Below, in pieces: positions 1 through 64,000 of a stretch of DNA of 64,000 bases; position 1 is the first letter of the stretch; each line of letters opens with the position of its first letter. Position numbers and translations under genes: made by a program. The stretch covers positions 1 to 64,000 of the forward strand of contig JAOTTD010000005.1 of the NCBI GenBank assembly GCA_029864565.1. Reading direction: 5' to 3'. This DNA comes from Thermoplasmata archaeon (GTDB lineage: Archaea; Thermoplasmatota; Thermoplasmata; UBA10834). The notes below the pieces were generated by a model that saw nothing but the letters and a program-made list of their open reading frames with translations, was not told the origin of the DNA and ran no database searches.

Positions 1-109
1 TCCTCAACTCAGGAATTGACTGGTGCGGTTCGTGAAGGCCGACTCTGATGTCACGAATCTAAGAAGATTTATATGAACAGCAAGGCTTTTGTCATTGGGT
101 GGCCTGGAA

Positions 110-625
110 ATGGCACAAAAGACCGGTAGTCCGCCGTACGAGACAGAGATGTTCATCTCTACTTATCGGTTTCCCAGCCAGACATGGTTCTTGAGGAGGA
201 TTGCGGTCGCTTTCTGCCTCATAATCATCGGAGCGGTGGCTGCCTCGGTTCTGAATCCCATCGTTGGCGTAATCATCTTCCTGAGCGGTGGCGCCCTCGG
301 TTTCTACGTCTTCGAGAAGGGCTACAGGCTCGGCAGAGACGACGGCCGATGGGGCTGGGGTAGCATCATCCCGATTGACACCCCCATTGAGGACCGACAG
401 AAACACTACAGGAGGGCTTTCCATTGGCTTTCGGCTTTTTCCGCTCTGTTGCTGATCGGCCCGTGGGTCATCTCTCTCGCAGCCTCTGCATGGAACTGGG
501 GGGGTTGGATGTTTTTGCTGGTCGGACCTACACTTTTGCTAACATGGATCGTGGGTATCAACTGTGTTCAGCAGGCTGTATACTGCAGGCGCGCGTATCT
601 CGCGCTGGCAGATACCACCAGATGA
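110..625 (+). CDS. Hypothetical four-helix membrane protein
   Basis: I do not recognise the family. The 171-residue product has four hydrophobic stretches, at about residues 30-50, 51-69, 105-127 and 130-150, with a charged loop between the second and third that contains a Gly/Arg/Asp-rich run (GRDDGRWGWG). It lacks a cleavable signal peptide, so it is probably a polytopic membrane protein. I chose the ATG at 110 because a TATA-like box (TTTATAT, about 68-74) lies at the right distance for a short-leader transcript; an in-frame TTG at 89 is the alternative. It converges with the aminotransferase operon downstream and has no functional context in the window. Confidence 0.6.
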   Translation: MAQKTGSPPYETEMFISTYRFPSQTWFLRRIAVAFCLIIIGAVAASVLNPIVGVIIFLSGGALGFYVFEKGYRLGRDDGRWGWGSIIPIDTPIEDRQKHYRRAFHWLSAFSALLLIGPWVISLAASAWNWGGWMFLLVGPTLLLTWIVGINCVQQAVYCRRAYLALADTTR

Positions 626-692
626 GTCATAGACGGCCCTGAAGTCTATCCGCCTGCAAACAACACGGGCGTTCAGTCTGTGTCCGCAACAA

Positions 693-2192
693 TCATACTG
701 GCGGAGCAGAAGTTCCGATCTTCAGGAACTCCTCCTCGTCCTTGAGGGCCTGCTCGAATATCACGAGGCTCTTCTCGATCTGCGCTTTGGATATGCAAAG
801 CGGAGGTGCTATCCTGAAGACATTGCCGTAGCTGCCGGACGTTATCGTCATGAGGCCACTCCGCCAGCATTTTCCCTGGATCGTCGTAGCCTCGTGAGGT
901 TCCTTCGTGTACTGGTTCTTGACGAGTTCGACACCGATCATCAGGCCCTTGCCACGGACATCCCCAATGATTTCCCTGCGCTGCTGCATCTCCCTCAGGA
1001 GCTTCATCGTGTATTCTCCCAACTTTGCAGCGCGATCAGCGAGTTTCTCCTCGATGATCGCCTCTACATGCGCCAATCCGGATGCCATTGTGATGGCGTT
1101 CCCGCCGAAAGTGGAAGAGTGGGACCCTGGTCGCCACTTCTTCATGATTTCATTCTTGGCGATTATTGCCCCGAGCGGGACTCCGCCACCGAGCGCCTTG
1201 CCCATCACGAGTATGTCGGGCACGACACCGAAGTGCTCGCATGCGAACATCTTGCCAGTCCGAGCGAATCCTGTCTGCACCTCGTCCGCGATCAGGAGCG
1301 CGCCCTGGGAATCACATATCCGCTTCAGCCTGGGCATGAACTCCTTCGGGGGAACGATGTAACCGCCCTCGCCTTGGATGGGCTCTACTATGACGGACGA
1401 GATCGGACCCGTAGGACCGCCGAGCTCGAGGACCTGGTTCTCGAAGTAATCCATGCACCATAGCCCGCACTCTGGGTACGTCTGTTTGAACGGGCATCTG
1501 TAACAGTACGCATAAGGCGTGAATACGATGCCGGGTACCATCGGGCCGTAGCTGTATCTCAGCTTAATCCTGCTCGTCAGAGCCAGGCCTGCGCCTATGC
1601 GACCATGGTACGAACCGAAGAACGCCACGTGCTCGTTCCGCTTTGTGTAATATCTCGAGAGCTTGAATGCGGCCTCGACAGCCTCCGCACCGCTGTTGCC
1701 GAAGAATGTACCCTTCAACGCCTTTCCTGGAGAGATCTCGTGGAGAAGCTTGGCGAACATCGCTTCCTTGTCGAAGTATGCGTCGTTGGCCATCGAGTGA
1801 ATCAGCTTGCCTGCCTGCTCCTGGATGGCCTTGACGACCTTTGGGTGAGTCCACCCGGCGTTCTCGACGCCTATGCCAGATGTGAAATCCAACAACACAT
1901 TTCCGTCTGCGTCCATAACGGAGGCTCCTGACGCCTTCTCGAATGTGAACGTGAAACACCGGTCGTATGCATAGGAGACATACTCACGGTCTATCTTGAT
2001 GATGGCTTTGCTCTTGGGTCCAGGCGCTCTCACCACCAGCTTGGGGGCTTCTCTGGCCCAGTCGGCAACCCAATCAGGTAGTGGGAACTCCTCGTCCAAA
2101 CTCACTGGCTGCTTCTCGCTTCCATCGGTCTTCTCCGCCTTAGGTCCTTTGACGGTCTCGTTCACAGCCTCGTTCTCCACCATCTCATTCAT
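693..2192 (-). CDS. Class III PLP-dependent aminotransferase
   Basis: This 499-residue enzyme belongs to fold-type I class III aminotransferases (ornithine, acetylornithine, GABA and omega-amino acid group, including archaeal amino acid racemases). The PLP lysine is K332 in the run MGKALGGGVPLG, and the pyridine-binding Asp is D303 in IADEVQTGF. A Cys cluster at 230, 233, 242 and 246 (C-X2-C-X8-C-X3-C) matches an insertion I associate with archaeal members of this family, so I do not read it as an electron-transfer domain. The first 45 residues are polar and poorly conserved-looking. Its start overlaps the stop of the upstream polyferredoxin gene (ATGA at 2189-2192), so the two are translationally coupled. 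Amino donor and acceptor cannot be read from sequence; a racemase role is possible. Confidence 0.85.
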   Translation of the reverse strand: MNEMVENEAVNETVKGPKAEKTDGSEKQPVSLDEEFPLPDWVADWAREAPKLVVRAPGPKSKAIIKIDREYVSYAYDRCFTFTFEKASGASVMDADGNVLLDFTSGIGVENAGWTHPKVVKAIQEQAGKLIHSMANDAYFDKEAMFAKLLHEISPGKALKGTFFGNSGAEAVEAAFKLSRYYTKRNEHVAFFGSYHGRIGAGLALTSRIKLRYSYGPMVPGIVFTPYAYCYRCPFKQTYPECGLWCMDYFENQVLELGGPTGPISSVIVEPIQGEGGYIVPPKEFMPRLKRICDSQGALLIADEVQTGFARTGKMFACEHFGVVPDILVMGKALGGGVPLGAIIAKNEIMKKWRPGSHSSTFGGNAITMASGLAHVEAIIEEKLADRAAKLGEYTMKLLREMQQRREIIGDVRGKGLMIGVELVKNQYTKEPHEATTIQGKCWRSGLMTITSGSYGNVFRIAPPLCISKAQIEKSLVIFEQALKDEEEFLKIGTSAPPV

Positions 2193-2629
2193 CCCTCATT
2201 CCCCCGAGCATCGCTTAGGGCCAATGCGTTCTCGGGGCAAGCCTTGATGCATTTTGGGTCGCCACCACAGAGATCACACATGTATGCTGTCTCTATGCCT
2301 AACTTGCCCTCGAAGAAGACGGCGTCATAGGGACAGCGTGGTATGCAGGCCATGCATGCGAAGCATCTGTGCTCGTCGAGAGTCCAGTACTTGCCCTCGT
2401 CGTGAAACTCTAAAAGCGCCGATGGGCAGACCTCGTTTGGAGGACACACCTCACAATGGACGCAGACTGTCGCCTTATACTTGTCCCCATCCTTACTTAT
2501 CGCAATCCTGGGCCTGCCAATAGCCACGCTTGATTTCTTGGCGGCAATGCAGACTCTCTCGCAATCCCCACAGCCGTTGCACTTGTCTGGGCTGAACACC
2601 AGCCCGAATTGCATTGTTTGGTTGCACAT
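2189..2629 (-). CDS. Polyferredoxin, four 4Fe-4S motifs
   Basis: The 146-residue protein carries four cysteine motifs: C17-X2-C-X2-C-X3-C, a second group in CVHCEVCPPNEVCP, a third in CFACMACIPRCP and a fourth in CDLCGGDPKCIKACP. This layout is that of the DmsB/NrfC-like electron-transfer subunits, which pass electrons between an oxidoreductase and an acceptor. No signal peptide is visible, so it is cytoplasmic. It is the first gene of a two-gene unit with the aminotransferase and lies next to the AOR operon, which has its own similar ferredoxin at 4890-5294. The most economical reading is that both serve the tungsten enzyme, but a separate redox partner is possible. It is odd that a redox protein is coupled to a non-redox aminotransferase. 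Confidence 0.85.
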   Translation of the reverse strand: MCNQTMQFGLVFSPDKCNGCGDCERVCIAAKKSSVAIGRPRIAISKDGDKYKATVCVHCEVCPPNEVCPSALLEFHDEGKYWTLDEHRCFACMACIPRCPYDAVFFEGKLGIETAYMCDLCGGDPKCIKACPENALALSDARGNEG

Positions 2630-3036
2630 CTACGCACCACTCTGAAGGGTCAAACCCACAACAATCATGGGATCTGGCCTGATCAGTGAGCCAACGCTCC
2701 TCACCGTTTCGGGTAAAGAACTGATGGCATATATATTCTTGGAGACAGAGGTATTTGTAGGTTGCCTGCGTACAATTTGTGAGGGGCGTTTATGAAAATT
2801 TTTCAGTGTATACGCCATAATCATCGAATATTTCACATTTGAGACATGCCGATTGGGCGCCTTTCGAGTGCATAGATATTGACGGTGAAAGTAATTAAAA
2901 AACAACACAATATATACAAATATATGTATATTGTATTTCGGATTGATATCGCCCCCAAATGATGCGTGGGCACGAGAAATTTGTGATTTGCCAGACATGG
3001 TGAGCATCAGCCACCACATCTGGTCGTCGGGTTTGT
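2630..3036. other. Intergenic region with AT-rich palindrome
   Basis: This 407-nt gap lies after the AOR gene and before the polyferredoxin gene, both on the minus strand. It is much more AT-rich than the flanks. A 7-bp perfect inverted repeat (ATATACA, 6-nt spacer, TGTATAT) sits at 2912-2931, and a second TATA-like run (AATATATATGCC on the minus strand) lies around 2727-2738. Either could be the promoter of the polyferredoxin-aminotransferase unit; the first would give a leader of some 250 nt. A 136-codon open frame spans the gap but looks compositional, with no recognisable domain, and I do not call it a gene. Confidence 0.45.
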
Positions 3037-4884
3037 TCACTTCAGGTAGTCGAGCTTCGCCACAATGTCGCCGAGTCCAGCATCCTCCAACGTCTTCTTG
3101 GTTGGCTTCCCGTCGTCGTCCCAGCCCCAGAGCTGGTAGTACTCGGAAAGCATCTTGTCGAAGGCCGCTCGCGGAACCGTTTTGCCCTCGGTCTTTCCTG
3201 TAGGCAGCGGTTCCGATTCCATCCTGTCGGGCATGGTGTCGTCCTTCTTCGAGAACCCCTCTCTGACGTTGAACGCCCTAACCAGATTCCACACGCGGAC
3301 GCCCACCGCGTTTAGCCAATCAACGCTAGCAGGCTGCTCAGTCACCGCCGTGAAGTACATCGCCATGTTCTCGGCGCTGACGCCATAGAAGTCGCAGTAG
3401 ATCATGCTCCACTTGTAGCTCTTCATGATCTGCTCCTCGTGACATATCGCAGCCTTGCCTTCGGTACTCCACGGGTCGCCGTCGCCGTAGGCGTCGGATG
3501 CGACAGGCCATGCACGGTTGTGGTCCGCACCCCTGTCGGAAGTCGCATAGGCTAGCGCCATGCCAATCGAGCCTCTCGGATCATAAGCAGGATACTCGGA
3601 TCCCTTCGCATGTATCACGAGCTTCTCAGTGTCCTTGCCGATCTTCCTCGCCGCAAGCAACGAACCTTCTGCGAGCAAGTCTCCGATCTTGCTCTTCCTC
3701 TCAGCTATCATCTCGGGCATCTTCGCATAGGCCTCTTCGTTGCCGAACTTGAGGTCCAGGCCTCCGGTGTCCTCCTTCGTGATTATGCCCTTCTCGTATA
3801 GATCCATCGCGAAGCCGACAGCGGCCCCTGCGGAGATCGTGTCGAGCCCGAGCCTGTCGCACTCCTCGGCGAACTTGACGATCGCCTCGATATTCCTGAC
3901 TCCGCAGTTCGATCCAGCGAGGCCCAGCGTTTCGTACTCGGGTCCTTCGGTAGAGGAGCCCTTGAAGGGTCCGTCCCTGACCTTCGCCCAGCTCCCGCAC
4001 GCGATCCCACAGCCGAAACATGCCTTCTTCCTGACGAAGACCCGGGTCTTCAACGCGTCGGAGTCTATCCCTTGGTAGCCGTCGAACTGACCGTTATGCC
4101 AGTTGTTCGTGGGCAGTATGGCAGCGTCCTGGCTCATATCCACGATTATGGGTGTGCCATCCGTCACGAGGCCGGCGTGGTCCGGGTTCTCGACGACGTC
4201 CTTCAGCAGCATCTGCTTCGCCATCTTGGCGAACTCGTCGATCTTGGGCACTTCCACACCAAGTGATCCCTTGGCGACTACTGCTTTGAGGTTCTTCGAG
4301 CCGAAGACCGCCCCCGCACCACCTCGGCCAGCATTCCTCGTTATGTCCGATGTGACACCCGCTATCCGGGACAGCTTCTCGCCCGCCTGGCCGATGCCTG
4401 CAATCCTCGCGGCCTTCTGACCGACCTCCTCGCGGAGCAGCTCCTCCGTCTTGAACATGTCCTTGCCCCAGACGTTCTTGGCGTCTCGTATCTCGGCATT
4501 GCCATCATTCACATACAGGTAGCTCGGCTTGGGAGCCTTGCCTTTGATTATAATCGCGTCGAAGCCAGCATACTTCATCTCGGGGCCGAAGTAACCGCCC
4601 GCGTATGAATCCAGGAATGTCCCGGTGAGCGGAGACTTCGTGATCACGGCGTAACGGCTTGTGAGAGGCACCATCGTTCCGACAAGAGGACCGGTCCATA
4701 TCGAGAGGACGTTCTCCGGCGACAATGGGTCGGTTCCGGGCTTCAGCTCCTCGAACAGGTACCGCGCTCCGAGGCCTTTGCCGCCGATATACTCCTTGGC
4801 CCAGTCACCGTTTAACGGCTCAACCGACGTCTTCTCCTCCGTGAGGTCGACCCTTAGCACTTTTCCAGTATAACCATACGCCAT
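3037..4884 (-). CDS. aor: Aldehyde:ferredoxin oxidoreductase (tungsten)
   Basis: This 615-residue protein is an AOR-family tungstopterin enzyme that oxidises aldehydes to carboxylic acids and reduces ferredoxin. The start MAYGYTGKVLRVDL is typical of the family, the pterin-binding run AGRGGAGAVFGSKNLKAVV is at about residues 185-203, and the 4Fe-4S ligands are C289, C292 and C296 (CFGCGIAC) with C497 in YCDFYG. PAYDPRG at about 432-438 is another family signature. An upstream in-frame extension to 4992 was rejected because the ATG at 4884 has a strong site (AGAGGTGA) and matches family starts. It follows the ferredoxin gene at 4890-5294 by a few bases. The substrate aldehyde is unknown; the adjacent aminotransferase suggests aldehydes from amino acid breakdown. 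Confidence 0.93.
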   Translation of the reverse strand: MAYGYTGKVLRVDLTEEKTSVEPLNGDWAKEYIGGKGLGARYLFEELKPGTDPLSPENVLSIWTGPLVGTMVPLTSRYAVITKSPLTGTFLDSYAGGYFGPEMKYAGFDAIIIKGKAPKPSYLYVNDGNAEIRDAKNVWGKDMFKTEELLREEVGQKAARIAGIGQAGEKLSRIAGVTSDITRNAGRGGAGAVFGSKNLKAVVAKGSLGVEVPKIDEFAKMAKQMLLKDVVENPDHAGLVTDGTPIIVDMSQDAAILPTNNWHNGQFDGYQGIDSDALKTRVFVRKKACFGCGIACGSWAKVRDGPFKGSSTEGPEYETLGLAGSNCGVRNIEAIVKFAEECDRLGLDTISAGAAVGFAMDLYEKGIITKEDTGGLDLKFGNEEAYAKMPEMIAERKSKIGDLLAEGSLLAARKIGKDTEKLVIHAKGSEYPAYDPRGSIGMALAYATSDRGADHNRAWPVASDAYGDGDPWSTEGKAAICHEEQIMKSYKWSMIYCDFYGVSAENMAMYFTAVTEQPASVDWLNAVGVRVWNLVRAFNVREGFSKKDDTMPDRMESEPLPTGKTEGKTVPRAAFDKMLSEYYQLWGWDDDGKPTKKTLEDAGLGDIVAKLDYLK

Positions 4885-4889
4885 CTTGA

Positions 4890-5294
4890 TCACCTCTTCA
4901 GAACTCCCTTGGGGCACACCTCGACACACTGAGGCGCCCCTCCGCACAGGTCGCATTTGATCGAATAGGATTCTGACGGGTCCATCCAGCATCCGTCATG
5001 CGGACAGGCCTCGACGCACATACCGCATCCAGTGCATTCTTCCTTGTCGACGTAGTATATCCCCAACGCATCGTTGAACTTGATAGCCTCTGCAGGGCAT
5101 GCTTCCACGCACGGATGCTCATCGCATTGGATGCAGTAGTTGAGCCTGACCTCCCCTGGCTCAGGATACAGGTCCATGACGTTCATCCTTGACTCACTCG
5201 GGTTGAATTTGCCGACGTGCGTGGCCGAACACACGAGGGCACAAATCTGACAGCCAGTGCATTTCTCAACCTCTGCTTTCAAGCCTTTGCTCAT
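4890..5294 (-). CDS. Ferredoxin partner of AOR, four 4Fe-4S motifs
   Basis: The 134-residue protein has four cysteine clusters (beginning CTGCQICALVC, CIQCDEHPCVEACP, CTGCGMCVEACP and CDLCGGAPQCVEVCP), the arrangement of four-cluster electron-transfer subunits often encoded beside AOR-type enzymes. It is the first gene of the AOR operon: its TGA stop at 4890-4892 overlaps the ribosome site of AOR. Its own start has a good site (GGGAGG about 9 nt before ATG at 5294), and a TATA-like GATTAAAC lies around 5367-5374 on the minus strand. It probably receives electrons from AOR. It resembles the polyferredoxin at 2189-2629 in size and motif spacing, suggesting duplication. Confidence 0.87.
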   Translation of the reverse strand: MSKGLKAEVEKCTGCQICALVCSATHVGKFNPSESRMNVMDLYPEPGEVRLNYCIQCDEHPCVEACPAEAIKFNDALGIYYVDKEECTGCGMCVEACPHDGCWMDPSESYSIKCDLCGGAPQCVEVCPKGVLKR

Positions 5295-5606
5295 TATAGT
5301 TTTCCTCCCAAATCAGAGTTCCCCTGCGAGGCTCAGCGTCGTGGAGCGCATGAAACGAGCTCATGCCAGTGTTTAATCATCCCCGACCAAATCGCCCCTA
5401 GGAGCGAGAATATGAACGACAAAGCCGTATTAGTTCTTGTCGGTTTTTCATCAAGATGCCAGTGTTTCAGATTATCTTTCGAAAAGCGGCTCAGAATACG
5501 GAACATCGATATGCTTGGTCGAGCCTATCGAAGCGCACGTCCCTGCTCTGACGCAATTCAAATAGAGATTGGGAGATATGCATCAACGCTAGCGCTGGTG
5601 ACGGGG

Positions 5607-5882
5607 ATGTTCTCACTCAGGAAGAGGAAGGACAAGTGGTCGATACCCGACTCTCCCGTTGAATTTGACGCCCCAGTCCATCGAATGTGCGAGGAGGCGT
5701 TCGGGCACAGGGGACCCCGACAGGAGGGAGCGACCGATAAGGCCTTGAGAGCGGAGAGCCGGAACATGTTGCTCAAGGCGGACATGAAACCGCTCTCTCG
5801 GCGCCCTTCGTTCGCGACAGCGGGCGGCAACGCACAGAGGGGATGCCATTACTGCGGTCGAGGGCTGAGGGAGACATCATGA
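5607..5882 (+). CDS. Doubtful small ORF upstream of trmI
   Basis: The 640-nt interval 5295-5934 between the divergent AOR operon and trmI holds one open frame that might be translated. From ATG 5607 it would encode about 91 residues, rich in Arg and Glu, ending with a CHYCGRGL motif near the C-terminus. Its stop is 52 nt before the trmI start. A longer version of the frame continues up to 5217, overlapping the ferredoxin gene antisense, which argues that much of the openness is chance. I see no known domain and no clear ribosome site. The remaining bases 5295-5606 hold the minus-strand AOR promoter and nothing else I can name. Confidence 0.2.
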   Translation: MFSLRKRKDKWSIPDSPVEFDAPVHRMCEEAFGHRGPRQEGATDKALRAESRNMLLKADMKPLSRRPSFATAGGNAQRGCHYCGRGLRETS

Positions 5883-5934
5883 TTGCCACCGGACATGAGC
5901 CAGTCGCCCGTTACGAATCGAAGAGGGACCTGTC

Positions 5935-6690
5935 TTGATAATCGAAGGCTCGAGAGTCATGCTCTTGGACGACCTCGGAGGAAGACACATCTTGACGGTC
6001 GAGAGAAGAATGATCGAGGTGCGGAGGCTAGGCGTGGTCGATGGCACCACCATCTGTGGCGCGTCCTACGGCGACACCATCTCGATTGGAGAGAGACGGC
6101 TTCTGATAGTGAAGCCATCGATGATGGACATCCTCGACACGATCGAGCGGAAGGCACAGGTGATATCGCCCAAGGATGGATTCGTCATGCCTCACCACCT
6201 CGACATCGCCTGCGGCAGCAGGGTCATCGAGGGTGGAGTTGGATCTGGGGCACTCACGATCGTATTGCTCAGATCGGTTGCGCCTGCGGGACGAGTGTAC
6301 TCTTATGATCTCAGAGACGACCACGCCTCCGTAGCACGGAGAAACATCGAAAGGGCGGGGCTTGCGGATTGCTGGGAACTCAAGATAGGTGACATCTGCA
6401 CTGCGGCGTTGGAAGGCGAAGTTGACGCCGCAGTGCTTGACATGCCCAACCCGTGGGACGCGGTCGAGAATATCATCCGCGCGCTGAGACACGGCGGACA
6501 TCTTTGCTGTTATGTGCCCAACGCGAATCAACTGGATAGGACCGTGAGGGCGATGCGGGACACGGGCTTCCGCGAGTTGTTCATGGTGGAGAACCTCCAG
6601 CGAGAGATGATCGTCCACGATGGCGGCATCAGACCGAGTTCCGAAATGGCCGGCCACACGGGTTACCTCGCCTTCGGCAGAAAGCTCTGA
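5935..6690 (+). CDS. trmI: tRNA (adenine-57/58-N1)-methyltransferase TrmI
   Basis: This 251-residue protein matches archaeal TrmI, which makes m1A at positions 57/58 of the tRNA T-loop. After an N-terminal beta-rich domain (about 1-75), the SAM-binding motif GGVGSGA lies at 100-106, and the active-site-proximal DMPNPW is at 169-174. The length is typical. The start is TTG at 5935 (LIIEGSRVMLLDD), preceded by GAGGG; it overlaps the stop of a 19-codon frame beginning at 5880, which I consider insignificant. The gene is followed after 73 nt by purS in the same direction, but the functions are unrelated. Confidence 0.9.
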   Translation: MIIEGSRVMLLDDLGGRHILTVERRMIEVRRLGVVDGTTICGASYGDTISIGERRLLIVKPSMMDILDTIERKAQVISPKDGFVMPHHLDIACGSRVIEGGVGSGALTIVLLRSVAPAGRVYSYDLRDDHASVARRNIERAGLADCWELKIGDICTAALEGEVDAAVLDMPNPWDAVENIIRALRHGGHLCCYVPNANQLDRTVRAMRDTGFRELFMVENLQREMIVHDGGIRPSSEMAGHTGYLAFGRKL

Positions 6691-6763
6691 ACAGCTATCG
6701 CGGACGCCCTCGCCCCTAAAGCTAAGTACACGCTATCATAATGCCGTCACCGGTGACCGTTGT

Positions 6764-7003
6764 ATGGCTATTGCAGAGGTCAGGGTCACGCTGAAGAAAG
6801 GGGTAGCGGACCCGGAGGGCAAGAACACACTCAAGGCTCTCGAGCTTCTCGGATTCGAAGGCGTCTGTGAGGTTAGGAGCGTGAAGGTATTCGAGATCGA
6901 AATGGATGGTAAGAAGGCCGAGGTTGAGAAGAGCGTCGAGGAGATGTGCAGAAGGCTCCTTGCCAATCCCGTTATACACAACTATTACATTACCATCAAG
7001 TGA
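6764..7003 (+). CDS. purS: Phosphoribosylformylglycinamidine synthase subunit PurS
   Basis: PurS is the small structural subunit of the FGAM synthase complex in purine synthesis; it dimerises and helps ammonia pass between PurQ and PurL. The 79-residue product has the family pattern: an N-terminal strand (EVRVTLKKGVADPEGKNTL), then a LGFEGVCEVRSVKVFEIE run and a C-terminal LLANPVIHNY segment. The ATG at 6764 was chosen because it gives the usual length; the frame extends further upstream without meaning. It is first in purS-purL-purQ, with 9 nt to purL. Confidence 0.93.
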   Translation: MAIAEVRVTLKKGVADPEGKNTLKALELLGFEGVCEVRSVKVFEIEMDGKKAEVEKSVEEMCRRLLANPVIHNYYITIK

Positions 7004-7012
7004 GGGGACCGA

Positions 7013-9346
7013 ATGTCGAAGGCGACGCTGTACGCTCCTCAGGACGTCCCATTTGAGCTTCGAGAGATAAACCTGGCAGAAGCATCCGACGATGATCTCG
7101 CCGACATTAGCAACGAAAGCGGGACGGGCCTTTCCGTAGACGAAATGCGGATTATCAAAGAGTACTTCGGCAGGAAGGGGAGGAACCCTACCGACGTCGA
7201 GCTTCAATCGATTGGACAAGCCTGGAGCGAGCACTGCTGCTACAAGAGCTCCAAGGTATTCTTGAGAGAATACGTCTTCGGGATCAACAACCGCCATGTC
7301 ATGGACAGAGGAGATGCCGGCGTCATGGAATTCGACAGGGACCATGCCTATGCTCTGCGAGTGGAGAGCCACAACCATCCGAGTGCAGTTGAACCGTACG
7401 GCGGAGCGGCGACGGGCATCGGAGGCATCCTCAGAGACGTCCTGTGCATGGGTGCCCAGCCGATTGCTCTCGTCGATCCATTGTTCTTTGGGCCGCTAGA
7501 CTACCCCTTCGCCAAGCTCCCGGAGGGAATCAAGCATCCGAAGTACCTACTAGGAGGTGTCGTTGCTGGAATCAGAGACTACGGCAACAGGGTGGGCGTG
7601 CCCACAATATCCGGGGGAGTCTGGTTCGACGACAGCTACGTCGGCAACTGCTTGGTCAATGTGGGTTGCATAGGTATCGCCGAGAAAGATGACATTCGAA
7701 GAAACGCAGTCAAAGGGCCAGGCGACGTCCTCGTGCTTGTAGGCGGCAGAACTGGAAGGGACGGCATCCACGGAGTCACGTTTGCATCGGCGGTGCTTAC
7801 GGAGGAGAGCGAGACGGAATCAAGGGGAGCGGTCCAACTGGGAGACCCAATAATGAAGGAGCCCGTGATGCACGCCGTCCTCGAAGCCAACGAACGCAAG
7901 CTCGTGAACGGCATGAAGGACCTCGGAGGAGGAGGGCTGTCGTGCGTGGTAGGCGAGATAGCCCTCGCAGGAGGCTGCGGGGCGGATGTGGATCTCACCA
8001 AGGTCCCCCTCAAAGAGGAAGGGCTTGCGCCATGGGAGATATGGGTGTCCGAATCACAGGAGAGGATGATGCTCTCCGTGTCCTCGCGGAATCTCGACAA
8101 GGTCCTGCACATCTTCAAGCTCTGGGACGTCCCCGCCACGCCCATAGGCCGCATCGTCCGCGACAAGCGAGTGAGATTGCACTACAAAGACGTCAAGGTC
8201 TTCGACCTCGAGCTGGAGTTCCTCACTGCGGGGCCGGAGTATTGTCGTCCCTGCGCCGCGAGCACAGCTCGCAGGACTAGGAAGGAGAGGCCTCCGAAGG
8301 CGAGAGGGAATTACAACGATGTACTGTTGAGGCTCCTTTCCGATCAGAACATATGCAACAGGGATTGGGTCATACGCCAGTACGACCACGAGGTACGAGC
8401 CAACACTATCTTGAAACCGCTTCAAGGCAAAATTGGCCACTGGTCCCACGGGGATGCTGCCGTGCTCAAGCCCGTCGAGGAGTCGTTCAGGGGGCTCGCG
8501 GTTGCCACGGCATCAAACCCTTTCGCCGTGGGTGTCGACCCGTATAGAGGCGGTAAGACGTGCGTGGACGAGGTGTGCAGAAACCTTGCTGCGGTCGGAG
8601 CTCGCCCGCATTCGCTGACAGATTGCCTCAACTTCGGAAACCCAGAGAAACCTGACAGGCTGTGGCAATTCAGGGAGGCGGTCAGGGGAATAGGCGAGGT
8701 GGCGAAGGACCTCAACCTGCCGATACCATCTGGCAACGTCAGCTTCTACAATGAATCGCCGACTGGGTCCGTGCTTCCGACGCCAACCATCGTCGGGTGC
8801 GGCATAGTCAGAGACATCAGGAAGTGCGTGACCTCGGACTTCAAGCGCGAGGGTGATCCGCTACTCCTGGTTGGAGAGACGAGGCCAGAGATGGGCGCCT
8901 CGGCGTATTACAGGAAGACTAGAGGGTATTCGTCGAAGGTTCCTGATGTCGACATGCGAGCGCTCAAGGCGGGCATCGACATCGTCGTCGATGGCGTGGA
9001 GCGCGGCGCGATTGTGGCTTGCCATGATATCTCGGACGGCGGCATTGCGGTTGCCCTCGCGGAGATGTGCATCGGCGGCGACATCGGGGCGAAAGCGGCA
9101 CTTGACCTACTGGGCCGCCTGAGATCGGACGCGAAGCTGTTCGCTGAGAGCAACAGCAGGTGGCTGGTCGAAGTCAAGAAAGGCAAGGAGAGACAACTGC
9201 GAAGGGACCGCGCGACCAAGGTAACCAAGATCGGTCATGTCGGTGGTGACAGACTCGACATCTCGTCCGGAAGAAGGCTCGTCGATGTGAGTGTAGACAG
9301 GATCGCGCGCAAGTTCAACGAACCTCTGTGGAGGATGGTCGGATGA
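7013..9346 (+). CDS. purL: Phosphoribosylformylglycinamidine synthase subunit PurL
   Basis: PurL is the ATP-dependent synthetase subunit that converts FGAR to FGAM using ammonia from PurQ. The 777-residue protein has two AIRS-like halves. The conserved SEHC catalytic region is at residues 72-75 (H74), followed by a Gly-rich ATP-site segment (EPYGGAATGIGGILRD) near 128-143, and the second half carries HDISDGGIAVALAEM near 670. The length is slightly above the usual 720-750 of small PurL proteins. Its last bases overlap the purQ start (ATGA at 9343-9346), indicating translational coupling in the purSLQ operon. Confidence 0.95.
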   Translation: MSKATLYAPQDVPFELREINLAEASDDDLADISNESGTGLSVDEMRIIKEYFGRKGRNPTDVELQSIGQAWSEHCCYKSSKVFLREYVFGINNRHVMDRGDAGVMEFDRDHAYALRVESHNHPSAVEPYGGAATGIGGILRDVLCMGAQPIALVDPLFFGPLDYPFAKLPEGIKHPKYLLGGVVAGIRDYGNRVGVPTISGGVWFDDSYVGNCLVNVGCIGIAEKDDIRRNAVKGPGDVLVLVGGRTGRDGIHGVTFASAVLTEESETESRGAVQLGDPIMKEPVMHAVLEANERKLVNGMKDLGGGGLSCVVGEIALAGGCGADVDLTKVPLKEEGLAPWEIWVSESQERMMLSVSSRNLDKVLHIFKLWDVPATPIGRIVRDKRVRLHYKDVKVFDLELEFLTAGPEYCRPCAASTARRTRKERPPKARGNYNDVLLRLLSDQNICNRDWVIRQYDHEVRANTILKPLQGKIGHWSHGDAAVLKPVEESFRGLAVATASNPFAVGVDPYRGGKTCVDEVCRNLAAVGARPHSLTDCLNFGNPEKPDRLWQFREAVRGIGEVAKDLNLPIPSGNVSFYNESPTGSVLPTPTIVGCGIVRDIRKCVTSDFKREGDPLLLVGETRPEMGASAYYRKTRGYSSKVPDVDMRALKAGIDIVVDGVERGAIVACHDISDGGIAVALAEMCIGGDIGAKAALDLLGRLRSDAKLFAESNSRWLVEVKKGKERQLRRDRATKVTKIGHVGGDRLDISSGRRLVDVSVDRIARKFNEPLWRMVG

Positions 9347-10173
9347 AGGCAAGCGACGCGAGAGTCTGCGTCCTCAGAATCGAGGGAACGAACTGCGAGG
9401 AGGAATCATTTCAATGCTTCAAGCGTCTTGGCGCCAAACCGGAGAAGGTGCATCTGAAGCAACTCACGGGCACGGATGTCTCATCTGACGAGAGGCGGTC
9501 CCTTTCAGACTACCAGCTGTTGGTGTTGCCAGGCGGGTTCTCTGCGGGGGACTATGTCCGTGCGGGGGCCATCTTCGCCGCCCGACTGAGGAGTCGGCTA
9601 TCCGAGGACCTCAAGGAGTTTGTCCGGGTTGGAAAGCCGGTCCTTGGTATATGCAACGGGTTCCAGATACTCGTCGAAACGGGCTTGCTCCCGGCGATGT
9701 CAGGCATCATGGCCGACGTCCCCGAAGCGGTCCTCGGCACGAACGATTCCGCGCGGTTCGAGTGCAGGCCAACTTTGCTTAAGAAGGTCAACCGCGGCAA
9801 CTGCGTCTTCTCGACCAGAATACCAGACGACAAGATCTCACTGATCCCGTCCGCCCATGCGGAGGGCAAGTTGATGTTCCCTGTCGACCGTGCGAAGTAC
9901 GTCATCAAGGAGCTGGAAGACAACGACCAGGTCGTCTTCAAATACGTAGATCCCGACGGCAGCATTGCGGGTTATCCATGGTGCCCGAACGGCTCGACTG
10001 AGAATATCGCCGGCATATGCAACCGAGAAGGAAATGTCTTCGGCATGATGCCTCACCCAGAGCGCGTGTTTTTCAGGTTCACCCACCCAGATTGGACGCG
10101 CAGCCCGGACGGCGATGGCGACGGCCGCGCAGTGTTCGAATCGGCCCTCGACTACGTCTCGAAGAAGATGTGA
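9343..10173 (+). CDS. purQ: Phosphoribosylformylglycinamidine synthase subunit PurQ
   Basis: PurQ is the class I glutamine amidotransferase that hydrolyses glutamine and supplies ammonia to PurL. The 276-residue protein shows the nucleophile elbow GICNGFQ with C104, and the catalytic His/Glu pair H238 and E240 in MPHPERVFF. It is of the longer archaeal type rather than the roughly 225-residue bacterial form. The ATG at 9343 overlaps the purL stop; an in-frame start 15 bases earlier is less likely. The gene converges on ribK, with only 7 nt between the stop codons. Confidence 0.94.
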   Translation: MKASDARVCVLRIEGTNCEEESFQCFKRLGAKPEKVHLKQLTGTDVSSDERRSLSDYQLLVLPGGFSAGDYVRAGAIFAARLRSRLSEDLKEFVRVGKPVLGICNGFQILVETGLLPAMSGIMADVPEAVLGTNDSARFECRPTLLKKVNRGNCVFSTRIPDDKISLIPSAHAEGKLMFPVDRAKYVIKELEDNDQVVFKYVDPDGSIAGYPWCPNGSTENIAGICNREGNVFGMMPHPERVFFRFTHPDWTRSPDGDGDGRAVFESALDYVSKKM

Positions 10174-10180
10174 ATGAGGT

Positions 10181-10837
10181 TCACAGCGAGACGACAAGCT
10201 CCACCTGGTCTCCGTCTTTGAGTCCCAGGGACCGGCGAAGATGGTACTTGCAGATGACCTCGATTATGTCGGTGTGATGCGACCGAACAGGCAACACCAC
10301 TGCGCACTCCATGTTGTGTATCGACGCCAGAAAGCACTTGACGTCCCCGAACGTACGTCCGTCCTTCTCGAATCCCTTGATCAGAATCCCCTCGGACTTC
10401 CTGAGGATATCTATCTTGGGCAGCTCTGGACTGGAGATTCTGAGGTTGAGAGTCCCTTCGTACGGTTTGAACCAGAGCTTCTTCTGGAACTGCTCAGCAT
10501 AGGCCTCCTGGTTGACATAATACTGCCCCTCACCGAGGCCGGAGGCGACCACTCCGATTATGACGAGATGGTCCTTCATCTCGAATATTCGCTGATAGTC
10601 CGAGTACTCTTTGCGCAGGAGGTCGAACCCCTTGTCCGTCAGCTTGATACGCTGACGCCTCGCGCCCAAGTCTCTTTCGATTAGGCCTTCGCCTAGGAGT
10701 TCCAGTATCTTCTTAGAGGCGGACTGCTGGCTTATCTCAAGGACGTTTCCCAGCTCCCTCGAAGATATGGCGATATAATCATGAACCCCGCCCATCAGGG
10801 CGATGTGCTTAAGGGTCGCTATCTGCTTCTCGTGCAT
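10181..10837 (-). CDS. ribK: CTP-dependent riboflavin kinase with HTH domain
   Basis: Archaeal RibK phosphorylates riboflavin to FMN using CTP instead of ATP. The 218-residue protein has an N-terminal winged-helix domain (about 1-85, with SRELGNVLEISQQSASKKI as helix-turn-helix) and a C-terminal DUF120 domain with GLGEGQYYV at 100-108 and PYEGTLNLR at 125-133, the nucleotide and flavin-binding signatures. The HTH fusion is known in archaea and suggests DNA binding and possible autoregulation. A TATA-like AAGATATTAT is centred about 30 nt before the ATG at 10837, so the mRNA is probably leaderless. It is monocistronic here. Confidence 0.92.
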   Translation of the reverse strand: MHEKQIATLKHIALMGGVHDYIAISSRELGNVLEISQQSASKKILELLGEGLIERDLGARRQRIKLTDKGFDLLRKEYSDYQRIFEMKDHLVIIGVVASGLGEGQYYVNQEAYAEQFQKKLWFKPYEGTLNLRISSPELPKIDILRKSEGILIKGFEKDGRTFGDVKCFLASIHNMECAVVLPVRSHHTDIIEVICKYHLRRSLGLKDGDQVELVVSL

Positions 10838-10913
10838 GTTATCCTTCGGATTAGCATTGCCTCATAATATCTTTTCGACTATCACCGTGTGATGCTGGGT
10901 GTCCTTGTCTTCA

Positions 10914-11282
10914 TCAATCCGGACCTTCACCTGTGAGCACAAGATATCTCTCACTCCTGAGGCGCACCACTGGAAGGCCCGCCTCCTTCAGCCGGGACAT
11001 CAGCTCACGGTCGTTCGTGACGACCGCTGCCTCATTGCGCACGGCCACGTCGAGAACGCCGTCGTCCCCGTCCAACCCCGTCTCTACCAATTCGTACTTG
11101 CCCGCAAGAGCCAGTGCGGCCTTCGCCTCGCGCGTCTGAAGGCGTGAAAGCTCATCGACCACTGAAGACGGGACCATGACCCTTATCTCCCCCAGCAGGC
11201 GGGATATCTCCTTATCTAAATTCATCCTGAACTGGAAGGGCATAAGCAGCGCGTTAGCGTCGAGTACAACGGCGTTCACCAA
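10914..11282 (-). CDS. PIN domain protein, Fcf1/Utp24-like
   Basis: The 122-residue protein is a single PIN nuclease domain. The acidic residues expected for metal binding are present: D8 (VVLDANALL), E44 (SSVVDEL), D78 and D91 (VTNDREL). Archaeal genes of this type are commonly encoded next to aIF2-gamma and are related to the rRNA-processing nucleases Fcf1/Utp24. Here it follows aIF2-gamma by 19 nt as the third gene of S6e-aIF2g-PIN. No partner antitoxin is seen, so a VapC toxin role is less likely. A ribosome biogenesis role is inference from family and position. Confidence 0.85.
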   Translation of the reverse strand: MVNAVVLDANALLMPFQFRMNLDKEISRLLGEIRVMVPSSVVDELSRLQTREAKAALALAGKYELVETGLDGDDGVLDVAVRNEAAVVTNDRELMSRLKEAGLPVVRLRSERYLVLTGEGPD

Positions 11283-11301
11283 GAGTTCTCACGACCGGAA
11301 T

Positions 11302-12534
11302 CTATTGGACCACGCCATAACCAATCAGCCGCCACTTCCCCGATATCCTTCTCGATATGGCTATGCGCTGGTTCTTCTCGGTACATACGGGGATCTTAAG
11401 CGATATGTCGGCCGAATCCGCCCTGCCGCTCTTGACCACTCCCACTGTGGTAGCAGTCCCGACGCTGAGCATCAGCGGTTCGTTCGTCTTCAATGCCTCT
11501 ACAGCGAGGTCTGAAGAGACTCCGACCACGCGTTTCAGGAGCTCAGTCTTGACGGCGAGGGATTCCGTTATCTCGGGGAGCGAGCCCGGCGCGCCGACTA
11601 TTCGTCCGACCAACGAATCCGACTTGGCGAAGGCCGGGTCCAGACCAGTCCCTATCGCCACGAGGCCGCCAGGGGTGGCTGTCTTGAGTTTCAGAGTCCC
11701 GGCGATGAGAGAACGGACGGTCGTGATAATCGGCTCCCATGTGACGCCGCGGCTCGTCTCGACCTTCCTACCTGGCCGTATCTCGATCTCATCTCCCACC
11801 TTCAGGCTGCCGCGGATGAGCGAGCCGCCGATAACGGCGCCCTTCAGGTCCTTCAAGCTCGTACCGGGAGGGTTCACGTCGAACGACCTCGCGATGTACA
11901 TCCTGATCGGTGCCGTTTCGGAGTATTCCGGTGCAGGAATCACCTTCTCGATCGCCATGATGAGCGTGTCGATATTCATGTTGTGATGGGCGGATATGGG
12001 AATGATAGGAGCGTTCTCCGCGATGGTCCCCTTGATAAACTTCTTGATCTCCTCGTAGTTCTCCATCGCCTGTTCCTTCGTCACCAGGTCGACCTTGTTC
12101 TGGACCACAATGATCTTGTCCACGCCGATTATGCTGAGAGCCATCAAATGCTCGCGTGTCTGAGGCTGAGGACACGGTTCGTTTGCGGCGACCAGGAGAA
12201 GGGCGCCGTTCATGATGGCCGCTCCTGACAACATCGTCGCCATGAGAGTTTCGTGGCCAGGGGAGTCGACGAAGGAAACCGCCCTCTGAAGCTCGCACTT
12301 CCCACTGCATTCCGGGCAGGTATCTTGGTTCGTGTAGCACCCGGAGCCCTGGCAGCTGCTGCACTTGTAGAACGCCGCGTCGGCGTATCCCAGCCGGATC
12401 GAGATGCCCCTCTTGATCTCTTCGGAATGTCTGTCCGTCCATTCGCCGGTCAGAGCCTTTGTCAGCGTGGTCTTTCCGTGGTCCACATGGCCGATCATGC
12501 CGATGTTGATCTCCGGCTGGACAGGAACATTCAT
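11302..12534 (-). CDS. eif2g: Translation initiation factor aIF2 subunit gamma
   Basis: This GTPase is the core of the heterotrimeric aIF2 that delivers initiator Met-tRNA to the small ribosomal subunit. The 410-residue protein has the P-loop GHVDHGKTT at about 16-24, the DSPGHETL G3 motif, NKVDLV as G4, and the zinc knuckle with two Cys pairs (CSSC and CPECSGKC) that is diagnostic for aIF2/eIF2-gamma and separates it from EF-Tu and SelB. Two beta-barrel domains follow. The ATG at 12534 overlaps the S6e stop (ATGA), indicating coupling. Confidence 0.97.
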
Positions 12535-12929
12535 TCCTCTTTCTTCTCCTCTTTGTTGATAAGTTCGGAGACCGGCTTCGCGCCGTGCTGTGTGACTTTC
12601 AGGTTGACCTGGACGGTGTCTGGTGAGACCGCGTTGCCCCTGAAGCTCTTCTTCTTCCTGAGACCTCTCTCCTCGGAACGAAAGCCTATGCTCTTCGAGA
12701 CCAGGAGTCTCTTCCTCCTCGGGCCCGGGAGGTCCTTCCTCATTGGGAACCCGTCCTTGTCGCTTCCACCAGTGATCATGAGCTTATAACCCGGAAGGCC
12801 GACGAAGATACCATCAATGATGTCGCCGATCCTCTTCCCAATCAACGAATTCGCATGGTGTCCCGTAACGGGTGCTTGATAGGACTTTCCGTCCTTTGTA
12901 TCGTTTATGACGGCTCTGAACTCTGCCAC
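12531..12929 (-). CDS. rps6e: Ribosomal protein S6e
   Basis: S6e is a small-subunit ribosomal protein shared by archaea and eukaryotes. The 132-residue product has the family start [17 protein letters not shown] and the [10 protein letters not shown] segment, and ends in a Lys/Glu-rich tail. I placed the start at GTG 12929 rather than the upstream ATG because it gives the conserved N-terminus, has a GGAGTGG site upstream, and the TATA box at 12972-12981 would leave only a short leader. It heads the operon S6e-aIF2g-PIN, an arrangement common in euryarchaea. Confidence 0.93.
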
Positions 12930-12971
12930 ACAATCCACTCCGGTATAGCAGGACGCCCTAATGCGCAAGGA

Positions 12972-12981
12972 GTTATATAGG
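12972..12981 (-). promoter_or_regulatory. TATA box of the S6e operon
   Basis: On the minus strand the bases read CTATATAACT, a good archaeal TATA box, centred about 47 nt before the S6e GTG start. Transcription would begin near 12950, giving a leader of about 20 nt that contains the GGAGTGG site. Confidence 0.6.
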
Positions 12982-13030
12982 TTTCGGGAGCAAAATCCGC
13001 CCGCTGGAGCGGTCGGGTTTCAGCCCCGCA

Positions 13031-14785
13031 TCAGCTTCCCCAGAACGGGTTCTCCTTCCGCCTAATCTCGATCACCTTGTCGAGAACCTCGGTCTCGTCG
13101 AAGGACAGTTTCTGCTCCAAGAGCTGCCGCGCGTGACTCTCGGGTATGTCCACGAGCAGCACGTCCTCGACATCGATCTGCCGACCAACGGTGGCGTCGT
13201 CGATCGCTATCGCAACCTCATCGCCCATCTTGGCCTCCCGCAAGGTCTTCTCTCCGCTTCGGATGCTCCTTATGCGGCCAACAGTCTTGCCGTCCTCTCT
13301 CATGAGAGACTGCCCCTGCCGTATCCTCCCCGCCAGAATGCGCACCCCGACGATGGCAGGTTTGCTGACCCTGAACACGTGATCACGCAGAATGGACACC
13401 TTCCCCGGGAAGGATATATCGAGTCGGCTCTGGACTTCCATCTCCCTCTTGCGCTCTTCGCACCATAGGTCATAGTCTTCCAAGAGCCGGTAGACGACCT
13501 GGTTCTCGAATAGCCTGACCCCTGTCTCTCGGGCCGCGTCACGTGCGTCCAGATTGACCTCAACGTTGAACGCAAACAGGGCTCTATGAAGGGGGTCATC
13601 GAAATTCGATGCTTCTATAACGTCCTTCCTCGAGACGTTTCCAATGTCGATCTTCCTTATGGGCAGCTCCGCGTTCTTTGCCTCGAACGCGAGGGCCTCT
13701 AGCGAGCCAATCGTATCGCCCCTGACGATTATGCCTTGGTCGGAAAGGTCCGCACTTATGCAACTTTCCTTCTTCACCTCGCAGATGACTTCCTCGAGAT
13801 TATCGGCGACGACCCGCACCTGCCCTCCAGCCATGGCGTCCACGAGATTGGGCGCCACAATCCTGATACCGGCAGCGGCTGAGACTGACTTCACTTTGTC
13901 GAATCGCTGGCTCGGGTCCCTTATCTCGTCGAGGGGCCTGGGGCGGAGTAGCGCCCGTATCTTCGTCTGGATGGGCTCCCCCTTGGTCGACGATATGACG
14001 AGGAGGTCGCCGACACTCATAGTGCCTCTGTAGATTATTGTGTCTATCGCGGTCCCTATCCCCTTGTCCTCCTTCACCTCTAGAACCGAGCCCTCACCAG
14101 GGCCTTCCTCCGTGCTCAGCTCGGAGCCCAGGAACCTCTGGGCCAGGCCTATGAGCACCAGAAGCAGGTCGGGCAACCCCTCCCCCGTCTTGCCACTGAC
14201 GGGCACGATTGCCACTGACTTGGTGAAATCACTGATCTTGTCGAACCGGTCGGCGCTGAAGCCGCCGATCTCATAAATCCTGCCTGCGAGGGCGTACAAC
14301 TTCTCGTCGAGCTCACCGACAACGCGGGGGTCTTGGGCCTCGAGTGATTCTCCAATCGGTTTGTCGATCTGAGCCCGCCATCCCGGTATCAGATCGACCT
14401 TGTTCGCCGCGATGACGAACGGTGTCTTCAGCTTCTTGAGTATGTGTATCGATTCAATCGTTTGGGGCTTCATGCCCTCGTTGATGTCGATCACGAGGAC
14501 GACGAGGTCTGCCAACGCGCCACCCCTGCTCCGGAGGCTGACGAATGAATAGTGCCCTGGCGTGTCGATGAACAGCAGACCCGGCACGTTGAACTTCCTG
14601 TCGCCGATCAGACTGCGGCATTGTGTGTAGATCGTATCTATCGGGACGTCCGTGGCCCCTATATGTTGGGTTATGCCACCTGCCTCTCGAGACACCACCT
14701 TGGTGCCTCTGATACGATCAAGAATAGTCGACTTGCCATGGTCCACGTGGCCCAGGACGGACACTATGGGTTGTCTGACAGTCAC
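13031..14785 (-). CDS. infB: Translation initiation factor aIF5B (IF-2)
   Basis: aIF5B is the GTPase that promotes ribosomal subunit joining. The 584-residue protein has the P-loop GHVDHGKST at 12-20, switch region GGITQHIGAT, G3 DTPGH and G4 NKVDL, then domains II to IV ending in a helical C-terminus. The length is that of archaeal family members, which lack the long bacterial N-terminal region, and there is no intein. I chose GTG at 14785: a TATA box (TTGATATACC on the minus strand, about 14807-14816) is about 26 nt upstream, fitting a leaderless mRNA; the frame is open to 14815 but that part would include the promoter. Confidence 0.94.
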   Translation of the reverse strand: MTVRQPIVSVLGHVDHGKSTILDRIRGTKVVSREAGGITQHIGATDVPIDTIYTQCRSLIGDRKFNVPGLLFIDTPGHYSFVSLRSRGGALADLVVLVIDINEGMKPQTIESIHILKKLKTPFVIAANKVDLIPGWRAQIDKPIGESLEAQDPRVVGELDEKLYALAGRIYEIGGFSADRFDKISDFTKSVAIVPVSGKTGEGLPDLLLVLIGLAQRFLGSELSTEEGPGEGSVLEVKEDKGIGTAIDTIIYRGTMSVGDLLVISSTKGEPIQTKIRALLRPRPLDEIRDPSQRFDKVKSVSAAAGIRIVAPNLVDAMAGGQVRVVADNLEEVICEVKKESCISADLSDQGIIVRGDTIGSLEALAFEAKNAELPIRKIDIGNVSRKDVIEASNFDDPLHRALFAFNVEVNLDARDAARETGVRLFENQVVYRLLEDYDLWCEERKREMEVQSRLDISFPGKVSILRDHVFRVSKPAIVGVRILAGRIRQGQSLMREDGKTVGRIRSIRSGEKTLREAKMGDEVAIAIDDATVGRQIDVEDVLLVDIPESHARQLLEQKLSFDETEVLDKVIEIRRKENPFWGS

Positions 14786-14897
14786 ATATTCGCCAAAGGT
14801 CGTACGGTATATCAAATTAACCTAGCGCCCGAGAAACGGAGCTGGCCTTGGTCTGATATGATGCCTGCCCGGCCTGCCGTCCGCTGCGCTTAAGAGC

Positions 14898-15353
14898 CTA
14901 TTCCTCGAACAGCCAGCCCTCATCGGGCCTCTGATACTCGTGCAGCTCGTATTCGTTGAAGAAGAGGTTGATCTCCCTTCGGGCGCTCTCAGATGAGTCG
15001 GAACCGTGAATCACGTTCCTGCCAGTGACCTGCGCAAGGTCGCCTCGGATTGTCCCCGGCATGGCGTCCTGCGGGTTCGTCTTGCCCATCATAGATCTGA
15101 CGACGGCAACAGCATTCTCGCCTTCGAGGACCATGCAGATGACAGGTCCAGATGTGATGTACGCGAGGAGAGGCTTGAAGAACGGCTTGTCCTTGTGTTC
15201 CTCGTAGTTACGCTCCCCGAGTTCCCTCGGGATGCGCATCATCTTCATGCCGCAAATCTTAAAACCGCGCAGCTCGAACCGGGATATGATCTCCCCGACA
15301 AGTCCCCTCTGGACACCGTCCGGCTTGACCATGACGAACGTGCGCTCTATCAT
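14898..15353 (-). CDS. ndk: Nucleoside diphosphate kinase
   Basis: Ndk moves the gamma phosphate between nucleoside triphosphates and diphosphates. The 151-residue protein has the full family pattern: an N-terminal [13 protein letters not shown], and the phosphorylated histidine H116 in [10 protein letters not shown]. The ATG at 15353 overlaps the stop of the L24e gene (TAATG). It is the last gene of the L7Ae-S28e-L24e-ndk unit, a conserved archaeal order that often continues into aIF5B; here aIF5B is 112 nt further on and has its own promoter. Confidence 0.96.
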
Positions 15354-15715
15354 TATTCATCACCCTTGTCGGCTTCGGACTCATCCGAGATTTCGGAGCC
15401 GACTGCCGCAGTTGGCTTTGGGCCCTCTTCCTCCGCCTCGGCGGTCTCGGGTTTCTCTGACGTCGTGCGCTTCCTCACCTTCCGCGCCTTCTTAGGCTCG
15501 GGCTCGGGCGCGGCGCCCTTGAGTCGGACCTGCTTCTCCCTGGCGTACCAGCTCGTCCAAGTCGTACGCCTAGGCACCCGTTTGAGTTCGACCATATTCT
15601 TGAAGCACTTCGAAGTGCAGAATTGATACGTAACGCCGTCCTTCTTCACGTACATTCTGCCTGTTCCGGGCTCTATCTCGTTACCGCAGAACGTACATAC
15701 TCTTCGCTCCACCAT
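15353..15715 (-). CDS. rpl24e: Ribosomal protein L24e with acidic tail
   Basis: L24e is a zinc-ribbon large-subunit protein. Ligands C7, C10, C33 and C37 are present (CTFC and CTSKC), followed by the family's [20 protein letters not shown] region. Typical archaeal L24e is about 60-70 residues; this one has 120. The extra part (about residue 66 on) is a Lys/Arg-rich run and then a disordered Glu/Asp/Ala/Pro-rich tail. The tail is encoded in frame up to the ndk overlap, so it is not a frameshift artefact visible here. The function of the tail is unknown. Confidence 0.92.
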
Positions 15716-15749
15716 TGAACCTCACCTCGCATGCTTGGCCTTCAGCGCA

Positions 15750-15959
15750 CTACCTTACGCTGAGTTTCCTCGCCTCTCTTGAAGTCTCTTTGAGCATCAG
15801 CACGTCGCCGACCCTGACCGGTCCCATCACGTTGCGCGTGATGATTCTGCCCTTGTCCCGTCCGTCCAGGACCCTTACCTTGACCTGGGTAGCTTCCCCG
15901 GTCATACCGGTCCTGCCGATAATCTCGACGACTGTTGATGGTATGCTGTCATCGACCAT
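15750..15959 (-). CDS. rps28e: Ribosomal protein S28e
   Basis: S28e is a 69-residue OB-fold small-subunit protein. The sequence contains the family signatures [20 protein letters not shown] and the C-terminal [13 protein letters not shown]. It lies 9 nt after the L7Ae stop and 34 nt before L24e in the conserved L7Ae-S28e-L24e-ndk order. Confidence 0.96.
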
Positions 15960-15968
15960 CTGCTACAC

Positions 15969-16340
15969 CTACTTCCTGAGAGCCTTCAGCTTCCCAGCGA
16001 GCTCTTCCAGTGCGGGCTTTCCCTTGGCCGCGTCGACAATCGCAACAGCAGCCGTCGGCTTCTCTAGGCCGCATGCGTTACCCAACTCAGCCTTCGCGGG
16101 AACGTAGGCGTATGGAACGGCCTTCTCCTCGCATAACGCCGGGATGTGCATCAGAATCTCCGGTGGGGAGACATCCTCCGCCATGACCACGAAGACGGCC
16201 TCGCCGCGCTCGACGAGTTTCGTGACTTCGTTCGTACCCTTCTTCACGCTGCCGCCGTCCCTTGCCAGCTCGACGATGTCGTAGGCTTTGTCCACGAGCT
16301 CCTTGGGCATCTCGAACTTGACGAATATTGGCTTTGCCAT
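15969..16340 (-). CDS. rpl7ae: Ribosomal protein L7Ae, kink-turn binding
   Basis: L7Ae binds kink-turn RNA in 23S rRNA, box C/D and H/ACA guide RNAs and RNase P. The 123-residue protein has the family motifs: GGSVKKGTNEVTKLVERGEA near 30-50, VVMAEDVSPPEI for RNA contact, and LCEEKAVPYAYVPAKAELG near 89-107. It starts at ATG 16340 with a strong AGGAGG site 7 nt away. The leader of its mRNA contains a box C/D-like kink-turn immediately before that site (see the separate entry), suggesting that L7Ae controls its own translation. It is first in L7Ae-S28e-L24e-ndk. Confidence 0.96.
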   Translation of the reverse strand: MAKPIFVKFEMPKELVDKAYDIVELARDGGSVKKGTNEVTKLVERGEAVFVVMAEDVSPPEILMHIPALCEEKAVPYAYVPAKAELGNACGLEKPTAAVAIVDAAKGKPALEELAGKLKALRK

Positions 16341-16347
16341 ATCGATA

Positions 16348-16377
16348 CCTCCTTCAGGTGCTCACGCACCATCATCA
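16348..16377 (-). promoter_or_regulatory. Candidate kink-turn plus Shine-Dalgarno in L7Ae leader
   Basis: In the mRNA sense the leader contains a box C-like AUGAUGG, a stem GGUGC closed by a GUGA tetraloop, the complement GCACC, then a box D-like CUGA. Aligning the two arms gives G-C, U-U, A-G and G-A pairs exactly as in a box C/D kink-turn, with the 5-bp stem as the non-canonical-side helix. The canonical-side helix is weak (one U-A pair, then mismatches). CUGA (16354-16357) directly abuts the ribosome site AGGAGG (16348-16353). L7Ae binding would be expected to block ribosome access. The pairing is seen in sequence; the regulation is inferred from L7Ae biology. Confidence 0.6.
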
Positions 16378-16424
16378 TTCACGGGCTCCTTCGATTCAAA
16401 AGAGCAAGTGGCAGTAGATGGTCG

Positions 16425-16435
16425 TTGTATAAAAG
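16425..16435 (-). promoter_or_regulatory. TATA box of the L7Ae operon
   Basis: The minus strand reads CTTTTATACAA here, a canonical archaeal TATA box. Transcription would start near 16404, leaving a leader of roughly 64 nt that includes the candidate kink-turn. Confidence 0.65.
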
Positions 16436-16462
16436 TCTTGCTGACCACATCCTCCTCGATGC

Positions 16463-16735
16463 TCATCGCGCTGGAGGTGGAGTGACATCGGTGTCTTGAA
16501 CCCATCGCCTCCTCGAGCTCCACCCTCCATTCATCACATCGGGATCGCCAAAACCTATGAAGTCAAGGAACGTCTCAGAGGCGATCGGGTTGGCGATGGG
16601 AGGGATGGTGTTCGCGGATATGAGCGGAATCACGTCGGGACTGGCAAGACCAACCATCACGAGGAGATTGCCTGCGCCAATCGCCATCATTCCCTCAATG
16701 AAGCGCATCTCGATAGACAGCGCCTGAGCTCTCAC
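16463..16735 (-). CDS. Doubtful small hydrophobic ORF
   Basis: Between the L7Ae promoter and the next gene a minus-strand frame could encode up to 90 residues from GTG 16735 (or from ATG 16708). Its middle part is hydrophobic and Gly/Ala/Pro-rich (for example IEGMMAIGAGNLLVMVGLAS), like a membrane segment, whereas the C-terminus is Arg/Trp-rich and looks random. It has no clear ribosome site, and its end is close to the L7Ae TATA box. It may be a small membrane protein, a gene remnant or chance. I see nothing else in 16436-16848 apart from the promoter of the following gene (GTATATC near 16811). Confidence 0.25.
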   Translation of the reverse strand: MRAQALSIEMRFIEGMMAIGAGNLLVMVGLASPDVIPLISANTIPPIANPIASETFLDFIGFGDPDVMNGGWSSRRRWVQDTDVTPPPAR

Positions 16736-16848
16736 TATACGCGCGGTCGCAACCGCGAGAAGCGAGGCGGCGGTCCAAGGAGCCAGTCATTTGGGACACC
16801 GTGCGAGAAAGTATATCTTGTGCTTAATTGCTCACCCCTCTTGTTCAA

Positions 16849-18759
16849 ATGGCCGATAAGATTACGCGTTTCCAGCCATCGGGCAGTAGGACTGTCTCCC
16901 GAGTGGACGCCTTCGTCCTGGATCTCGCCCGAGAAGCGGGTGTCTCAATTGAATCGATATGCGGAGGCTCGGGAAGATGCGGGAAGTGCAAGGTCGCAAT
17001 AACGGCTGGTGAACAGCGGCTATCCCGTATGAACGACAATGAACGGATGTCTCTAAGCGAGGAAGAGATGGAGACGGGACTGCGACTCGCATGCCAGGCT
17101 CAGGTCGTTTCGGAAGGCGATATTACCATAGACGTCCCCGAAGGAAGTAGGAGAGGACTCCACAGACTGCTCGCCTCGGGCATCGAACCGGCCATCCCCC
17201 TCTCCCCTGCCATAAGCAAGGTCTTGTTGAAGATACCTCCGGCGACATTGAAGGATATCAGAGCCGACGACGACAGGTTGCTGGAGATGCTGAATGCGGA
17301 GGCAGCAGTGATGGCGAACATCGCCCCCGGAATCCACCAACGCATCCCGAATGCGTTGAGGGAGAAGTCATGGGTGGCGACGGTGACGCTCTACAGGAAA
17401 GAGGAACTGATAGGCATAGATCCAGGAGACACCACGAAGGAGATACTCGGCGTGGCCGTGGATGTCGGAACAACGAAGGTGGTGGCGTACCTCCTCGACC
17501 TGGTCACCGGAGATACCATCGGGACGGAGAGCAAGCCCAACCCTCAGATTCCGTTCGGCGAGGACGTGATGTCAAGGATAACTTACGCGATGACAAATGA
17601 TGACGGCCTCGCTAAACTCCAGCAGGCGGTGATCGGGGCGGTGAACGCACTGATACGACAATTGTGCGACAATGTGGGGAAAAGCCCGATCGACATACTG
17701 GAACTCATCATGGTGGGGAACACCGCCATGCACCACATGTTCTTCGGCATTCCGCCGATTCATTTGGCGTCCGCGCCATATGCTCCAGCCGTCAGGAAAT
17801 CGATATCGGTCGAACCGAATCATCTCGGAATAGACATCTACCCTTTCGGAAAGGTTGGTTCCCTGCCCAACATTGCGGGCTTCGTTGGAGCGGACGCCGT
17901 CGCCGTCCTATTGTCGTCGGGACTGTACGATGACGACAAGATCGGCATGATGATAGACATCGGCACGAACACGGAGATAATAGCGGGAAGCAGGGACGGA
18001 TTGATCAGCTGCTCGTGCGCGTCGGGTCCGGCCTTCGAAGGAGCGCACATCAAGCATGGCATGAGGGCAGCGACAGGGGCCATAGAGCGTGTGTGGATGG
18101 ACGCGTCTGAGAAAGATGTCCGCGTCAGAACTGTGGACGATGTGCCACCGAGAGGCATCTGCGGCTCCGGAATTGTGGATGCTGTCTCCGAAATGTTCAG
18201 ATGTGGCATCATCTCAGCCTCGGGAAAGATCAACTCGTCGTCCGAATGGCCTGGCCGCATCAGAGAAGGACCGGACGGCAAGCTCGAATTCGTGCTCGTC
18301 GCCCAGGAAGGAAAGGGCGAAGGAGAGAGGGATGTATCCGTGACGCAGCACGACGTACAGGAGATACAGCTAGCAAAGGCTGCGATTTTCACTGGGGTGT
18401 CGACCCTGCTTAGAAAGCTTGGATTACGGTCTTCCGACCTGTCATGCATATACGCCGCAGGAGCGTTCGGCACATACGTGGACGCGTCCTCGGCCATAAG
18501 TATCGGCATGTATCCGGACATACCGCCGGAGAGAATCAGGTTCGTGGGAAACGCCGCCGGCTCCGGAGCCCGCATGGCTCTGAAATCTGTGGAAGCGCGC
18601 AGACTTGCCGACGAACTATCACGCAAGGTCGAGTACATTGAGCTCGCTTCGGAGGAAGACTTCCAGTCGGAGTTTGCGAAGGCGATGTTCCTTCCACATC
18701 GAGAATTGGACAGGTTTCCCACTGTCGCACGCGCGATCGGTCAAGCGGCCGACCGCTGA
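16849..18759 (+). CDS. RACo-like corrinoid activator, 2Fe-2S plus ASKHA
   Basis: The 636-residue protein has an N-terminal plant-type 2Fe-2S domain (C38, C44, C47 and C82 in ICGGSGRCGKC and LACQA), a linker, and a large DUF4445/ASKHA domain with phosphate motifs DVGTTK (205-210) and MIDIGTNTEI, plus a C-terminal AAGAFGTYVD segment. This is the architecture of RACo, the ATP-dependent reductive activator that returns oxidised corrinoid proteins to cob(I)amide. RamA-type activators of methylamine methanogens have a different iron-sulfur module. No corrinoid protein or methyltransferase is nearby, so the client is unknown. The start at 16849 is about 35 nt after a TATA-like GTATATC. Confidence 0.85.
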   Translation: MADKITRFQPSGSRTVSRVDAFVLDLAREAGVSIESICGGSGRCGKCKVAITAGEQRLSRMNDNERMSLSEEEMETGLRLACQAQVVSEGDITIDVPEGSRRGLHRLLASGIEPAIPLSPAISKVLLKIPPATLKDIRADDDRLLEMLNAEAAVMANIAPGIHQRIPNALREKSWVATVTLYRKEELIGIDPGDTTKEILGVAVDVGTTKVVAYLLDLVTGDTIGTESKPNPQIPFGEDVMSRITYAMTNDDGLAKLQQAVIGAVNALIRQLCDNVGKSPIDILELIMVGNTAMHHMFFGIPPIHLASAPYAPAVRKSISVEPNHLGIDIYPFGKVGSLPNIAGFVGADAVAVLLSSGLYDDDKIGMMIDIGTNTEIIAGSRDGLISCSCASGPAFEGAHIKHGMRAATGAIERVWMDASEKDVRVRTVDDVPPRGICGSGIVDAVSEMFRCGIISASGKINSSSEWPGRIREGPDGKLEFVLVAQEGKGEGERDVSVTQHDVQEIQLAKAAIFTGVSTLLRKLGLRSSDLSCIYAAGAFGTYVDASSAISIGMYPDIPPERIRFVGNAAGSGARMALKSVEARRLADELSRKVEYIELASEEDFQSEFAKAMFLPHRELDRFPTVARAIGQAADR

Positions 18760-18941
18760 GGCCGCTGGCAATCGAACATCACTCTACGAATGGTTGACGC
18801 TTTCGAATTTTGTGCACTCTGTTGAAAAGTTTTAAAACCCCTTTCGAAGGACCCAGCGAAGTTTAAGTAACGATCCCACCATCAGGGTAGCGCCGAGGTT
18901 CAGATGCTGTGCATCGGGGCCCGGGGGCTAATGTGAATACG

Positions 18942-20150
18942 ATGAAGAGTGTTGTTCTAGGCGTTGGAGCAGTCGGTTCTGTCATAGCTGATGTCCTTGC
19001 TAACTCCGAGGAGTTCGATGAGGTGGTTCTGGCGGACATAGACCTTGAAAAAGCGGAAAGGATGAAGAAGAGAATCTCCAAGGACAAAGTATCGGCGATG
19101 AAGATAGATGCTTCGGACACAAAAGGCATGGCCGAAGCGTTCAAAGGAACGGATTTGGTGCTGAACGGGGTCATCCCTCGTTTCAACTTCAACATCATGG
19201 ACGCGTGCCTGATGGCGAAAGCCAGCTACGCAGACATGGCCAGCGACATATTCCTTTCCAAAGAGAAGCCTGGAGAGATCGTCAAAGAGCCGCCAATGCA
19301 GTACCAGGCGCGCAAGTACGATGAGGAGTACAAGAAAGCCGGAATAATCGGGATGCTGGGCATCGGCTGCGACCCAGGAGCGGTCAATGTGTTCGCAAGG
19401 ATGGGCGCTGACCGAATGGACAGGGTCAAGAACATACTAGTTAGGGACGGCGACAACGGCTACGTCGAGGGATACGATTTTGCGCCGATGTGGTCTCCGG
19501 AGACGCTGATTGAGGAAGTGCTGATGCCTCCGATGATCTACAAGGACGACCATTACAGAAAGGTCGAACCGTTCAGCGGAAAGGAGGAGTTCGAGTTCCC
19601 TGAACCGGTCGGGAAGCTTCCGGTATACAACGTGGACCACGAAGAGCAGGAGACGCTTCCGAAATACATCGGTGAGGTCCTCGGCAAGGGCTGCGACTTC
19701 TGCGACTTCAAGATACACCTGGGTGACGATTATGTCGACGCGATCAAAACAATGGGCATGATAGGTCTTGATAGCCCTGAGAAGATCAATGTGAAGGGAG
19801 TCATGGTGGCTCCAAGAGATGTTGTCACGGCATGCTTGCCGGACCCCGCCACAATCGGCGACAGAGCCAAGGGTGACCTCGCCCACGGGACGATAACCAC
19901 TGGTGTGAAGGACGGAAAGGAAGTGGGGTACTATATCTACACGTCGATGAACCATCAAGATTGTTGGAACAAGTACAATCACAGCGCCACTGCATACACT
20001 GTTGGAGTGCCCATCGCTATAGCTGCGATTCTGTTCGCTCAAGGCAAGATAGGGCAGACTGGTGTGTTCCCACCGGAAATGCTTGACCCGAAGCTGTTCG
20101 TAGAGATGCTGCCCAAGTACGGCATGAATTGCATCGAGAAGAGGCTGTGA
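18942..20150 (+). CDS. Saccharopine dehydrogenase-family oxidoreductase
   Basis: The 402-residue protein begins with a Rossmann fingerprint (VVLGVGAVGSVIADVL) followed by an acidic residue after the second strand (ADIDLEKAERM), so it binds NAD(P). The rest resembles the saccharopine dehydrogenase / homospermidine / carboxynorspermidine synthase superfamily, including a GIGCDPGAVNVFARM segment. Substrate cannot be assigned: lysine-related amino acids or polyamines are both possible. GTG at 18933 with a GGGGG site 5 nt upstream is an alternative start adding three residues. A TATA-like GTTTAAGTA lies at 18861-18869. The gene stands alone between the RACo-like gene and an MFS transporter. Confidence 0.75.
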   Translation: MKSVVLGVGAVGSVIADVLANSEEFDEVVLADIDLEKAERMKKRISKDKVSAMKIDASDTKGMAEAFKGTDLVLNGVIPRFNFNIMDACLMAKASYADMASDIFLSKEKPGEIVKEPPMQYQARKYDEEYKKAGIIGMLGIGCDPGAVNVFARMGADRMDRVKNILVRDGDNGYVEGYDFAPMWSPETLIEEVLMPPMIYKDDHYRKVEPFSGKEEFEFPEPVGKLPVYNVDHEEQETLPKYIGEVLGKGCDFCDFKIHLGDDYVDAIKTMGMIGLDSPEKINVKGVMVAPRDVVTACLPDPATIGDRAKGDLAHGTITTGVKDGKEVGYYIYTSMNHQDCWNKYNHSATAYTVGVPIAIAAILFAQGKIGQTGVFPPEMLDPKLFVEMLPKYGMNCIEKRL

Positions 20151-20272
20151 ACATCGGCGTGAATGTCGCCGGAGCATCGCAACTTCCGAGGAGTTAGAAC
20201 CCCCCCATTTCGGCCCTTCAACGCCTTTTGCCCACAATCAGGTTTATCTTGAGTCACCCATACGGGCATTTC

Positions 20273-21481
20273 ATGAAGGAGGGCGATCGCAGAATCCGCA
20301 GGTTCTACCTGTTCAGGGCATTGACGTCGTTCGCCCTTTGGATGCCTTTCTGGACGCTGTGGGCGTATGAGAACCTAGACAGTGTATTCCTGATCACCAT
20401 CGTGGATGCAGCATTCTGGATGACGATGATTGGATTCCAGATACCGGCGGGGCTTTTGGGGGACAGGTACGGCAGAAAATCTGTCCTGTTCCTCGGGGAG
20501 ATACTGTTCTCTGTTGGCGTCCTCACCTTTGGCCTCAGCACGGAGTTCTGGCAGTACATAGCATCGAACTTCGTCTGGGCGCTGGGGGTCTGCTTCATAG
20601 TGAGCGGGGACACACCGTTCATGTACGACACACTACTGGAGCTCAAAAGGTCGAACGAGTTCACTGTGATAATGATAAATGCCACGGTAGTGGCGTACAT
20701 GATGAATGCTGTAGCTTGTGCGATCGGCGGCTATTTGGTGCAGACCACGGGTCGACTGGACCTGCCGCTCATAATCGCGCCCGCAATCGCCATAATGGGC
20801 ACGATGACGGTCTTCGCGTTGAAGGAACCAAAAGTCGATAGGAGCAGCGTTCGCTCCTTCAAGTCGCATTTCGGCGTAGGTCTCAGGCATGTGCTCAACT
20901 CCAGGGCGATAATCATACTCATCCTGTTCCAGATTGTCATTGAGGTTGGTGTGTACGTGATGATGATATTCAGGTCGATCTACATGAACGAGGACCTTTC
21001 CCTAGACCATCTTCAGATCGGTCTGTTGTTCTGCAGCTTCCTGATAGTCGGCGCAATCATAATCGGATTCGCCCGCAAGGTCGGGGACGTGCTCGGCGAG
21101 AAGAGAGCTTTGGTGTTCCTCTATGCAGCGGTGTTCCTCTCGTTCCTGGTGGTCTTCGCAGTCAGGTCGCCGATAGCCATCGTCACGCAGTACTTGATTT
21201 ACGTCGTCGCGGGGGTCCAGGGACCTATCATATTCGGATACATCAACCAGAGGGTCGATTCCGAGCACCGATCTACGATAGTCTCGATAGCGACCTTCGT
21301 ATTCACCATAGTACTGGTACTCGTGGAGGTCGGAGCAGGGTTCATGGCTTCCGCGTGGGGACTCATAGAGAGTCTGTTCGTGCTCACGTTGTGCACAGCC
21401 CCGATCGCGCTGATCCTCATAGTCCTCTGGAACCGCGAGGTTGACCGGGCACAATCGTCATCCAAGAATGTCCCGGTCTAG
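20273..21481 (+). CDS. Major facilitator superfamily transporter
   Basis: A 402-residue integral membrane protein with 12 predicted helices in two halves. The loop after helix 2 has the MFS motif A form GLLGDRYGRKSVL. The mid-protein loop (KEPKVDRSSVRSFKSHFGVG) separates the halves. The substrate is not evident; drug or metabolite efflux is the usual default for this type. The ATG at 20273 was chosen over the upstream start because a TATA box (TTTATC, 20243-20248) sits about 27 nt before it, fitting a leaderless mRNA. Confidence 0.85.
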   Translation: MKEGDRRIRRFYLFRALTSFALWMPFWTLWAYENLDSVFLITIVDAAFWMTMIGFQIPAGLLGDRYGRKSVLFLGEILFSVGVLTFGLSTEFWQYIASNFVWALGVCFIVSGDTPFMYDTLLELKRSNEFTVIMINATVVAYMMNAVACAIGGYLVQTTGRLDLPLIIAPAIAIMGTMTVFALKEPKVDRSSVRSFKSHFGVGLRHVLNSRAIIILILFQIVIEVGVYVMMIFRSIYMNEDLSLDHLQIGLLFCSFLIVGAIIIGFARKVGDVLGEKRALVFLYAAVFLSFLVVFAVRSPIAIVTQYLIYVVAGVQGPIIFGYINQRVDSEHRSTIVSIATFVFTIVLVLVEVGAGFMASAWGLIESLFVLTLCTAPIALILIVLWNREVDRAQSSSKNVPV

Positions 21482-21557
21482 CGACAGCAGTCGCGAGTCA
21501 GAAATAGAAAAAGGGGGGAGGCTATGAAACCTGTGATAATGTATACGTTTAAAATCT

Positions 21558-21573
21558 TTATCATTTTTGATAA
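21558..21573. terminator. Possible bidirectional terminator hairpin
   Basis: TTATCA-TTTT-TGATAA forms a 6-bp hairpin in an AT-rich gap between the converging MFS and ppsA genes, followed and preceded by T/A-rich runs. A third copy of TGATAA occurs at about 21533. Archaeal termination depends mainly on T-runs, so the T-rich loop and flanks may matter more than the stem. Confidence 0.35.
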
Positions 21574-21620
21574 CGGCATTTGCGCCAGCACCGCGATCCC
21601 TCGGATTCTTGAGTCCTTCA

Positions 21621-24059
21621 TCACTTGATGCCGAGCTTCTTTTCAGCCTCCGCCACCAGCAGCTTCGTCTGAATGACTCTGTCCGAATTCAGAGACATGC
21701 TGTCAATCCCGAGCTCGACAAGGAACTCGGCGTACTCCGGGAAATCGGACGGCGCCTGCCCACATATCCCGATCTTGCGGCCCTTCGCCTTCGCGACTTT
21801 GACCACGCTTGAAATCAGCTGCTTGACCGCGGGGTTTCTCTCGTCGTAAAGATGAGACACGAGCTCGGAGTCCCTATCAAGGCCGAGCGTGAGCTGTGTG
21901 AGGTCATTGGATCCTATCGAAAATCCGTCAAAGATCTCCGCGAATTCGTTCGCGAGGAGGACATTGCTCGGTATCTCGCACATGACGTACACTTCGAGGC
22001 CGTTCTCTCCCTGCTTCAGGCCGTGACTGGCCATGACTTCGATAACCTTTCTGCCCTCCTCGGGCGTCCTGCAGAACGGCACCATCACTTTCACATTGGA
22101 CAGGCCCTTGAGGTCCCTAACCCGCTTCAATGCCCGGCATTCAAGAGCGAAAGCTGGTCTGAATCCCTCGTCGTAGTATCGCGAGGCCCCTCGCCATCCA
22201 ATCATCGGGTTGAACTCAATTGGCTCATATAGCTTGCCACCGAGCAGACTCGCATACTCGTTCGTCTTGAAATCGGATAGTCTAACGATTACATCATTGG
22301 GATAGAACGTGGCGGCGATCTTGCCAACGCCCCAAGCGAGCTTGTCTAGGAAGAAATCGACCTTGTTATCGTATCCCTGAGTCTTCTCCTCGATAGCGGA
22401 CACCACCTCAGCGACATCCGGTTCCGTCTTAGCCCGTTGCTTGAGCTTCTCGAACTCCACAAGGGCGAGAGGGTGGATTCCGATATGAGACGCTATGATA
22501 AACTCCAGGCGAGCCAGGCCGACACCGTCACAAGGAGTCTGTCCCTGGGTGAAGACATGTTCTGGAACCGCCACATTCATCATCACTTTCGTCTTCGTCT
22601 TCGGCATGACGCTTATATCGGTCTTGTCGACCCTGAACTTAAGCCTGCCCTCGTAAACGCGGCCCTCGCCCTCCGACGTGTCAACAGTCACAACCTGCCC
22701 GTCGCTGAGCACATTCGTGCCGTTGCCTGTGCCAATTATGCATGGGATGCCCAGCTCCCTGGAGACTATCGCCGCATGACACGTTCTGCCACCACGGTCA
22801 GTGACGATCGCCGAGGCGATTCTCATTATTGGCTCCCAGTCCGGATCGGTCTTGTCGGTGACGAGCACCTCGCCTTTCCTGAAATCGGATATCTCGAATG
22901 CGCTCTCGAGCACGTTGACCGTTCCAGCACCTATCTTGCTGCCCACGGCCTCCCCTGTGACCAGGGTCTTGCTCCGTTCCTCGAGCACGTATGTCTCGAG
23001 CACTCCCTCGCTCTTTGCCGCGTGAACGGTCTCAGGGCGCGCCTGCACCACATACAGCTCTCCCGTGATGCCGTCCTTCGCCCATTCGATGTCCATCGGC
23101 TTGCCGTAATGCTCCTCGATCATCGTTGCCCACTTCGCGAGCGTCACTATCTCGTCGTCGTCCAGAACAAACCTTTGGCGGTCGCGCTCGGGTACCTCCC
23201 GGTCTATCATACCATGTCCCTTTGTGGCGTAGACGAGCTTGTGCTGCTTGCTGCCCAGCTTCTTCTCGATTATCGGATCCTCGTATTTGCCCAAAGCAGG
23301 TTTGAAGACGTAGATCTGGTCTGGATTGACCGCTCCCTGGACTATCATCTCTCCCAGACCCCAGGAGCCGGTGATGTAAACCACCTGGTCGAAGCCGCTC
23401 TCAGTATCCAGGGTGAACATCACGCCTGAGCAAGCCATGTCACTTCTGACCATGCGCTGAACCCCCACGGAAAGAGCGTTGCCGAGCTGCTCGAACCCCC
23501 TGTGGGCCCTGTATGCGATGGCGCGGTCGGTAAATAGGCTTGCGAAGCACTGTCTGATTGCCTTGAGGATGGCCGTTTCGCCACTCACGTTCAATATCGT
23601 CTCGTGCTGACCTGCGAAAGAGGCGCCGTCCAAATCCTCCGAGGTCGCGCTGGACCGTATAGCAACGCTGGGATTCTTCATGCCCAACTTACGACCCAGC
23701 TCCCAGTAGCCGTATTTGATCTCCCTCTCCAACTCCTTAGGGAACGAAGCGTTGAGAAACGCACTCCGAATCTTCTTACCCCTCTCTGCGACGTCTCCCG
23801 GGTTGTCAGGGTCCACATCATTCAGAGTCGACGAAACCGCCTCGTCGAGGCTCGCATTCTCCACGAACCATCTGAATGCCTTTGTGGTTACTGCGAATCC
23901 CTCGGGAACGCGAATGCCTCTTCCAGTGAGGTGTCGGAGCATCTCGCCAAGAGAAGAATTCTTGCCTCCAACTTTGTCTATGTCCTCGAGACCTATTTGA
24001 TCCAGCCATAGCAGATGCTCGTTGGTTTCGTTTCGTGGTTTGTCCGGCTCATCGAGCAT
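21621..24059 (-). CDS. ppsA: Phosphoenolpyruvate synthase
   Basis: PpsA converts pyruvate, ATP and water to PEP, AMP and phosphate, the gluconeogenic entry in archaea. The 812-residue protein has the N-terminal ATP-grasp domain (GGKNSSLGEM at 31-40, RSSATSEDL at 135-143), the central phosphohistidine domain with H428 in GGRTCHAAI, and the C-terminal PEP/pyruvate barrel with the catalytic Cys in GICGQAPSD near 775. The ATG at 24059 matches family starts; the frame is open 43 codons further up, but that part is not family-like and contains strong inverted repeats. The real leader may therefore be over 150 nt. Confidence 0.94.
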   Translation of the reverse strand: MLDEPDKPRNETNEHLLWLDQIGLEDIDKVGGKNSSLGEMLRHLTGRGIRVPEGFAVTTKAFRWFVENASLDEAVSSTLNDVDPDNPGDVAERGKKIRSAFLNASFPKELEREIKYGYWELGRKLGMKNPSVAIRSSATSEDLDGASFAGQHETILNVSGETAILKAIRQCFASLFTDRAIAYRAHRGFEQLGNALSVGVQRMVRSDMACSGVMFTLDTESGFDQVVYITGSWGLGEMIVQGAVNPDQIYVFKPALGKYEDPIIEKKLGSKQHKLVYATKGHGMIDREVPERDRQRFVLDDDEIVTLAKWATMIEEHYGKPMDIEWAKDGITGELYVVQARPETVHAAKSEGVLETYVLEERSKTLVTGEAVGSKIGAGTVNVLESAFEISDFRKGEVLVTDKTDPDWEPIMRIASAIVTDRGGRTCHAAIVSRELGIPCIIGTGNGTNVLSDGQVVTVDTSEGEGRVYEGRLKFRVDKTDISVMPKTKTKVMMNVAVPEHVFTQGQTPCDGVGLARLEFIIASHIGIHPLALVEFEKLKQRAKTEPDVAEVVSAIEEKTQGYDNKVDFFLDKLAWGVGKIAATFYPNDVIVRLSDFKTNEYASLLGGKLYEPIEFNPMIGWRGASRYYDEGFRPAFALECRALKRVRDLKGLSNVKVMVPFCRTPEEGRKVIEVMASHGLKQGENGLEVYVMCEIPSNVLLANEFAEIFDGFSIGSNDLTQLTLGLDRDSELVSHLYDERNPAVKQLISSVVKVAKAKGRKIGICGQAPSDFPEYAEFLVELGIDSMSLNSDRVIQTKLLVAEAEKKLGIK

Positions 24060-24072
24060 TGTTCGCCCCCGC

Positions 24073-24226
24073 CTGAAGCAGTTCTCCTCCGAAGTCGCGG
24101 CGCATCCCCGATCTTCCGGAGCACATTCCTGTTTCAGCTGCACCCCCGGCTCGCGAGGGCGCATGCTTTCAAGAGCCACCCCATCCATAGCCTCACTTGC
24201 CTACTGGCAGCGCAAACTGCGCCGCC
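24073..24226. repeat. Nested inverted repeats upstream of ppsA
   Basis: The 386-nt gap between ppsA and a divergent glycosyltransferase contains unusual symmetry. CTGAAGCAG (24073-24081) pairs with CTGTTTCAG (24129-24137), nine positions with one wobble on the plus strand. Nested inside, CTCCGAAG pairs with CTTCCGGAG with a single bulged base. Further out, GGCAGCGCA (24206-24214) faces TGCGCCGCC (24218-24226), fully pairable on the minus strand with one G-U. The set could be a structured leader of ppsA or an independent small RNA. Minus-strand TATA-like runs lie around 24255-24280. I recognise no known RNA family. Confidence 0.4.
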
Positions 24227-24445
24227 AACGGGTGGATCGACCGTCTCAGTACGGGGATAAATCCGCACGCCTTAATAACGTTTCCCAGATACGAGGCTGT
24301 CCGTGTCTTTCGTCGGTCGCCGAGCTGCGGCATCTGACCCGGTCACGCCCACAAGTGTGTGTACGGAAGGTCCGTCCGATGCTCGGAAACTGTTTTGTCT
24401 AGGTAGGCCATTCGAGTCTGCGAACAGTCGCAGGCCGTGTCTAGA

Positions 24446-25570
24446 ATGAAGGTCATAATGCTCACGTATAGCACGAAGGCGCGCGGAGGAGTGGCCCACG
24501 CGCTGAAACTTTCCGAACATCTTCAGAGGGACGGCGCCGATGTGGTTATTCATTCGCTGTGCAGGGATGATGACCCAGAGTCGAAAAAATTCTACAGGGA
24601 CACCGAAGTTCCACACATTGTCCACGAGTACCGATGGGACGACGAAGTTATGACCAGGCTAAATCGCATGATCGAGGCGTACGAGAAAGGCATCCCCACG
24701 GATGCGAGTGTGTACCACGCTCAGGATTGTGTTGGCGGAACCGCCCTTTCTCGCCTCAAGAAGAGGGGGGTGTTGAGTGCACCAGTGTTCAGGACGGTTC
24801 ACCACATCGACGACTTCGCAGAGCCAAGGCTGTTCGAATTCGAGAGAGCGGCGGTCAGTCACGCAGACCATCTCTTCGTCGTCTCTGAATATTGGAGAAA
24901 CGAGCTGAAGCGGGACTATGGTCTTGATTCAGTCGTCGCCTACAATGGCATAGACTTGGAGGACTTTGGCAGCGTCCCGGAGAGGAGGACGGCGCAGCCG
25001 ACGATCCTTTTTGTTGGAGGCCTCGAGTCACGTAAGGGACTCGAGTATCTCATCCTCGCACTCCCACATGTCCTGAAGGCAGCTCCGGACGCGAGGTTAC
25101 GAATCGTCGCCAAGGCCGGATTCCGTGGAGTGGACAACGCCGAATGGTTCGAGCTCTTGGCCGAAAGAGCTGGAGTGAGAGACGGCATCGACTTCTATGA
25201 ATCGGTTGGCCAGCAGGAGCTCATGCAGTTCTATTCTGATGCTGACGTGGTCGTCCTCCCATCCAGAAACGAAGGATGGGGATTGTCGCTGATGGAGGCG
25301 ATGGCGTTCGAGAAACCCGTGGTGGCCACGCGCGTAGGCGGGATACCAGAGCTCGTCAGAGACGGCGTCGATGGCATTCTCGTCGATCCAGGCGACCTTA
25401 GGGCGCTATCCGAAGCTATCACCAGCCTCTTGTCAGATTCGGGGCTTCGCACTCGAATGGGATTGTCCGGGCGAGAGCGTGTCACGCAATACCGCTGGGA
25501 GACCACTGCTCGGCTCACGATGAGGCAATACGAGTGCATCCTCAACCAGACAGACCATATTCGTTCATAA
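24446..25570 (+). CDS. GT4 glycosyltransferase, MSMEG_0565-like
   Basis: The 374-residue protein is a GT-B fold glycosyltransferase of family 4. The N-terminus (MLTYSTKARGGVAHALKLSE), the YHAQDCVGG run and the VFRTVHHIDDF run resemble the bacterial MSMEG_0565 family, a distinct clade normally found in a conserved multi-gene cluster. The C-terminal half has the donor-binding pattern GGLESRKGLEYLI and the E-X7-E motif (PSRNEGWGLSLMEAMAFEKP). None of the usual bacterial cluster partners is visible here. Acceptor and donor are unknown. An in-frame GTG at 24437 is the alternative start. Its 3' end overlaps the converging M20 gene by 29 bp. Confidence 0.82.
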   Translation: MKVIMLTYSTKARGGVAHALKLSEHLQRDGADVVIHSLCRDDDPESKKFYRDTEVPHIVHEYRWDDEVMTRLNRMIEAYEKGIPTDASVYHAQDCVGGTALSRLKKRGVLSAPVFRTVHHIDDFAEPRLFEFERAAVSHADHLFVVSEYWRNELKRDYGLDSVVAYNGIDLEDFGSVPERRTAQPTILFVGGLESRKGLEYLILALPHVLKAAPDARLRIVAKAGFRGVDNAEWFELLAERAGVRDGIDFYESVGQQELMQFYSDADVVVLPSRNEGWGLSLMEAMAFEKPVVATRVGGIPELVRDGVDGILVDPGDLRALSEAITSLLSDSGLRTRMGLSGRERVTQYRWETTARLTMRQYECILNQTDHIRS

Positions 25571-26984
25571 AATCGACCATGAACTTCTCAGTCTCCGTCA
25601 AGGAGGCAACCTTCTTGTTCCCCTCGACGACCATGTACTCGTTGGGGCTGTGCGCCAACGAACTGTGGCCCACACCGCCCATGGTGAAAGGTATTCGCAG
25701 TATGCGGTTGAACACGTAGAACGGTACTGCTCCACCGCTCGTAGGCCAGACCTGTGGGTCGTGGCCGTGGGCGTCGAACGTGCGTAGCATCGCCTGCACT
25801 ACGGGGTCTTTGACACTTGTTCTGCACCAATCATAACCAGTGTCTATCTCCTTCACCGAAATGTCGGAGTAGCCATACTTCTCAAGATGTCGTTTGACGA
25901 GCGGTATCATCCGGTCCTTCCGTTGGTTAGGCACGAGTCGAATGTCCACCTTGCAGGTTACCTCGTGCGGGAGGACAGTTTTCGACCCCTTCTCCATGTA
26001 GCCACCCCAGATTCCGTCGATGTTCAGCGTTGTGCCGAAGGTGTAGGCGTTCATCAGCGCCTCCTTGTCGTCCTCCGGGAGTATGAACTCCTTCACCTTC
26101 ATCGTGCGCTTGAACCCCTCTGTATCCAACTTCTTGGCCAATTCTTCAATCAGCTCTCGATCCTCCTCGGAGGGAGGGGCGATGTCGTCGTAGAAGCCAT
26201 CTATCAATATCCTGTTGCCGTCGTCGTCCGTCATCGTGCCAAGGGCGTCGATCATCCTCCAGAGGGGGCTGTCAACCCACGCCTTGTTGCTGCTATGTAT
26301 CGCGAACTCCTGGGGCCCTCGCCCCCAACGTTTCCCACTGCAGTTCATCTCGAAATACACGACCCCTTTCACGCCCAGGAAGTGAGTGCATGCTCCGGTC
26401 GAGTCTTGCGCGAAGAATGGGAAATAGCACGCATCGGCCTTGGATAATCGCTTTTTGTCCTTCCTAACGTACGATGGCAGATTGGGACTGCCCAGTTCCT
26501 CCTCGCCCTCAGCGACGAGAATCAGATTGACCGGCGGTCTGCCGCCCTCCTTCGCGCAGGAGTCCACTGCATTGAGGAAGGCTGCGAGCGGCCCCTTCGT
26601 GTTGTCAGCACCTCGGTTGACGATGGCCTTCACCTTGCCTGAAGGCAGTCTCATATCCACCATCTTCGCCCCCATGGCAGCGTGCTTCCATCCGGGCTCG
26701 TTGAACGGCATGGTGTCGTACATGAAATAAGCCAGAAGAGTCCGGTCCGACGTCCCCTTGCATTTGCCGTACACGATTGGATTGCCCTTAGTCTCGATGA
26801 TCTCGACGTTGTCGCAACCCACCTCCGCATACAGCTTCGCGACCAGATCAGCGCAGTCGTTGATGCCCAAGTCCTCTTGGCTTGAGCTCGGTTGCTTCAG
26901 CAGGCGTTTCACACGCGCGATGTGCTTCTTCTTGTCCTTATCAATTCTGTCGAAGACCCTGCCCCTATCGAATTCTCGAGCCAT
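25542..26984 (-). CDS. M20-family metallopeptidase, variant metal site
   Basis: The 480-residue protein has the M20 fold order: N-terminal catalytic part, lid domain (about 200-360) and C-terminal catalytic part. The catalytic Glu pair is present (AEGEEELGS, 158-165), as is H445 in HSPNEY. However, the usual H-X-D ligand motif reads FMYDTMP, with M88 where the zinc His is expected, and the bridging Asp two residues before the conserved Lys-Gly is N128 (GADNTKGP). I recall similar substitutions in a subset of M20 relatives, so this is likely a real subfamily rather than a broken gene. It may be a mono-metal peptidase or amidohydrolase. It is divergent from marC. Confidence 0.8.
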   Translation of the reverse strand: MAREFDRGRVFDRIDKDKKKHIARVKRLLKQPSSSQEDLGINDCADLVAKLYAEVGCDNVEIIETKGNPIVYGKCKGTSDRTLLAYFMYDTMPFNEPGWKHAAMGAKMVDMRLPSGKVKAIVNRGADNTKGPLAAFLNAVDSCAKEGGRPPVNLILVAEGEEELGSPNLPSYVRKDKKRLSKADACYFPFFAQDSTGACTHFLGVKGVVYFEMNCSGKRWGRGPQEFAIHSSNKAWVDSPLWRMIDALGTMTDDDGNRILIDGFYDDIAPPSEEDRELIEELAKKLDTEGFKRTMKVKEFILPEDDKEALMNAYTFGTTLNIDGIWGGYMEKGSKTVLPHEVTCKVDIRLVPNQRKDRMIPLVKRHLEKYGYSDISVKEIDTGYDWCRTSVKDPVVQAMLRTFDAHGHDPQVWPTSGGAVPFYVFNRILRIPFTMGGVGHSSLAHSPNEYMVVEGNKKVASLTETEKFMVDFMNEYGLSG

Positions 26985-27041
26985 GTAATCACCCGCTTAT
27001 GCCCCAATGCGAATATAGAAGTTTCCGGTGCCGATGACAAG

Positions 27042-27698
27042 ATGAAAATACTGGCAGACTTCTCCCGGTCTCTGATGATCGAAGAGTTCCTCCTGATATT
27101 CATACCGATGTTCGTCGTGATCGACCCGTTCGGAGTCATGCCAATCTACCTCGGCCTGACGGGCGACATGGACACGGACAACAAGAGGAAGACGCTTCGT
27201 TACTCGATCCTCTTCGCCACCTCTCTGCTGATCGTGTTCGCCCTCATCGGGAAGGCGGTGCTCGACTACCTGTCGGTCACCATCGAGGCGCTGATGATTA
27301 CCGGTGGACTCCTCCTGCTAGTCATCGGCATAATGATGCTGTACGAGGGGGACACCCCGAGGTCCAGGAGGAAGGGCGTCGAGGAAGCCGAAAACCCGCC
27401 GAGGGAGCCGGAGGACGTCGCATTTGTCCCATTGGGGACACCGATGATTGCCGGACCGGGAGCGATCTCTGTCGTCATCATACTCACTGGCACGGCTGAC
27501 GTTCCCCTCGTCCTCGTGTCCTTGCTCACGGTTATGGCCATCTGCGCAGTGTTTCTATGGCAGGCCATCATAGTCCACAAGAAGATAGGCAACGCTGGCG
27601 CCAGAGCATTGACAAGAGTGATGGGGCTCATCACGTCGGTCTACGCGGTCCAGATGGTGCTCGACGGCGTCACGGGCTACATCGGTACCTTCGCATGA
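27042..27698 (+). CDS. MarC-family integral membrane protein
   Basis: The 218-residue protein has six hydrophobic helices and the MarC/UPF0056 signatures: an N-terminal FVVIDPFGVMPIYLGLT and a central FVPLGTPMIAGPGAISVVI, which form the two related halves. Family function is not established; the old link with antibiotic resistance was not upheld. A TATA box (GAATATAG, 27011-27018) lies 27 nt before the ATG, so the message is probably leaderless. Longer in-frame versions reaching into the M20 gene were rejected. Confidence 0.9.
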   Translation: MKILADFSRSLMIEEFLLIFIPMFVVIDPFGVMPIYLGLTGDMDTDNKRKTLRYSILFATSLLIVFALIGKAVLDYLSVTIEALMITGGLLLLVIGIMMLYEGDTPRSRRKGVEEAENPPREPEDVAFVPLGTPMIAGPGAISVVIILTGTADVPLVLVSLLTVMAICAVFLWQAIIVHKKIGNAGARALTRVMGLITSVYAVQMVLDGVTGYIGTFA

Positions 27699-27829
27699 CT
27701 GGACCGACTGAATGAGTTATTAGTGGATTGCGGCCGAGCTGCGAAGAGATGAAATATCCGGGGAGTTCTATACACTCCCAGTTCGATCTGGAGCAAGGAC
27801 GAGACGTCCGCCCTTTAGCGAACGGGGGG

Positions 27830-29383
27830 ATGTGTGCGAGCAAGAGCATCGTACTCACGGCAGATAGGACTCTCATGTCTAGCTATAACGGGAGTCAGTT
27901 CATTGGGTTCGCAGCGTGCTTTCCCAAGGTGCTGCCAAGATGGTTGTACAGCCAACTGTTCTGCCCACCTCAGGCCAGCATGGATTCAGATGGAATTGCG
28001 GCGCCAGCGGGACTTCGCAGGATCGAGTCGGCTCTCGTGCACTCAGGGACGCCGAAGGATGATGTGGCCGTAGTACATCCGTCAATGATAGACCGCGTCG
28101 TCGACGAAAACACCAGGGTAATAGGCATCTCGACCTCAGACCCACTCGGCCGAGGGCCTGCTTCGAGCACCTTCTCGAGCCTAATCGACCGTGAGCCCTA
28201 CACGGCCCACTTCTTTCGCGAGCTGATGGACAGCAGGGCTGTACGCTCAAGGAATACACGCGTCATCGTCGGAGGGGCGGGGGCATGGCAGTTGGCGGAT
28301 GTCGATGTCATGAAGGTGTTCGGCATTGACTGTGTCGTCAAGGGTGAGGGCGAGCTCGTGACGCCGCCCCTGTTCAAGGACGCATTGGCAGGGAGACCTT
28401 TGCCACTCGCCGTCAGCGGAGGCCCTGTGCCGGTCGATGGCATTCCAGAGGTGATGGGGCCCACGGTCAACGGCACCGTGGAGATAAGCAGAGGCTGTGG
28501 GAGAGGGTGTGAGTTCTGCAACCCCAACATGCGAAGGGTCAGGCACGTTTCGCTCGAGCGCATTCTGTCGGAGGTGAGAACGAACCTGGCGTATTCATCT
28601 AAGGTGACGCTGCATGCCGAAGACGTCCTGAGATACAGGGCGAAGGGAATGATTCCAGACGAGGCGGAGGTGACGAGATTATTCGAGGAAACGGCACGGC
28701 TGACGTCCGACCTGGGCATGAGCCACATAGCACTCGCCTCGGCGTTGTCCAAGCCGAGCCTTATCCAGAGGCTCTCAGAGGTGTTCGACGGAGCCAAGAA
28801 GGGGAGCGTGGTCTACGCCCAGACGGGTATCGAGACAGGTTCACCTCGACTTGTGAAGAACCACATGAAAGGCAAGGCGAAGCCGTTCGCCCCTGAAAAG
28901 TGGCCGGAGGTAGTGCGGGAGTCTTTCGCACTTCTATCAGACCACCACTGGGTCGTGTGCGGCACCTTGGTCATGGGAATGCCAGGCGAAACGAGAGAGG
29001 ACGTCGAGAAGACACTGGACCTGGTTAGGGACCTCAAGTCCATGAAGAGCCTCATAGTGCCGTTGTTCTTCGTTCCCCTCGGCGAGATGAAGGGAGATGA
29101 GTTTTTCAGACCGGACGCAATGCTGCCCGAGCATTGGATGCTATTCGCGGAGTGCGTGGACCACGATTTCAGATGGGCCCAGGAACTCATGGACGACCTG
29201 TTCAGGCAGAACAGGTTGAGCGTCGCGAAATCCGGTTTGTTCAGGCTGGCCGCGTGGTACATGCAGAGAAGGCTGAGACCATACCTCGAGATGATGCACG
29301 AGGGCAAGAACCCCCTGAAACACGCGGAAGGCGTCAGAGACGCGAATCACGCCGAATCGAGGCGGAAGGGAGCGGAGGCGTGA
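27830..29383 (+). CDS. Radical SAM protein with B12-binding-like N-domain
   Basis: The 517-residue protein has an N-terminal region of Rossmann character (about 75-190, with VIGISTSDPLG and RVIVGGAGAW) as in cobalamin-binding radical SAM enzymes, then the 4Fe-4S motif C223-X3-C227-X2-C230 (RGCGRGCEFC) and an Elp3/MiaB-like barrel with TGIETGSPRL. The opening SIVLTADRTLMSSYNG is typical of an archaeal group of unknown substrate. The start is uncertain: ATG 27749 is in frame and about 30 nt after a TATA-like GTTATTAG, but adds 27 residues not typical of the family. No substrate partner is encoded nearby. Confidence 0.78.
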   Translation: MCASKSIVLTADRTLMSSYNGSQFIGFAACFPKVLPRWLYSQLFCPPQASMDSDGIAAPAGLRRIESALVHSGTPKDDVAVVHPSMIDRVVDENTRVIGISTSDPLGRGPASSTFSSLIDREPYTAHFFRELMDSRAVRSRNTRVIVGGAGAWQLADVDVMKVFGIDCVVKGEGELVTPPLFKDALAGRPLPLAVSGGPVPVDGIPEVMGPTVNGTVEISRGCGRGCEFCNPNMRRVRHVSLERILSEVRTNLAYSSKVTLHAEDVLRYRAKGMIPDEAEVTRLFEETARLTSDLGMSHIALASALSKPSLIQRLSEVFDGAKKGSVVYAQTGIETGSPRLVKNHMKGKAKPFAPEKWPEVVRESFALLSDHHWVVCGTLVMGMPGETREDVEKTLDLVRDLKSMKSLIVPLFFVPLGEMKGDEFFRPDAMLPEHWMLFAECVDHDFRWAQELMDDLFRQNRLSVAKSGLFRLAAWYMQRRLRPYLEMMHEGKNPLKHAEGVRDANHAESRRKGAEA

Positions 29384-29395
29384 GGCTCCCGCGCG

Positions 29396-30307
29396 CTAAA
29401 CATGCGCGATTGACGCGACCTTTCTTCTGCCCTCCCCCGAAGCGACCAGGTAGATGGCTGCGAGTACCAGGGCAGCGCCGAGTGCTGCAACCGGCCTGAG
29501 CGTCTCGTCCAGCAGCGATATCGATATGGCAAGGGCAGTCACGATCTCAATGAGCATTATCGTCGCGGATGATGTTGCGGACACCCCCTCAAGGCCCATT
29601 GCCCAGAAGAGTATGGCAACAGAAGTGCACATCACGCCCAGATATGCGACTGCCAACCATCCAGGCCCCTCTATTGTGAAGTCGGCGCCCACGTAGCCAA
29701 GGTAGGCCAAGGGTATCAGAAGCCATACGGTGGAAGTTACGATCGCGGATGAACTCAGCTGTACCGCGTTGAACTTCGATAGCATCTTCTTGTTCAGGAC
29801 GATGAAGAAGGCCCAGAGCCAGCCGCAGGCGTAAACCATTATGTCACCGATGAACTCTGAACGGTCGAACGATACTCCTCCATCGGCGGTGAGCATGACG
29901 ATTCCAGCGAGGCCCGTGGTTATGCCGAACGCCTGTTTCGAGCCTATCCGCTCCTTGAACGTGAAGTACGAGATAATGGCGACGGCGACGACGTTGATGT
30001 CCACAAGCAAGGCGGTCTTCGACGCGGTCGTGTAGTTCAACCCGATATATTGCGTGACGAACGCCGCTGAGTTCAATCCCCCAATGAGCCAGACGTATGG
30101 GTTACGGAAGACAGTCAGGGAGACCCGGCGCAACGGCAGGACGATGGAGAGTGTGACCAGAGAAGCCACTGCGAACCTGAGCCAGAGAAACATAACGTCG
30201 TTACCGGCGTATCCAAGGCCCCATTTCACTCCTGGAAAGGACGTGCCCCATATCAGGCTTGCCACGACCGTGAACAGGACGGCCTTCGTTCGAAATGAAA
30301 GCGCCAT
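29396..30307 (-). CDS. EamA/DMT-superfamily transporter
   Basis: A 303-residue membrane protein with ten predicted helices in two EamA repeats; the first begins AVLFTVVASLIWGTSFPGVKW and the second near residue 150. Family members export amino acids, sugars or metabolites; the substrate is not evident. It starts 32 nt after the stop of the histidine kinase gene on the same strand, so the two may be cotranscribed. It converges on the radical SAM gene with a 12-nt gap. Confidence 0.87.
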   Translation of the reverse strand: MALSFRTKAVLFTVVASLIWGTSFPGVKWGLGYAGNDVMFLWLRFAVASLVTLSIVLPLRRVSLTVFRNPYVWLIGGLNSAAFVTQYIGLNYTTASKTALLVDINVVAVAIISYFTFKERIGSKQAFGITTGLAGIVMLTADGGVSFDRSEFIGDIMVYACGWLWAFFIVLNKKMLSKFNAVQLSSSAIVTSTVWLLIPLAYLGYVGADFTIEGPGWLAVAYLGVMCTSVAILFWAMGLEGVSATSSATIMLIEIVTALAISISLLDETLRPVAALGAALVLAAIYLVASGEGRRKVASIAHV

Positions 30308-30339
30308 CGGGGCGGAGAACGCCGTGGAGTATTAGAAAC

Positions 30340-31998
30340 CTACTTCTTGGACTCTTTCGGGAGGTCGATGTGGAACACGCTCCCTTTGCCGACCTGACTC
30401 TCGACCCATATACGTCCGCCGTGGGCCTCGACGATTCCCTTCGATATCGGAAGGCTCAGGCCGATCCTGTTAACCTGGTGAGACAAATCGTCGCTTGCGA
30501 CAATGTAGAACCGATCGAAGATCCTCCCCAGGTTCTCAAGCGGGATTCCCACGCCATTATCTCTCACCCAAATATGAACTATCTTGCCCTCGTCCCTCGC
30601 ACCTACCTGGACCTTGCCCTCCTCCTGGGTGTATTTCACAGCGTTGTCAATCACGTTGTTGAACACGTCTCTCAACCTGCGTCTGTCGGCCATTATGAGT
30701 GGCAGCTCGCCCTCAACCTGCAAGGATATCGTCTGCTTCTTCCCGGAGGCGTCGTGCATCCTCGCCTCCACGACCTCCTCGAGCACGGAGTCTACTCTCG
30801 TTGGCTCGGGGTTGATCTGGAGGGTACCCTTCTCGAGCCTGCTTACGTCCAACATGCTCTCCACGAGCGTGTAGAGCTTGTCCGCGTTGGCGCGGATCGT
30901 CCGCATCTTCTGGGCGAGTTTGGGCTCGGCCATCATCGGAGACTCGGATTCGACAAGGTCGAGATATCCACGCAACACTGTGAGTGGGGTTCTCAGCTCG
31001 TGAGACACAACATCTATGAACTGACTCTTCATCTTCGTTACCCGCTCCAACTCCTGATAGGTCTGAATCAGTTTCTCGTAGGAGCGTTCCAACTGGCTCT
31101 GCAACCTCACGTTCGACGTGATATCCATCGCGACCATCAACGCGGTCTCGACATCCCCCGTCTCAGATGGCAAGGGTGCCACCTTGACATGCATGTAGAA
31201 CGCCTTGTCGGGGTTTGGGACGAAATGTACGTTATCCTTCTCGCTCGGCGTACCTTCGAGGGCTTGCAGCACGAGGTCGTCCAGTCCAGATTTCGCCATT
31301 GGCTCCATTTCGAGAAGGTTCGTCCCTACGAGTTCAGCCGCATCGGAGACGTCGAGCATCTTCATCATGAGATTGTTCATCGAGGTTATCATCCCCTTGG
31401 CATCGACGGTCATGAGTCCAATCGGGGCAAGAGATAGTATCTTGTCTGTTTCTGCCTCAGTCCGCGCCAGCCTGAACGAAGTCCTCACGTGGTCTAGCAC
31501 GGATGCTATGCAATCGGCGATGAGCCTTGTGATTCTCTGTTCTCGGTCGTTGAACTCCTGGCCATCCTTCTTCCGCGCAACTACCAAATATCCCACCAGG
31601 GTGTCTCTGAACACTATTGATGCAAGTATCACGGGGCCGAGGTCCATGGCATCGTACAGCGCGCGTCCTACCTCCGGCACTTCCTCTAATCTTGACATCG
31701 TTAACGACAATGATCTCCTGCCCTGGACCAGTCGCGCCCTCACCTCTGGGTCAACACCGACCTTAGGGAAGTCTGATAAGTTCGAGAGTCCAAGACCAGT
31801 CGCTCCAACGAATCTCACATCCGAACGACCCGCCTCGTAGATGAGTAAGCCCGCGAAATCTGCATTGGTCAGCCTTTTGAGTTCGGCCGATATGAATGCG
31901 TAGGCGCTAGGAGCATCCGAGACGTTGGCCACTTCGACAATCAGGTCGGTGACTGCTCTATGTGTTTCATCATTGTCGTCGGGTTCACCATCTGACAA
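30340..31998 (-). CDS. Soluble GAF-PAS sensor histidine kinase
   Basis: The 552-residue protein has no membrane segment. A GAF domain spans about 15-170, a PAS domain 185-300, a HisKA helix pair follows with the phosphorylated H333 in VVSHELRTPLT, and a HATPase domain runs from about 430 with N-box NNVIDNAVKY and G1 DNGVGIP. The G2 loop reads NRIGLSLPISKG, so the first Gly of the usual G-X-G-L-G is missing, which could affect ATP-lid closure. The start is TTG at 31998 with GGAGG upstream. No response regulator is present in the window, so it is an orphan kinase. It precedes eamA. Confidence 0.88.
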   Translation of the reverse strand: MSDGEPDDNDETHRAVTDLIVEVANVSDAPSAYAFISAELKRLTNADFAGLLIYEAGRSDVRFVGATGLGLSNLSDFPKVGVDPEVRARLVQGRRSLSLTMSRLEEVPEVGRALYDAMDLGPVILASIVFRDTLVGYLVVARKKDGQEFNDREQRITRLIADCIASVLDHVRTSFRLARTEAETDKILSLAPIGLMTVDAKGMITSMNNLMMKMLDVSDAAELVGTNLLEMEPMAKSGLDDLVLQALEGTPSEKDNVHFVPNPDKAFYMHVKVAPLPSETGDVETALMVAMDITSNVRLQSQLERSYEKLIQTYQELERVTKMKSQFIDVVSHELRTPLTVLRGYLDLVESESPMMAEPKLAQKMRTIRANADKLYTLVESMLDVSRLEKGTLQINPEPTRVDSVLEEVVEARMHDASGKKQTISLQVEGELPLIMADRRRLRDVFNNVIDNAVKYTQEEGKVQVGARDEGKIVHIWVRDNGVGIPLENLGRIFDRFYIVASDDLSHQVNRIGLSLPISKGIVEAHGGRIWVESQVGKGSVFHIDLPKESKK

Positions 31999-32151
31999 CT
32001 ACACATCCTCCGCTAGGCAGGAGCGTCTACAGCACTAGTCATTGGGGGGCTGCGAATGTATGACTGCTGTTGCCATTCTTAAGGATGTTGGCTACGCCGA
32101 TGGGGATGGCCGAGTGAAAGATAATAACCCAGTAACGACGATTCTCCGGGC

Positions 32152-32676
32152 ATGTCTCTCAGGAGCTTCTCGGGCAGAGAGCCATCGATAGGGAACGAGG
32201 TTTACATCGATACAGACTCGCTGCTCATCGGAGACGTCCATGTCGGCGCTCGAGCGACTGTCTGGCCAGGAGCCGTCCTCCGTGCAGACGATGGCAGGAT
32301 AGAGATTGGTGAAGGGTCCGCGGTCATGGATATGGCGTTCGTCGAGGCGCCCAAGGGGAGGCCGGTCATAATCGGAAGGGGTTGCATCATCTCGCACGGT
32401 GCGAAACTCCACGGTTGCCAGATCGGGGACGACGTCATGATTGGCATAGGCGCCATCGTGCTGGATGGCGCAACCATCGAGTCGGGATCTTTTCTAGCCG
32501 CAGGAAGTGTTGTGCCACCGGGAAGTCGCATACCCTCAAGGTCCATGGCCATGGGGATTCCGGCGAAGGTGACTCGGGAGGTCACGGAAGCCGAGCGTGT
32601 ATTGATGAAGGACAATCTGGAGACGATCAGCGCAAAGGCGTTGGAACATGCGCGGTCCCAAGAAACTCGATTCTGA
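32152..32676 (+). CDS. Gamma-carbonic anhydrase-like beta-helix protein
   Basis: The 174-residue protein is a left-handed beta-helix of hexapeptide repeats with a C-terminal helix, like the gamma-carbonic anhydrase/YrdA/PaaY family. Two zinc ligands are visible as H82 and H87 (SHGAKLHGC). The third, expected in a QDNAVIH-like position, appears to be E65 (MDMAFVEAPKG). Carbonic anhydrase activity is therefore doubtful; a metal-binding or acyl-related role is possible. A TATA-like AAGATAATAA (about 32118-32127) lies 28 nt before the ATG, giving a leaderless mRNA. It is divergent from the histidine kinase. Confidence 0.8.
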   Translation: MSLRSFSGREPSIGNEVYIDTDSLLIGDVHVGARATVWPGAVLRADDGRIEIGEGSAVMDMAFVEAPKGRPVIIGRGCIISHGAKLHGCQIGDDVMIGIGAIVLDGATIESGSFLAAGSVVPPGSRIPSRSMAMGIPAKVTREVTEAERVLMKDNLETISAKALEHARSQETRF

Positions 32677-33049
32677 CGACCGCGTCCCCGAAGTTGCCAA
32701 CGTTGAAATACATCCTTTTTCACGAATGCGTCGAACTAAGGGTCATTTAAATACAAGGACGGACTTCGATTATTCCGGGATTCGGGAGACCTAGGGGCAC
32801 AGAAAACTCGAAGAATAGGACGTGGCTGTTTGGAAGTACATTTCGGAAAGCCGGTAGTGGCGCGCGTCCGCAAGTGCAGACTAGTGGTCGTGAAGAACCG
32901 TTTGCAGCAGGATGATGAGAAGCGGGCGGAAGAGCAGACCAGTGATTGACAGGCCTCTACCACGCACCCATTTACGCATCTGTAAGTGCGTTCTTGCGCG
33001 AACAGTCCTTTCCTTTCTAATCTCTTGCTTAAATAGTTATCCGAAAGTA
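32677..33049. other. Long intergenic region, content unknown
   Basis: This is one of the longest gene-free stretches in the window. A TATA-like CATTTAAATACAAG lies at about 32744-32757 and could drive a small RNA on either strand. A box C-like GATGATGA occurs at 32914-32921 without convincing D or D' boxes. A second TATA-like GCTTAAATAG at 33028-33037 belongs to the next gene. I find no credible coding frame and no recognisable RNA family. Confidence 0.4.
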
Positions 33050-33066
33050 ATTTACGCCTGGTAAAT
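33050..33066. promoter_or_regulatory. Palindrome at predicted start of 33092 gene
   Basis: ATTTAC-GCCTG-GTAAAT is a perfect 6-bp inverted repeat. It lies about 26 nt downstream of the TATA-like GCTTAAATAG (33028-33037), that is at the expected transcription start, a usual place for an archaeal repressor operator. Confidence 0.35.
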
Positions 33067-33091
33067 CAATATCGGGTTGGAAGGGATAAAA

Positions 33092-33499
33092 ATGTCTTCT
33101 CAAGACAAAGTCGAACCAGCACAGCAACCGCAGTACCCTATGTACGGGCCGCAGTATCAGCCGATGCACAAGCCGCCAATCGAATACATCAGGCCATTCG
33201 CATCGGACGTCATACTGGCGATAGCCATCATCGTCGGTTTGTTCTTCCTGATGCTCGGTTCGGTGATATACGGCGTTGCTGACGAGTCCGAAGGCAGGGA
33301 CGCGGGGATGGTCCTCAAAGCGCTGGGCCTGTTCATAGCCACCGCAGGCATGTTGCTTGGAGCCGTCCTCAGGACAGACATGAACAAGTGGGTCAGAGTC
33401 GCCCTGTTGCTGAGCGCCACCATGATGATCATACTCATAGGCTTCTGGGGTTCATTCTGGGGCCTGACGGTGGACTTGAGCATACCTGGATCAATCTGA
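33092..33499 (+). CDS. Small membrane protein with Pro/Gln/Tyr-rich N-terminus
   Basis: The 135-residue protein begins with a soluble segment rich in Pro, Gln, Tyr and Met (about 1-33), then has three hydrophobic helices (about 40-62, 74-95 and 103-125). I do not recognise the family. The Tyr-Pro-Gln-rich head resembles low-complexity tails seen on small archaeal and bacterial membrane proteins. The ATG at 33092 has a GGAAGGGA site; the frame is open five codons further up to a TTG. The gene has its own TATA box and a palindrome at the predicted start site. Confidence 0.6.
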   Translation: MSSQDKVEPAQQPQYPMYGPQYQPMHKPPIEYIRPFASDVILAIAIIVGLFFLMLGSVIYGVADESEGRDAGMVLKALGLFIATAGMLLGAVLRTDMNKWVRVALLLSATMMIILIGFWGSFWGLTVDLSIPGSI

Positions 33500-33519
33500 C
33501 CAGGTTGCACTCAAACCCT

Positions 33520-33825
33520 TTATTTTTTCAGCCTTTTTCCCACTTTCTTCTCAACCGACTCCACCTTCGAGCAGATGGCACCGGAAGAGCCCTTCCTGTC
33601 ATCGATCCTTATCGTCGTCTCGACCCGGAGGCACATGCTGGCCACCCTCTTGTGACACGCAGATATGACGGACATCACCTCGTCGAACTCCCCCTCGACC
33701 ACCGTGCCCATTGGGTTGACGCGGTAGTCGAGGCCAGACTCGTCCACGATCCTGACGCATTCTGATACATACCTGCTCACGCTCTCACCCACCCCGATGG
33801 GCACGACGCTGAACTCCGCCAACAT
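33520..33825 (-). CDS. MTH1187-family thiamine-binding-like protein
   Basis: The 101-residue protein has the MTH1187/YkoF fold pattern: an N-terminal strand AEFSVVPIGVGESVSRYV, the central LDYRVNPMGTVVEGEFDEVM that forms the ligand pocket in relatives, and the RVETTIRIDDRKG strand. Homologs bind thiamine or related small molecules, but the physiological role is unclear. The ATG at 33825 has a GGTGG site; an upstream in-frame ATG adds five residues. It is divergent from the DUF6015-like gene, sharing an intergenic TATA-like GTATTTATAC at about 33893-33902. Confidence 0.85.
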   Translation of the reverse strand: MLAEFSVVPIGVGESVSRYVSECVRIVDESGLDYRVNPMGTVVEGEFDEVMSVISACHKRVASMCLRVETTIRIDDRKGSSGAICSKVESVEKKVGKRLKK

Positions 33826-33974
33826 CAAATACCACCTCACACGCTATCGACGATGTGCGGATTTCTTCCCGCAGCCACTCGTTGAAAGCCAATGTATTTA
33901 TACAACCGGAAGCTAAATGAAACCTCTGTTGCTAAGGCACGTTGGTTTTCTTGATTTCCGGGGGCATTAAAGTT

Positions 33975-34430
33975 ATGAAGAGAAAAGGGGAGCCGTTGAA
34001 CGAGTCTTTGAACATCATCACCAAGCTGAGGAAGTCCGACGCAGGCGCTTCCGATGCGACCTTGACCGTAGAACACCTGACAAAAGCCATCAAGAACAGC
34101 ATAGACAAGCAGGGCATGCCCGAAGAGGAGGCCAGGGCGATGGCCCAACACGTCATGAATTTCTTTGGATACAGCGAGAGGATCATCGACAACGTACTCG
34201 AGCCCGAGGACAGGGACGCCTTCTACATGCTGGAGGACGCCGGCATACTCATGACCGAACGCGAAGAGACCACACTGTATGATGGCAGGGAGTGGCGTAT
34301 ACACTACTGGATGTTCAGAAAGGAGCGCATCTCCGAATTGATATATGGTAGGGGCAGGTCCGAGGGCCAGATGGACGAGGACCCGTCCGTGTACGATGAC
34401 ATCCCCGAAGACATCTGGTCCAGGGAATAG
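33975..34430 (+). CDS. DUF6015-like conserved protein
   Basis: The 151-residue soluble protein closely resembles a family I know as DUF6015 from Thermoplasmata: TVEHLTKAIKNSIDKQGM, an AQHVMNFFGYSERIIDNVL run, and the C-terminal EREETTLYDGREWRIHYW. The last part resembles a winged-helix strand-turn, so a role in regulation is possible, but this is only appearance. The start at ATG 33975 follows a GGGGG run by about 16 nt; upstream alternatives exist. The family's restriction to Thermoplasmata, as I recall it, supports the taxonomic guess. Confidence 0.72.
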   Translation: MKRKGEPLNESLNIITKLRKSDAGASDATLTVEHLTKAIKNSIDKQGMPEEEARAMAQHVMNFFGYSERIIDNVLEPEDRDAFYMLEDAGILMTEREETTLYDGREWRIHYWMFRKERISELIYGRGRSEGQMDEDPSVYDDIPEDIWSRE

Positions 34431-34501
34431 GGGCGGGATTCCCTACTTTCAGCCAGCCTGGGCAAAGCCGTTTAGCACCCATGGCGTTTTCGTAGCCTAG
34501 A

Positions 34502-36406
34502 ATGTCAGCGGAGCTTTTTCCTTACGCACCCAGGGACGGGCAGCAGCGCCTCGTTGACTTGATCAGCTCCTCCTGTGACAGAAGAGGGCACCTGGTCGTG
34601 GAGAGCGGCACGGGGACTGGGAAGACGGTGTGCGCTCTCTATGGAGTTATGAAGAGTTGCAGCGTGCGAGGGAAGAAGCTTCTGTATCTCACAAGAACGA
34701 ACTCGCAGCAGAGGCAGGTCATGTTCGAACTCCGCCAGATGGGCAGCGGCCGGCGGAACTTCGGGGTCGCCCTTCAGGGGAGGCGAAACATGTGCCCGCT
34801 CGCGAAGGCGGATGCGGAGCTCGCTGGCGGAAACCCCGAAGAGCTCTCGAAGGTATGCTCGGAGCGGAAAGCTCGCGTCTTGAAGGGGGAGGAGAGGGCG
34901 TGTCCCTTCTTCGCGACGACTATGTCGACGGACCTTCAAGCAGTCACGAAGCACATGAGAGAGGAACTTCCTACTGCTGAGGAGTTCACCTCCTATTGTC
35001 GCGAAAGGCAGCTGTGTCCATATGAAATCAGCAAGATGCACGTACCCGCTGCCGACGTCGTCACGGCACCCTACATAATGTTCTTCGATGGGTTCATCAG
35101 GCACAATCTGCTGGATTGGATGGGGTGTTCCGCGAGCGACATCGTGGTTGTCGTCGATGAGGCTCACAACCTGCCCTCGTACGCGCGAGAGCTGAAATCG
35201 TCCCGTCTCTCCGATGTGGCGTTGCGGCTCGCGAGCGCGGAGATAGACGAGTTCGGGAACCCTGAGATCGCGGAAGGCATAAGCCTTCGTGACCTCGTCG
35301 CATTGCTCCAGAGCGCTCTCGACAGGGCTGTCGAGGAGTATCTCATAGACGAAGATGGCGTCATTCCGCAATCGTTCCTTGAGGAGGAACTTATGCTCGG
35401 CATGGGAGCGACGAGCCACAGACTCAAGGGCATGCTGATTCAGACTATGAATTATGGCGAGATGGTGCGCGATGCGCGACGGTCTTCAGGCAGACTCCCG
35501 AGGTCGTTCGTCCACAGGATTGCCAGCTTTCTGGTGTTCTGGCACGGCCTCGAGGAAGGGGAATATGTCAAACTGGTCGTCAAATCGGACGTCACCGCAT
35601 TCGAGGCATTCTGTCTGGATGCCTCGCTGGCGTGCGCGCCTCTGCACGAATGCCATTCCAGTGTACACATGTCCGGCACGCTCAGACCACTCAACGATTA
35701 CGCAGAGAGCATAGGCCTACCAGACGATACAATGAAGGAGTCGATCCCTTCGCCGTTCCCACCGGAGAACAGGCTCATCCTATACGCCGACGACGTCACC
35801 ACGAGATACGAAGACATGGAGCGGGAGCCCGCCATAATTGGAAGGATTGCTGAGCACATCACTGAACTCTTAGGCAGTTGCACCAGGAACACGATCATCT
35901 TCTACCCATCGTACGCAATGATGCAGAGGGTGAGTAACCTCGTCGACGAATCCCTCATTGGATGGAGGATATTCAGAGAGGAGCGCTCGATGGGCCAAGC
36001 GGAGCTGATGGAGACCGTGAGCGGATTCAAAGGCACCACTGGACACGCCGTGATGCACGCTATCGCGGGAGGGAGGATAAGTGAGGGAATCGACTTCCCA
36101 GGAGAGGAGATGGAGTTGGCGGTTATTGCAGGGATACCCTATCCTAAACCCACTGCCAGACACAGAGCGCTGCAGTACTTCTGCGATATTAAGTTCGGAG
36201 ATGGCTGGTCCCATGCCGTCAAGGCGCCCACCACCAGGAAGCTCCTGCAGGCGATGGGGAGGCTCATCCGGTCCGAAACGGACCGCGGTCTTGCGGTCGT
36301 GTTAGACAGGAGGGTGGTCCATTTCGAAGAGGCTCTAGCGGCGAGGAGATCTGTTGCGCTTGTGCAGGATGCGCGTGAGTTCTTCTCCGCCTCGTCGACG
36401 GAGTAA
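34502..36406 (+). CDS. xpd: XPD/Rad3-family DNA helicase with 4Fe-4S domain
   Basis: The 634-residue protein is a superfamily 2 5'-3' helicase. Walker A is SGTGTGKT (35-42), the DEAH box is at 219-222 (VVDEAHNL), and the iron-sulfur cysteines lie between them at C98, C119, C134 and C166 or C172. The C-terminal RecA half has GGRISEGIDFPGEEM and the motif VI Q-x-x-GR-x-IR (QAMGRLIRS). The size matches archaeal XPD, which acts in repair-linked DNA unwinding; DinG-like relatives cannot be fully excluded. The gene stands alone with the start at ATG 34502. Confidence 0.93.
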   Translation: MSAELFPYAPRDGQQRLVDLISSSCDRRGHLVVESGTGTGKTVCALYGVMKSCSVRGKKLLYLTRTNSQQRQVMFELRQMGSGRRNFGVALQGRRNMCPLAKADAELAGGNPEELSKVCSERKARVLKGEERACPFFATTMSTDLQAVTKHMREELPTAEEFTSYCRERQLCPYEISKMHVPAADVVTAPYIMFFDGFIRHNLLDWMGCSASDIVVVVDEAHNLPSYARELKSSRLSDVALRLASAEIDEFGNPEIAEGISLRDLVALLQSALDRAVEEYLIDEDGVIPQSFLEEELMLGMGATSHRLKGMLIQTMNYGEMVRDARRSSGRLPRSFVHRIASFLVFWHGLEEGEYVKLVVKSDVTAFEAFCLDASLACAPLHECHSSVHMSGTLRPLNDYAESIGLPDDTMKESIPSPFPPENRLILYADDVTTRYEDMEREPAIIGRIAEHITELLGSCTRNTIIFYPSYAMMQRVSNLVDESLIGWRIFREERSMGQAELMETVSGFKGTTGHAVMHAIAGGRISEGIDFPGEEMELAVIAGIPYPKPTARHRALQYFCDIKFGDGWSHAVKAPTTRKLLQAMGRLIRSETDRGLAVVLDRRVVHFEEALAARRSVALVQDAREFFSASSTE

Positions 36407-36538
36407 CGCACCCGCGGTCCTGCGAGACGAGCCCATTGCCAGAAGGAGGGGCACCCGTTCATCCCGTGATACGCCGGCCGAGCGTCCTGCATGACAACTG
36501 CTATTCCGTGCGTTTCAATTATTAGACTCCTCCGCAAT

Positions 36539-37114
36539 ATGCCCCCGACGATGACCCCGCTCGAAGCAGCCTTCGCAGGCCTATGGTTGATGCTACCCGC
36601 CCTCATTCCGAATTCGGCCGCAGTGATCTTCGGAGGTGGCCGTCCCATGGACTTCGGCATGAGCTGGAAAGGCAGGCGAATCCTAGGAGACGGAAAGACC
36701 TGGCGTGGATTCATCGGCGGAGCGGGTTGCGGAGTCTTGCTCGGGCTTCTGCAGATTGGCGTGACTGGAATGGGCGGGCTGTCCGAGGGCTGGAGCTTCG
36801 GATCGGGGCCGTCGGCACTCACGGTAGTGGTGTGTCTCAGTTTGGGATCGATGCTCGGAGACAGTATGGGCTCATTCGTCAAGAGGAGGTTCGGCGTTGA
36901 CAGGGGCACCAAAGCGCCTGGGCTTGATCAATATAACTTCGTAATGGGAGCAGTCCTGCTGGTCATCATATTCAGATATGGTTGGTTCCAAGAGCATTTC
37001 ATAGATGGCAACGCCATATGGGGGCTGGTGGCGCTACTCATAGTGGTCCCCCTCCTCCATCGCGGGGTGAACATCGTGGGCTACAAACTGGGGAGAAAGG
37101 AAGTACCATGGTAG
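36539..37114 (+). CDS. carS: CDP-archaeol synthase
   Basis: CarS attaches CTP to 2,3-di-O-geranylgeranylglyceryl phosphate, a step in archaeal membrane lipid synthesis. The 191-residue membrane protein has four to five helices, and the DUF46 signatures MDFGMSWKGRRILGDGKTWRG near 38-58 and GDSMGSFVKRRFGVDRGTKAPG near 108-129. A TATA-like CAATTATTAG (36516-36525) places the start near 36540-36546, so ATG 36539 or ATG 36551 is the initiator. It overlaps pyrE by 7 nt, heading a four-gene overlapping operon. Confidence 0.93.
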   Translation: MPPTMTPLEAAFAGLWLMLPALIPNSAAVIFGGGRPMDFGMSWKGRRILGDGKTWRGFIGGAGCGVLLGLLQIGVTGMGGLSEGWSFGSGPSALTVVVCLSLGSMLGDSMGSFVKRRFGVDRGTKAPGLDQYNFVMGAVLLVIIFRYGWFQEHFIDGNAIWGLVALLIVVPLLHRGVNIVGYKLGRKEVPW

Positions 37115-37626
37115 AAGACACGCAAACGCTCAGGCAAATGCTCATGGAGTTGAAGGTTGTCCAGACCGGGGAATTTGTGCTCGCATCGGGCAAGAAGAGC
37201 AGCTTCTTCGTCAACATCAAGCGGGCGAGCACGGACCCTCGAGTGCTGAGGGAGATCGCGAAAGCCATGGCACCTCATATCGGAGACTGCAGGATCGCGG
37301 GCATGGCGCTTGGCGCGGTGCCGATAGCCGTGGCGGTGGCCCTCGAGACCGATAAGTCGTATGTCATAGTGCGTAAGGAAGCGAAGGACCATGGCACGAA
37401 AGACCTAATCGAAGGAGATGTGGCCCCTGGGGACGAGTTTGTCATCGTAGAGGATGTAGCAACGACTGGAGGCTCGACCCTGCGGGTTGTGGACGCGCTG
37501 AAACAGAAAGGCGCGGTCGTCGCAAAAGCCATCGTCGTTGTCGACCGTGAGGAAGGTGCTTCCGCACTCCTTAAGGATAACGGGGTAGAGCTCGTCTCAA
37601 TATTCAAGGCCAAGGACCTCACATGA
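37108..37626 (+). CDS. pyrE: Orotate phosphoribosyltransferase
   Basis: PyrE makes orotidine monophosphate from orotate and PRPP in pyrimidine synthesis. The 172-residue protein has the PRPP-binding motif VIVEDVATTGGST (112-124) and a flexible catalytic loop with RKEAKDHGTKDLIEG (89-103). Its ATG lies inside the end of carS (CCATGGTAG), and its last bases overlap the udg start (ATGA at 37623-37626). Confidence 0.94.
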   Translation: MVEDTQTLRQMLMELKVVQTGEFVLASGKKSSFFVNIKRASTDPRVLREIAKAMAPHIGDCRIAGMALGAVPIAVAVALETDKSYVIVRKEAKDHGTKDLIEGDVAPGDEFVIVEDVATTGGSTLRVVDALKQKGAVVAKAIVVVDREEGASALLKDNGVELVSIFKAKDLT

Positions 37627-38192
37627 AAAAGCCTGAAGCAGTTACGGTGGACTGCGCGTCGTGCCGATTGAGCAAGACGCGTAAAAATGTCGTTCGAGGG
37701 AAGGGGCTATCATCATCCAGGATAGTGTTTGTGGGGGAAGCGCCTGGGAGAGACGAAGATCTGAGGGGAGAACCTTTCGTCGGAAGCGCGGGAAGGACCT
37801 TGAACAAAGCCTTCGCAGATTTGGGAGTCTCCCGTGACGATGTTTTCGTGACCAATCTTGTCAAGTGCAGACCTCCTGGGAACAGGAAGCCTAGAAGAGA
37901 CGAGATCGAAGCATGCAAGGGCAATTTGTGCGCAGAGGTCCATCAGATCGAGCCTTCTGTGCTTTGCCTACTTGGTCAGACCGTCACACAAGAGCTGCTC
38001 GGATACAAGGGTAGGATGTCGGACTTGGTCGGGAAAGAGGTCGAAGCAACCGTCTGCGGGCGCAGGATCAAGTGCGTGGTCGCCTACCACCCGGCGGCAT
38101 GCCTGTATCGGCGCAGCAATTACGAATCATTCTCAATGGCTATCGAGAGAGGGTTGCAGCTCGCGAGGCTCGAAGGGGAGGACCTGCCTTGA
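37623..38192 (+). CDS. udg: Uracil-DNA glycosylase, family 4
   Basis: The enzyme excises uracil from DNA. Family 4 members carry a 4Fe-4S cluster, here C11, C14, C82 and C98. The active-site motif A is GEAPGRDED (38-46) followed by GEPFVGSAGR, and motif B is AYHPAA near 153-158. The 189-residue length is typical. It overlaps pyrE upstream and the C11 peptidase downstream (TTGA at 38189-38192). Confidence 0.94.
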   Translation: MKKPEAVTVDCASCRLSKTRKNVVRGKGLSSSRIVFVGEAPGRDEDLRGEPFVGSAGRTLNKAFADLGVSRDDVFVTNLVKCRPPGNRKPRRDEIEACKGNLCAEVHQIEPSVLCLLGQTVTQELLGYKGRMSDLVGKEVEATVCGRRIKCVVAYHPAACLYRRSNYESFSMAIERGLQLARLEGEDLP

Positions 38193-40063
38193 GCGGAGTG
38201 CGGGCACTTGTGCTTCTCTCTGCCTCGCTCGCGCTGCTATTGACGTCGCTCCCCAACACCGCAGCTATCGTCGAAGGGGCAGACGCCGCCCCCGTTAGAA
38301 ACTGGACATTCATTATCTACATGGCCGCCGATGTCACCGACACGCTCCCATGGGAAGCGGACATCAACGAGATGGAGGCGGCGAACCAGGCTGACAACAC
38401 GAACACGATAGTCCTGGTGGATCCTCCAGGCATGGCCAACACCATGCTGCTGAAGATAGAACACGATGACAATTATTTCGATCCAGAGATTATCTCTACC
38501 GTCCTCGAGGACCAAGGCGCTGTCATACCAGGTGGAGGAGAAGTCAACACGGGCTCACCAGCAATCCTCAGAGATCTCATAGTCTTCTCTGCGACAGAAT
38601 ACCCTGCAGACTATCTCGTCCTCGTACTGTGGGGCCACGGAGCGGGATGGAGAGGTTTGTGTCCTGATGGCAGTGATTTGCTGACCCTGCCAGAACTCAG
38701 AACTGCGCTGACGATGGCGGAGGCAACGCTCAATCAAGGGTTGGACATGGTCGTCCTTGACGTGTGCAACGGGGCAACCATGGAGCTCGCATATGAGATA
38801 TGCGAGAGCGCCAATCTACTCGTCGGAAGCGAGCTAAACGTCCCGTCTGAAGGACTACCTTACACAGAGGTGTTCGATGCCATTGCATCTGACCCGATCC
38901 AATCCATAGACGACTTCGGAAAGGCAATCGTTGATTCGTACATCGACTGGGCGGAATACAACTCGAGCCACGCGACCGTTGCCTGTCTCTTGGACCTCGT
39001 CGCGGTCGACGATATCATGAGGGGCGTCGACTTGATATCAGAAATGGGCTTGATCTTTAACCGACTGTACCACTCCTCCCTGACGAATGCCGTGCATTCT
39101 TCCGAGTATTGCGAAGACGAATGGTCTGTGGACCTCGGCACCCTATGCCTTGAACTGTGTGCTGAGGATTTGCCCCTCGAAATCAAAGTGGCTTCCATGG
39201 AGGCTGCTCAGAAGTACTTCTCCGCGATCATTCACTACGCGGAATCCAATATGGAAGAACAGAGCAGCGGCAGCACCACAGGTCTTTCGCTCTATTCACC
39301 CTCTAGTGATACCGACGAGAGCTACCAAGAACTGCTCATTTCTCAGACGTCCTGGATGAACCTCTCGTTCAGACTTCGCGAAGACATGGATGCACAAACT
39401 TCTGGCCCAGGCCCAGAGTTGGCGACCGGTGACTCATCGAGCGATGACGACGACCTGCCCGACTTCGCAACCCTGACATGGGAGCAAGACGAAGAATGGA
39501 ACTACACATGCTACATGATACACGTCTTTCGCATCGAGCCAAACGGCTTGGTGACTGGCCAGACGATCTCGGCTGTGGACCCTGTTGTCCGCATCGACGG
39601 AATCGTCGGGTCGCTATTGGTGTCTGCGGTTGCATGCATCGGTGACGAAGCATACTCCCATCAAGCCCTTTACTGCACACTATCCCGACTCGTGAGGATA
39701 GATGTCGAGATCGGCAGTCCAAACGAAATCCTCGCCAGCGATATTGAGGTCACTATCATATCACAATCCAACGAACGCCTGCAGATCGAATGCAGCGATG
39801 GCACTTGCACAGGACAGTTTGTGGCTCCGGACTGGGCAGACATCGGAGAAATCGTCACCTTACAATTGGTCGATTTGACAAGCGGGAGAATCCTGTCCGA
39901 AAGTAGAGCTCTCGTTTCGGGTGAAGACATGGCTTTGACATTGAACGTGCATAGGACAGACACCGATACCATCGAATCAGAGATACTCCTTGGATTCGTT
40001 GCGATGATAGCCATCCTAGGAGTGGCGGTTATCGTCCATGTCAACCTCACACGGAAAAGGTGA
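38189..40063 (+). CDS. Membrane-anchored clostripain-like (C11) peptidase
   Basis: The 624-residue protein has an N-terminal signal peptide (hydrophobic 5-25), a clostripain-family catalytic domain with the catalytic dyad H150 (LWGHGAGW) and C193 (DVCNGATMEL), a long Thr/Ser/Asp-rich extracellular part with an acidic run (DSSSDDDDLPDF), a beta-rich domain, and a C-terminal transmembrane helix (about 597-617) ending in RKR. It should sit outside the cell, anchored at the C-terminus. The start is TTG 38189, because AGGGGAGG precedes it and it overlaps the udg stop; GTG 38198 is an alternative. Its coupling to nucleotide and DNA repair genes is unexplained. Confidence 0.85.
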   Translation: MSGVRALVLLSASLALLLTSLPNTAAIVEGADAAPVRNWTFIIYMAADVTDTLPWEADINEMEAANQADNTNTIVLVDPPGMANTMLLKIEHDDNYFDPEIISTVLEDQGAVIPGGGEVNTGSPAILRDLIVFSATEYPADYLVLVLWGHGAGWRGLCPDGSDLLTLPELRTALTMAEATLNQGLDMVVLDVCNGATMELAYEICESANLLVGSELNVPSEGLPYTEVFDAIASDPIQSIDDFGKAIVDSYIDWAEYNSSHATVACLLDLVAVDDIMRGVDLISEMGLIFNRLYHSSLTNAVHSSEYCEDEWSVDLGTLCLELCAEDLPLEIKVASMEAAQKYFSAIIHYAESNMEEQSSGSTTGLSLYSPSSDTDESYQELLISQTSWMNLSFRLREDMDAQTSGPGPELATGDSSSDDDDLPDFATLTWEQDEEWNYTCYMIHVFRIEPNGLVTGQTISAVDPVVRIDGIVGSLLVSAVACIGDEAYSHQALYCTLSRLVRIDVEIGSPNEILASDIEVTIISQSNERLQIECSDGTCTGQFVAPDWADIGEIVTLQLVDLTSGRILSESRALVSGEDMALTLNVHRTDTDTIESEILLGFVAMIAILGVAVIVHVNLTRKR

Positions 40064-40068
40064 GCTCT

Positions 40069-40743
40069 TCAGAATCGCTTCTTGAACAGGAACTTCAGGT
40101 TCCCCAAGCCATCCTTCCAGCTGTTTAATTTCACCTCGCCTATTCTGGCCCGGTAAGTGATTGGCACCTCGATGGCACGCGATTTCCTGAACGCTTCGAT
40201 CTTTATCTCCTCAGACATCGCCATCTCATCGCTCATTAGGTCCATCGATGCGAGGATGTCGCGCCTGAAGATCCACATGCCGCTCTGTGAATCCTTGATC
40301 TTCACCCTGAACAAGACGCGGGCTGTGGCCGAGAGAGCCCAGTTTCCGAGCCGATGCTTTGCGCCCATCGCCCCTTTCTCCATGCGAGCGAAACGGTTGG
40401 TTGTGATGAAATCGAGACCTTTTGAGACCAGCTCGTCGGCGAGGCGGGGTATCTCGGATGCTGGATAAGTCATGTCGGCGTCGAGCGTCGCGATGATATC
40501 TCCGCTCGTACGCTCGAAACCAGTCTTGTATGCGCGTCCATATCCACGTCTAGGCTCCTCCACGACTATGGCGCCGAGCGAAGTCGCGATCTCCCTCGTT
40601 TTGTCTCTGGAATTCGTGTCGACGACGAGTATTTCGACCGGGCGTCCTCCGAACGCGTCTTTGACCTCAGTTATGACAAGGCCGACGCTCTTCTCTTCGT
40701 TCATCGTGGGTATTACGACAGAGACTGTCCATTCCGACACCAT
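40069..40743 (-). CDS. GT2 glycosyltransferase, DPM1-like
   Basis: The 224-residue protein is a GT-A family 2 glycosyltransferase resembling dolichol-phosphate mannose/glucose synthases: VVIPTMNEEKSVGLVI at the N-terminus, VVDTNSRDKT for nucleotide binding, TLDADMTYPASEIP with the metal-binding DAD, and GMWIFRRDIL. It lacks C-terminal membrane helices, so it is probably a peripheral enzyme that charges a polyprenyl phosphate. Its start is 1 nt after the stop of the upstream GT2 gene, which overlaps its GGGAGG site. It is last in the minus-strand glycan operon. Confidence 0.87.
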   Translation of the reverse strand: MVSEWTVSVVIPTMNEEKSVGLVITEVKDAFGGRPVEILVVDTNSRDKTREIATSLGAIVVEEPRRGYGRAYKTGFERTSGDIIATLDADMTYPASEIPRLADELVSKGLDFITTNRFARMEKGAMGAKHRLGNWALSATARVLFRVKIKDSQSGMWIFRRDILASMDLMSDEMAMSEEIKIEAFRKSRAIEVPITYRARIGEVKLNSWKDGLGNLKFLFKKRF

Positions 40744-40744
40744 A

Positions 40745-41596
40745 TCACCTCCCAGGGAACAGCAGACCCCACCTCTTCCGGCCTCCGCGTCCGTTCTTTA
40801 AGAGAGGACTATCCGCACCGCTGGGTGCCTTCTCCAGAAGTTTGCACATGAGATATCCGAGCACCGCAACCCCCAATCTTGAGAGCGCCCAAAGCGACTT
40901 CGAGGTCTCAATCAAACGAGTGGGCTTATACGAAGACCACAGGTTACCGTGTTTCATCGTTAGCTGCTTTCGTCCCCACCCATTCCAAAACGCCTGCTTG
41001 AAGAATCCTTTGAAGCTGCCTTTCGTTCTATGGTAGACGATGGCGTCGAGATTGACTCCGAACTTGTACCCCTTCTCAACGGCTCGCAGGTTCAGATCGA
41101 TATCCTCTGCTGTGATGAACCATGGATCGAACCCTCCAATGTCGTTCATGACTTGTCGCTTCCATGCCATACTCGCACTCGGATACGAGATGTCCACACC
41201 TCGATGATACAGCTCCACCCTGTCGAGGTCCTCGAACGCGTGATAACCTATATTGATCGTCTTTCCCGCCACTACATCATAGCTCTGAAGGGATTTGCGC
41301 AACTCGCGTATCCAAAACGGATTGGCGATGCAATCACCACCAATCGTCGCAATGGCTTCGCCAGTGGCCATGGAGATGCCGTAGTTGGTGCTCTCCCCTC
41401 TGGTGCCCGGGTAATGGAACAAGCGTATGTTCTCATGATTCCTCATGTATGCATTGATGACCTCGACAGTTCCATCCCAGCTTCCGGCATCGACCACCAC
41501 GATCTCCACTGGCCCCTCCTGTACAATGAGGCTGTCGAGGAGGTCTCTGATGTGTCTCTTTTCGTTCAGGAGATTAAGAATCACGCTCAACTTCAT
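40745..41596 (-). CDS. GT2 glycosyltransferase
   Basis: A 283-residue family 2 glycosyltransferase: SVILNLLNEKRHIRDLLDSL at the start, VVVDAGSWDGT, then the Asp of GGDCIANPFWIREL in the metal-binding position and WFITAEDIDLNLR as the acceptor-side ED motif. The C-terminal part (about 205-283) is basic and contains one short hydrophobic stretch. It is likely to add a sugar to a lipid-linked or surface glycan. It follows the UDP-sugar dehydrogenase gene by 64 nt and is tightly coupled to the DPM1-like gene. Confidence 0.87.
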   Translation of the reverse strand: MKLSVILNLLNEKRHIRDLLDSLIVQEGPVEIVVVDAGSWDGTVEVINAYMRNHENIRLFHYPGTRGESTNYGISMATGEAIATIGGDCIANPFWIRELRKSLQSYDVVAGKTINIGYHAFEDLDRVELYHRGVDISYPSASMAWKRQVMNDIGGFDPWFITAEDIDLNLRAVEKGYKFGVNLDAIVYHRTKGSFKGFFKQAFWNGWGRKQLTMKHGNLWSSYKPTRLIETSKSLWALSRLGVAVLGYLMCKLLEKAPSGADSPLLKNGRGGRKRWGLLFPGR

Positions 41597-41660
41597 GAGG
41601 ATACGAGGCCATCTGAAATGGTTCTGCCCTTATTATGATTTGCAGCGGTCGGGTGGCGGT

Positions 41661-42983
41661 TCACTCACTACTGGCAGGCCCGTATCCGACGCCGTAGTAC
41701 CGGGCTCCTGCAGTCTCCACTTTCCCAGGGTCAAGGCAACGCCTCCCATCGATAACAACCGGGTTCCTCATCTTCGAAAACTGTTTCCTGCCTATCTTCC
41801 TGAATTCCGGCCAATCGGCCTGGACCACGCAGGCGTCGACGCCTGATAGCGCTTCGTCGGCGGACGACGCGAAGCGGATCGTGGGCATGAGTTCTATGAA
41901 GTGTGACATCGCCATAGGGTCGAATGCAATCACATCGACGCCGTTCGCAAGCAAGCCCGCAACGAGTGGCACAGCGCGCGTGTCCCTGACGTCGTCCACG
42001 CCTCCTTTGAATGAGAGCCCAAGCACAGCAACCTTGAGGCCTTTGAGATCCCCGAAGACATCTTTGAGAATGTCAACTGCCTCGTTCGGCTGACTCTCGT
42101 TGACTTTCAAGATGGCGGTCAGAAGATACGCTGGATAATCCAACCTCCGCGCTTTGTATCTTAGCGCTCTGACGTCCTTCGGAAGGCAACTGCCTCCGAA
42201 CCCAAGCCCTGGCGTCAAGAATAGCGGGCCAATTCTCGGATCCTTCCCAGCAGCAGTGAGAACATCCTCAGAATCTATTCCAAGGCGTCGGCATATGTTG
42301 GCGACCTCGTTCGCATAAGTGATCTTCGCTGCCAGGAAAGCGTTCGAGGCGTATTTGATCATCTCCGCGGTTCTAAGGTCTGTCCTGAACCTGTCGGCCT
42401 TGATTGGAGCATACAGCCGCATCAGAGCGTCACCCGCACGCTTGTCGGACGAGCCAACGACAATCCTCGAAGGCTCCATGCTGTCCTTCAATGCGCTCCC
42501 CTCCTGGAGGAACTCTGGATTCATACAAAGGCCGAAATCCTTTCCTGCAGTCTTGCCTGAACCAGCCTCGAGTATCTGCCTGACGATCGTGTCCGTGGTG
42601 GAAGGGACGACCGTGCTCTTCACGACGACTATCTTGTAGTCATTGGTCCGGGCTATGGCCCGCGCCACATCACGGCTTGCAGCCTTGAGCGCGCTGATAT
42701 CTATCTTGCCAGTGGAAAGTGACGGAGTCTGTACACAGACGAATATGAACTTCGATTCGGCAGATGGTGCCACAACATCCTTGGATGCCGAAATCATTCC
42801 GCTCTTCACGAGTTTTGCGAGTTCATTCTCCAGCGGTGGTTCGTAGAAGGGCGCACGGCCAGAGCTCACGTCTCTCACGCGGCGGTCGTCGATGTCGGCG
42901 CACGCAACCCTGTGCCCCAACTTGCCGAACATGACCGCGGTGGCAAGGCCGACGTAACCCGCTCCGATCACACATATGCGCAT
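41661..42983 (-). CDS. UDP-glucose or UDP-GlcNAc 6-dehydrogenase
   Basis: The 440-residue enzyme oxidises the C6 hydroxyl of a UDP-sugar to a carboxylate in two NAD-dependent steps. It has the Rossmann start ICVIGAGYVGLATAVMFG and the catalytic Cys C266 in FGGSCLPKD. Sequence alone does not settle whether UDP-glucose, UDP-GlcNAc (WbpA role) or UDP-ManNAc is used. Nearby WbpB, WbpD and WbpE homologs favour UDP-GlcNAc. The ATG at 42983 is 28 nt after a TATA box (GTTATAAC), fitting a leaderless mRNA. It is divergent from galU. Confidence 0.88.
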   Translation of the reverse strand: MRICVIGAGYVGLATAVMFGKLGHRVACADIDDRRVRDVSSGRAPFYEPPLENELAKLVKSGMISASKDVVAPSAESKFIFVCVQTPSLSTGKIDISALKAASRDVARAIARTNDYKIVVVKSTVVPSTTDTIVRQILEAGSGKTAGKDFGLCMNPEFLQEGSALKDSMEPSRIVVGSSDKRAGDALMRLYAPIKADRFRTDLRTAEMIKYASNAFLAAKITYANEVANICRRLGIDSEDVLTAAGKDPRIGPLFLTPGLGFGGSCLPKDVRALRYKARRLDYPAYLLTAILKVNESQPNEAVDILKDVFGDLKGLKVAVLGLSFKGGVDDVRDTRAVPLVAGLLANGVDVIAFDPMAMSHFIELMPTIRFASSADEALSGVDACVVQADWPEFRKIGRKQFSKMRNPVVIDGRRCLDPGKVETAGARYYGVGYGPASSE

Positions 42984-43006
42984 ATCGGTGGACACTCAAT
43001 AAGGCG

Positions 43007-43053
43007 GTTATAACACTTTTCATACCCTGCATAAGACGGCAAAGGATTATATC
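43007..43053. promoter_or_regulatory. Divergent TATA boxes for UDP-sugar dehydrogenase and galU
   Basis: Two boxes lie back to back: GTTATAAC at 43007-43014 for the minus-strand dehydrogenase (start 42983) and GATTATATC at 43045-43053 for galU (start 43077). Both are 27-28 nt from the start codons, so both messages look leaderless. The shared 93-nt region would allow joint control of the two halves of the glycan locus. Confidence 0.6.
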
Positions 43054-43076
43054 GCCAGTTCCTGTTCATTTACACA

Positions 43077-43934
43077 ATGAAAGTCGTTATCCCCGCTGCA
43101 GGCCTGGGCACGAGGTTCCTGCCTGCTACGAAGGCGCAGCCCAAGGAGATGTTGCCTGTTGTCGACAAACCGACAATACAATATGTTGTCGAGGAAGCGG
43201 TAGAGTCTGGCATTACGGACATCATAGTGATCACTGGCCGCGGGAAGCGGGCGATAGAAGACCACTTCGATAGGTCATACGAGTTGGAGCACAGGCTCAG
43301 CAAGTCAGGGAACACGGAAGGGCTGGATGAGATAAGGGAAATAGCATCAATGGCAGACATATTCTACATACGCCAGAAGGAGCAGCTCGGACTCGGCCAT
43401 GCGATTCTATGTGCGAAGAAGCATTTGGGACACGAGCCGTTCGCTGTCATGTTGGGGGACGACATTGTTGTCAACAACAGACCTTGCATGGCCCAGCTGC
43501 TGGAAGTACACGAAGAAAAAGACCACGCCTCGGTCGTCGGAGTGGAAAGCGTACCGGAGACTCTGATATCCAGATACGGAGTCATCAAAGGTGTCAAGGA
43601 GAGAGACGATGTCTACCTCGTTCAGGATCTTGTCGAGAAACCGGCAGCCAAGGATGCTCCCTCGGACCTCGCGATCATCGGGAGATACATCCTCGAACCG
43701 CAGATATTCGATTACCTTGAGAGAATTGGTCCAGGGGAGAACGGCGAGTACCAACTGACTGACGCGATGCGAACGCTATGCATGGAAAGACGACTCTACG
43801 GATTAAGATTCACTGGGCGTAGATTCGACATCGGCAGCAAGGTCGATTGGATAAGGGCCACCGTCGAACTGGGCTTGGAACGTGAAGACCTCGCGCCAGA
43901 GTTGAGGCCCATCCTTGAGAGGATGTTTAGATGA
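43077..43934 (+). CDS. galU: UTP-glucose-1-phosphate uridylyltransferase GalU
   Basis: The 285-residue protein has the nucleotidyltransferase start VVIPAAGLGTRFLPATKAQPKEMLPV, where the GLGTRFLPATKA pattern is specific to GalU, plus LGDDIVVNN for metal binding and VEKP for the sugar site. It makes UDP-glucose. It is the first gene of the plus-strand glycan operon (galU, wbpD-like, wbpE-like, wbpB-like, GT4). Confidence 0.93.
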   Translation: MKVVIPAAGLGTRFLPATKAQPKEMLPVVDKPTIQYVVEEAVESGITDIIVITGRGKRAIEDHFDRSYELEHRLSKSGNTEGLDEIREIASMADIFYIRQKEQLGLGHAILCAKKHLGHEPFAVMLGDDIVVNNRPCMAQLLEVHEEKDHASVVGVESVPETLISRYGVIKGVKERDDVYLVQDLVEKPAAKDAPSDLAIIGRYILEPQIFDYLERIGPGENGEYQLTDAMRTLCMERRLYGLRFTGRRFDIGSKVDWIRATVELGLEREDLAPELRPILERMFR

Positions 43935-43998
43935 ACGGCCAGCATCCTCGCGCCTTGGGGAACATTTGCGAGGTTTAGCTCCATAATGTATTATAGCT

Positions 43999-44496
43999 AT
44001 GGACGGCTTCAGACATGTGCTGGTGAGCAGGGTGAAGCTCCTCGCGAAACACTATTCCATAGATGACTGCGAAATCGGTGAGGACACTGTTGTGAGAGAT
44101 TTCGTCAACCTCTACGGTTGCAGGATTGGAAAGGGATGTAGAATCGCAGCCTATGTCGAGATACAGCGAGACGTCGTTGTTGGCGACCGATGCAAGATCG
44201 AGGCTTTCGCATTCATACCCTCCGGAGTCACCATTGAAGACGAAGTTTTCGTGGGCCCTCACGCGTGCTTCACCAACGACAGGACGCCGAGAGCTGTCGG
44301 CGAATGGTTAGCCACGCCCACGGTCATCAAGAAAGGAGCCTCTATAGGGGCGAATGCGACAATCATATGTGGCGTGACGATCGGCGAAGGAGCGCTTGTC
44401 GGCGCGGGGGCGGTGGTCACGAAGGATGTCCCCTCAAGGTCAATAGTGGCCGGAAACCCCGCAATAGTCATAGGGGAGAGAAGTTCACAGGATTGA
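43999..44496 (+). CDS. WbpD-like N-acetyltransferase (beta-helix)
   Basis: The 165-residue protein is a left-handed beta-helix acetyltransferase. The hexapeptide ladder with GPHACFTNDRTPRA and ATIICGVTIGEGALVGAGAVVTKDVP matches enzymes such as WbpD/WlbB, which acetylate the 3-amino group of UDP-2-acetamido-3-amino-2,3-dideoxyglucuronate. Position beside WbpE- and WbpB-like genes supports this. The N-terminal 18 residues may be over-called: a TATA-like TATTATA at 43987-43993 suggests a start further downstream. Confidence 0.84.
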   Translation: MDGFRHVLVSRVKLLAKHYSIDDCEIGEDTVVRDFVNLYGCRIGKGCRIAAYVEIQRDVVVGDRCKIEAFAFIPSGVTIEDEVFVGPHACFTNDRTPRAVGEWLATPTVIKKGASIGANATIICGVTIGEGALVGAGAVVTKDVPSRSIVAGNPAIVIGERSSQD

Positions 44497-44518
44497 ATGG
44501 AAATCTGGAGGGATGTAG

Positions 44519-45607
44519 ATGAAGGTACCATTTGCGCAGCCAATAATGACTGAAGGCATGGTAGAGGCCGCGGCGAACGCCCTCAGGAATGAACGACTCA
44601 CAATGGGCGACAGCATGTTCAAGTTCGAGGAAGCGTTCGCGAAGATGTGCGGCGTCAAGCACGCAGTCTCAGTGAACTCTGGAACCGCGGCGATCCAGCT
44701 TTCTCTCCTCGCAGCAGGAGTGAAGGCAAACGATACAGTCCTGACGTCTTCGATGTCGTTCGTGGCGACGACGAACGCGTTCGTAGCATTCGGTGGAGTC
44801 CCAGCATTCGCGGATGTCTTGGACTCCGAGTACACCATCGACCCCACGAAGATCAAGATAACTCCCGACACGAGAGCGATAGTCCCTGTCCACCTCTACG
44901 GTCACCCCTCACACATGGACGAGATAATCGAAATCGCCGAGGAAGCCGGAATACTGGTACTCGAGGATGCTTGTCAGGCGCATGGTGCGCTTTACAGGGG
45001 TAAGCGGGCCGGCGCTCTGGGGGACATCGGATGCTTCTCATTCTACCCAACCAAGAACATGCACGTCGGTGGAGACGGAGGGATGGTCACAACTGACGAT
45101 GGTGACGTCGCCGAACTCGTTAAGAAGCTCAGGCATTGCGGCAGGAAGGGACAGTACGAACATGACGTTATAGGCTACACAGCTCGCCTCAACAGCGCGA
45201 ATGCAGCCATCGGCATTGAACAGCTCAAGATGCTGGAAGGATGGAACGAGAAACGGAGAGCTATTGCAGCGAAGTATCATGCACGATTGAAGGATCTGGA
45301 CGGTCTAGGACTGCCTCCGCAGCCCACAAGCGACATATCACCAGTTTATCACCTGTATACGGTCAAGACAGCAAGGCGTGACCAGCTGAGGGCACACCTC
45401 GATGAGGCTGGGGTGCAAACGGGAGTGCACTACGAGATCCCAATACATCTCCAGCCAATATACAGGGAGATGTTCGGGTACAAGGATGGCCAATTGCCGG
45501 TGACGGAGAGGCTGTGCAAAGAGGTCCTGACACTTCCGATATTCCCCGACTTGACCGATGATCAGATGTCCTACGTGTGTGAGAAGATAACGGAATTCTA
45601 CGGATAG
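44519..45607 (+). CDS. DegT/DnrJ-type sugar aminotransferase, WbpE-like
   Basis: The 362-residue enzyme is a PLP-dependent aminotransferase acting on nucleotide keto-sugars. The lysine that binds PLP is K179 in FSFYPTKNMHVGGDGG; the ring-stacking segment VLEDACQAHGA is at 147-157, and SVNSGTAAIQLSL near 51-63 binds phosphate. In the Wbp pathway WbpE aminates the 3-keto sugar from WbpB. The start has GGAGGG about 6 nt upstream. The wbpB-like gene follows within 10 nt. Confidence 0.9.
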   Translation: MKVPFAQPIMTEGMVEAAANALRNERLTMGDSMFKFEEAFAKMCGVKHAVSVNSGTAAIQLSLLAAGVKANDTVLTSSMSFVATTNAFVAFGGVPAFADVLDSEYTIDPTKIKITPDTRAIVPVHLYGHPSHMDEIIEIAEEAGILVLEDACQAHGALYRGKRAGALGDIGCFSFYPTKNMHVGGDGGMVTTDDGDVAELVKKLRHCGRKGQYEHDVIGYTARLNSANAAIGIEQLKMLEGWNEKRRAIAAKYHARLKDLDGLGLPPQPTSDISPVYHLYTVKTARRDQLRAHLDEAGVQTGVHYEIPIHLQPIYREMFGYKDGQLPVTERLCKEVLTLPIFPDLTDDQMSYVCEKITEFYG

Positions 45608-45617
45608 GGTGACCCTC

Positions 45618-46565
45618 ATGGGTAATTTCAGTGTTGGTGTGATAGGCACAGGATATTGGGGCAGGAAGATCGTCGACGAGTACTCGAAGATGGACAACGT
45701 GGAGTTAATCGGCGTTTCTGATCTGAACCAGAAGAACCTCGATTTCTGCGCCGAGAGGTACGGAGTCAATAGAGGTTACAAGGAATTCAGAGAGCTCCTT
45801 TCACAGAAGGAGTTGGATGCAGTGAACGTCTGCACGCCGAACTCGTCACACTACGAGATTTGCAGAGCGGCCCTGGAGATGGACAAACATGTCCTGGTCG
45901 AGAAGCCGATTACGCTCACGTCTGCCGAGGGTTGGGACCTTGTTCAACTGGCTCAAGACAGAGGATTGACTCTGTCAGTGGGCCACATATTCAGATTCAA
46001 TAACGCTCTAGCAGAGACGCGAAGACTGATGAACGAACGATTTTTCGGAGACCTGTTCCTCATGGAGATGACGTGGACCAACCTCGAGCAATCTTGGCCG
46101 GATCGAGATGTCCTGGTGGACCTCGCGCCGCACATGTTCGACATACAGAATTACCTGCTCGGGAAGTGGCCCACCGAGATCACCTGCAACGGCAGACCGT
46201 TCAGGAGGGAGAGTGGCGAAGAGGCGGCGTATGTGGTCTCCAGATTCAATGCGGGGCCCATGGCATTGGCTAACATAAGTTGGCTCGTACCAATAAAGAC
46301 ACGGCAGATCATGTTGGCAGGAGAAACCAGGTCCGCTCTAATCGACGCAGTCTCGCAGGAGGTGACCGTCTACGAGAGCGGCTACACTTACAAACTAGGA
46401 ATAGAGAGGAACAACACGATAAGGGACGAGCTTCTGCATTTCGTGAAATCCATTTCAGACCCCGAGACTGAGACGAAGAACAGCGGAACAATCGGTGTCA
46501 AGACAGTCGAACTGATAGAAGCCGCGAAGCAATCAATAGTGGAGAAGAAGGCCGTGACCGTCTGA
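45618..46565 (+). CDS. Gfo/Idh/MocA oxidoreductase, WbpB-like
   Basis: The 315-residue NAD(P)-dependent dehydrogenase has the Rossmann fingerprint VGVIGTGYWGRKIV, the conserved VEKPIT active-site segment, and a C-terminal alpha/beta domain with HMFDIQNYLLG. In the Wbp pathway WbpB oxidises C3 of UDP-GlcNAcA. ATG 45618 has an AGGGTGA site; GTG 45609 is an alternative. The next gene, a glycosyltransferase, has its own TATA-like ATTTTAATAG. Confidence 0.88.
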   Translation: MGNFSVGVIGTGYWGRKIVDEYSKMDNVELIGVSDLNQKNLDFCAERYGVNRGYKEFRELLSQKELDAVNVCTPNSSHYEICRAALEMDKHVLVEKPITLTSAEGWDLVQLAQDRGLTLSVGHIFRFNNALAETRRLMNERFFGDLFLMEMTWTNLEQSWPDRDVLVDLAPHMFDIQNYLLGKWPTEITCNGRPFRRESGEEAAYVVSRFNAGPMALANISWLVPIKTRQIMLAGETRSALIDAVSQEVTVYESGYTYKLGIERNNTIRDELLHFVKSISDPETETKNSGTIGVKTVELIEAAKQSIVEKKAVTV

Positions 46566-46616
46566 TCCGCGACAGGACACGCCATTTTAATAGTCTACCA
46601 GAGGATTCACCGGTCG

Positions 46617-47750
46617 ATGGTCTCGTCCCTGATGTTGTTAACCAACCCGTATCGTCCCGACCCCAGGGTACTCCGGGAGGCACGAGCGTTGAAGGAGGCG
46701 GGCCATGATATCACATTGGTCGCGTGGGACAGGGATAATGGGCCGGTTCGTGAATCCATGGAAGAGGGAGTCCGCGTCTTCCGACTCGGACCGGTTTCGC
46801 CGTTTCGGTCCCCTTTGAGGGTCTTTCTCGGCCTGCTTAGATTCTGGATGAGTACTCTGCGAGCCTCCCGCAGATTGGAGTTCGATGTCATACACAGCCA
46901 CGATTTCGACACCCTCCCGCTTGCCCTGTTGCTGTCAAAGTTGCGCAGGAGGCCACTCCTCTACGATGCACACGAGGTCTATTCAGACATGATACGGAAA
47001 GACGCGCCAACGGCCGCTAAGATGCTCCGGCCTCTCGAGAGGCAGCTAGTTAGATGCGCGGACGAGATAATCACGGTGAACGAACTCCTCGTAGATCTGC
47101 TTTCAGAAGGCAGAGAGTCGCCTGCGAGACTGGTGCGTAACAGCCCGGATATGTCCGCGATGACGGTGGAGCGCGTAAGGGAGGTCCGGGAGAAGCACGG
47201 TCTGAGAGGGTTCATCATTTCGTATCTTGGCTCATTGGAACCGGGCCGGTCGGTCGAGGAACTCGCGTCCTCCTTCTCTCCAGATCAGGGAATAATGGTG
47301 GTCATTGGTGGCTCTGGCACTCTGCAGAAAGCCGTTGAAGGATATGCGGCAAGGAACCCCTGCGTCAGATTCCTGGGAAGGGTCAGCACTGACGACGCTC
47401 TGGCAATCACCTCGGCCAGCGACCTCGTGCCCGCCGTCCACGACCCTTCGAACCCCAACTACAGAATCGGCACACCAATCAAGGTCCTTGAGGCCATGGC
47501 TTGCGGCAGACCTGTGGTCACCTCGAAGGGTATCGACATATCGGAAATTGTCGAAAGCGCAGGATGTGGTTTCGTGATCGATTACAACCGAAGACTACTC
47601 GTCGAGACCGTGGTCCGCGCTTCAAAAGAGCCTGAGAGACTCGCAGAGATGGGGCTCCGAGGCGTACAGTATTACGAGAAGCATCTATCGTGGAATCAGG
47701 CCAAGGCGGCGCTTCTGGAGGCTTATCGAGCCCTTGAGAGCCCCAGTTGA
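46617..47750 (+). CDS. GT4-type glycosyltransferase
   Basis: A 377-residue GT-B protein. The N-terminal domain includes LLTNPYRPDPRVLREARALKE and the VIHSHDFDTLPLAL acceptor segment; the C-terminal domain has ISYLGSLEPGRSVEEL and PIKVLEAMACGRPVVTS, the E-rich donor motif. It probably adds a sugar to the surface glycan made by this locus. A TATA-like box at about 46584-46593 sits near 28 nt from the ATG, so it can be transcribed alone. Confidence 0.86.
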   Translation: MVSSLMLLTNPYRPDPRVLREARALKEAGHDITLVAWDRDNGPVRESMEEGVRVFRLGPVSPFRSPLRVFLGLLRFWMSTLRASRRLEFDVIHSHDFDTLPLALLLSKLRRRPLLYDAHEVYSDMIRKDAPTAAKMLRPLERQLVRCADEIITVNELLVDLLSEGRESPARLVRNSPDMSAMTVERVREVREKHGLRGFIISYLGSLEPGRSVEELASSFSPDQGIMVVIGGSGTLQKAVEGYAARNPCVRFLGRVSTDDALAITSASDLVPAVHDPSNPNYRIGTPIKVLEAMACGRPVVTSKGIDISEIVESAGCGFVIDYNRRLLVETVVRASKEPERLAEMGLRGVQYYEKHLSWNQAKAALLEAYRALESPS

Positions 47751-47767
47751 TTGTCCCTGGCGATAAG

Positions 47768-47818
47768 TATTATATACCGGATAAGCCATTTTTATTGCCT
47801 GTCCGACATCTGTCGGAC
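47768..47818 (+). promoter_or_regulatory. smc promoter with palindrome at predicted start
   Basis: A TATA box TATTATATA lies at 47768-47776. Transcription would begin near 47799. Immediately there, GTCCGAC-ATCT-GTCGGAC (47801-47818) forms a perfect 7-bp inverted repeat (8 bp with a 2-nt loop). It could be a repressor operator or a hairpin at the 5' end of the smc mRNA; it may also help terminate the upstream gene. Confidence 0.5.
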
Positions 47819-47833
47819 TCATTGGGATGGGAT

Positions 47834-47899
47834 GTGAAAATCGCGTACGACGTAACAGCGGTCACGCGGCGTTTTCTCGTCCCCGACGGGGTCGGTTGA
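47834..47899 (+). CDS. Possible 21-codon leader ORF before smc
   Basis: A GTG codon at 47834, preceded by GGGATGG, opens a 21-residue frame (VKIAYDVTAVTRRFLVPDGVG) whose stop TGA ends one base before the smc ATG. It lies fully inside the predicted smc leader. smc itself has only a weak ribosome site, so translation of this frame could help load ribosomes on smc. It may equally be chance. Confidence 0.3.
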   Translation: MKIAYDVTAVTRRFLVPDGVG

Positions 47900-47900
47900 C

Positions 47901-50900
47901 ATGCACCTAAAGGAAATCGAACTTGAGAATTTCAAGTCATTTGCACGTAAGATGAAGATACCCCTGCTCGAAGGGTACACAGCAGTCACTGGCCCGAACG
48001 GCGCAGGAAAATCCAATATCTCGGACGCAATCCTGTTCGTGCTCGGGCCAAAGAGTTCCAGAGTCATAAGGGCCGGACGTCTGACTGACCTCATTTTCAA
48101 CGGGGGGAAAGAGAAGAAACCCGCAAAGGAGTGCAAGGCGAGCTTGTTCTTCGACAATTCGGACAGACTGATACCGATAGACACCGACACTGTAAAGCTC
48201 AGCCGTGTGGTCAGGCTTTCCAACAACGCTGATGGTTATTACTCGTACTACTACGTGAACGACAAGAAGTCGTCCTTGGGGGAATTCGACAACCTCCTCG
48301 CCAACGCGAGGATCAGCGCCGACGGATACAACTTCGTCCAGCAAGGCGACATCACAAGAATCGTCGAGATGACCAACCTCGAGAGGAGACGGATTCTCGA
48401 TGACATCGCTGGCATCACGAAGTTCGACGAGGACATACAGGCAGCCGACAAGGAACGTGGAGTGGCCGACCAGAACATAGAGAGACTGTCAATCATAGTC
48501 GATGAGCTCAAGAAGCAGATGAAGCAGCTCGAGAACGACCGAGAGGGGGCGCTGAAGTACAAAGACCTGCACGACCGGCTGACGACGGCCAAAGCCTCGC
48601 TCGCTGTGAAGAACCTGGAGGCAGTCGAGCGCGAGATGAACTCGTATAAGGAGCAGACCACGGCCTACACCGAGGAGACCTCCAAGGCGGAGCAGAAGAA
48701 GGAGGAACTCCTGACGAACCTGGACAACATCACTCAGGAGCTGACTGACATTGAAAATGAGATCACCGAGAGAGGGGGAGACGAAGCTAGGGAGGTCAAG
48801 GAGAAGATCGACCACCTCAGGATAGAGATTGCGCGCGCCAAGGACGCATGCGCTAACTCCGAGGACATGGTCGTCTCTTTGAAGGAAGTGCGCAAAGCGC
48901 ATATCGAAGACCTCAAGGCCGTCAACGAGGACCTTGAATCCCTCGAGACTAAGCTGGTCCCTCTAAAGGAGGAATACGGGCAGAAGTCGAGGCTGCTTGA
49001 GGGGAACCGTAAGGAACTGGAAGGACATCAAGATGTCATTTCGAAATCGGACACAGAGCTGAACGCCCTCCAGAAAGAGGTGCTGGAACTCGCCGTGGAC
49101 ATCAGCAGGAAGGAGGAGAAGATTCACGCCCTGAAACTAGAGCACGACAGAATCAACGAACGTCTGTCCCGCTTCAGGATAGACATAACTAACGCAGAGG
49201 AAACCAGAAAGACCTACGAATTCGAGCTCAAGGATGCAGAGTGGTCGATCAAGGAGCTCGGTAGCGAAACCAAGACCTCAGCCATGAGTCTCAAGAAGAT
49301 TCAGGAGGAGTACTACCACTCCAGAAACCGAGAGAAGAAGCTCATCAAGGACGCTCAGGATCTTGAGAACGCAGTGAAGTCACTCACTCGCGAATACAAC
49401 CGACTGAAAGCCGAAGCCGAGGCGGCCGACATGGTCAAGAAGGGCTTCAGTTCGGCTACGATGTCTCTCCTAGAAGCCAGGGACAAGGGGCAGATCAAGG
49501 GCATCCACGGAACCGTTGCCGAACTTGCCGACGTCCAAGAGGAATACGAGACAGCGTTGAACGTCGCCGCCGGCAATAGAATGCAGTCCATAGTCGTCGA
49601 TACAGACCAAGTCGCAGCAAGCTGTATAGACTTCCTCAAGAAGAACAAGCTTGGCAGAGCGACTTTCCTTCCTCTCAACAAGATGCTCGACGGTAGACCG
49701 CGTGGTAAGGCCATAATGGCCGCGAAGAGTTCGCTCGGTTTCGCCATCGACCTAATAAGATTCGACGAAAAGTACCGAGCCGCGTTCTGGTTCGTCTTCG
49801 GCGACACAGTCGTCGTTAAGAACCTAACAGAGGCGCGAAAGCTCATGGGAGGGGTCCGGCTCGTCACCGTCGATGGCGAACTAGCAGAGGCTAGCGGCGC
49901 AATGGTCGGCGGCACACTCGATTCCAGGCTCCTCAAGTTTGGCGCGCCCTCCGAAAGCAGGATAGAGAAGAAAGCGATAGAACTCCGAAACGCAACGGAT
50001 GAATCGGAGAAGGTGCAGACCGAGCTTTCGGAGCTAAGAATCACCATCTCGGAATTGGAGGACAAGGTCCGCGATTCAACGGCCAAGGACAGTGGCGAAA
50101 GCGTCAGAAAGGGCTCCCTCGAAGCGAAGAAGAAGGAGTTCAAACAGAGGCTCGACTCTTTGGACAAGGAGTTGGAAACGAAGAACAAGGAGCTTTCCGA
50201 GTGCCTTGACCTCATAGAGAAGACAAAGCTGGACATCCAGAGGCTGCAGGAGGATGTCGAGGGAACTCGCAAAACTAAGGCCAAGAAGGACGAGAAGCTC
50301 TTGGAAGCGACCCCATCGGAGCTATCGCAGAGACTGAAACAGCTCGAGAAGGACATACTGGGACTTTCGAACGAAACAGCGAACCTGAACTCAGACGTCC
50401 AGACGATTGGCAAACAGATAGAACTAGTAGGCGCCAGGAAGAAGGAGATTGAGGACGCGATCTCCAATGTGGACGAGAAGGTTAAGGAGCAGAAGGCGCG
50501 GGGGAAGGAGAGCGGCGAGAACCAGGGCAAGCTCGACACCGAGTTGAAGGCGCTGCTCAACATGGAACGATCCATGGGAGACAAGCTCAACACACTACGC
50601 AACAAGCGCGACTCACTCTACAGGAAGAAGATGGAGGCCGAGGCAGCAATCGAGAAGATTGCCACGAAGATTCAGACAAACGGCGATTTCGTCCTAAGCC
50701 TCCAGACGAAACTCACGGAAGCACAAGCCAAGCTTAAGGAGGCAGAGGCGGGGGTTGCGCAGTACTCCTCGGTGGAACTTCCGGAAACCCTCCCCTCAGC
50801 GGACGAACTCAGGCGCTCTGTGTCCGAGTGCGAGAAGTACATGACGACGCTGGGTGCGGTCAACCTCAAGGCGATCGACGAATACGAGGAGAGGAAGGCT

Positions 50901-51509
50901 CGCTTCGACGAGATAAAGAGCGAGGTCAGTCAGCTCACGAAGCAGAAGTCGAACTTGATGAGACTCGTCGATGAGCTCAACACGAAGAAGAAGATTGGAT
51001 TCCAGAAGATATTCGTCGCAATCAGCGAGAACTTCACGAAGATATTCTCAGAGCTATCCGCTGGAGGCGAGGCGGAGCTGCTGTTGGAGAATGAGGAGGA
51101 CCCACTCTCCGGAGGACTCATAATAAAGGCTCGGCCGAAGGACAAGAAGTTCGTGAGGATGGAAGCGCTCTCAGGAGGCGAGAAGAGCCTCACCGCCCTG
51201 TCTTTCATATTCGCGATACAGGCGTACGAACCATCTCCATTCTATCTGCTGGATGAGGTCGATATGTTCCTCGACGGCGTTAACGCGGAGAATGTCTCTA
51301 GGGCAGTGAAGAGGAGCTCCAGGAACGCTCAGTTCATACAGATATCTCTGAGGAAGGTCACTCTGAACGAGGCGGACCACTTGATCGGCGTCACGATGCA
51401 GAGAGAAGGCGTGACAGACATAGTAATGAAGCCGAATATTGGGGACATCCCAGACGCGCCACCAGTGACAGACACGAATATACCCGAGGGAGAGCAGGAG
51501 GTTGCTTAG
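47901..51509 (+). CDS. smc: Chromosome segregation protein SMC
   Basis: The 1202-residue protein is a full-length SMC ATPase. The Walker A GPNGAGKS is at 31-38, two long coiled-coil arms flank a hinge (about 510-680, with GNRMQSIVVDTD and GRATFLPLNKM), and the C-terminal head has the ABC signature LSGGEKSLTALSF and the Walker B YLLDEVDMFLDGVNAE. The product homodimerises and, with ScpA and ScpB, forms condensin that organises the chromosome. The C-terminal 25 residues are acidic and Pro-rich. It is followed by scpA one base after the stop. Confidence 0.96.
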   Translation: MHLKEIELENFKSFARKMKIPLLEGYTAVTGPNGAGKSNISDAILFVLGPKSSRVIRAGRLTDLIFNGGKEKKPAKECKASLFFDNSDRLIPIDTDTVKLSRVVRLSNNADGYYSYYYVNDKKSSLGEFDNLLANARISADGYNFVQQGDITRIVEMTNLERRRILDDIAGITKFDEDIQAADKERGVADQNIERLSIIVDELKKQMKQLENDREGALKYKDLHDRLTTAKASLAVKNLEAVEREMNSYKEQTTAYTEETSKAEQKKEELLTNLDNITQELTDIENEITERGGDEAREVKEKIDHLRIEIARAKDACANSEDMVVSLKEVRKAHIEDLKAVNEDLESLETKLVPLKEEYGQKSRLLEGNRKELEGHQDVISKSDTELNALQKEVLELAVDISRKEEKIHALKLEHDRINERLSRFRIDITNAEETRKTYEFELKDAEWSIKELGSETKTSAMSLKKIQEEYYHSRNREKKLIKDAQDLENAVKSLTREYNRLKAEAEAADMVKKGFSSATMSLLEARDKGQIKGIHGTVAELADVQEEYETALNVAAGNRMQSIVVDTDQVAASCIDFLKKNKLGRATFLPLNKMLDGRPRGKAIMAAKSSLGFAIDLIRFDEKYRAAFWFVFGDTVVVKNLTEARKLMGGVRLVTVDGELAEASGAMVGGTLDSRLLKFGAPSESRIEKKAIELRNATDESEKVQTELSELRITISELEDKVRDSTAKDSGESVRKGSLEAKKKEFKQRLDSLDKELETKNKELSECLDLIEKTKLDIQRLQEDVEGTRKTKAKKDEKLLEATPSELSQRLKQLEKDILGLSNETANLNSDVQTIGKQIELVGARKKEIEDAISNVDEKVKEQKARGKESGENQGKLDTELKALLNMERSMGDKLNTLRNKRDSLYRKKMEAEAAIEKIATKIQTNGDFVLSLQTKLTEAQAKLKEAEAGVAQYSSVELPETLPSADELRRSVSECEKYMTTLGAVNLKAIDEYEERKARFDEIKSEVSQLTKQKSNLMRLVDELNTKKKIGFQKIFVAISENFTKIFSELSAGGEAELLLENEEDPLSGGLIIKARPKDKKFVRMEALSGGEKSLTALSFIFAIQAYEPSPFYLLDEVDMFLDGVNAENVSRAVKRSSRNAQFIQISLRKVTLNEADHLIGVTMQREGVTDIVMKPNIGDIPDAPPVTDTNIPEGEQEVA

Positions 51510-51510
51510 G

Positions 51511-52437
51511 ATGATGACCATGGAAACGGACTTCGGCAACGTAATCAACCACCTCATGTTCCAGAAGGCCATTATCGACGATGACGAAGATCTTCAGAGC
51601 AAGATAGGCAGATATGTCCGGATCGCTGAGGAGATGCAGAGAGGCACCCTAGTACCATCAGATGATCCCTTCGAGAGGTGCGTAGCACAGGTGTTCGAGC
51701 TTGTCGTCCAGCAGCAATTTAACCCATGGGACATCAATCTGATCGAGTTCTCGAAGACATACCTGGCAAAAGTCCGCAAGGCCTCGGAAGTGAACCTTAT
51801 CGTTGCTGGCAAGATAATCTACATGGCATGGGAGATTCTTCGACTTCAGAGCGATGTGGCTGTCAGCAGAGCAGACAGGCCAGAGACATGCGAATTGATG
51901 TTTGACGGCTTTGACCCTTCGGGATTCGATATGTTCGTCGACCCATTCGAGCTTGGAGAGGGCGAGGCGCTCCTTTACACGGAGGAGATGCCCATCAAGG
52001 AGCGGATTCGGCGCAAGTCCGAGCGCTCCGTAACTCTCGTAGACCTGCTAGACGCGTTCGAGGAGGCGAAGAAGGAGTCCGACATAAGGCAGGAACTCGC
52101 GAAATTCATGCGCAAGTACCGCCGGCCTGACTTCGACGATAAGTCTCACAAGGAAAACCTCGAAGATGACATCGCAGAGGTTTGGGAAAGGATCCAAAAG
52201 TTCGGCAGCGGACCGATACCGATAGTGGACCTCAGCCACATGGGCAAGGAGGACAGGGTCACGGTATTAGTCTCGATGCTGTTCCTGGCCAAGATGGGCA
52301 AGATACATATTTGGCAGGAGAAACCGCCCTTCGGAGAGATCTTCCTAGAAGTCAAGGTCCCGTGGGACATAGCTCAGCTCGAGGATACGGCGACCACAGA
52401 GGGCATCGAGTTTGCGAAGGTAGCGGTGGTCAAGTGA
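51511..52437 (+). CDS. scpA: Condensin kleisin subunit ScpA
   Basis: ScpA is the kleisin that bridges the SMC heads. The 308-residue protein has the N-terminal helical segment with FNPWDINLIEFSKTYL (a conserved ScpA motif), an acidic middle, and a C-terminal winged helix ending in GKIHIWQEKPPFGEIFL. It is somewhat longer than typical bacterial ScpA because of the acidic middle. The ATG at 51511 follows the smc stop; the end overlaps scpB (GTGA). Confidence 0.92.
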   Translation: MMTMETDFGNVINHLMFQKAIIDDDEDLQSKIGRYVRIAEEMQRGTLVPSDDPFERCVAQVFELVVQQQFNPWDINLIEFSKTYLAKVRKASEVNLIVAGKIIYMAWEILRLQSDVAVSRADRPETCELMFDGFDPSGFDMFVDPFELGEGEALLYTEEMPIKERIRRKSERSVTLVDLLDAFEEAKKESDIRQELAKFMRKYRRPDFDDKSHKENLEDDIAEVWERIQKFGSGPIPIVDLSHMGKEDRVTVLVSMLFLAKMGKIHIWQEKPPFGEIFLEVKVPWDIAQLEDTATTEGIEFAKVAVVK

Positions 52438-52952
52438 AGAGCGAGAGGATGGTCGAGGCCGCTCTTTTCTCAGCGGCGAAGCCGGTGACGGTAGCGGACC
52501 TCAAAGACGCCTCAGGTTTGGATGCAAGAACAATACGTTCTGCTTTGAAGAATCTGATGGACGAGTACAACGATTCAGACAGAGCCATCGAAATCGCAAA
52601 GATGGGACCGAGGTACGCCATGCAGGTCAAGAAGGATTACGCCTCACCGGCGGCGAAGCTGGCCGAGCTGAAGATACCGAAGGACGTCCTGAAGACAGCC
52701 TCCCTAATTGCGTATTATCAGCCGGTTCTTCAGAGTAAGCTCTCTGACCTCCTTGGAAGCAAGGTTTACGCCCATGTGCGGACGCTTGAAGATCTCGGCC
52801 TCATCAGACGGAAACCCAGAATGAACAGCGTGGAGCTGAGCACGACCAAGAAATTCATCGAGACTTTCGGCATCGACGCGCGTTCGCGAGGCGAGGTCAA
52901 GGCGTGGATCGAGGGGGAGCTCTCGAAGAAGAAAGGGGCGAGCTCCAAGTAG
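52434..52952 (+). CDS. scpB: Condensin subunit ScpB
   Basis: The 172-residue protein has the two winged-helix domains of ScpB: MVEAALFSAAKPVTVADLKDAS at the start and ASLIAYYQPVLQSKLSDLLG with VYAHVRTLEDLGLIRRK in the second domain. It dimerises and binds ScpA. The start is a GTG overlapping the scpA stop, so smc, scpA and scpB form one coupled operon. Confidence 0.93.
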   Translation: MKSERMVEAALFSAAKPVTVADLKDASGLDARTIRSALKNLMDEYNDSDRAIEIAKMGPRYAMQVKKDYASPAAKLAELKIPKDVLKTASLIAYYQPVLQSKLSDLLGSKVYAHVRTLEDLGLIRRKPRMNSVELSTTKKFIETFGIDARSRGEVKAWIEGELSKKKGASSK

Positions 52953-53028
52953 ACGGTGACTCGACGGAGCGGAAGTCCAGTGAAGAAAAGCTTTAAGTCA
53001 ACACTCAGCATTGACGAGTCGTGATAGA

Positions 53029-53244
53029 ATGGTTATGCCTCTGAGTTTGCTCGAAAAGTCCATGAACAAAAAGGTCTCGTTGCTCCTTAAGGACAGCAGG
53101 CTGCTTGAGGGGACCCTGACGGGTTTCGACGATTATCTGAACATGGTTCTCGAGGACACGGAGGAGACGAACGGCGACCAGGTCAAACGGCTTGGGACTG
53201 TCATCCTTCGTGGCAATAATGTCGTAAGTATCTCTCCCAAGTGA
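53029..53244 (+). CDS. Lsm/Sm-like archaeal protein
   Basis: The 71-residue protein has the Sm1 motif KVSLLLKDSRLLEGTLTGFDDYLNMVLEDTEE, here split into the strand pattern with GFDDYLNMVL, and the Sm2 motif LGTVILRGNNVVSI. Archaeal Sm proteins form heptameric rings that bind U-rich RNA. A TATA box (GCTTTAAGT, about 52990-52998) is near the start. It lies after scpB but has its own promoter. Confidence 0.92.
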   Translation: MVMPLSLLEKSMNKKVSLLLKDSRLLEGTLTGFDDYLNMVLEDTEETNGDQVKRLGTVILRGNNVVSISPK

Positions 53245-53316
53245 GAAGCGACGACACCCTCTGGTAACGCACCAGAATCAGATGCTTTTTATGGCACCAG
53301 TCGTATCAGGCCACTA

Positions 53317-54294
53317 ATGAAGGCAGTTCTTCTTGTAGGAGGCAAAGGCACACGACTTCGGCCGCTTACCTACAGGATACCCAAGCCCCTCATACCTGTC
53401 ATGGGAAAGCCACTCATGATGCATGTTATCGACTCCCTTCCAGCTGAGGTTGATGAGACGATAATCCCCGTCGGCTACATGAGGGAGACGATGGAGGCAT
53501 ATCTCAAGGAGCATCCCCCCTCAAGGAAGATCACGATAGTCGAGGAGAAGGAGCCAATGGGCACGGGGGGAGCAGTCAAGAACGTCGAGGACTACATAGA
53601 CGGCGACTTCCTCGTAATCAACGGCGACAGCATATCGTCCCTCGACATGCGCAGATTCATCGAGTATCACAGGAGCAAGAAAGCTTTCGCGACCATTTCA
53701 CTATGGGAGGTCGAAGACCCCACCCCGTTCGGAGTCGTCGACATGGACGTTAACGGGAAGATACACCGATTCCAGGAGAAGCCGACCCGTCAGGAGGCGT
53801 TCTCCCTCCTCATCAACGCGGGGGCATATGCTCTCAGCTACGAGACGCTTGATCACATTGATGAAGGGTTCGTGTCTATGGAACGGCAGGTGTTCCCGCG
53901 GATACTTGATCGAGGAATGTACGGAATGAGATTCGAAGGATACTGGGTGGATTGCGGCACGAGAGAGAATCTCCTTGACGCCTATAGGACTCTGATGAAG
54001 GCAAACGCGCGCGGTGGAGAGGGACCCGATGATGGGCGAGTCATCGCAGACAGAGCGGCAGTCGAGAGAGGGGCGAGCGTCGAGGGTTCTTCCATTGGGC
54101 CGTTCACATATATATCAAGAGGCACCGTGGTGGAGCCGGGTTCACATATCACAGGAAGCGTACTGTTTGAGGATGTCCGCATCGGCCCGAACTGTCGCAT
54201 CATAGATTCAATTGTGGACCAGGGCGTTGTTGTCCCAGGCGGCAGCGTGATCGAATCACAGATTCTTGGCGCGGTAGAACAAGCTGTAGAGTGA
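53317..54294 (+). CDS. Sugar-1-phosphate nucleotidyltransferase with beta-helix tail
   Basis: The 325-residue protein has the nucleotidyltransferase start AVLLVGGKGTRLRPLTYRIPKPLIPV, the metal site VINGDSISS, and a C-terminal left-handed beta-helix (about 245-325). This is the layout of archaeal mannose-1-phosphate guanylyltransferases and of glucose/GlcNAc-1-phosphate nucleotidyltransferases; specificity is not clear. It could supply GDP-mannose or UDP-GlcNAc to the glycan locus, the latter with GlmM at 56134. A TATA-like CTTTTTATG (53285-53293) is about 28 nt upstream of the ATG, indicating a leaderless mRNA. Confidence 0.85.
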   Translation: MKAVLLVGGKGTRLRPLTYRIPKPLIPVMGKPLMMHVIDSLPAEVDETIIPVGYMRETMEAYLKEHPPSRKITIVEEKEPMGTGGAVKNVEDYIDGDFLVINGDSISSLDMRRFIEYHRSKKAFATISLWEVEDPTPFGVVDMDVNGKIHRFQEKPTRQEAFSLLINAGAYALSYETLDHIDEGFVSMERQVFPRILDRGMYGMRFEGYWVDCGTRENLLDAYRTLMKANARGGEGPDDGRVIADRAAVERGASVEGSSIGPFTYISRGTVVEPGSHITGSVLFEDVRIGPNCRIIDSIVDQGVVVPGGSVIESQILGAVEQAVE

Positions 54295-54313
54295 GCCGAG
54301 CCACAACGGCCGC

Positions 54314-55330
54314 TCATCCCAGCCAAAGAACACCAAGGAATAGGAGACCCGATATCGTCGCTGCTGCGGGAATTGTTACGATCCAGGCGATGACAATCCG
54401 TCTCCCCAGCCCCCATCTCACGGCCGAGAGTCTCTTCGTCGCGCCCACGCCCATTATGGACCCAGATATTGTGTGGGTGGTGCTCACAGGGATGCCGAAG
54501 ATTGCCGTGAACAATAGCACCATCGCGCCACCAGTCTCAGCACAGAATCCTTGATAGGGATCAAGCTTGGTTATCCTAGAGGCCATCGTCTTCACTATTC
54601 TCCATCCGCCGAAGAACGTGCCTATCGCGATAGCAAGGCCGCAGGACAGCCTCACCCAATTGTCAACATGGAACTCGTCTGTCTGAGTTCCCCCCGCCGC
54701 GATCAGAAGGACGAGCGCAATGATGCCCATTCCTTTCTGAGCGTCGTTCGCCCCATGTGTGATCGCGAAGAACGCCGATGAGCTGAGCTGAAGGTGCCTG
54801 AACCACTTGTTCACAGTGGTCTTCGCCATCTTACGAGCAATCCACATGACCAGAACGATCAAGGCGAACGCCGCGGCAAACCCCGTCATCGGCGAAATCA
54901 CTATGAAGGCCACTGTCTTCAGCGTGCCTGACCATACGATGGCGTCGGTGAATGCCACTGCACCCCCCGCGCCAATTAGTCCGCCAATCAACGCATGGCT
55001 GCTCGACGTGGGGATGCCGAACCACCAAGTGATAAGATCCCATGCTATTGCGCCCACGACAGCGCAGAATACCAGGGTCAGGCCGTACTCCCATACAAGC
55101 TCAACGTCGATTATCCCTTTGCCGATAGTCTTCGCGACCTCGGTCGAGATGAATATTCCAATGAAGTTGAAAGCCGCGGCCCAAACAACCGCCTTCACGG
55201 GCGACAGCACCTTTGTGGCCACGATTGTCGCGATTGCATTCGCTGAGTCGTGGAATCCGTTAACGAATTCAAATGCCAGTACCAGTCCAATTGTAGCAGC
55301 AGCGAGCAGGGAAAGGCCAAACAACTCCAT
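54314..55330 (-). CDS. PiT-family phosphate transporter
   Basis: The 338-residue membrane protein has about ten helices and the duplicated PiT signature: FEFVNGFHDSANAIATIV near 20-37 and THGANDAQKGMGII in the second half. It is a low-affinity inorganic phosphate transporter driven by cations. Its gene follows the DUF47 gene directly, a common pairing. ATG 55330 has an AGGTG site in the end of the DUF47 gene; a GTG three codons earlier is the alternative. Confidence 0.93.
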   Translation of the reverse strand: MELFGLSLLAAATIGLVLAFEFVNGFHDSANAIATIVATKVLSPVKAVVWAAAFNFIGIFISTEVAKTIGKGIIDVELVWEYGLTLVFCAVVGAIAWDLITWWFGIPTSSSHALIGGLIGAGGAVAFTDAIVWSGTLKTVAFIVISPMTGFAAAFALIVLVMWIARKMAKTTVNKWFRHLQLSSSAFFAITHGANDAQKGMGIIALVLLIAAGGTQTDEFHVDNWVRLSCGLAIAIGTFFGGWRIVKTMASRITKLDPYQGFCAETGGAMVLLFTAIFGIPVSTTHTISGSIMGVGATKRLSAVRWGLGRRIVIAWIVTIPAAATISGLLFLGVLWLG

Positions 55331-55339
55331 CGGACGCAC

Positions 55340-55969
55340 CTATGAATTCTTCGCGAATATGTCCTTTATCACATCTGCCGCGTCCTCGCACTTGTCGGTC
55401 GCCATCTCGAGATGCTCATAAATCTCCTTGAGCTTGATTATGTCAAGGACATCGTTCGTCTTGAACAGGTCCGCAACCGCCTGATGCGTTATATCGTCGC
55501 CAACATTCTCAAGACGATTAATCTCAATGCAGTGTTTGGTGATCTCGTTCTTCTTCTTGAAGTTCTTCAAGTCCTTGACAACATGATTCACTTCCTTTGC
55601 GGAATCGACGAGCACCTCAACCAGCTTTATCATGTCCGGAGGGATCCGCTTGATCTCGTAGGACCACATGCGATGCGCAGCGGACTCCATGTAATCGAGA
55701 ACATCGTCCAACCTCGATGCAAGCTTTGACATGTCGTCGTGGTCTATCGGCGTTACGAAAGTCCTATTGAGCGCCTCGGAAAGCTCGTGGACGATACTGT
55801 CTCCCCTGTGCTCGATGTCCTTCATCGCGTCCCGCCTCTCAGCGACATTGTCGAAGTTCTTCACCATATCCAATAGGGTCTCTGCCCCCTCCAACACGAT
55901 GTCGGCCTGCTGATCGAGCATGCTAAAGAAATGCTTCTCTTGCGGAATGATCCATTCCTTGAAGCCCAT
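55340..55969 (-). CDS. DUF47/PhoU-like phosphate transport regulator
   Basis: The 209-residue all-helical protein belongs to DUF47, related to PhoU. Its two repeats include the acidic metal-binding segments MKDIEHRGDSIVHEL and NRLENVGDDITHQAV. DUF47 proteins are encoded with PiT transporters and are thought to regulate them. It is the first gene of the two-gene operon; no membrane segment is present. Confidence 0.92.
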   Translation of the reverse strand: MGFKEWIIPQEKHFFSMLDQQADIVLEGAETLLDMVKNFDNVAERRDAMKDIEHRGDSIVHELSEALNRTFVTPIDHDDMSKLASRLDDVLDYMESAAHRMWSYEIKRIPPDMIKLVEVLVDSAKEVNHVVKDLKNFKKKNEITKHCIEINRLENVGDDITHQAVADLFKTNDVLDIIKLKEIYEHLEMATDKCEDAADVIKDIFAKNS

Positions 55970-56093
55970 ATGGTATCCCTCCCCCTTCCTTAAATCGGCG
56001 AACGCTTCACGGTCTATTAACCCTTGCGGAGACGGCTCTTGAAGCGCCCGCTAACAGAGCTCAGCGCCTATGCCTCGAGGCTATGAGCGCAAG

Positions 56094-56123
56094 GCTTTAT
56101 TGCCCAATCGGATATGTCCGATT
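56094..56123 (+). promoter_or_regulatory. glmM promoter with palindromic operator candidate
   Basis: A TATA-like GCTTTATTGCC lies at 56094-56104. AATCGGA-TATG-TCCGATT (56106-56123) is a perfect 7-bp inverted repeat between the TATA box and the predicted start near 56125, exactly where a repressor would block polymerase. Translation begins at 56134. Confidence 0.5.
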
Positions 56124-56133
56124 TAGAGATATC

Positions 56134-57507
56134 ATGACCGGTCAAGACGTCGTTCCTCGGCTCTTCGGCACCAACGGAGTTAGAGGAGTCGTGAATACAG
56201 AGGCCATGGACTGCAGGTTCGCCATGCGGTTGGGCATGGCTATTGGGACATTCATGAACGGGGCGGTTATCATAGGTTCAGACGCTCGCACGTCCAGCGA
56301 GATGCTCAAATCTGCATGTGCAGCAGGGATGATGGCTACGGGTTGCGATGTCCACGACTGCGGCATAGTCCCGACTCCTACCGTGCAGTACGCCGTCAAG
56401 ACTGACGGCGACGTATCGGGTGGAGTCGTCATCACCGCATCTCACAATCCACCAGAGTTCAACGGAGTCAAATGCATTGATCGAGACGGCACTGAAATGG
56501 CACGCACCAACGAGGAGAGGGTCGAAGAAGGATTCCGCAAGCAAGCGTTCCGAATTCAGCCCTGGGACCGGGTCGGGCATTCAGTGTCTCGAATCGATGC
56601 AATTGCAGACTATGTTGAAGCGATACTGGCACTCATCGATAGGAAGACAATCCAGGCTTCCGACTTGAGGGTCGCGTTAGATTGCAGCAACGGGGCCGGA
56701 GCCAATGTGACCCCGGGCTTGCTAGAGCGACTAGGGGTCAAGTGCGTTACACTGAACGCGGATTTGAACGGAGCGTTTCCGGGTCACAACAGTGAGCCAA
56801 CTCCCGACAACGCCAGAGATTTGGTAGAGCTTGTCAAGGAAGGAGATTTTGACCTCGGGATCATCCATGACGGAGACGCAGATCGGACAATATTCGTGGA
56901 TGACAAGGGATCGTATATGTACGGGGACCGAAGCCTCGCCGTTGCCGCTCATTACGCGTGTCTGGATAACGGTGGCGGGCTCGTTGTAACAACAGTTGGG
57001 TCATCCAGATGCGTTGAGGACGCAGTCGCCGCGGCAGGCGGGAAAGTCATGTACACTCGAGTCGGCTCTCCAGTCGTCGCAAGAGCCATGATGGAACACA
57101 ACGCGATTTTCGGCGGCGAAGAGAATGGTGGGTTGATCTTTCCCGAGTTGCAGTACTGCAGGGACGGGGCGATGGCTGCGGCAAGAATCATCGAAATCGT
57201 GGCCAAACACGGCGCGATGTCCGAGATCCAGTCCAAGATTCCTGCATATTTCCAGTTCAAAACCAAAACGGAATGTTCGAACGATATGAAGGATATTGTC
57301 ATGAGGGAGCTCGTTGCCAACGCGCATGGTGAGAGAATGGACCTGACGGACGGCGTGAAGATCTACTTCGAGGACGGTTGGGTGTTAGTAAGGCCATCTG
57401 GAACTGAGCCCATCGTACGCATCTTCTCTGAGGCGAGTTCATCGGATCGAGCGACTGCAATTGCCCAACGATTCAGAGACCAGGTCACCCAGATCGCGAG
57501 AGGATGA
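56134..57507 (+). CDS. glmM: Phosphoglucosamine mutase or related phosphohexomutase
   Basis: The 457-residue alpha-D-phosphohexomutase has the phosphoserine S103 in TASHNPPEFNG, the metal loop DGDADRTIF near 241-249, the sugar loop GEENGGLIF and the phosphate loop RPSGTEPIVRIF. The family start RLFGTNGVRG fits archaeal phosphoglucosamine mutases. GlmM makes glucosamine-1-phosphate for UDP-GlcNAc, which would feed the glycan genes; phosphomannomutase activity is possible. The ATG at 56134 fits the promoter; the frame is open upstream through the promoter and is not used. Confidence 0.88.
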   Translation: MTGQDVVPRLFGTNGVRGVVNTEAMDCRFAMRLGMAIGTFMNGAVIIGSDARTSSEMLKSACAAGMMATGCDVHDCGIVPTPTVQYAVKTDGDVSGGVVITASHNPPEFNGVKCIDRDGTEMARTNEERVEEGFRKQAFRIQPWDRVGHSVSRIDAIADYVEAILALIDRKTIQASDLRVALDCSNGAGANVTPGLLERLGVKCVTLNADLNGAFPGHNSEPTPDNARDLVELVKEGDFDLGIIHDGDADRTIFVDDKGSYMYGDRSLAVAAHYACLDNGGGLVVTTVGSSRCVEDAVAAAGGKVMYTRVGSPVVARAMMEHNAIFGGEENGGLIFPELQYCRDGAMAAARIIEIVAKHGAMSEIQSKIPAYFQFKTKTECSNDMKDIVMRELVANAHGERMDLTDGVKIYFEDGWVLVRPSGTEPIVRIFSEASSSDRATAIAQRFRDQVTQIARG

Positions 57508-57515
57508 ATGGCATA

Positions 57516-58376
57516 TCACTCATGTTTCATCGACTTCCACTTGACCGCCACGACTTCACGGATGAACCTTGCGGCCAGCATGGACGTGTTGCCATTGTCG
57601 CACGGAGGACAAACCTCGGCGACGTCGAATCCGACTAAACGATCCCCGAGCCTATTGATGATGTACTTGACATCGAATGTGGTCAATCCGAAAGGCTCTG
57701 GCGTCCCCGTTCCCGGAGCATAAGCAGGGTCGATCCCGTCGATGTCGAGAGAGAGGTATACGGAGCGCTCCCCCAGATTAGACAGCATCTCTTCGAATAC
57801 CAGCTCGCACCCGCGCTCGTGGATTGTGAGAGAGTCGGCGAACAAAGCCTCTTCGGGGCGTTCGTCGACAGACATCGACCGCACGCCGAATGCGAAGACA
57901 TTCCCCTTCCCGACGACGTCTTCGATGCGCTTGTGCGTGCATGCGTGGCTGTTCTTGAGTCCCTGATACTCGTCGTTGAAGTCGAGATGGGCGTCAATTA
58001 TCACGGCGGAAATTCCGTCTCCGAAAGCCTTTACAATGGGCGGAGTGATCGAATGCTCCCCCCCCATAGCGATGGGAAACTTTCCGGAAGACACGATACG
58101 CTTCGCCTCGTTCTCTATCGATACCACCATTTCGTCCACTGATCCCTCTTCATGAAGGTCTCCCATGTCGTGAAAAGGGACATCCCTGAGGTCGATGCAA
58201 TGCTCGAAAAGGTCGGGTTCAAAGTTGAGGGACGCTTCTCGGATGGCCGTTGGGGCAAATTTTGTGCCACTCCTGAACGTGGTCGTCTTGTCGAAAGGGA
58301 TTCCGAAGACGACAAAACTGGCATCTTCGAATCCGGAGCGCGCATCCGCGAAACTGAGCATGCCCCGGGTCGGCAT
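57516..58376 (-). CDS. speB: Agmatinase (ureohydrolase)
   Basis: The 286-residue protein is of the arginase/agmatinase family, with all manganese ligands: H108 (GGEHS), D128, H130 and D132 (DAHLDFNDE), and the aspartates of SLDIDGIDPAYAPG. Agmatinase turns agmatine into putrescine and urea. The gene starts 3 nt after the aIF5A stop, an arrangement I know from other euryarchaea; polyamines are needed to make hypusine on aIF5A. It is the last gene of mtnA-nop5-aIF5A-speB and converges with glmM. Confidence 0.92.
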   Translation of the reverse strand: MPTRGMLSFADARSGFEDASFVVFGIPFDKTTTFRSGTKFAPTAIREASLNFEPDLFEHCIDLRDVPFHDMGDLHEEGSVDEMVVSIENEAKRIVSSGKFPIAMGGEHSITPPIVKAFGDGISAVIIDAHLDFNDEYQGLKNSHACTHKRIEDVVGKGNVFAFGVRSMSVDERPEEALFADSLTIHERGCELVFEEMLSNLGERSVYLSLDIDGIDPAYAPGTGTPEPFGLTTFDVKYIINRLGDRLVGFDVAEVCPPCDNGNTSMLAARFIREVVAVKWKSMKHE

Positions 58377-58379
58377 AGA

Positions 58380-58766
58380 TTACACCCGGGTTATCTTCTT
58401 CCTGCCCATGGCGATAAGATACTGGATGTTTTCTCCAGGGGTTAGTGAGTCCTTTAAATCCTCGGGTATGGGCACCTGGAATATGTCGTACGTGTCGAGA
58501 TCCATAAGCTGAACCTCAGCTCCAACGATCGTGACAATCTGAGCCTGTCTCTTGTCGATTAAGGGCACCTGGACTTTGTGTTTGACAGGATAGACAACCG
58601 AACGCTTGCTTCCGTCGAATATCCCAACGGCCTCGATTCTGGCCTTGGCCTCCCCGTGCTTCCCGGGCTTGGATGTCGAAATGCTAGTGATCTTGCATGG
58701 CTCGTCATCGATGTTGATGTAGCGTCCTTCCTTCAGAGTCCTGACTTCAGCTTGCTCCCATGCCAT
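58380..58766 (-). CDS. eif5a: Translation factor aIF5A
   Basis: aIF5A helps ribosomes make difficult peptide bonds and carries hypusine. The modified lysine is K36 in KPGKHGEAK. The 128-residue protein has the N-terminal SH3-like domain and C-terminal OB domain (AQIVTIVGAEVQLMDLDTYD). It is followed directly by agmatinase and preceded by nop5 with a 44-nt gap. Confidence 0.96.
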   Translation of the reverse strand: MAWEQAEVRTLKEGRYINIDDEPCKITSISTSKPGKHGEAKARIEAVGIFDGSKRSVVYPVKHKVQVPLIDKRQAQIVTIVGAEVQLMDLDTYDIFQVPIPEDLKDSLTPGENIQYLIAMGRKKITRV

Positions 58767-58810
58767 AAGTGTTACTCCCGCTGACCGTAACCGAGGGGAA
58801 TTAGAAATAG

Positions 58811-59866
58811 TTACCGTCCCTTCCGCCTGACTTTCTTGCGCTTGCCAGAAGGCCTCTTCAACGGTGCGGCGCGCTGTTTCCTGATCTCCTCCACCCTTCT
58901 GTCCAGCTGCTCCTTGAGTAACGAGGATACGTCATTGCCAGTGTATGCATCTGCCCTTGCGGCAATCGAGAGCTTCGATGCGAAGGCCCTCGCAATCGGC
59001 CCCCTCTGCCATTCAGGGGCGTTGTGCACGAGTGGGTGCTGGAAGATCATCCCGTGCTTGGGGGGTTTCGCATTCTTCTTGAGATGCCTGAACATGGCCT
59101 TTTCGGCTCCCAGCAGTTGAATCGTCCCGGATGGCATGGACGCCAGCCTCTTGAGGCTTCCAGCCTGCATTATGAGCCTCGCACCAATCACTGGTCCGAC
59201 AAGCGTGGTTATGTTCGGCGCGACTTGCCTCATTCTGCTCTCAATATATGATTCCTCAGCCCTTCTGGCGGCCATGCAGCTCTTCAGAGCTGATGCCAAG
59301 TCGCGGATGGAATCGAGATCCTCCTTGTCTATGTCCGCACCTATAGAGTCCATTCGTTCATCAAGGGAGGATAAGATGTCGTCTCTGAAACCCAGGTTGA
59401 TTATGGCGTCGACATAATCCTCCGAGAAGAGGACTTCCCCGAGCTCCGGGAAATGCAGTGAATACCATTCATGTAATCTCTCCGACAGGATGTTGTTCGT
59501 GAAGACGAGGTCGTCGTGAGCCCTCACAGCGTGTCCGAGGTAAACGTCTGCGCCGATACTGCTCTTGGCCATCCTCTTTGCCAGTTCGATCGTCGCCTCT
59601 CGGTAGACGCTTAAAGTGAAACCGTATGCCTCTGGCTTGATGAAGAATGAATCGAATTTTGTCACCCTACCAAGCCCGGACAACCTCCTGTCAGCAACTT
59701 GGACTGCCCCCTGTACCAGGCGTCTCTCTTCGTCTAGGGTTCCTCCTTTCCGCATCACCTCGAGACGGTCAGCAATGGCCGTAGGGTCGTTCGGGAAGAG
59801 AGCGGACTTCCTCACTTCGCCCTCCACGCAAAGGAAACTCCCGAACCATTTCGTGACAAGGATCAT
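58811..59866 (-). CDS. nop5: Box C/D RNP core protein Nop5
   Basis: Nop5 is the scaffold of the box C/D guide RNP that, with L7Ae and fibrillarin, directs 2'-O-methylation of RNA. The 351-residue protein has the N-terminal fibrillarin-binding domain, a coiled coil (about 130-215) and the Nop domain with GARLIMQAGSLKRLASMPSGT and MIFQHPLVHNAPEWQRG, then a Lys/Arg-rich tail. In most archaea the fibrillarin gene follows nop5 directly; here aIF5A follows and fibrillarin is not in the window. Confidence 0.94.
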   Translation of the reverse strand: MILVTKWFGSFLCVEGEVRKSALFPNDPTAIADRLEVMRKGGTLDEERRLVQGAVQVADRRLSGLGRVTKFDSFFIKPEAYGFTLSVYREATIELAKRMAKSSIGADVYLGHAVRAHDDLVFTNNILSERLHEWYSLHFPELGEVLFSEDYVDAIINLGFRDDILSSLDERMDSIGADIDKEDLDSIRDLASALKSCMAARRAEESYIESRMRQVAPNITTLVGPVIGARLIMQAGSLKRLASMPSGTIQLLGAEKAMFRHLKKNAKPPKHGMIFQHPLVHNAPEWQRGPIARAFASKLSIAARADAYTGNDVSSLLKEQLDRRVEEIRKQRAAPLKRPSGKRKKVRRKGR

Positions 59867-59914
59867 CTTGGCCCATATCCCAAACTTGGCTAAAAAGCCT
59901 GCCGGATTGGCTGC

Positions 59915-60907
59915 TCACTCTGCTAACATCTTCGCGAGCTCGTTGGGCTTGAGCACGCCTTGCTCTGTGACGAAGCCGCTGACGTATCCAGCAGGCGTCA
60001 CATCAAAAGCGGGATTCAAAGCGGCGCTTTCCACGGGAGCGATTCTGACGCCGTTCACATTCAGAACCTCGTCGGGAGATCTCTGTTCGATTACTATCCC
60101 ATCACCCGATGTCAGCAAAGAATCGAATGTGCTGACAGGTGCGGCGACGTAGAGGGGGACTCCGTTCTCCTTGGCGAGGACTGCCTTCTCGTATGTGCCT
60201 ATCTTGTTCGCGAAATCGCCGTTCATAGCAATCCTGTCGGCGCCCACTATGACGAGGTCAACTTCGCTCCGGAGGTAATGACCAGCTGCATTGTCCGCTA
60301 TCACCGCATGATCGATGCCCTCATTCACCAACTCCCAGGCGGTGAGTTTCGCTCCCTGAAACCTTGGGCGAGTCTCGTCAACGAATACGAAGAGACTCTT
60401 GCCTGACCCATGAGCCACCCTGATAGGTGCGAGCGCGGTGCCGAAGTCAACGGTCGCAAGTGCACCCGCGTTGCAGTGAGTCAGTATTTTCATCCCGTCC
60501 TCGATGAGACTGCTGCCCAACTCCCCCATCAATCTGCACTTCTCGACAATCGAATCGGCGTATTTATTCGCCGCTTCCACCAGTCCGTCTCCGGTCGAAA
60601 CCATGAGATCGACCGCGTGGAATAGGTCATGAGCAGTAGGCCTGGTTGCTTTGAGCACGCGCGCAGCGTCGACGACGTCTATTCCATTCTGCTGTGCGAG
60701 CGCCATGCCATATGCCCCCGCAGCGCCGATGGACGGCGCACCTCGAACTGTCATTTCAGAGATCGCGTCAGCCATCTCCTGGTGAGTCTTTATCGTGACA
60801 ATCTCCAATTTCTCTGGCAAGAGTCGCTGGTCGATAGCCTTCGCGGCTCCATCCTCCCACCAAATCGCTCTAAGGTCTAACGGGCCACTCTTAGTCCTGA
60901 CACGCAT
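59915..60907 (-). CDS. mtnA: Methylthioribose-1-phosphate isomerase
   Basis: MtnA isomerises 5-methylthioribose-1-phosphate to methylthioribulose-1-phosphate in methylthioadenosine salvage. The 330-residue protein has RGAPSIGAAGAYG (56-68), the catalytic Cys C145 in HCNAGALAT and the catalytic Asp D224 in GADRIAMNGDFANKIGT. Related archaeal ribose-1,5-bisphosphate isomerases share these features, but WWEDG near the start and the overall match favour MtnA. The ATG at 60907 was chosen over an upstream frame extension. It heads the operon with nop5, aIF5A and speB. Confidence 0.88.
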   Translation of the reverse strand: MRVRTKSGPLDLRAIWWEDGAAKAIDQRLLPEKLEIVTIKTHQEMADAISEMTVRGAPSIGAAGAYGMALAQQNGIDVVDAARVLKATRPTAHDLFHAVDLMVSTGDGLVEAANKYADSIVEKCRLMGELGSSLIEDGMKILTHCNAGALATVDFGTALAPIRVAHGSGKSLFVFVDETRPRFQGAKLTAWELVNEGIDHAVIADNAAGHYLRSEVDLVIVGADRIAMNGDFANKIGTYEKAVLAKENGVPLYVAAPVSTFDSLLTSGDGIVIEQRSPDEVLNVNGVRIAPVESAALNPAFDVTPAGYVSGFVTEQGVLKPNELAKMLAE

Positions 60908-60978
60908 GCTAATCAGACATATGAATGCCGAATGCAGGACAAAAAGGATGGGGTCGGCCTGCCTTTGGCTCGGCAAAA

Positions 60979-60988
60979 GAATATTTAC
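60979..60988 (+). promoter_or_regulatory. TATA box of tRNA-Val
   Basis: GAATATTTAC is centred about 30 nt before the tRNA 5' end, the usual place for an archaeal tRNA promoter. Confidence 0.55.
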
Positions 60989-61013
60989 CTATGCAGCATT
61001 CTTCGCCGACTAA

Positions 61014-61089
61014 GGGCCCATGGTCTAGCGGTTATGACGGCGCTCTCACACAGCGCAGATCACCGGTTCAAATCCGGTTGGGCCCACCA
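61014..61089 (+). tRNA. tRNA-Val (anticodon CAC), CCA encoded
   Basis: A complete cloverleaf is present: acceptor GGGCCCA (61014-61020) pairs with TGGGCCC (61079-61085); the D arm closes with GTC/GAC; the anticodon stem GCGCT/AGCGC encloses the loop CTCACAC, giving anticodon CAC for valine; the T arm is ACCGG-TTCAAAT-CCGGT. Discriminator A is at 61086, and CCA follows at 61087-61089 in the DNA. No intron is seen. It is transcribed on the plus strand, divergent from mtnA. Confidence 0.96.
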
Positions 61090-61164
61090 ACCCTTCTTGC
61101 ACAGCCAGCGATGAGGCATTCTCTCCAGTCAATTTGATGCTGACGCATGATTTTCGGCCTATTT

Positions 61165-61214
61165 CGACAAAAGTTGTCGCCAATGAGGCATTCCACCATC
61201 CCGCCGACGGCGGG
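61165..61214. terminator. Two hairpins between tRNA-Val and coiled-coil gene
   Basis: CGACAA-AAG-TTGTCG (61165-61179) and CCCGCCG-A-CGGCGGG (61200-61214) are perfect inverted repeats in the gap 61090-61241. They may help end transcription from either side. The gap also repeats ATGAGGCATTC at about 61110 and 61182. I see no other gene in it. Confidence 0.35.
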
Positions 61215-61241
61215 CTCAAGCGCATCATAAGCCGATGCTGT

Positions 61242-62306
61242 TCACTCGGTTCTTGACAGTTTTCGAACATGTCCAGAAACGGGGATGTTCATATTCTGTT
61301 CCAACCGTGACATACGAACGTTGAGGCGGTCCAGGTTGTCTCTGAGGTCGGCGACCGCGAGAACCAACTCCTTGGAAATGTCAACTCGTTTCGATTGCGC
61401 GGTATTTAGGTTCATCTCCATTAACCTCATTCGCTCGTCCAAGGCGGCGAACCTGACTTTCGCCACCTCCTCGACAGCCGGCTCCTGCGCAGCCATTAGG
61501 CACCTCTCCACCTTCTTGTCTGATGAGGACAGCAAGACGGCGAGGCCTTGGTTGATCTTCTCATCTATCATTCCGTGGAACTCGCCAAGAGTCTTCTTCA
61601 TTGACAGCTCGAGCTTCTCGATGGCCTCGTCCTGATTCTCGACTTTCCTTATGACGTCTGTGAGATTTCCGAGGTCTCTGCTGATGTCCTCAAGCAGCTC
61701 GCGCTCCTTCATCTCAACGGATATCTCCACTGGCTCGGTCGGGTAATTCCTCAGCGAATCGACCATGGCTAGCATGTCCACCTCTGGTCCTGAGCTCAGC
61801 ACGGCGTCCTTGATTGGCTCGAGTCGCGTCATCTCAAGCTCTGCTAGCTTGAGCAGGCTCTTATTCCCCTTCTCGACGCTCGCGAGCTCGCTCAGTATCT
61901 TCTCGAGCTGAGTGACCGCCTTGGCAAGACTAGAGTCCTCCAACGCCCTGATGCTCCTTACGGCATCCTTTTTCCCCTTGGAGATGGCATCGGCCACAGT
62001 CGGATTCTCATGGGCGTACACAACAACCATGTGCGACACCCCAGAGAGCGCCTTGTTCTCCACATATGACCAGTCGCTTTCTCTCACAGACACCTTCTGC
62101 CGATCCGCCCTCTCAAAGAGCATGACGAAACACTGGTTCGGCATCAAACAGACCTCGATTCCGTAGGGACTGTTCCTTGCAAGCGAGGGCGTGTGCTCTG
62201 GCTGTTCCCTATCGACGGTGTTCAGAAAGGCACCGATGTAGGCGCTCGCATAGTTCTCAAGAGCGGTCTTCGTGAGCAATCTGGTCTTTTCGAGAGATGT
62301 GGACAT
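61242..62306 (-). CDS. Coiled-coil protein of unknown function
   Basis: The 354-residue soluble protein has a globular N-terminal part (about 1-110), then long amphipathic helices with heptad patterning (about 120-200 and 215-345), for example EKLELSMKKTLGEFHGMIDEK. I do not recognise the family. It is divergent from the small GTPase gene with 155 nt between, suggesting a partner or effector relation, which is inference only. ATG 62306 has a GGAGTGG site; a TATA-like GCATATATTC lies near 62326-62335. Longer in-frame starts were rejected because they span the promoter. Confidence 0.65.
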   Translation of the reverse strand: MSTSLEKTRLLTKTALENYASAYIGAFLNTVDREQPEHTPSLARNSPYGIEVCLMPNQCFVMLFERADRQKVSVRESDWSYVENKALSGVSHMVVVYAHENPTVADAISKGKKDAVRSIRALEDSSLAKAVTQLEKILSELASVEKGNKSLLKLAELEMTRLEPIKDAVLSSGPEVDMLAMVDSLRNYPTEPVEISVEMKERELLEDISRDLGNLTDVIRKVENQDEAIEKLELSMKKTLGEFHGMIDEKINQGLAVLLSSSDKKVERCLMAAQEPAVEEVAKVRFAALDERMRLMEMNLNTAQSKRVDISKELVLAVADLRDNLDRLNVRMSRLEQNMNIPVSGHVRKLSRTE

Positions 62307-62461
62307 TGACCCACTCCTGTATTGAGAATATATGCTATTGAGCTTTTGCCTATTGTTTCCATCGTAAGAAATATGTAGACTCCTGCGCATGAGACTATCG
62401 CGGTTGTACTCGTGGAAGCGCAATCAGCTGGCACAATAGGTGTAATCGATTCTGTATTCGG

Positions 62462-63292
62462 GTGATCTGTGTGGGCATCATTCAGTCAAAACGTTATATC
62501 AAGAAAGTCGGGCTGATCGGCGATTCTGGAGTGGGCAAGACTTCGTTGATTAGGAGATACGTCATCGACGTGTTCGATGACAAGTATATCGCCACGATTG
62601 GGACGAAGGTGAGCAAGCGCGACATCGAATACAATCTCGAAAGCAAGACGGTATATCTCACGATCATGCTCTGGGACATACTCGGCCAGAAGGACTACAA
62701 GAAGATCAGAAATCAGAGCATGAGGAGCTCTCATGGGGTCATTATCACTTCCGACCTGACGAGACCTGAGACAGTGATATCCGCCGGGGAGTTCTGGCTC
62801 CAGGAGGCCTGGGAAACGCTCGGTGAGGTGCCAGTCCTATTTGTCGGTAACAAAGTTGACATCGCCGGAAGAGACTGTGAGGCCGCGAATGCCTTAGAGC
62901 AACTCGCCAAACAAACGGAGATGCCGGCAATCTTTTGCAGTGCGAAGACTGGCGAGAACGTGGACAGCGCCTTCCGCAAGATGGGAGAGATGATGATTTC
63001 AGGCGAGTTCGCCCGCAAGTCGGTGGCTCCTGAAGGGGAATGCGGTTCACTCGCCCAGGCAGTCGATGAGATAGTGAACGACTTCTGCGAGCAATATGGC
63101 GAGACCTCAAAGGCTATGGAGATCGTGGAGAGAGAATTCACAAAGGCAAGCGTCAACATACACAAGCCTTCGAAGGATTCGCTCTTGATGGCTATCGAAT
63201 ACCTGTCGGATGTCGAACGCGACATCCACGGAAGGGACATCTCAGAGGTCAACAAGCTGAGACGATGGAAGATGATAGACGAGGCCGAATGA
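62462..63292 (+). CDS. Rab/Ras-like small GTPase with helical C-domain
   Basis: The 276-residue protein opens with a Ras-like G domain: G1 GDSGVGKT (20-27), switch I with T45/T48 (IATIGTK), G3 D72-X2-G-Q76 (WDILGQ), G4 NKVD (130-133) and G5 SAK (160-162). The catalytic Gln (Q76) is present, so it should hydrolyse GTP. The last 90 residues form a helical extension without a Cys prenylation motif. This resembles eukaryotic Rab/Arf/Ras proteins more than bacterial Era or translation GTPases. No activator or exchange factor is seen nearby unless the divergent coiled-coil protein serves. The start may be GTG 62462 or GTG 62471. Confidence 0.85.
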   Translation: MICVGIIQSKRYIKKVGLIGDSGVGKTSLIRRYVIDVFDDKYIATIGTKVSKRDIEYNLESKTVYLTIMLWDILGQKDYKKIRNQSMRSSHGVIITSDLTRPETVISAGEFWLQEAWETLGEVPVLFVGNKVDIAGRDCEAANALEQLAKQTEMPAIFCSAKTGENVDSAFRKMGEMMISGEFARKSVAPEGECGSLAQAVDEIVNDFCEQYGETSKAMEIVEREFTKASVNIHKPSKDSLLMAIEYLSDVERDIHGRDISEVNKLRRWKMIDEAE

Positions 63293-63332
63293 ACGAACCC
63301 AGTCTCAAGGGTCTGACGGACAGTTACAGAGT

Positions 63333-63938
63333 GTGATATGTTTGACGAAGAAGCAGTTGGAGATGAAGCTCCAACAGCTGAAGCCGTTCGAGGGCAGGAA
63401 CCCACGCCTGGAACAGTATCCAACGCCCGCAGGAATAGCAGCGGACCTCCTCTGGGAGGCCTACGGCGCGGGCGATATCGAAGGAAAAGCCGTAGCGGAC
63501 CTAGGATGCGGCAACGGCGTGTTCTGCATTGGAGCTGCATTGCTCGGGGCTGAGCGGACCGTGGGAGTCGATGCCGACGAACGTGCGGTCAAAGTCGCCT
63601 CCGAGAATGCCAAGAGCCTGTCCCTGGACATCGATTTCGTTCCTATCGACGTTTCAGCGTTCGCTGGATCGTTCGACACGACCGTCCAGAATCCCCCCTT
63701 TGGGGCGCAGCTCAGGCATGCCGACAGGGCGTTCATAGAGAAGGCCATCGAAATATCCCCTGTGGCCTATTCTCTGCACAACGAGGTGACCCTCGACTTC
63801 GTCACCAAGATGGCAGAGGCCCTGGGAGCCTCATGCATCCTCGTCAAAAGGTATAAATTCGAGATACCATATGCGTTCGAATTTCACAGAAAGACCAAAG
63901 GGGTCGTTTCGGTCGTTCTGCTCAAGTTCCAAAGATAG
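63333..63938 (+). CDS. METTL5-like N6-adenine RNA methyltransferase
   Basis: The 201-residue SAM-dependent methyltransferase has the N-terminal LEQYPTP segment typical of the METTL5/archaeal group, SAM motif I DLGCGNG (56-62), the acidic VDAD after it, and the catalytic NPPFG (120-124), characteristic of N6-adenine or related base methylation. METTL5 modifies 18S rRNA in eukaryotes; an archaeal rRNA target is inference. The start is GTG 63333 or TTG 63342. The next gene begins directly after the stop. Confidence 0.86.
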   Translation: MICLTKKQLEMKLQQLKPFEGRNPRLEQYPTPAGIAADLLWEAYGAGDIEGKAVADLGCGNGVFCIGAALLGAERTVGVDADERAVKVASENAKSLSLDIDFVPIDVSAFAGSFDTTVQNPPFGAQLRHADRAFIEKAIEISPVAYSLHNEVTLDFVTKMAEALGASCILVKRYKFEIPYAFEFHRKTKGVVSVVLLKFQR

Positions 63939-64000
63939 GTGATTAAGCTGGCTAAGACCGGAAAGCGAGTTCTGCCAGGCGACGAGGTTGCCCAGGCAGA
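63939..64000 (+). CDS. csl4: Exosome subunit Csl4, N-terminal fragment
   Basis: A frame beginning GTG 63939, directly after the methyltransferase stop, reads VIKLAKTGKRVLPGDEVAQA and is cut by the window end. The VLPGDEVA run is the opening of archaeal exosome RNA-binding protein Csl4 (V-x-PGD). With only 20 codons the call is tentative. In archaea csl4 is often next to methyltransferase genes of this kind, which supports it. Confidence 0.6.
   Translation, partial: MIKLAKTGKRVLPGDEVAQA

Follow-up and report, generated by a model that had tools for sequence, protein, structure and literature searches.

The window, i.e. the whole stretch of 64,000 nucleotides analysed here, carries on its minus strand the gene encoding L7Ae (eL8), which is followed on the same strand by the genes for S28e, L24e, Ndk and aIF2. 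The identity of the L7Ae gene was established by its match to the profile TIGR03677, which scored 154.9 bits where the cut-off is 134.6. The k-turn-recognising residues N37, E38, K41 and R45 of the protein are invariant across 10 relatives and correspond to the Asn, Glu, Lys and Arg residues which read the G.A pairs in A. fulgidus L7Ae (PMC6298567). The transcript start was predicted near position 16405 from a TATA-box-like element upstream of the gene; of the 84 cases counted, 69 have a GCTC element that follows the TATA box at a distance of 21-23 nt. The divergent neighbour on the plus strand (16828-18759) matches Pfam RACo_C_ter (E 4e-95) and encodes a corrinoid-protein reactivator of the RACo type that carries a 2Fe-2S domain; a saccharopine dehydrogenase-like gene (18909-20150) lies beyond it.

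Directly upstream of the L7Ae gene, the minus strand reads, from 16376 to 16348, GAU, GA, U, GGUGC, GUGA, GCACC, U, GA and AGGAGG. The first-pass annotation had described a box C/D-like kink-turn (k-turn) here, and its stem, GUGA loop and CUGA box were found exactly as it had spelled them out. The alignment of the non-Watson-Crick positions that it gave (U-U, A-G, G-A) could also be read in the sequence: the hairpin combines tandem G.A/A.G pairs, a U.U at 3b:3n, a 5-bp stem and the GUGA loop. The D-box-like CUGA abuts the Shine-Dalgarno (SD) sequence AGGAGG, as had been claimed, and the spacing between them is fixed in relatives. The interval originally assigned to the element (16348-16377) does hold this k-turn, but the complete leader motif reaches further, from 16385 to 16347 on the minus strand (CCCGUGAAUGAUGAUGGUGCGUGAGCACCUGAAGGAGGU). 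The parts of the leader are listed in Table 1, where primed positions denote the proposed outer k-turn discussed below.

Table 1 Features of the L7Ae leader and gene, in the order of transcription
Feature	Position	Strand	Remarks
TATA-box-like TTTTATA	16428..16434	-	Read from the sequence
5'-terminal hairpin GCUCUUUUG/CGAAGGAGC	16385..16405	-	9-bp helix in the MFE and centroid folds
Putative outer C-helix, 5' strand CC	16384..16385	-	Would pair with SD GG (16349-16348); C and C in 37/40 leaders each
Putative outer bulge CGU (consensus NRU)	16381..16383	-	L1' free (0.12 bit), L2' purine, L3' U in 38/40
Putative outer k-turn GA (1b', 2b')	16379..16380	-	38/40 each
AU between the k-turns	16377..16378	-	3b' variable; 4b' U in 37/40, pairing with A16353
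Inner k-turn bulge GAU	16374..16376	-	Sequence and conservation
Inner k-turn GA (1b, 2b)	16372..16373	-	Sequence and alignment
3b U (16371) and NC stem GGUGC / loop GUGA / GCACC	16357..16371	-	Covariation at 5/5 pairs
Inner k-turn 3n U and GA (2n, 1n)	16354..16356	-	GA = 16355-16354
A (4n') and G (3n')	16352..16353	-	4n' A in 36/40, pairing with U16377; 3n' variable (0.52 bit)
SD core GAGG	16348..16351	-	Would supply outer GA (2n', 1n') and C-helix GG; spacing GA-AN-GAGG fixed
L7Ae (eL8) gene	15969..16340	-	ATG at 16340; first in the cluster L7Ae-S28e-L24e-Ndk-aIF2

L7Ae genes were collected from 60 related genomes by their protein only, and the leaders were then read. In an alignment of 31 leaders the inner stem varies in sequence yet stays paired (GGUGC, GACGC, GAUGC, GUUC, GCCC, GAUGU, UUGCC and others), and RNAalifold recovered it de novo and unprompted. 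Both-sided compensatory changes occur at all five pairs, and 98.7% of the cells in the stem are paired, compared with 77.4% in the shuffled and 25-44% in the slid controls. The same covariation was seen in 19 leaders from outside the family of the window. A covariance model built from these 19 leaders alone found the window leader as the sole significant site in the 64 kb (45.5 bits, E 2.3e-10), the runner-up reaching 13.3 bits. Across the genome of 1.93 Mb, a loose motif pattern had a single occurrence, and its reversed control had none. In 300 genomes of the class, a listed L7Ae gene could be assigned to 134 strong matches. Every one of these precedes its gene on the same strand; the distance is 74 nt in one case and 5-16 nt in the other 133. 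Matches extend to other classes of the phylum, including Poseidoniia. Given the covariation, the match of the family-excluded model, the L7Ae-linked matches and the occurrence in other classes, we take the leader element to be genuine and specific, and to be old within the phylum. The search for conserved C/D pairing in relatives, which had been proposed as a check of the site, thus came out clearly in its favour with respect to the stem covariation, the family-excluded model and the 134 matches upstream of L7Ae, and the k-turn and its position at the SD, like the autoregulatory reading of the leader, are well supported by conservation.

A search of Rfam with the window and the leader gave no family above its gathering score in the leader; a weak match to sot0042 (E 0.69) was dismissed as chance. 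The leader resembles the box C/D k-turn of archaeal sRNAs in its RUGAUG(A/G) and CUGA boxes and in the U.U at 3b:3n. It differs from box C/D sRNAs in its location in an mRNA leader and in lacking a C'/D' pair and a guide element. A box C/D guide sRNA was rejected as an explanation, as the set of C, D', C' and D boxes with guide stretches is absent and the leader of about 65 nt has k-turn elements only.

The basic L7Ae leader k-turn is already known in archaea and is not novel here. In Sulfolobus acidocaldarius, RIP-seq, gel-shift and reporter assays have shown that L7Ae binds a k-turn with a GAU bulge in the leader of its own mRNA and that the SD is occluded (Daume et al. 2017, PMC5539422), and autoregulation by a leader k-turn was proposed for most of 121 archaea in the same study. 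The L7Ae-leader complex of A. fulgidus has been crystallised and studied by in-line probing (Huang et al. 2019, PMC6298567). Among the published L7Ae leaders, strong leader conservation was reported for the Sulfolobales only (PMC5539422; PMC6298567), and the word 'Thermoplasma' is absent from the main text of Daume et al. (PMC5539422). The features of these leaders, i.e. position in the 5' leader, a 3-nt bulge with tandem G.A pairs and an NC stem, and an adjoining SD, are all present in the window. The likeness extends to the gene, the inferred ligand, the GAU bulge, the location of the SD beside or inside the k-turn, the weak C-helix, a −1b:−1n pair other than C:G and the presumed OFF-switch logic. 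Under the sequence rules for k-turns that are unfolded without L7Ae, 3b is not C, 3n is not G and −1b:−1n is not C:G. In the window, −1b:−1n is U:A and 3b:3n is U.U, which fits these rules, but the NC stem is predicted to be stable alone, and many relatives carry C at 3b or G at 3n.

The weakness of the canonical helix had been named as the main doubt about the site. It is no mark against membership of this group of leaders, since a weak C-helix is the rule in those published. Watson-Crick pairing does fail there save for one U-A pair: a plain C-helix was rejected, positions 8-40 being unpaired in 24 of the 31 leaders whereas the bulge-adjacent U9-A39 is invariant. This failure led us to the reading of the region as a second k-turn. 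The upstream bases and the SD fit an outer k-turn, and what appeared as a weak canonical helix of the inner k-turn is probably this second k-turn, a feature which is new to our knowledge. In the window, the proposed outer G.A and A.G pairs join 16380-16379 with 16351-16350, and between the outer and inner k-turns there follow a free pair (A.G) and then U-A (16377-16353).

Conservation was assessed on 40 distinct leaders anchored on the inner motif only, since a UGA-based core pattern had biased the conservation of the columns. The outer upstream bases (16385-16377) are nearly as conserved as the inner k-turn. Upstream of the outer CC, a purine preference was observed; from −16 on, the signal decays to values of about 0.04-0.3 bit. 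The leaders follow the grammar CC-NRU-GA-NU-GAU-GA-N-stem-N-GA-AN-GA-GG, in which the rule of the upstream strand, NRU-GA-N-U, repeats the inner rule GAU-GA-N-stem; two sets of a 3-nt bulge with tandem G.A pairs at matched spacing are thus present at the level of sequence grammar. The full tandem grammar was found in 99 of 115 unique leaders that had been obtained by protein and not by leader, and under a separate rule in 73/77 of the subset from the named genome_contigs. A third C-helix pair is G.U (80 leaders), A-U (13) or, where the SD reads GAGGC, G-C. The U-A pair between the k-turns is replaced by U.G in L134, L251 and L252, and in a genus represented by L161 and L171-L173 each strand is one nucleotide longer (AAU/AAU). 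We take the grammar counts, the third pair, this replacement and the added nucleotides as independent support for the outer k-turn. The outer C-helix consists of two Watson-Crick pairs only and these show no covariation of their own because both are nearly invariant. The function of the SD by itself accounts for the GG; it leaves unexplained why CC, UGA and U are conserved.

The published L7Ae leaders are described with one k-turn each, unlike the phylum-wide consensus reported here, which would add a second k-turn using the GA and GG of the SD. The window leader also differs from them in its stable NC stem: the inner stem is predicted to be stable on its own (−9 kcal/mol), unlike the wholly unstructured A. 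fulgidus leader, and this counts against the proposed switch. Two same-strand k-turns only four pairs apart, the G.A pairs counted, may also clash sterically. A double k-turn in the leader of L7Ae was not reported in any of the open-licence papers found by literature searches.

A double K-turn module of two neighbouring k-turns with L7Ae as the ligand was reportedly described in euryarchaeal RNase P RNA by Lai et al. in 2017. It is like the leader in both these respects and unlike it in belonging to RNase P RNA and not to an mRNA leader. When the P12 region of the RNase P RNA of this genome was read by hand, the two-GA grammar was not found there. In an engineered duplex, two inverted k-turns joined via their NC helices bind two L7Ae molecules and adopt a horse-shoe shape (Huang and Lilley 2016, PMC5058347). 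In contrast to this duplex, the k-turns of the window have both bulges on one strand.

A closer counterpart of the engineered duplex was seen in the leaders of the sister family f10 (L191-L220), which lend the outer k-turn its strongest support and read CC-CGU-GA-GCC-GA-[stem]-GCU-GA-CGC-GAGG. All 30 fit the form CC-CGU-GA-NNN-GA-[stem]-NNU-GA-NNN-GA-GG; GCC stands against CGC in 27 of the 30, and one leader has GCA/UGC, a compensatory change. These leaders can be parsed as two inverted k-turns which would face each other across the shared short GCC/CGC helix, with GAGG inside. The engineered duplex is artificial and has ten pairs between the loops, compared with seven in f10. A model of the f10 form matched 59 of the 300 class genomes, all of them f10, and beside L7Ae wherever the coordinate lists overlap. 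Since most pairs are invariant and the covariation test was consequently weak, the value of f10 is architectural: an outer, SD-containing k-turn appears to be the feature common to the tandem and the f10 architectures.

On these grounds we consider it likely that the leader is an L7Ae-binding autoregulatory element of two stacked k-turns, the inner one and an outer one which contains the SD. The inner hairpin would form alone, nucleate folding and present a half k-turn as the primary L7Ae site. As long as free L7Ae is scarce, the outer part would stay open and the ribosome could bind. L7Ae in excess of its rRNA and sRNA sites would complete the inner k-turn first, thereby fixing the U-A pair and placing the GA of the SD opposite the upstream GA; the outer k-turn could then fold as well, perhaps together with a second L7Ae, and the SD would be locked. 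The expected outcome is less synthesis of L7Ae and, through the tight spacing of the genes, probably also of S28e, L24e, Ndk and aIF2. In Kt-7, a U.U at 3b:3n results in poor folding with ions alone and in folding with L7Ae (PMC5058347), and by analogy the inner U.U would suit a protein-dependent switch. More tentatively, and with the balance of our judgement slightly against it, the L7Ae leaders of the phylum may be cooperative two-site switches, in which two L7Ae molecules would fold two k-turns with the SD supplying the outer sheared G.A pairs and C-helix, and the two architectures (same-strand tandem and inverted) would have arisen for the same purpose.

The 5'-terminal hairpin begins at the predicted transcript start and buries an SD-like AAGGAG. 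Its last two bases (C16385 and G16386) are also needed by the outer k-turn, so that the two structures would compete; that this competition favours the open state is speculation. As a universal part of the leader the hairpin was rejected, the GCTC 5' arm being present in 68 of 107 leaders and missing from the others, and it is best regarded as a lineage-specific accessory.

The simplest alternative to the stacked arrangement is a regulator with a single k-turn, in which only the inner part folds, the SD is blocked by its closeness to the fold and by a loose C-side, and CCNRUGANU is kept for another reason such as extra protein contacts, 30S contacts or a loop-E-like extension. Published drawings of these leaders do show a lone k-turn with a weak C-helix (PMC6298567), which in S. 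acidocaldarius is a single G-C pair, and the near-invariance of the outer pairs gives no covariation to speak for them. This explanation nevertheless appears unlikely to us, as the upstream columns repeat the rule NRU-GA-N-U exactly, the SD-side GA lies at the matching spacing, and the outer part persists both where f10 rebuilds the inner part and where the two strands lengthen together. The repeated UGA boxes could instead serve a switch of register, one L7Ae toggling between two mutually exclusive k-turns of which one hides the SD. The strands of nearly all leaders have the composition for it (UGA-N-UGAUGA on the b strand and GA-AN-GA on the n strand), and steric crowding would favour a single protein at a time. 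Both GA pairs are, however, spaced as for joint formation, and in the inverted architecture such toggling is impossible because the k-turns share no bulge strand; we regard it as rather improbable.

Readings without a k-turn-binding protein fare much worse. The inner stem and the 5' hairpin would fold without protein, as expected of a plain hairpin or thermosensor whose likeness to C/D boxes is fortuitous, but the non-Watson-Crick G.A pairs are invariant while the stem bases vary, and the element sits at the gene of the k-turn-binding protein itself, which makes a coincidence of this kind very improbable. That the upstream conserved bases represent a short coding sequence or alternative in-frame starts is hardly credible: an SD-like GAAGGAG followed by GUG/AUG codons does occur upstream of the k-turn, but it is buried in the 5' hairpin, and loops of 3, 4 and 5 nt together with the stem changes break the frame between close relatives.

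With the stacked k-turns as the preferred reading, the concealment of the ribosome site would have a structural basis, as the SD would form part of a k-turn and not merely adjoin one. The element of the L7Ae feedback switch is confirmed here with strong covariation in a phylum apparently unexamined in the two main papers (PMC5539422, PMC6298567). Binding of two L7Ae molecules, should it occur, would give a steeper response than a single site, and the published single-k-turn leaders would then merit re-reading for an overlooked second motif. The tandem and inverted architectures might also be ready-made parts for L7Ae-based gene circuits.

The families f4, f14 and f18 are without the element. 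In f4 (L037, L041, L045 and L181), a Watson-Crick helix CCUGUG/CACAGG over part of the SD replaces both k-turns, which suggests that regulation was lost or altered. The leader of f18 (L221-L245, 26 genomes) is down to about 20 nt, in which AGUGAAGGAGG is conserved, and contains the SD only and no k-turn; the feedback switch seems to have been lost there. A strong match to the leader model (G135:C3:1340-1415, L182; E 6e-5), with no L7Ae gene in the 600 bases retrieved there, was observed in a family otherwise without the element. No L7Ae relative was found in the viral contigs searched. The plasmids searched contained two haloarchaeal L7Ae copies, both without the motif: an L7Ae-S28e-L24e block on the Natrinema plasmid CP031304 (L168) and an unannotated L7Ae-like reading frame on the Haloarcula plasmid NZ_CP010531 (L169).
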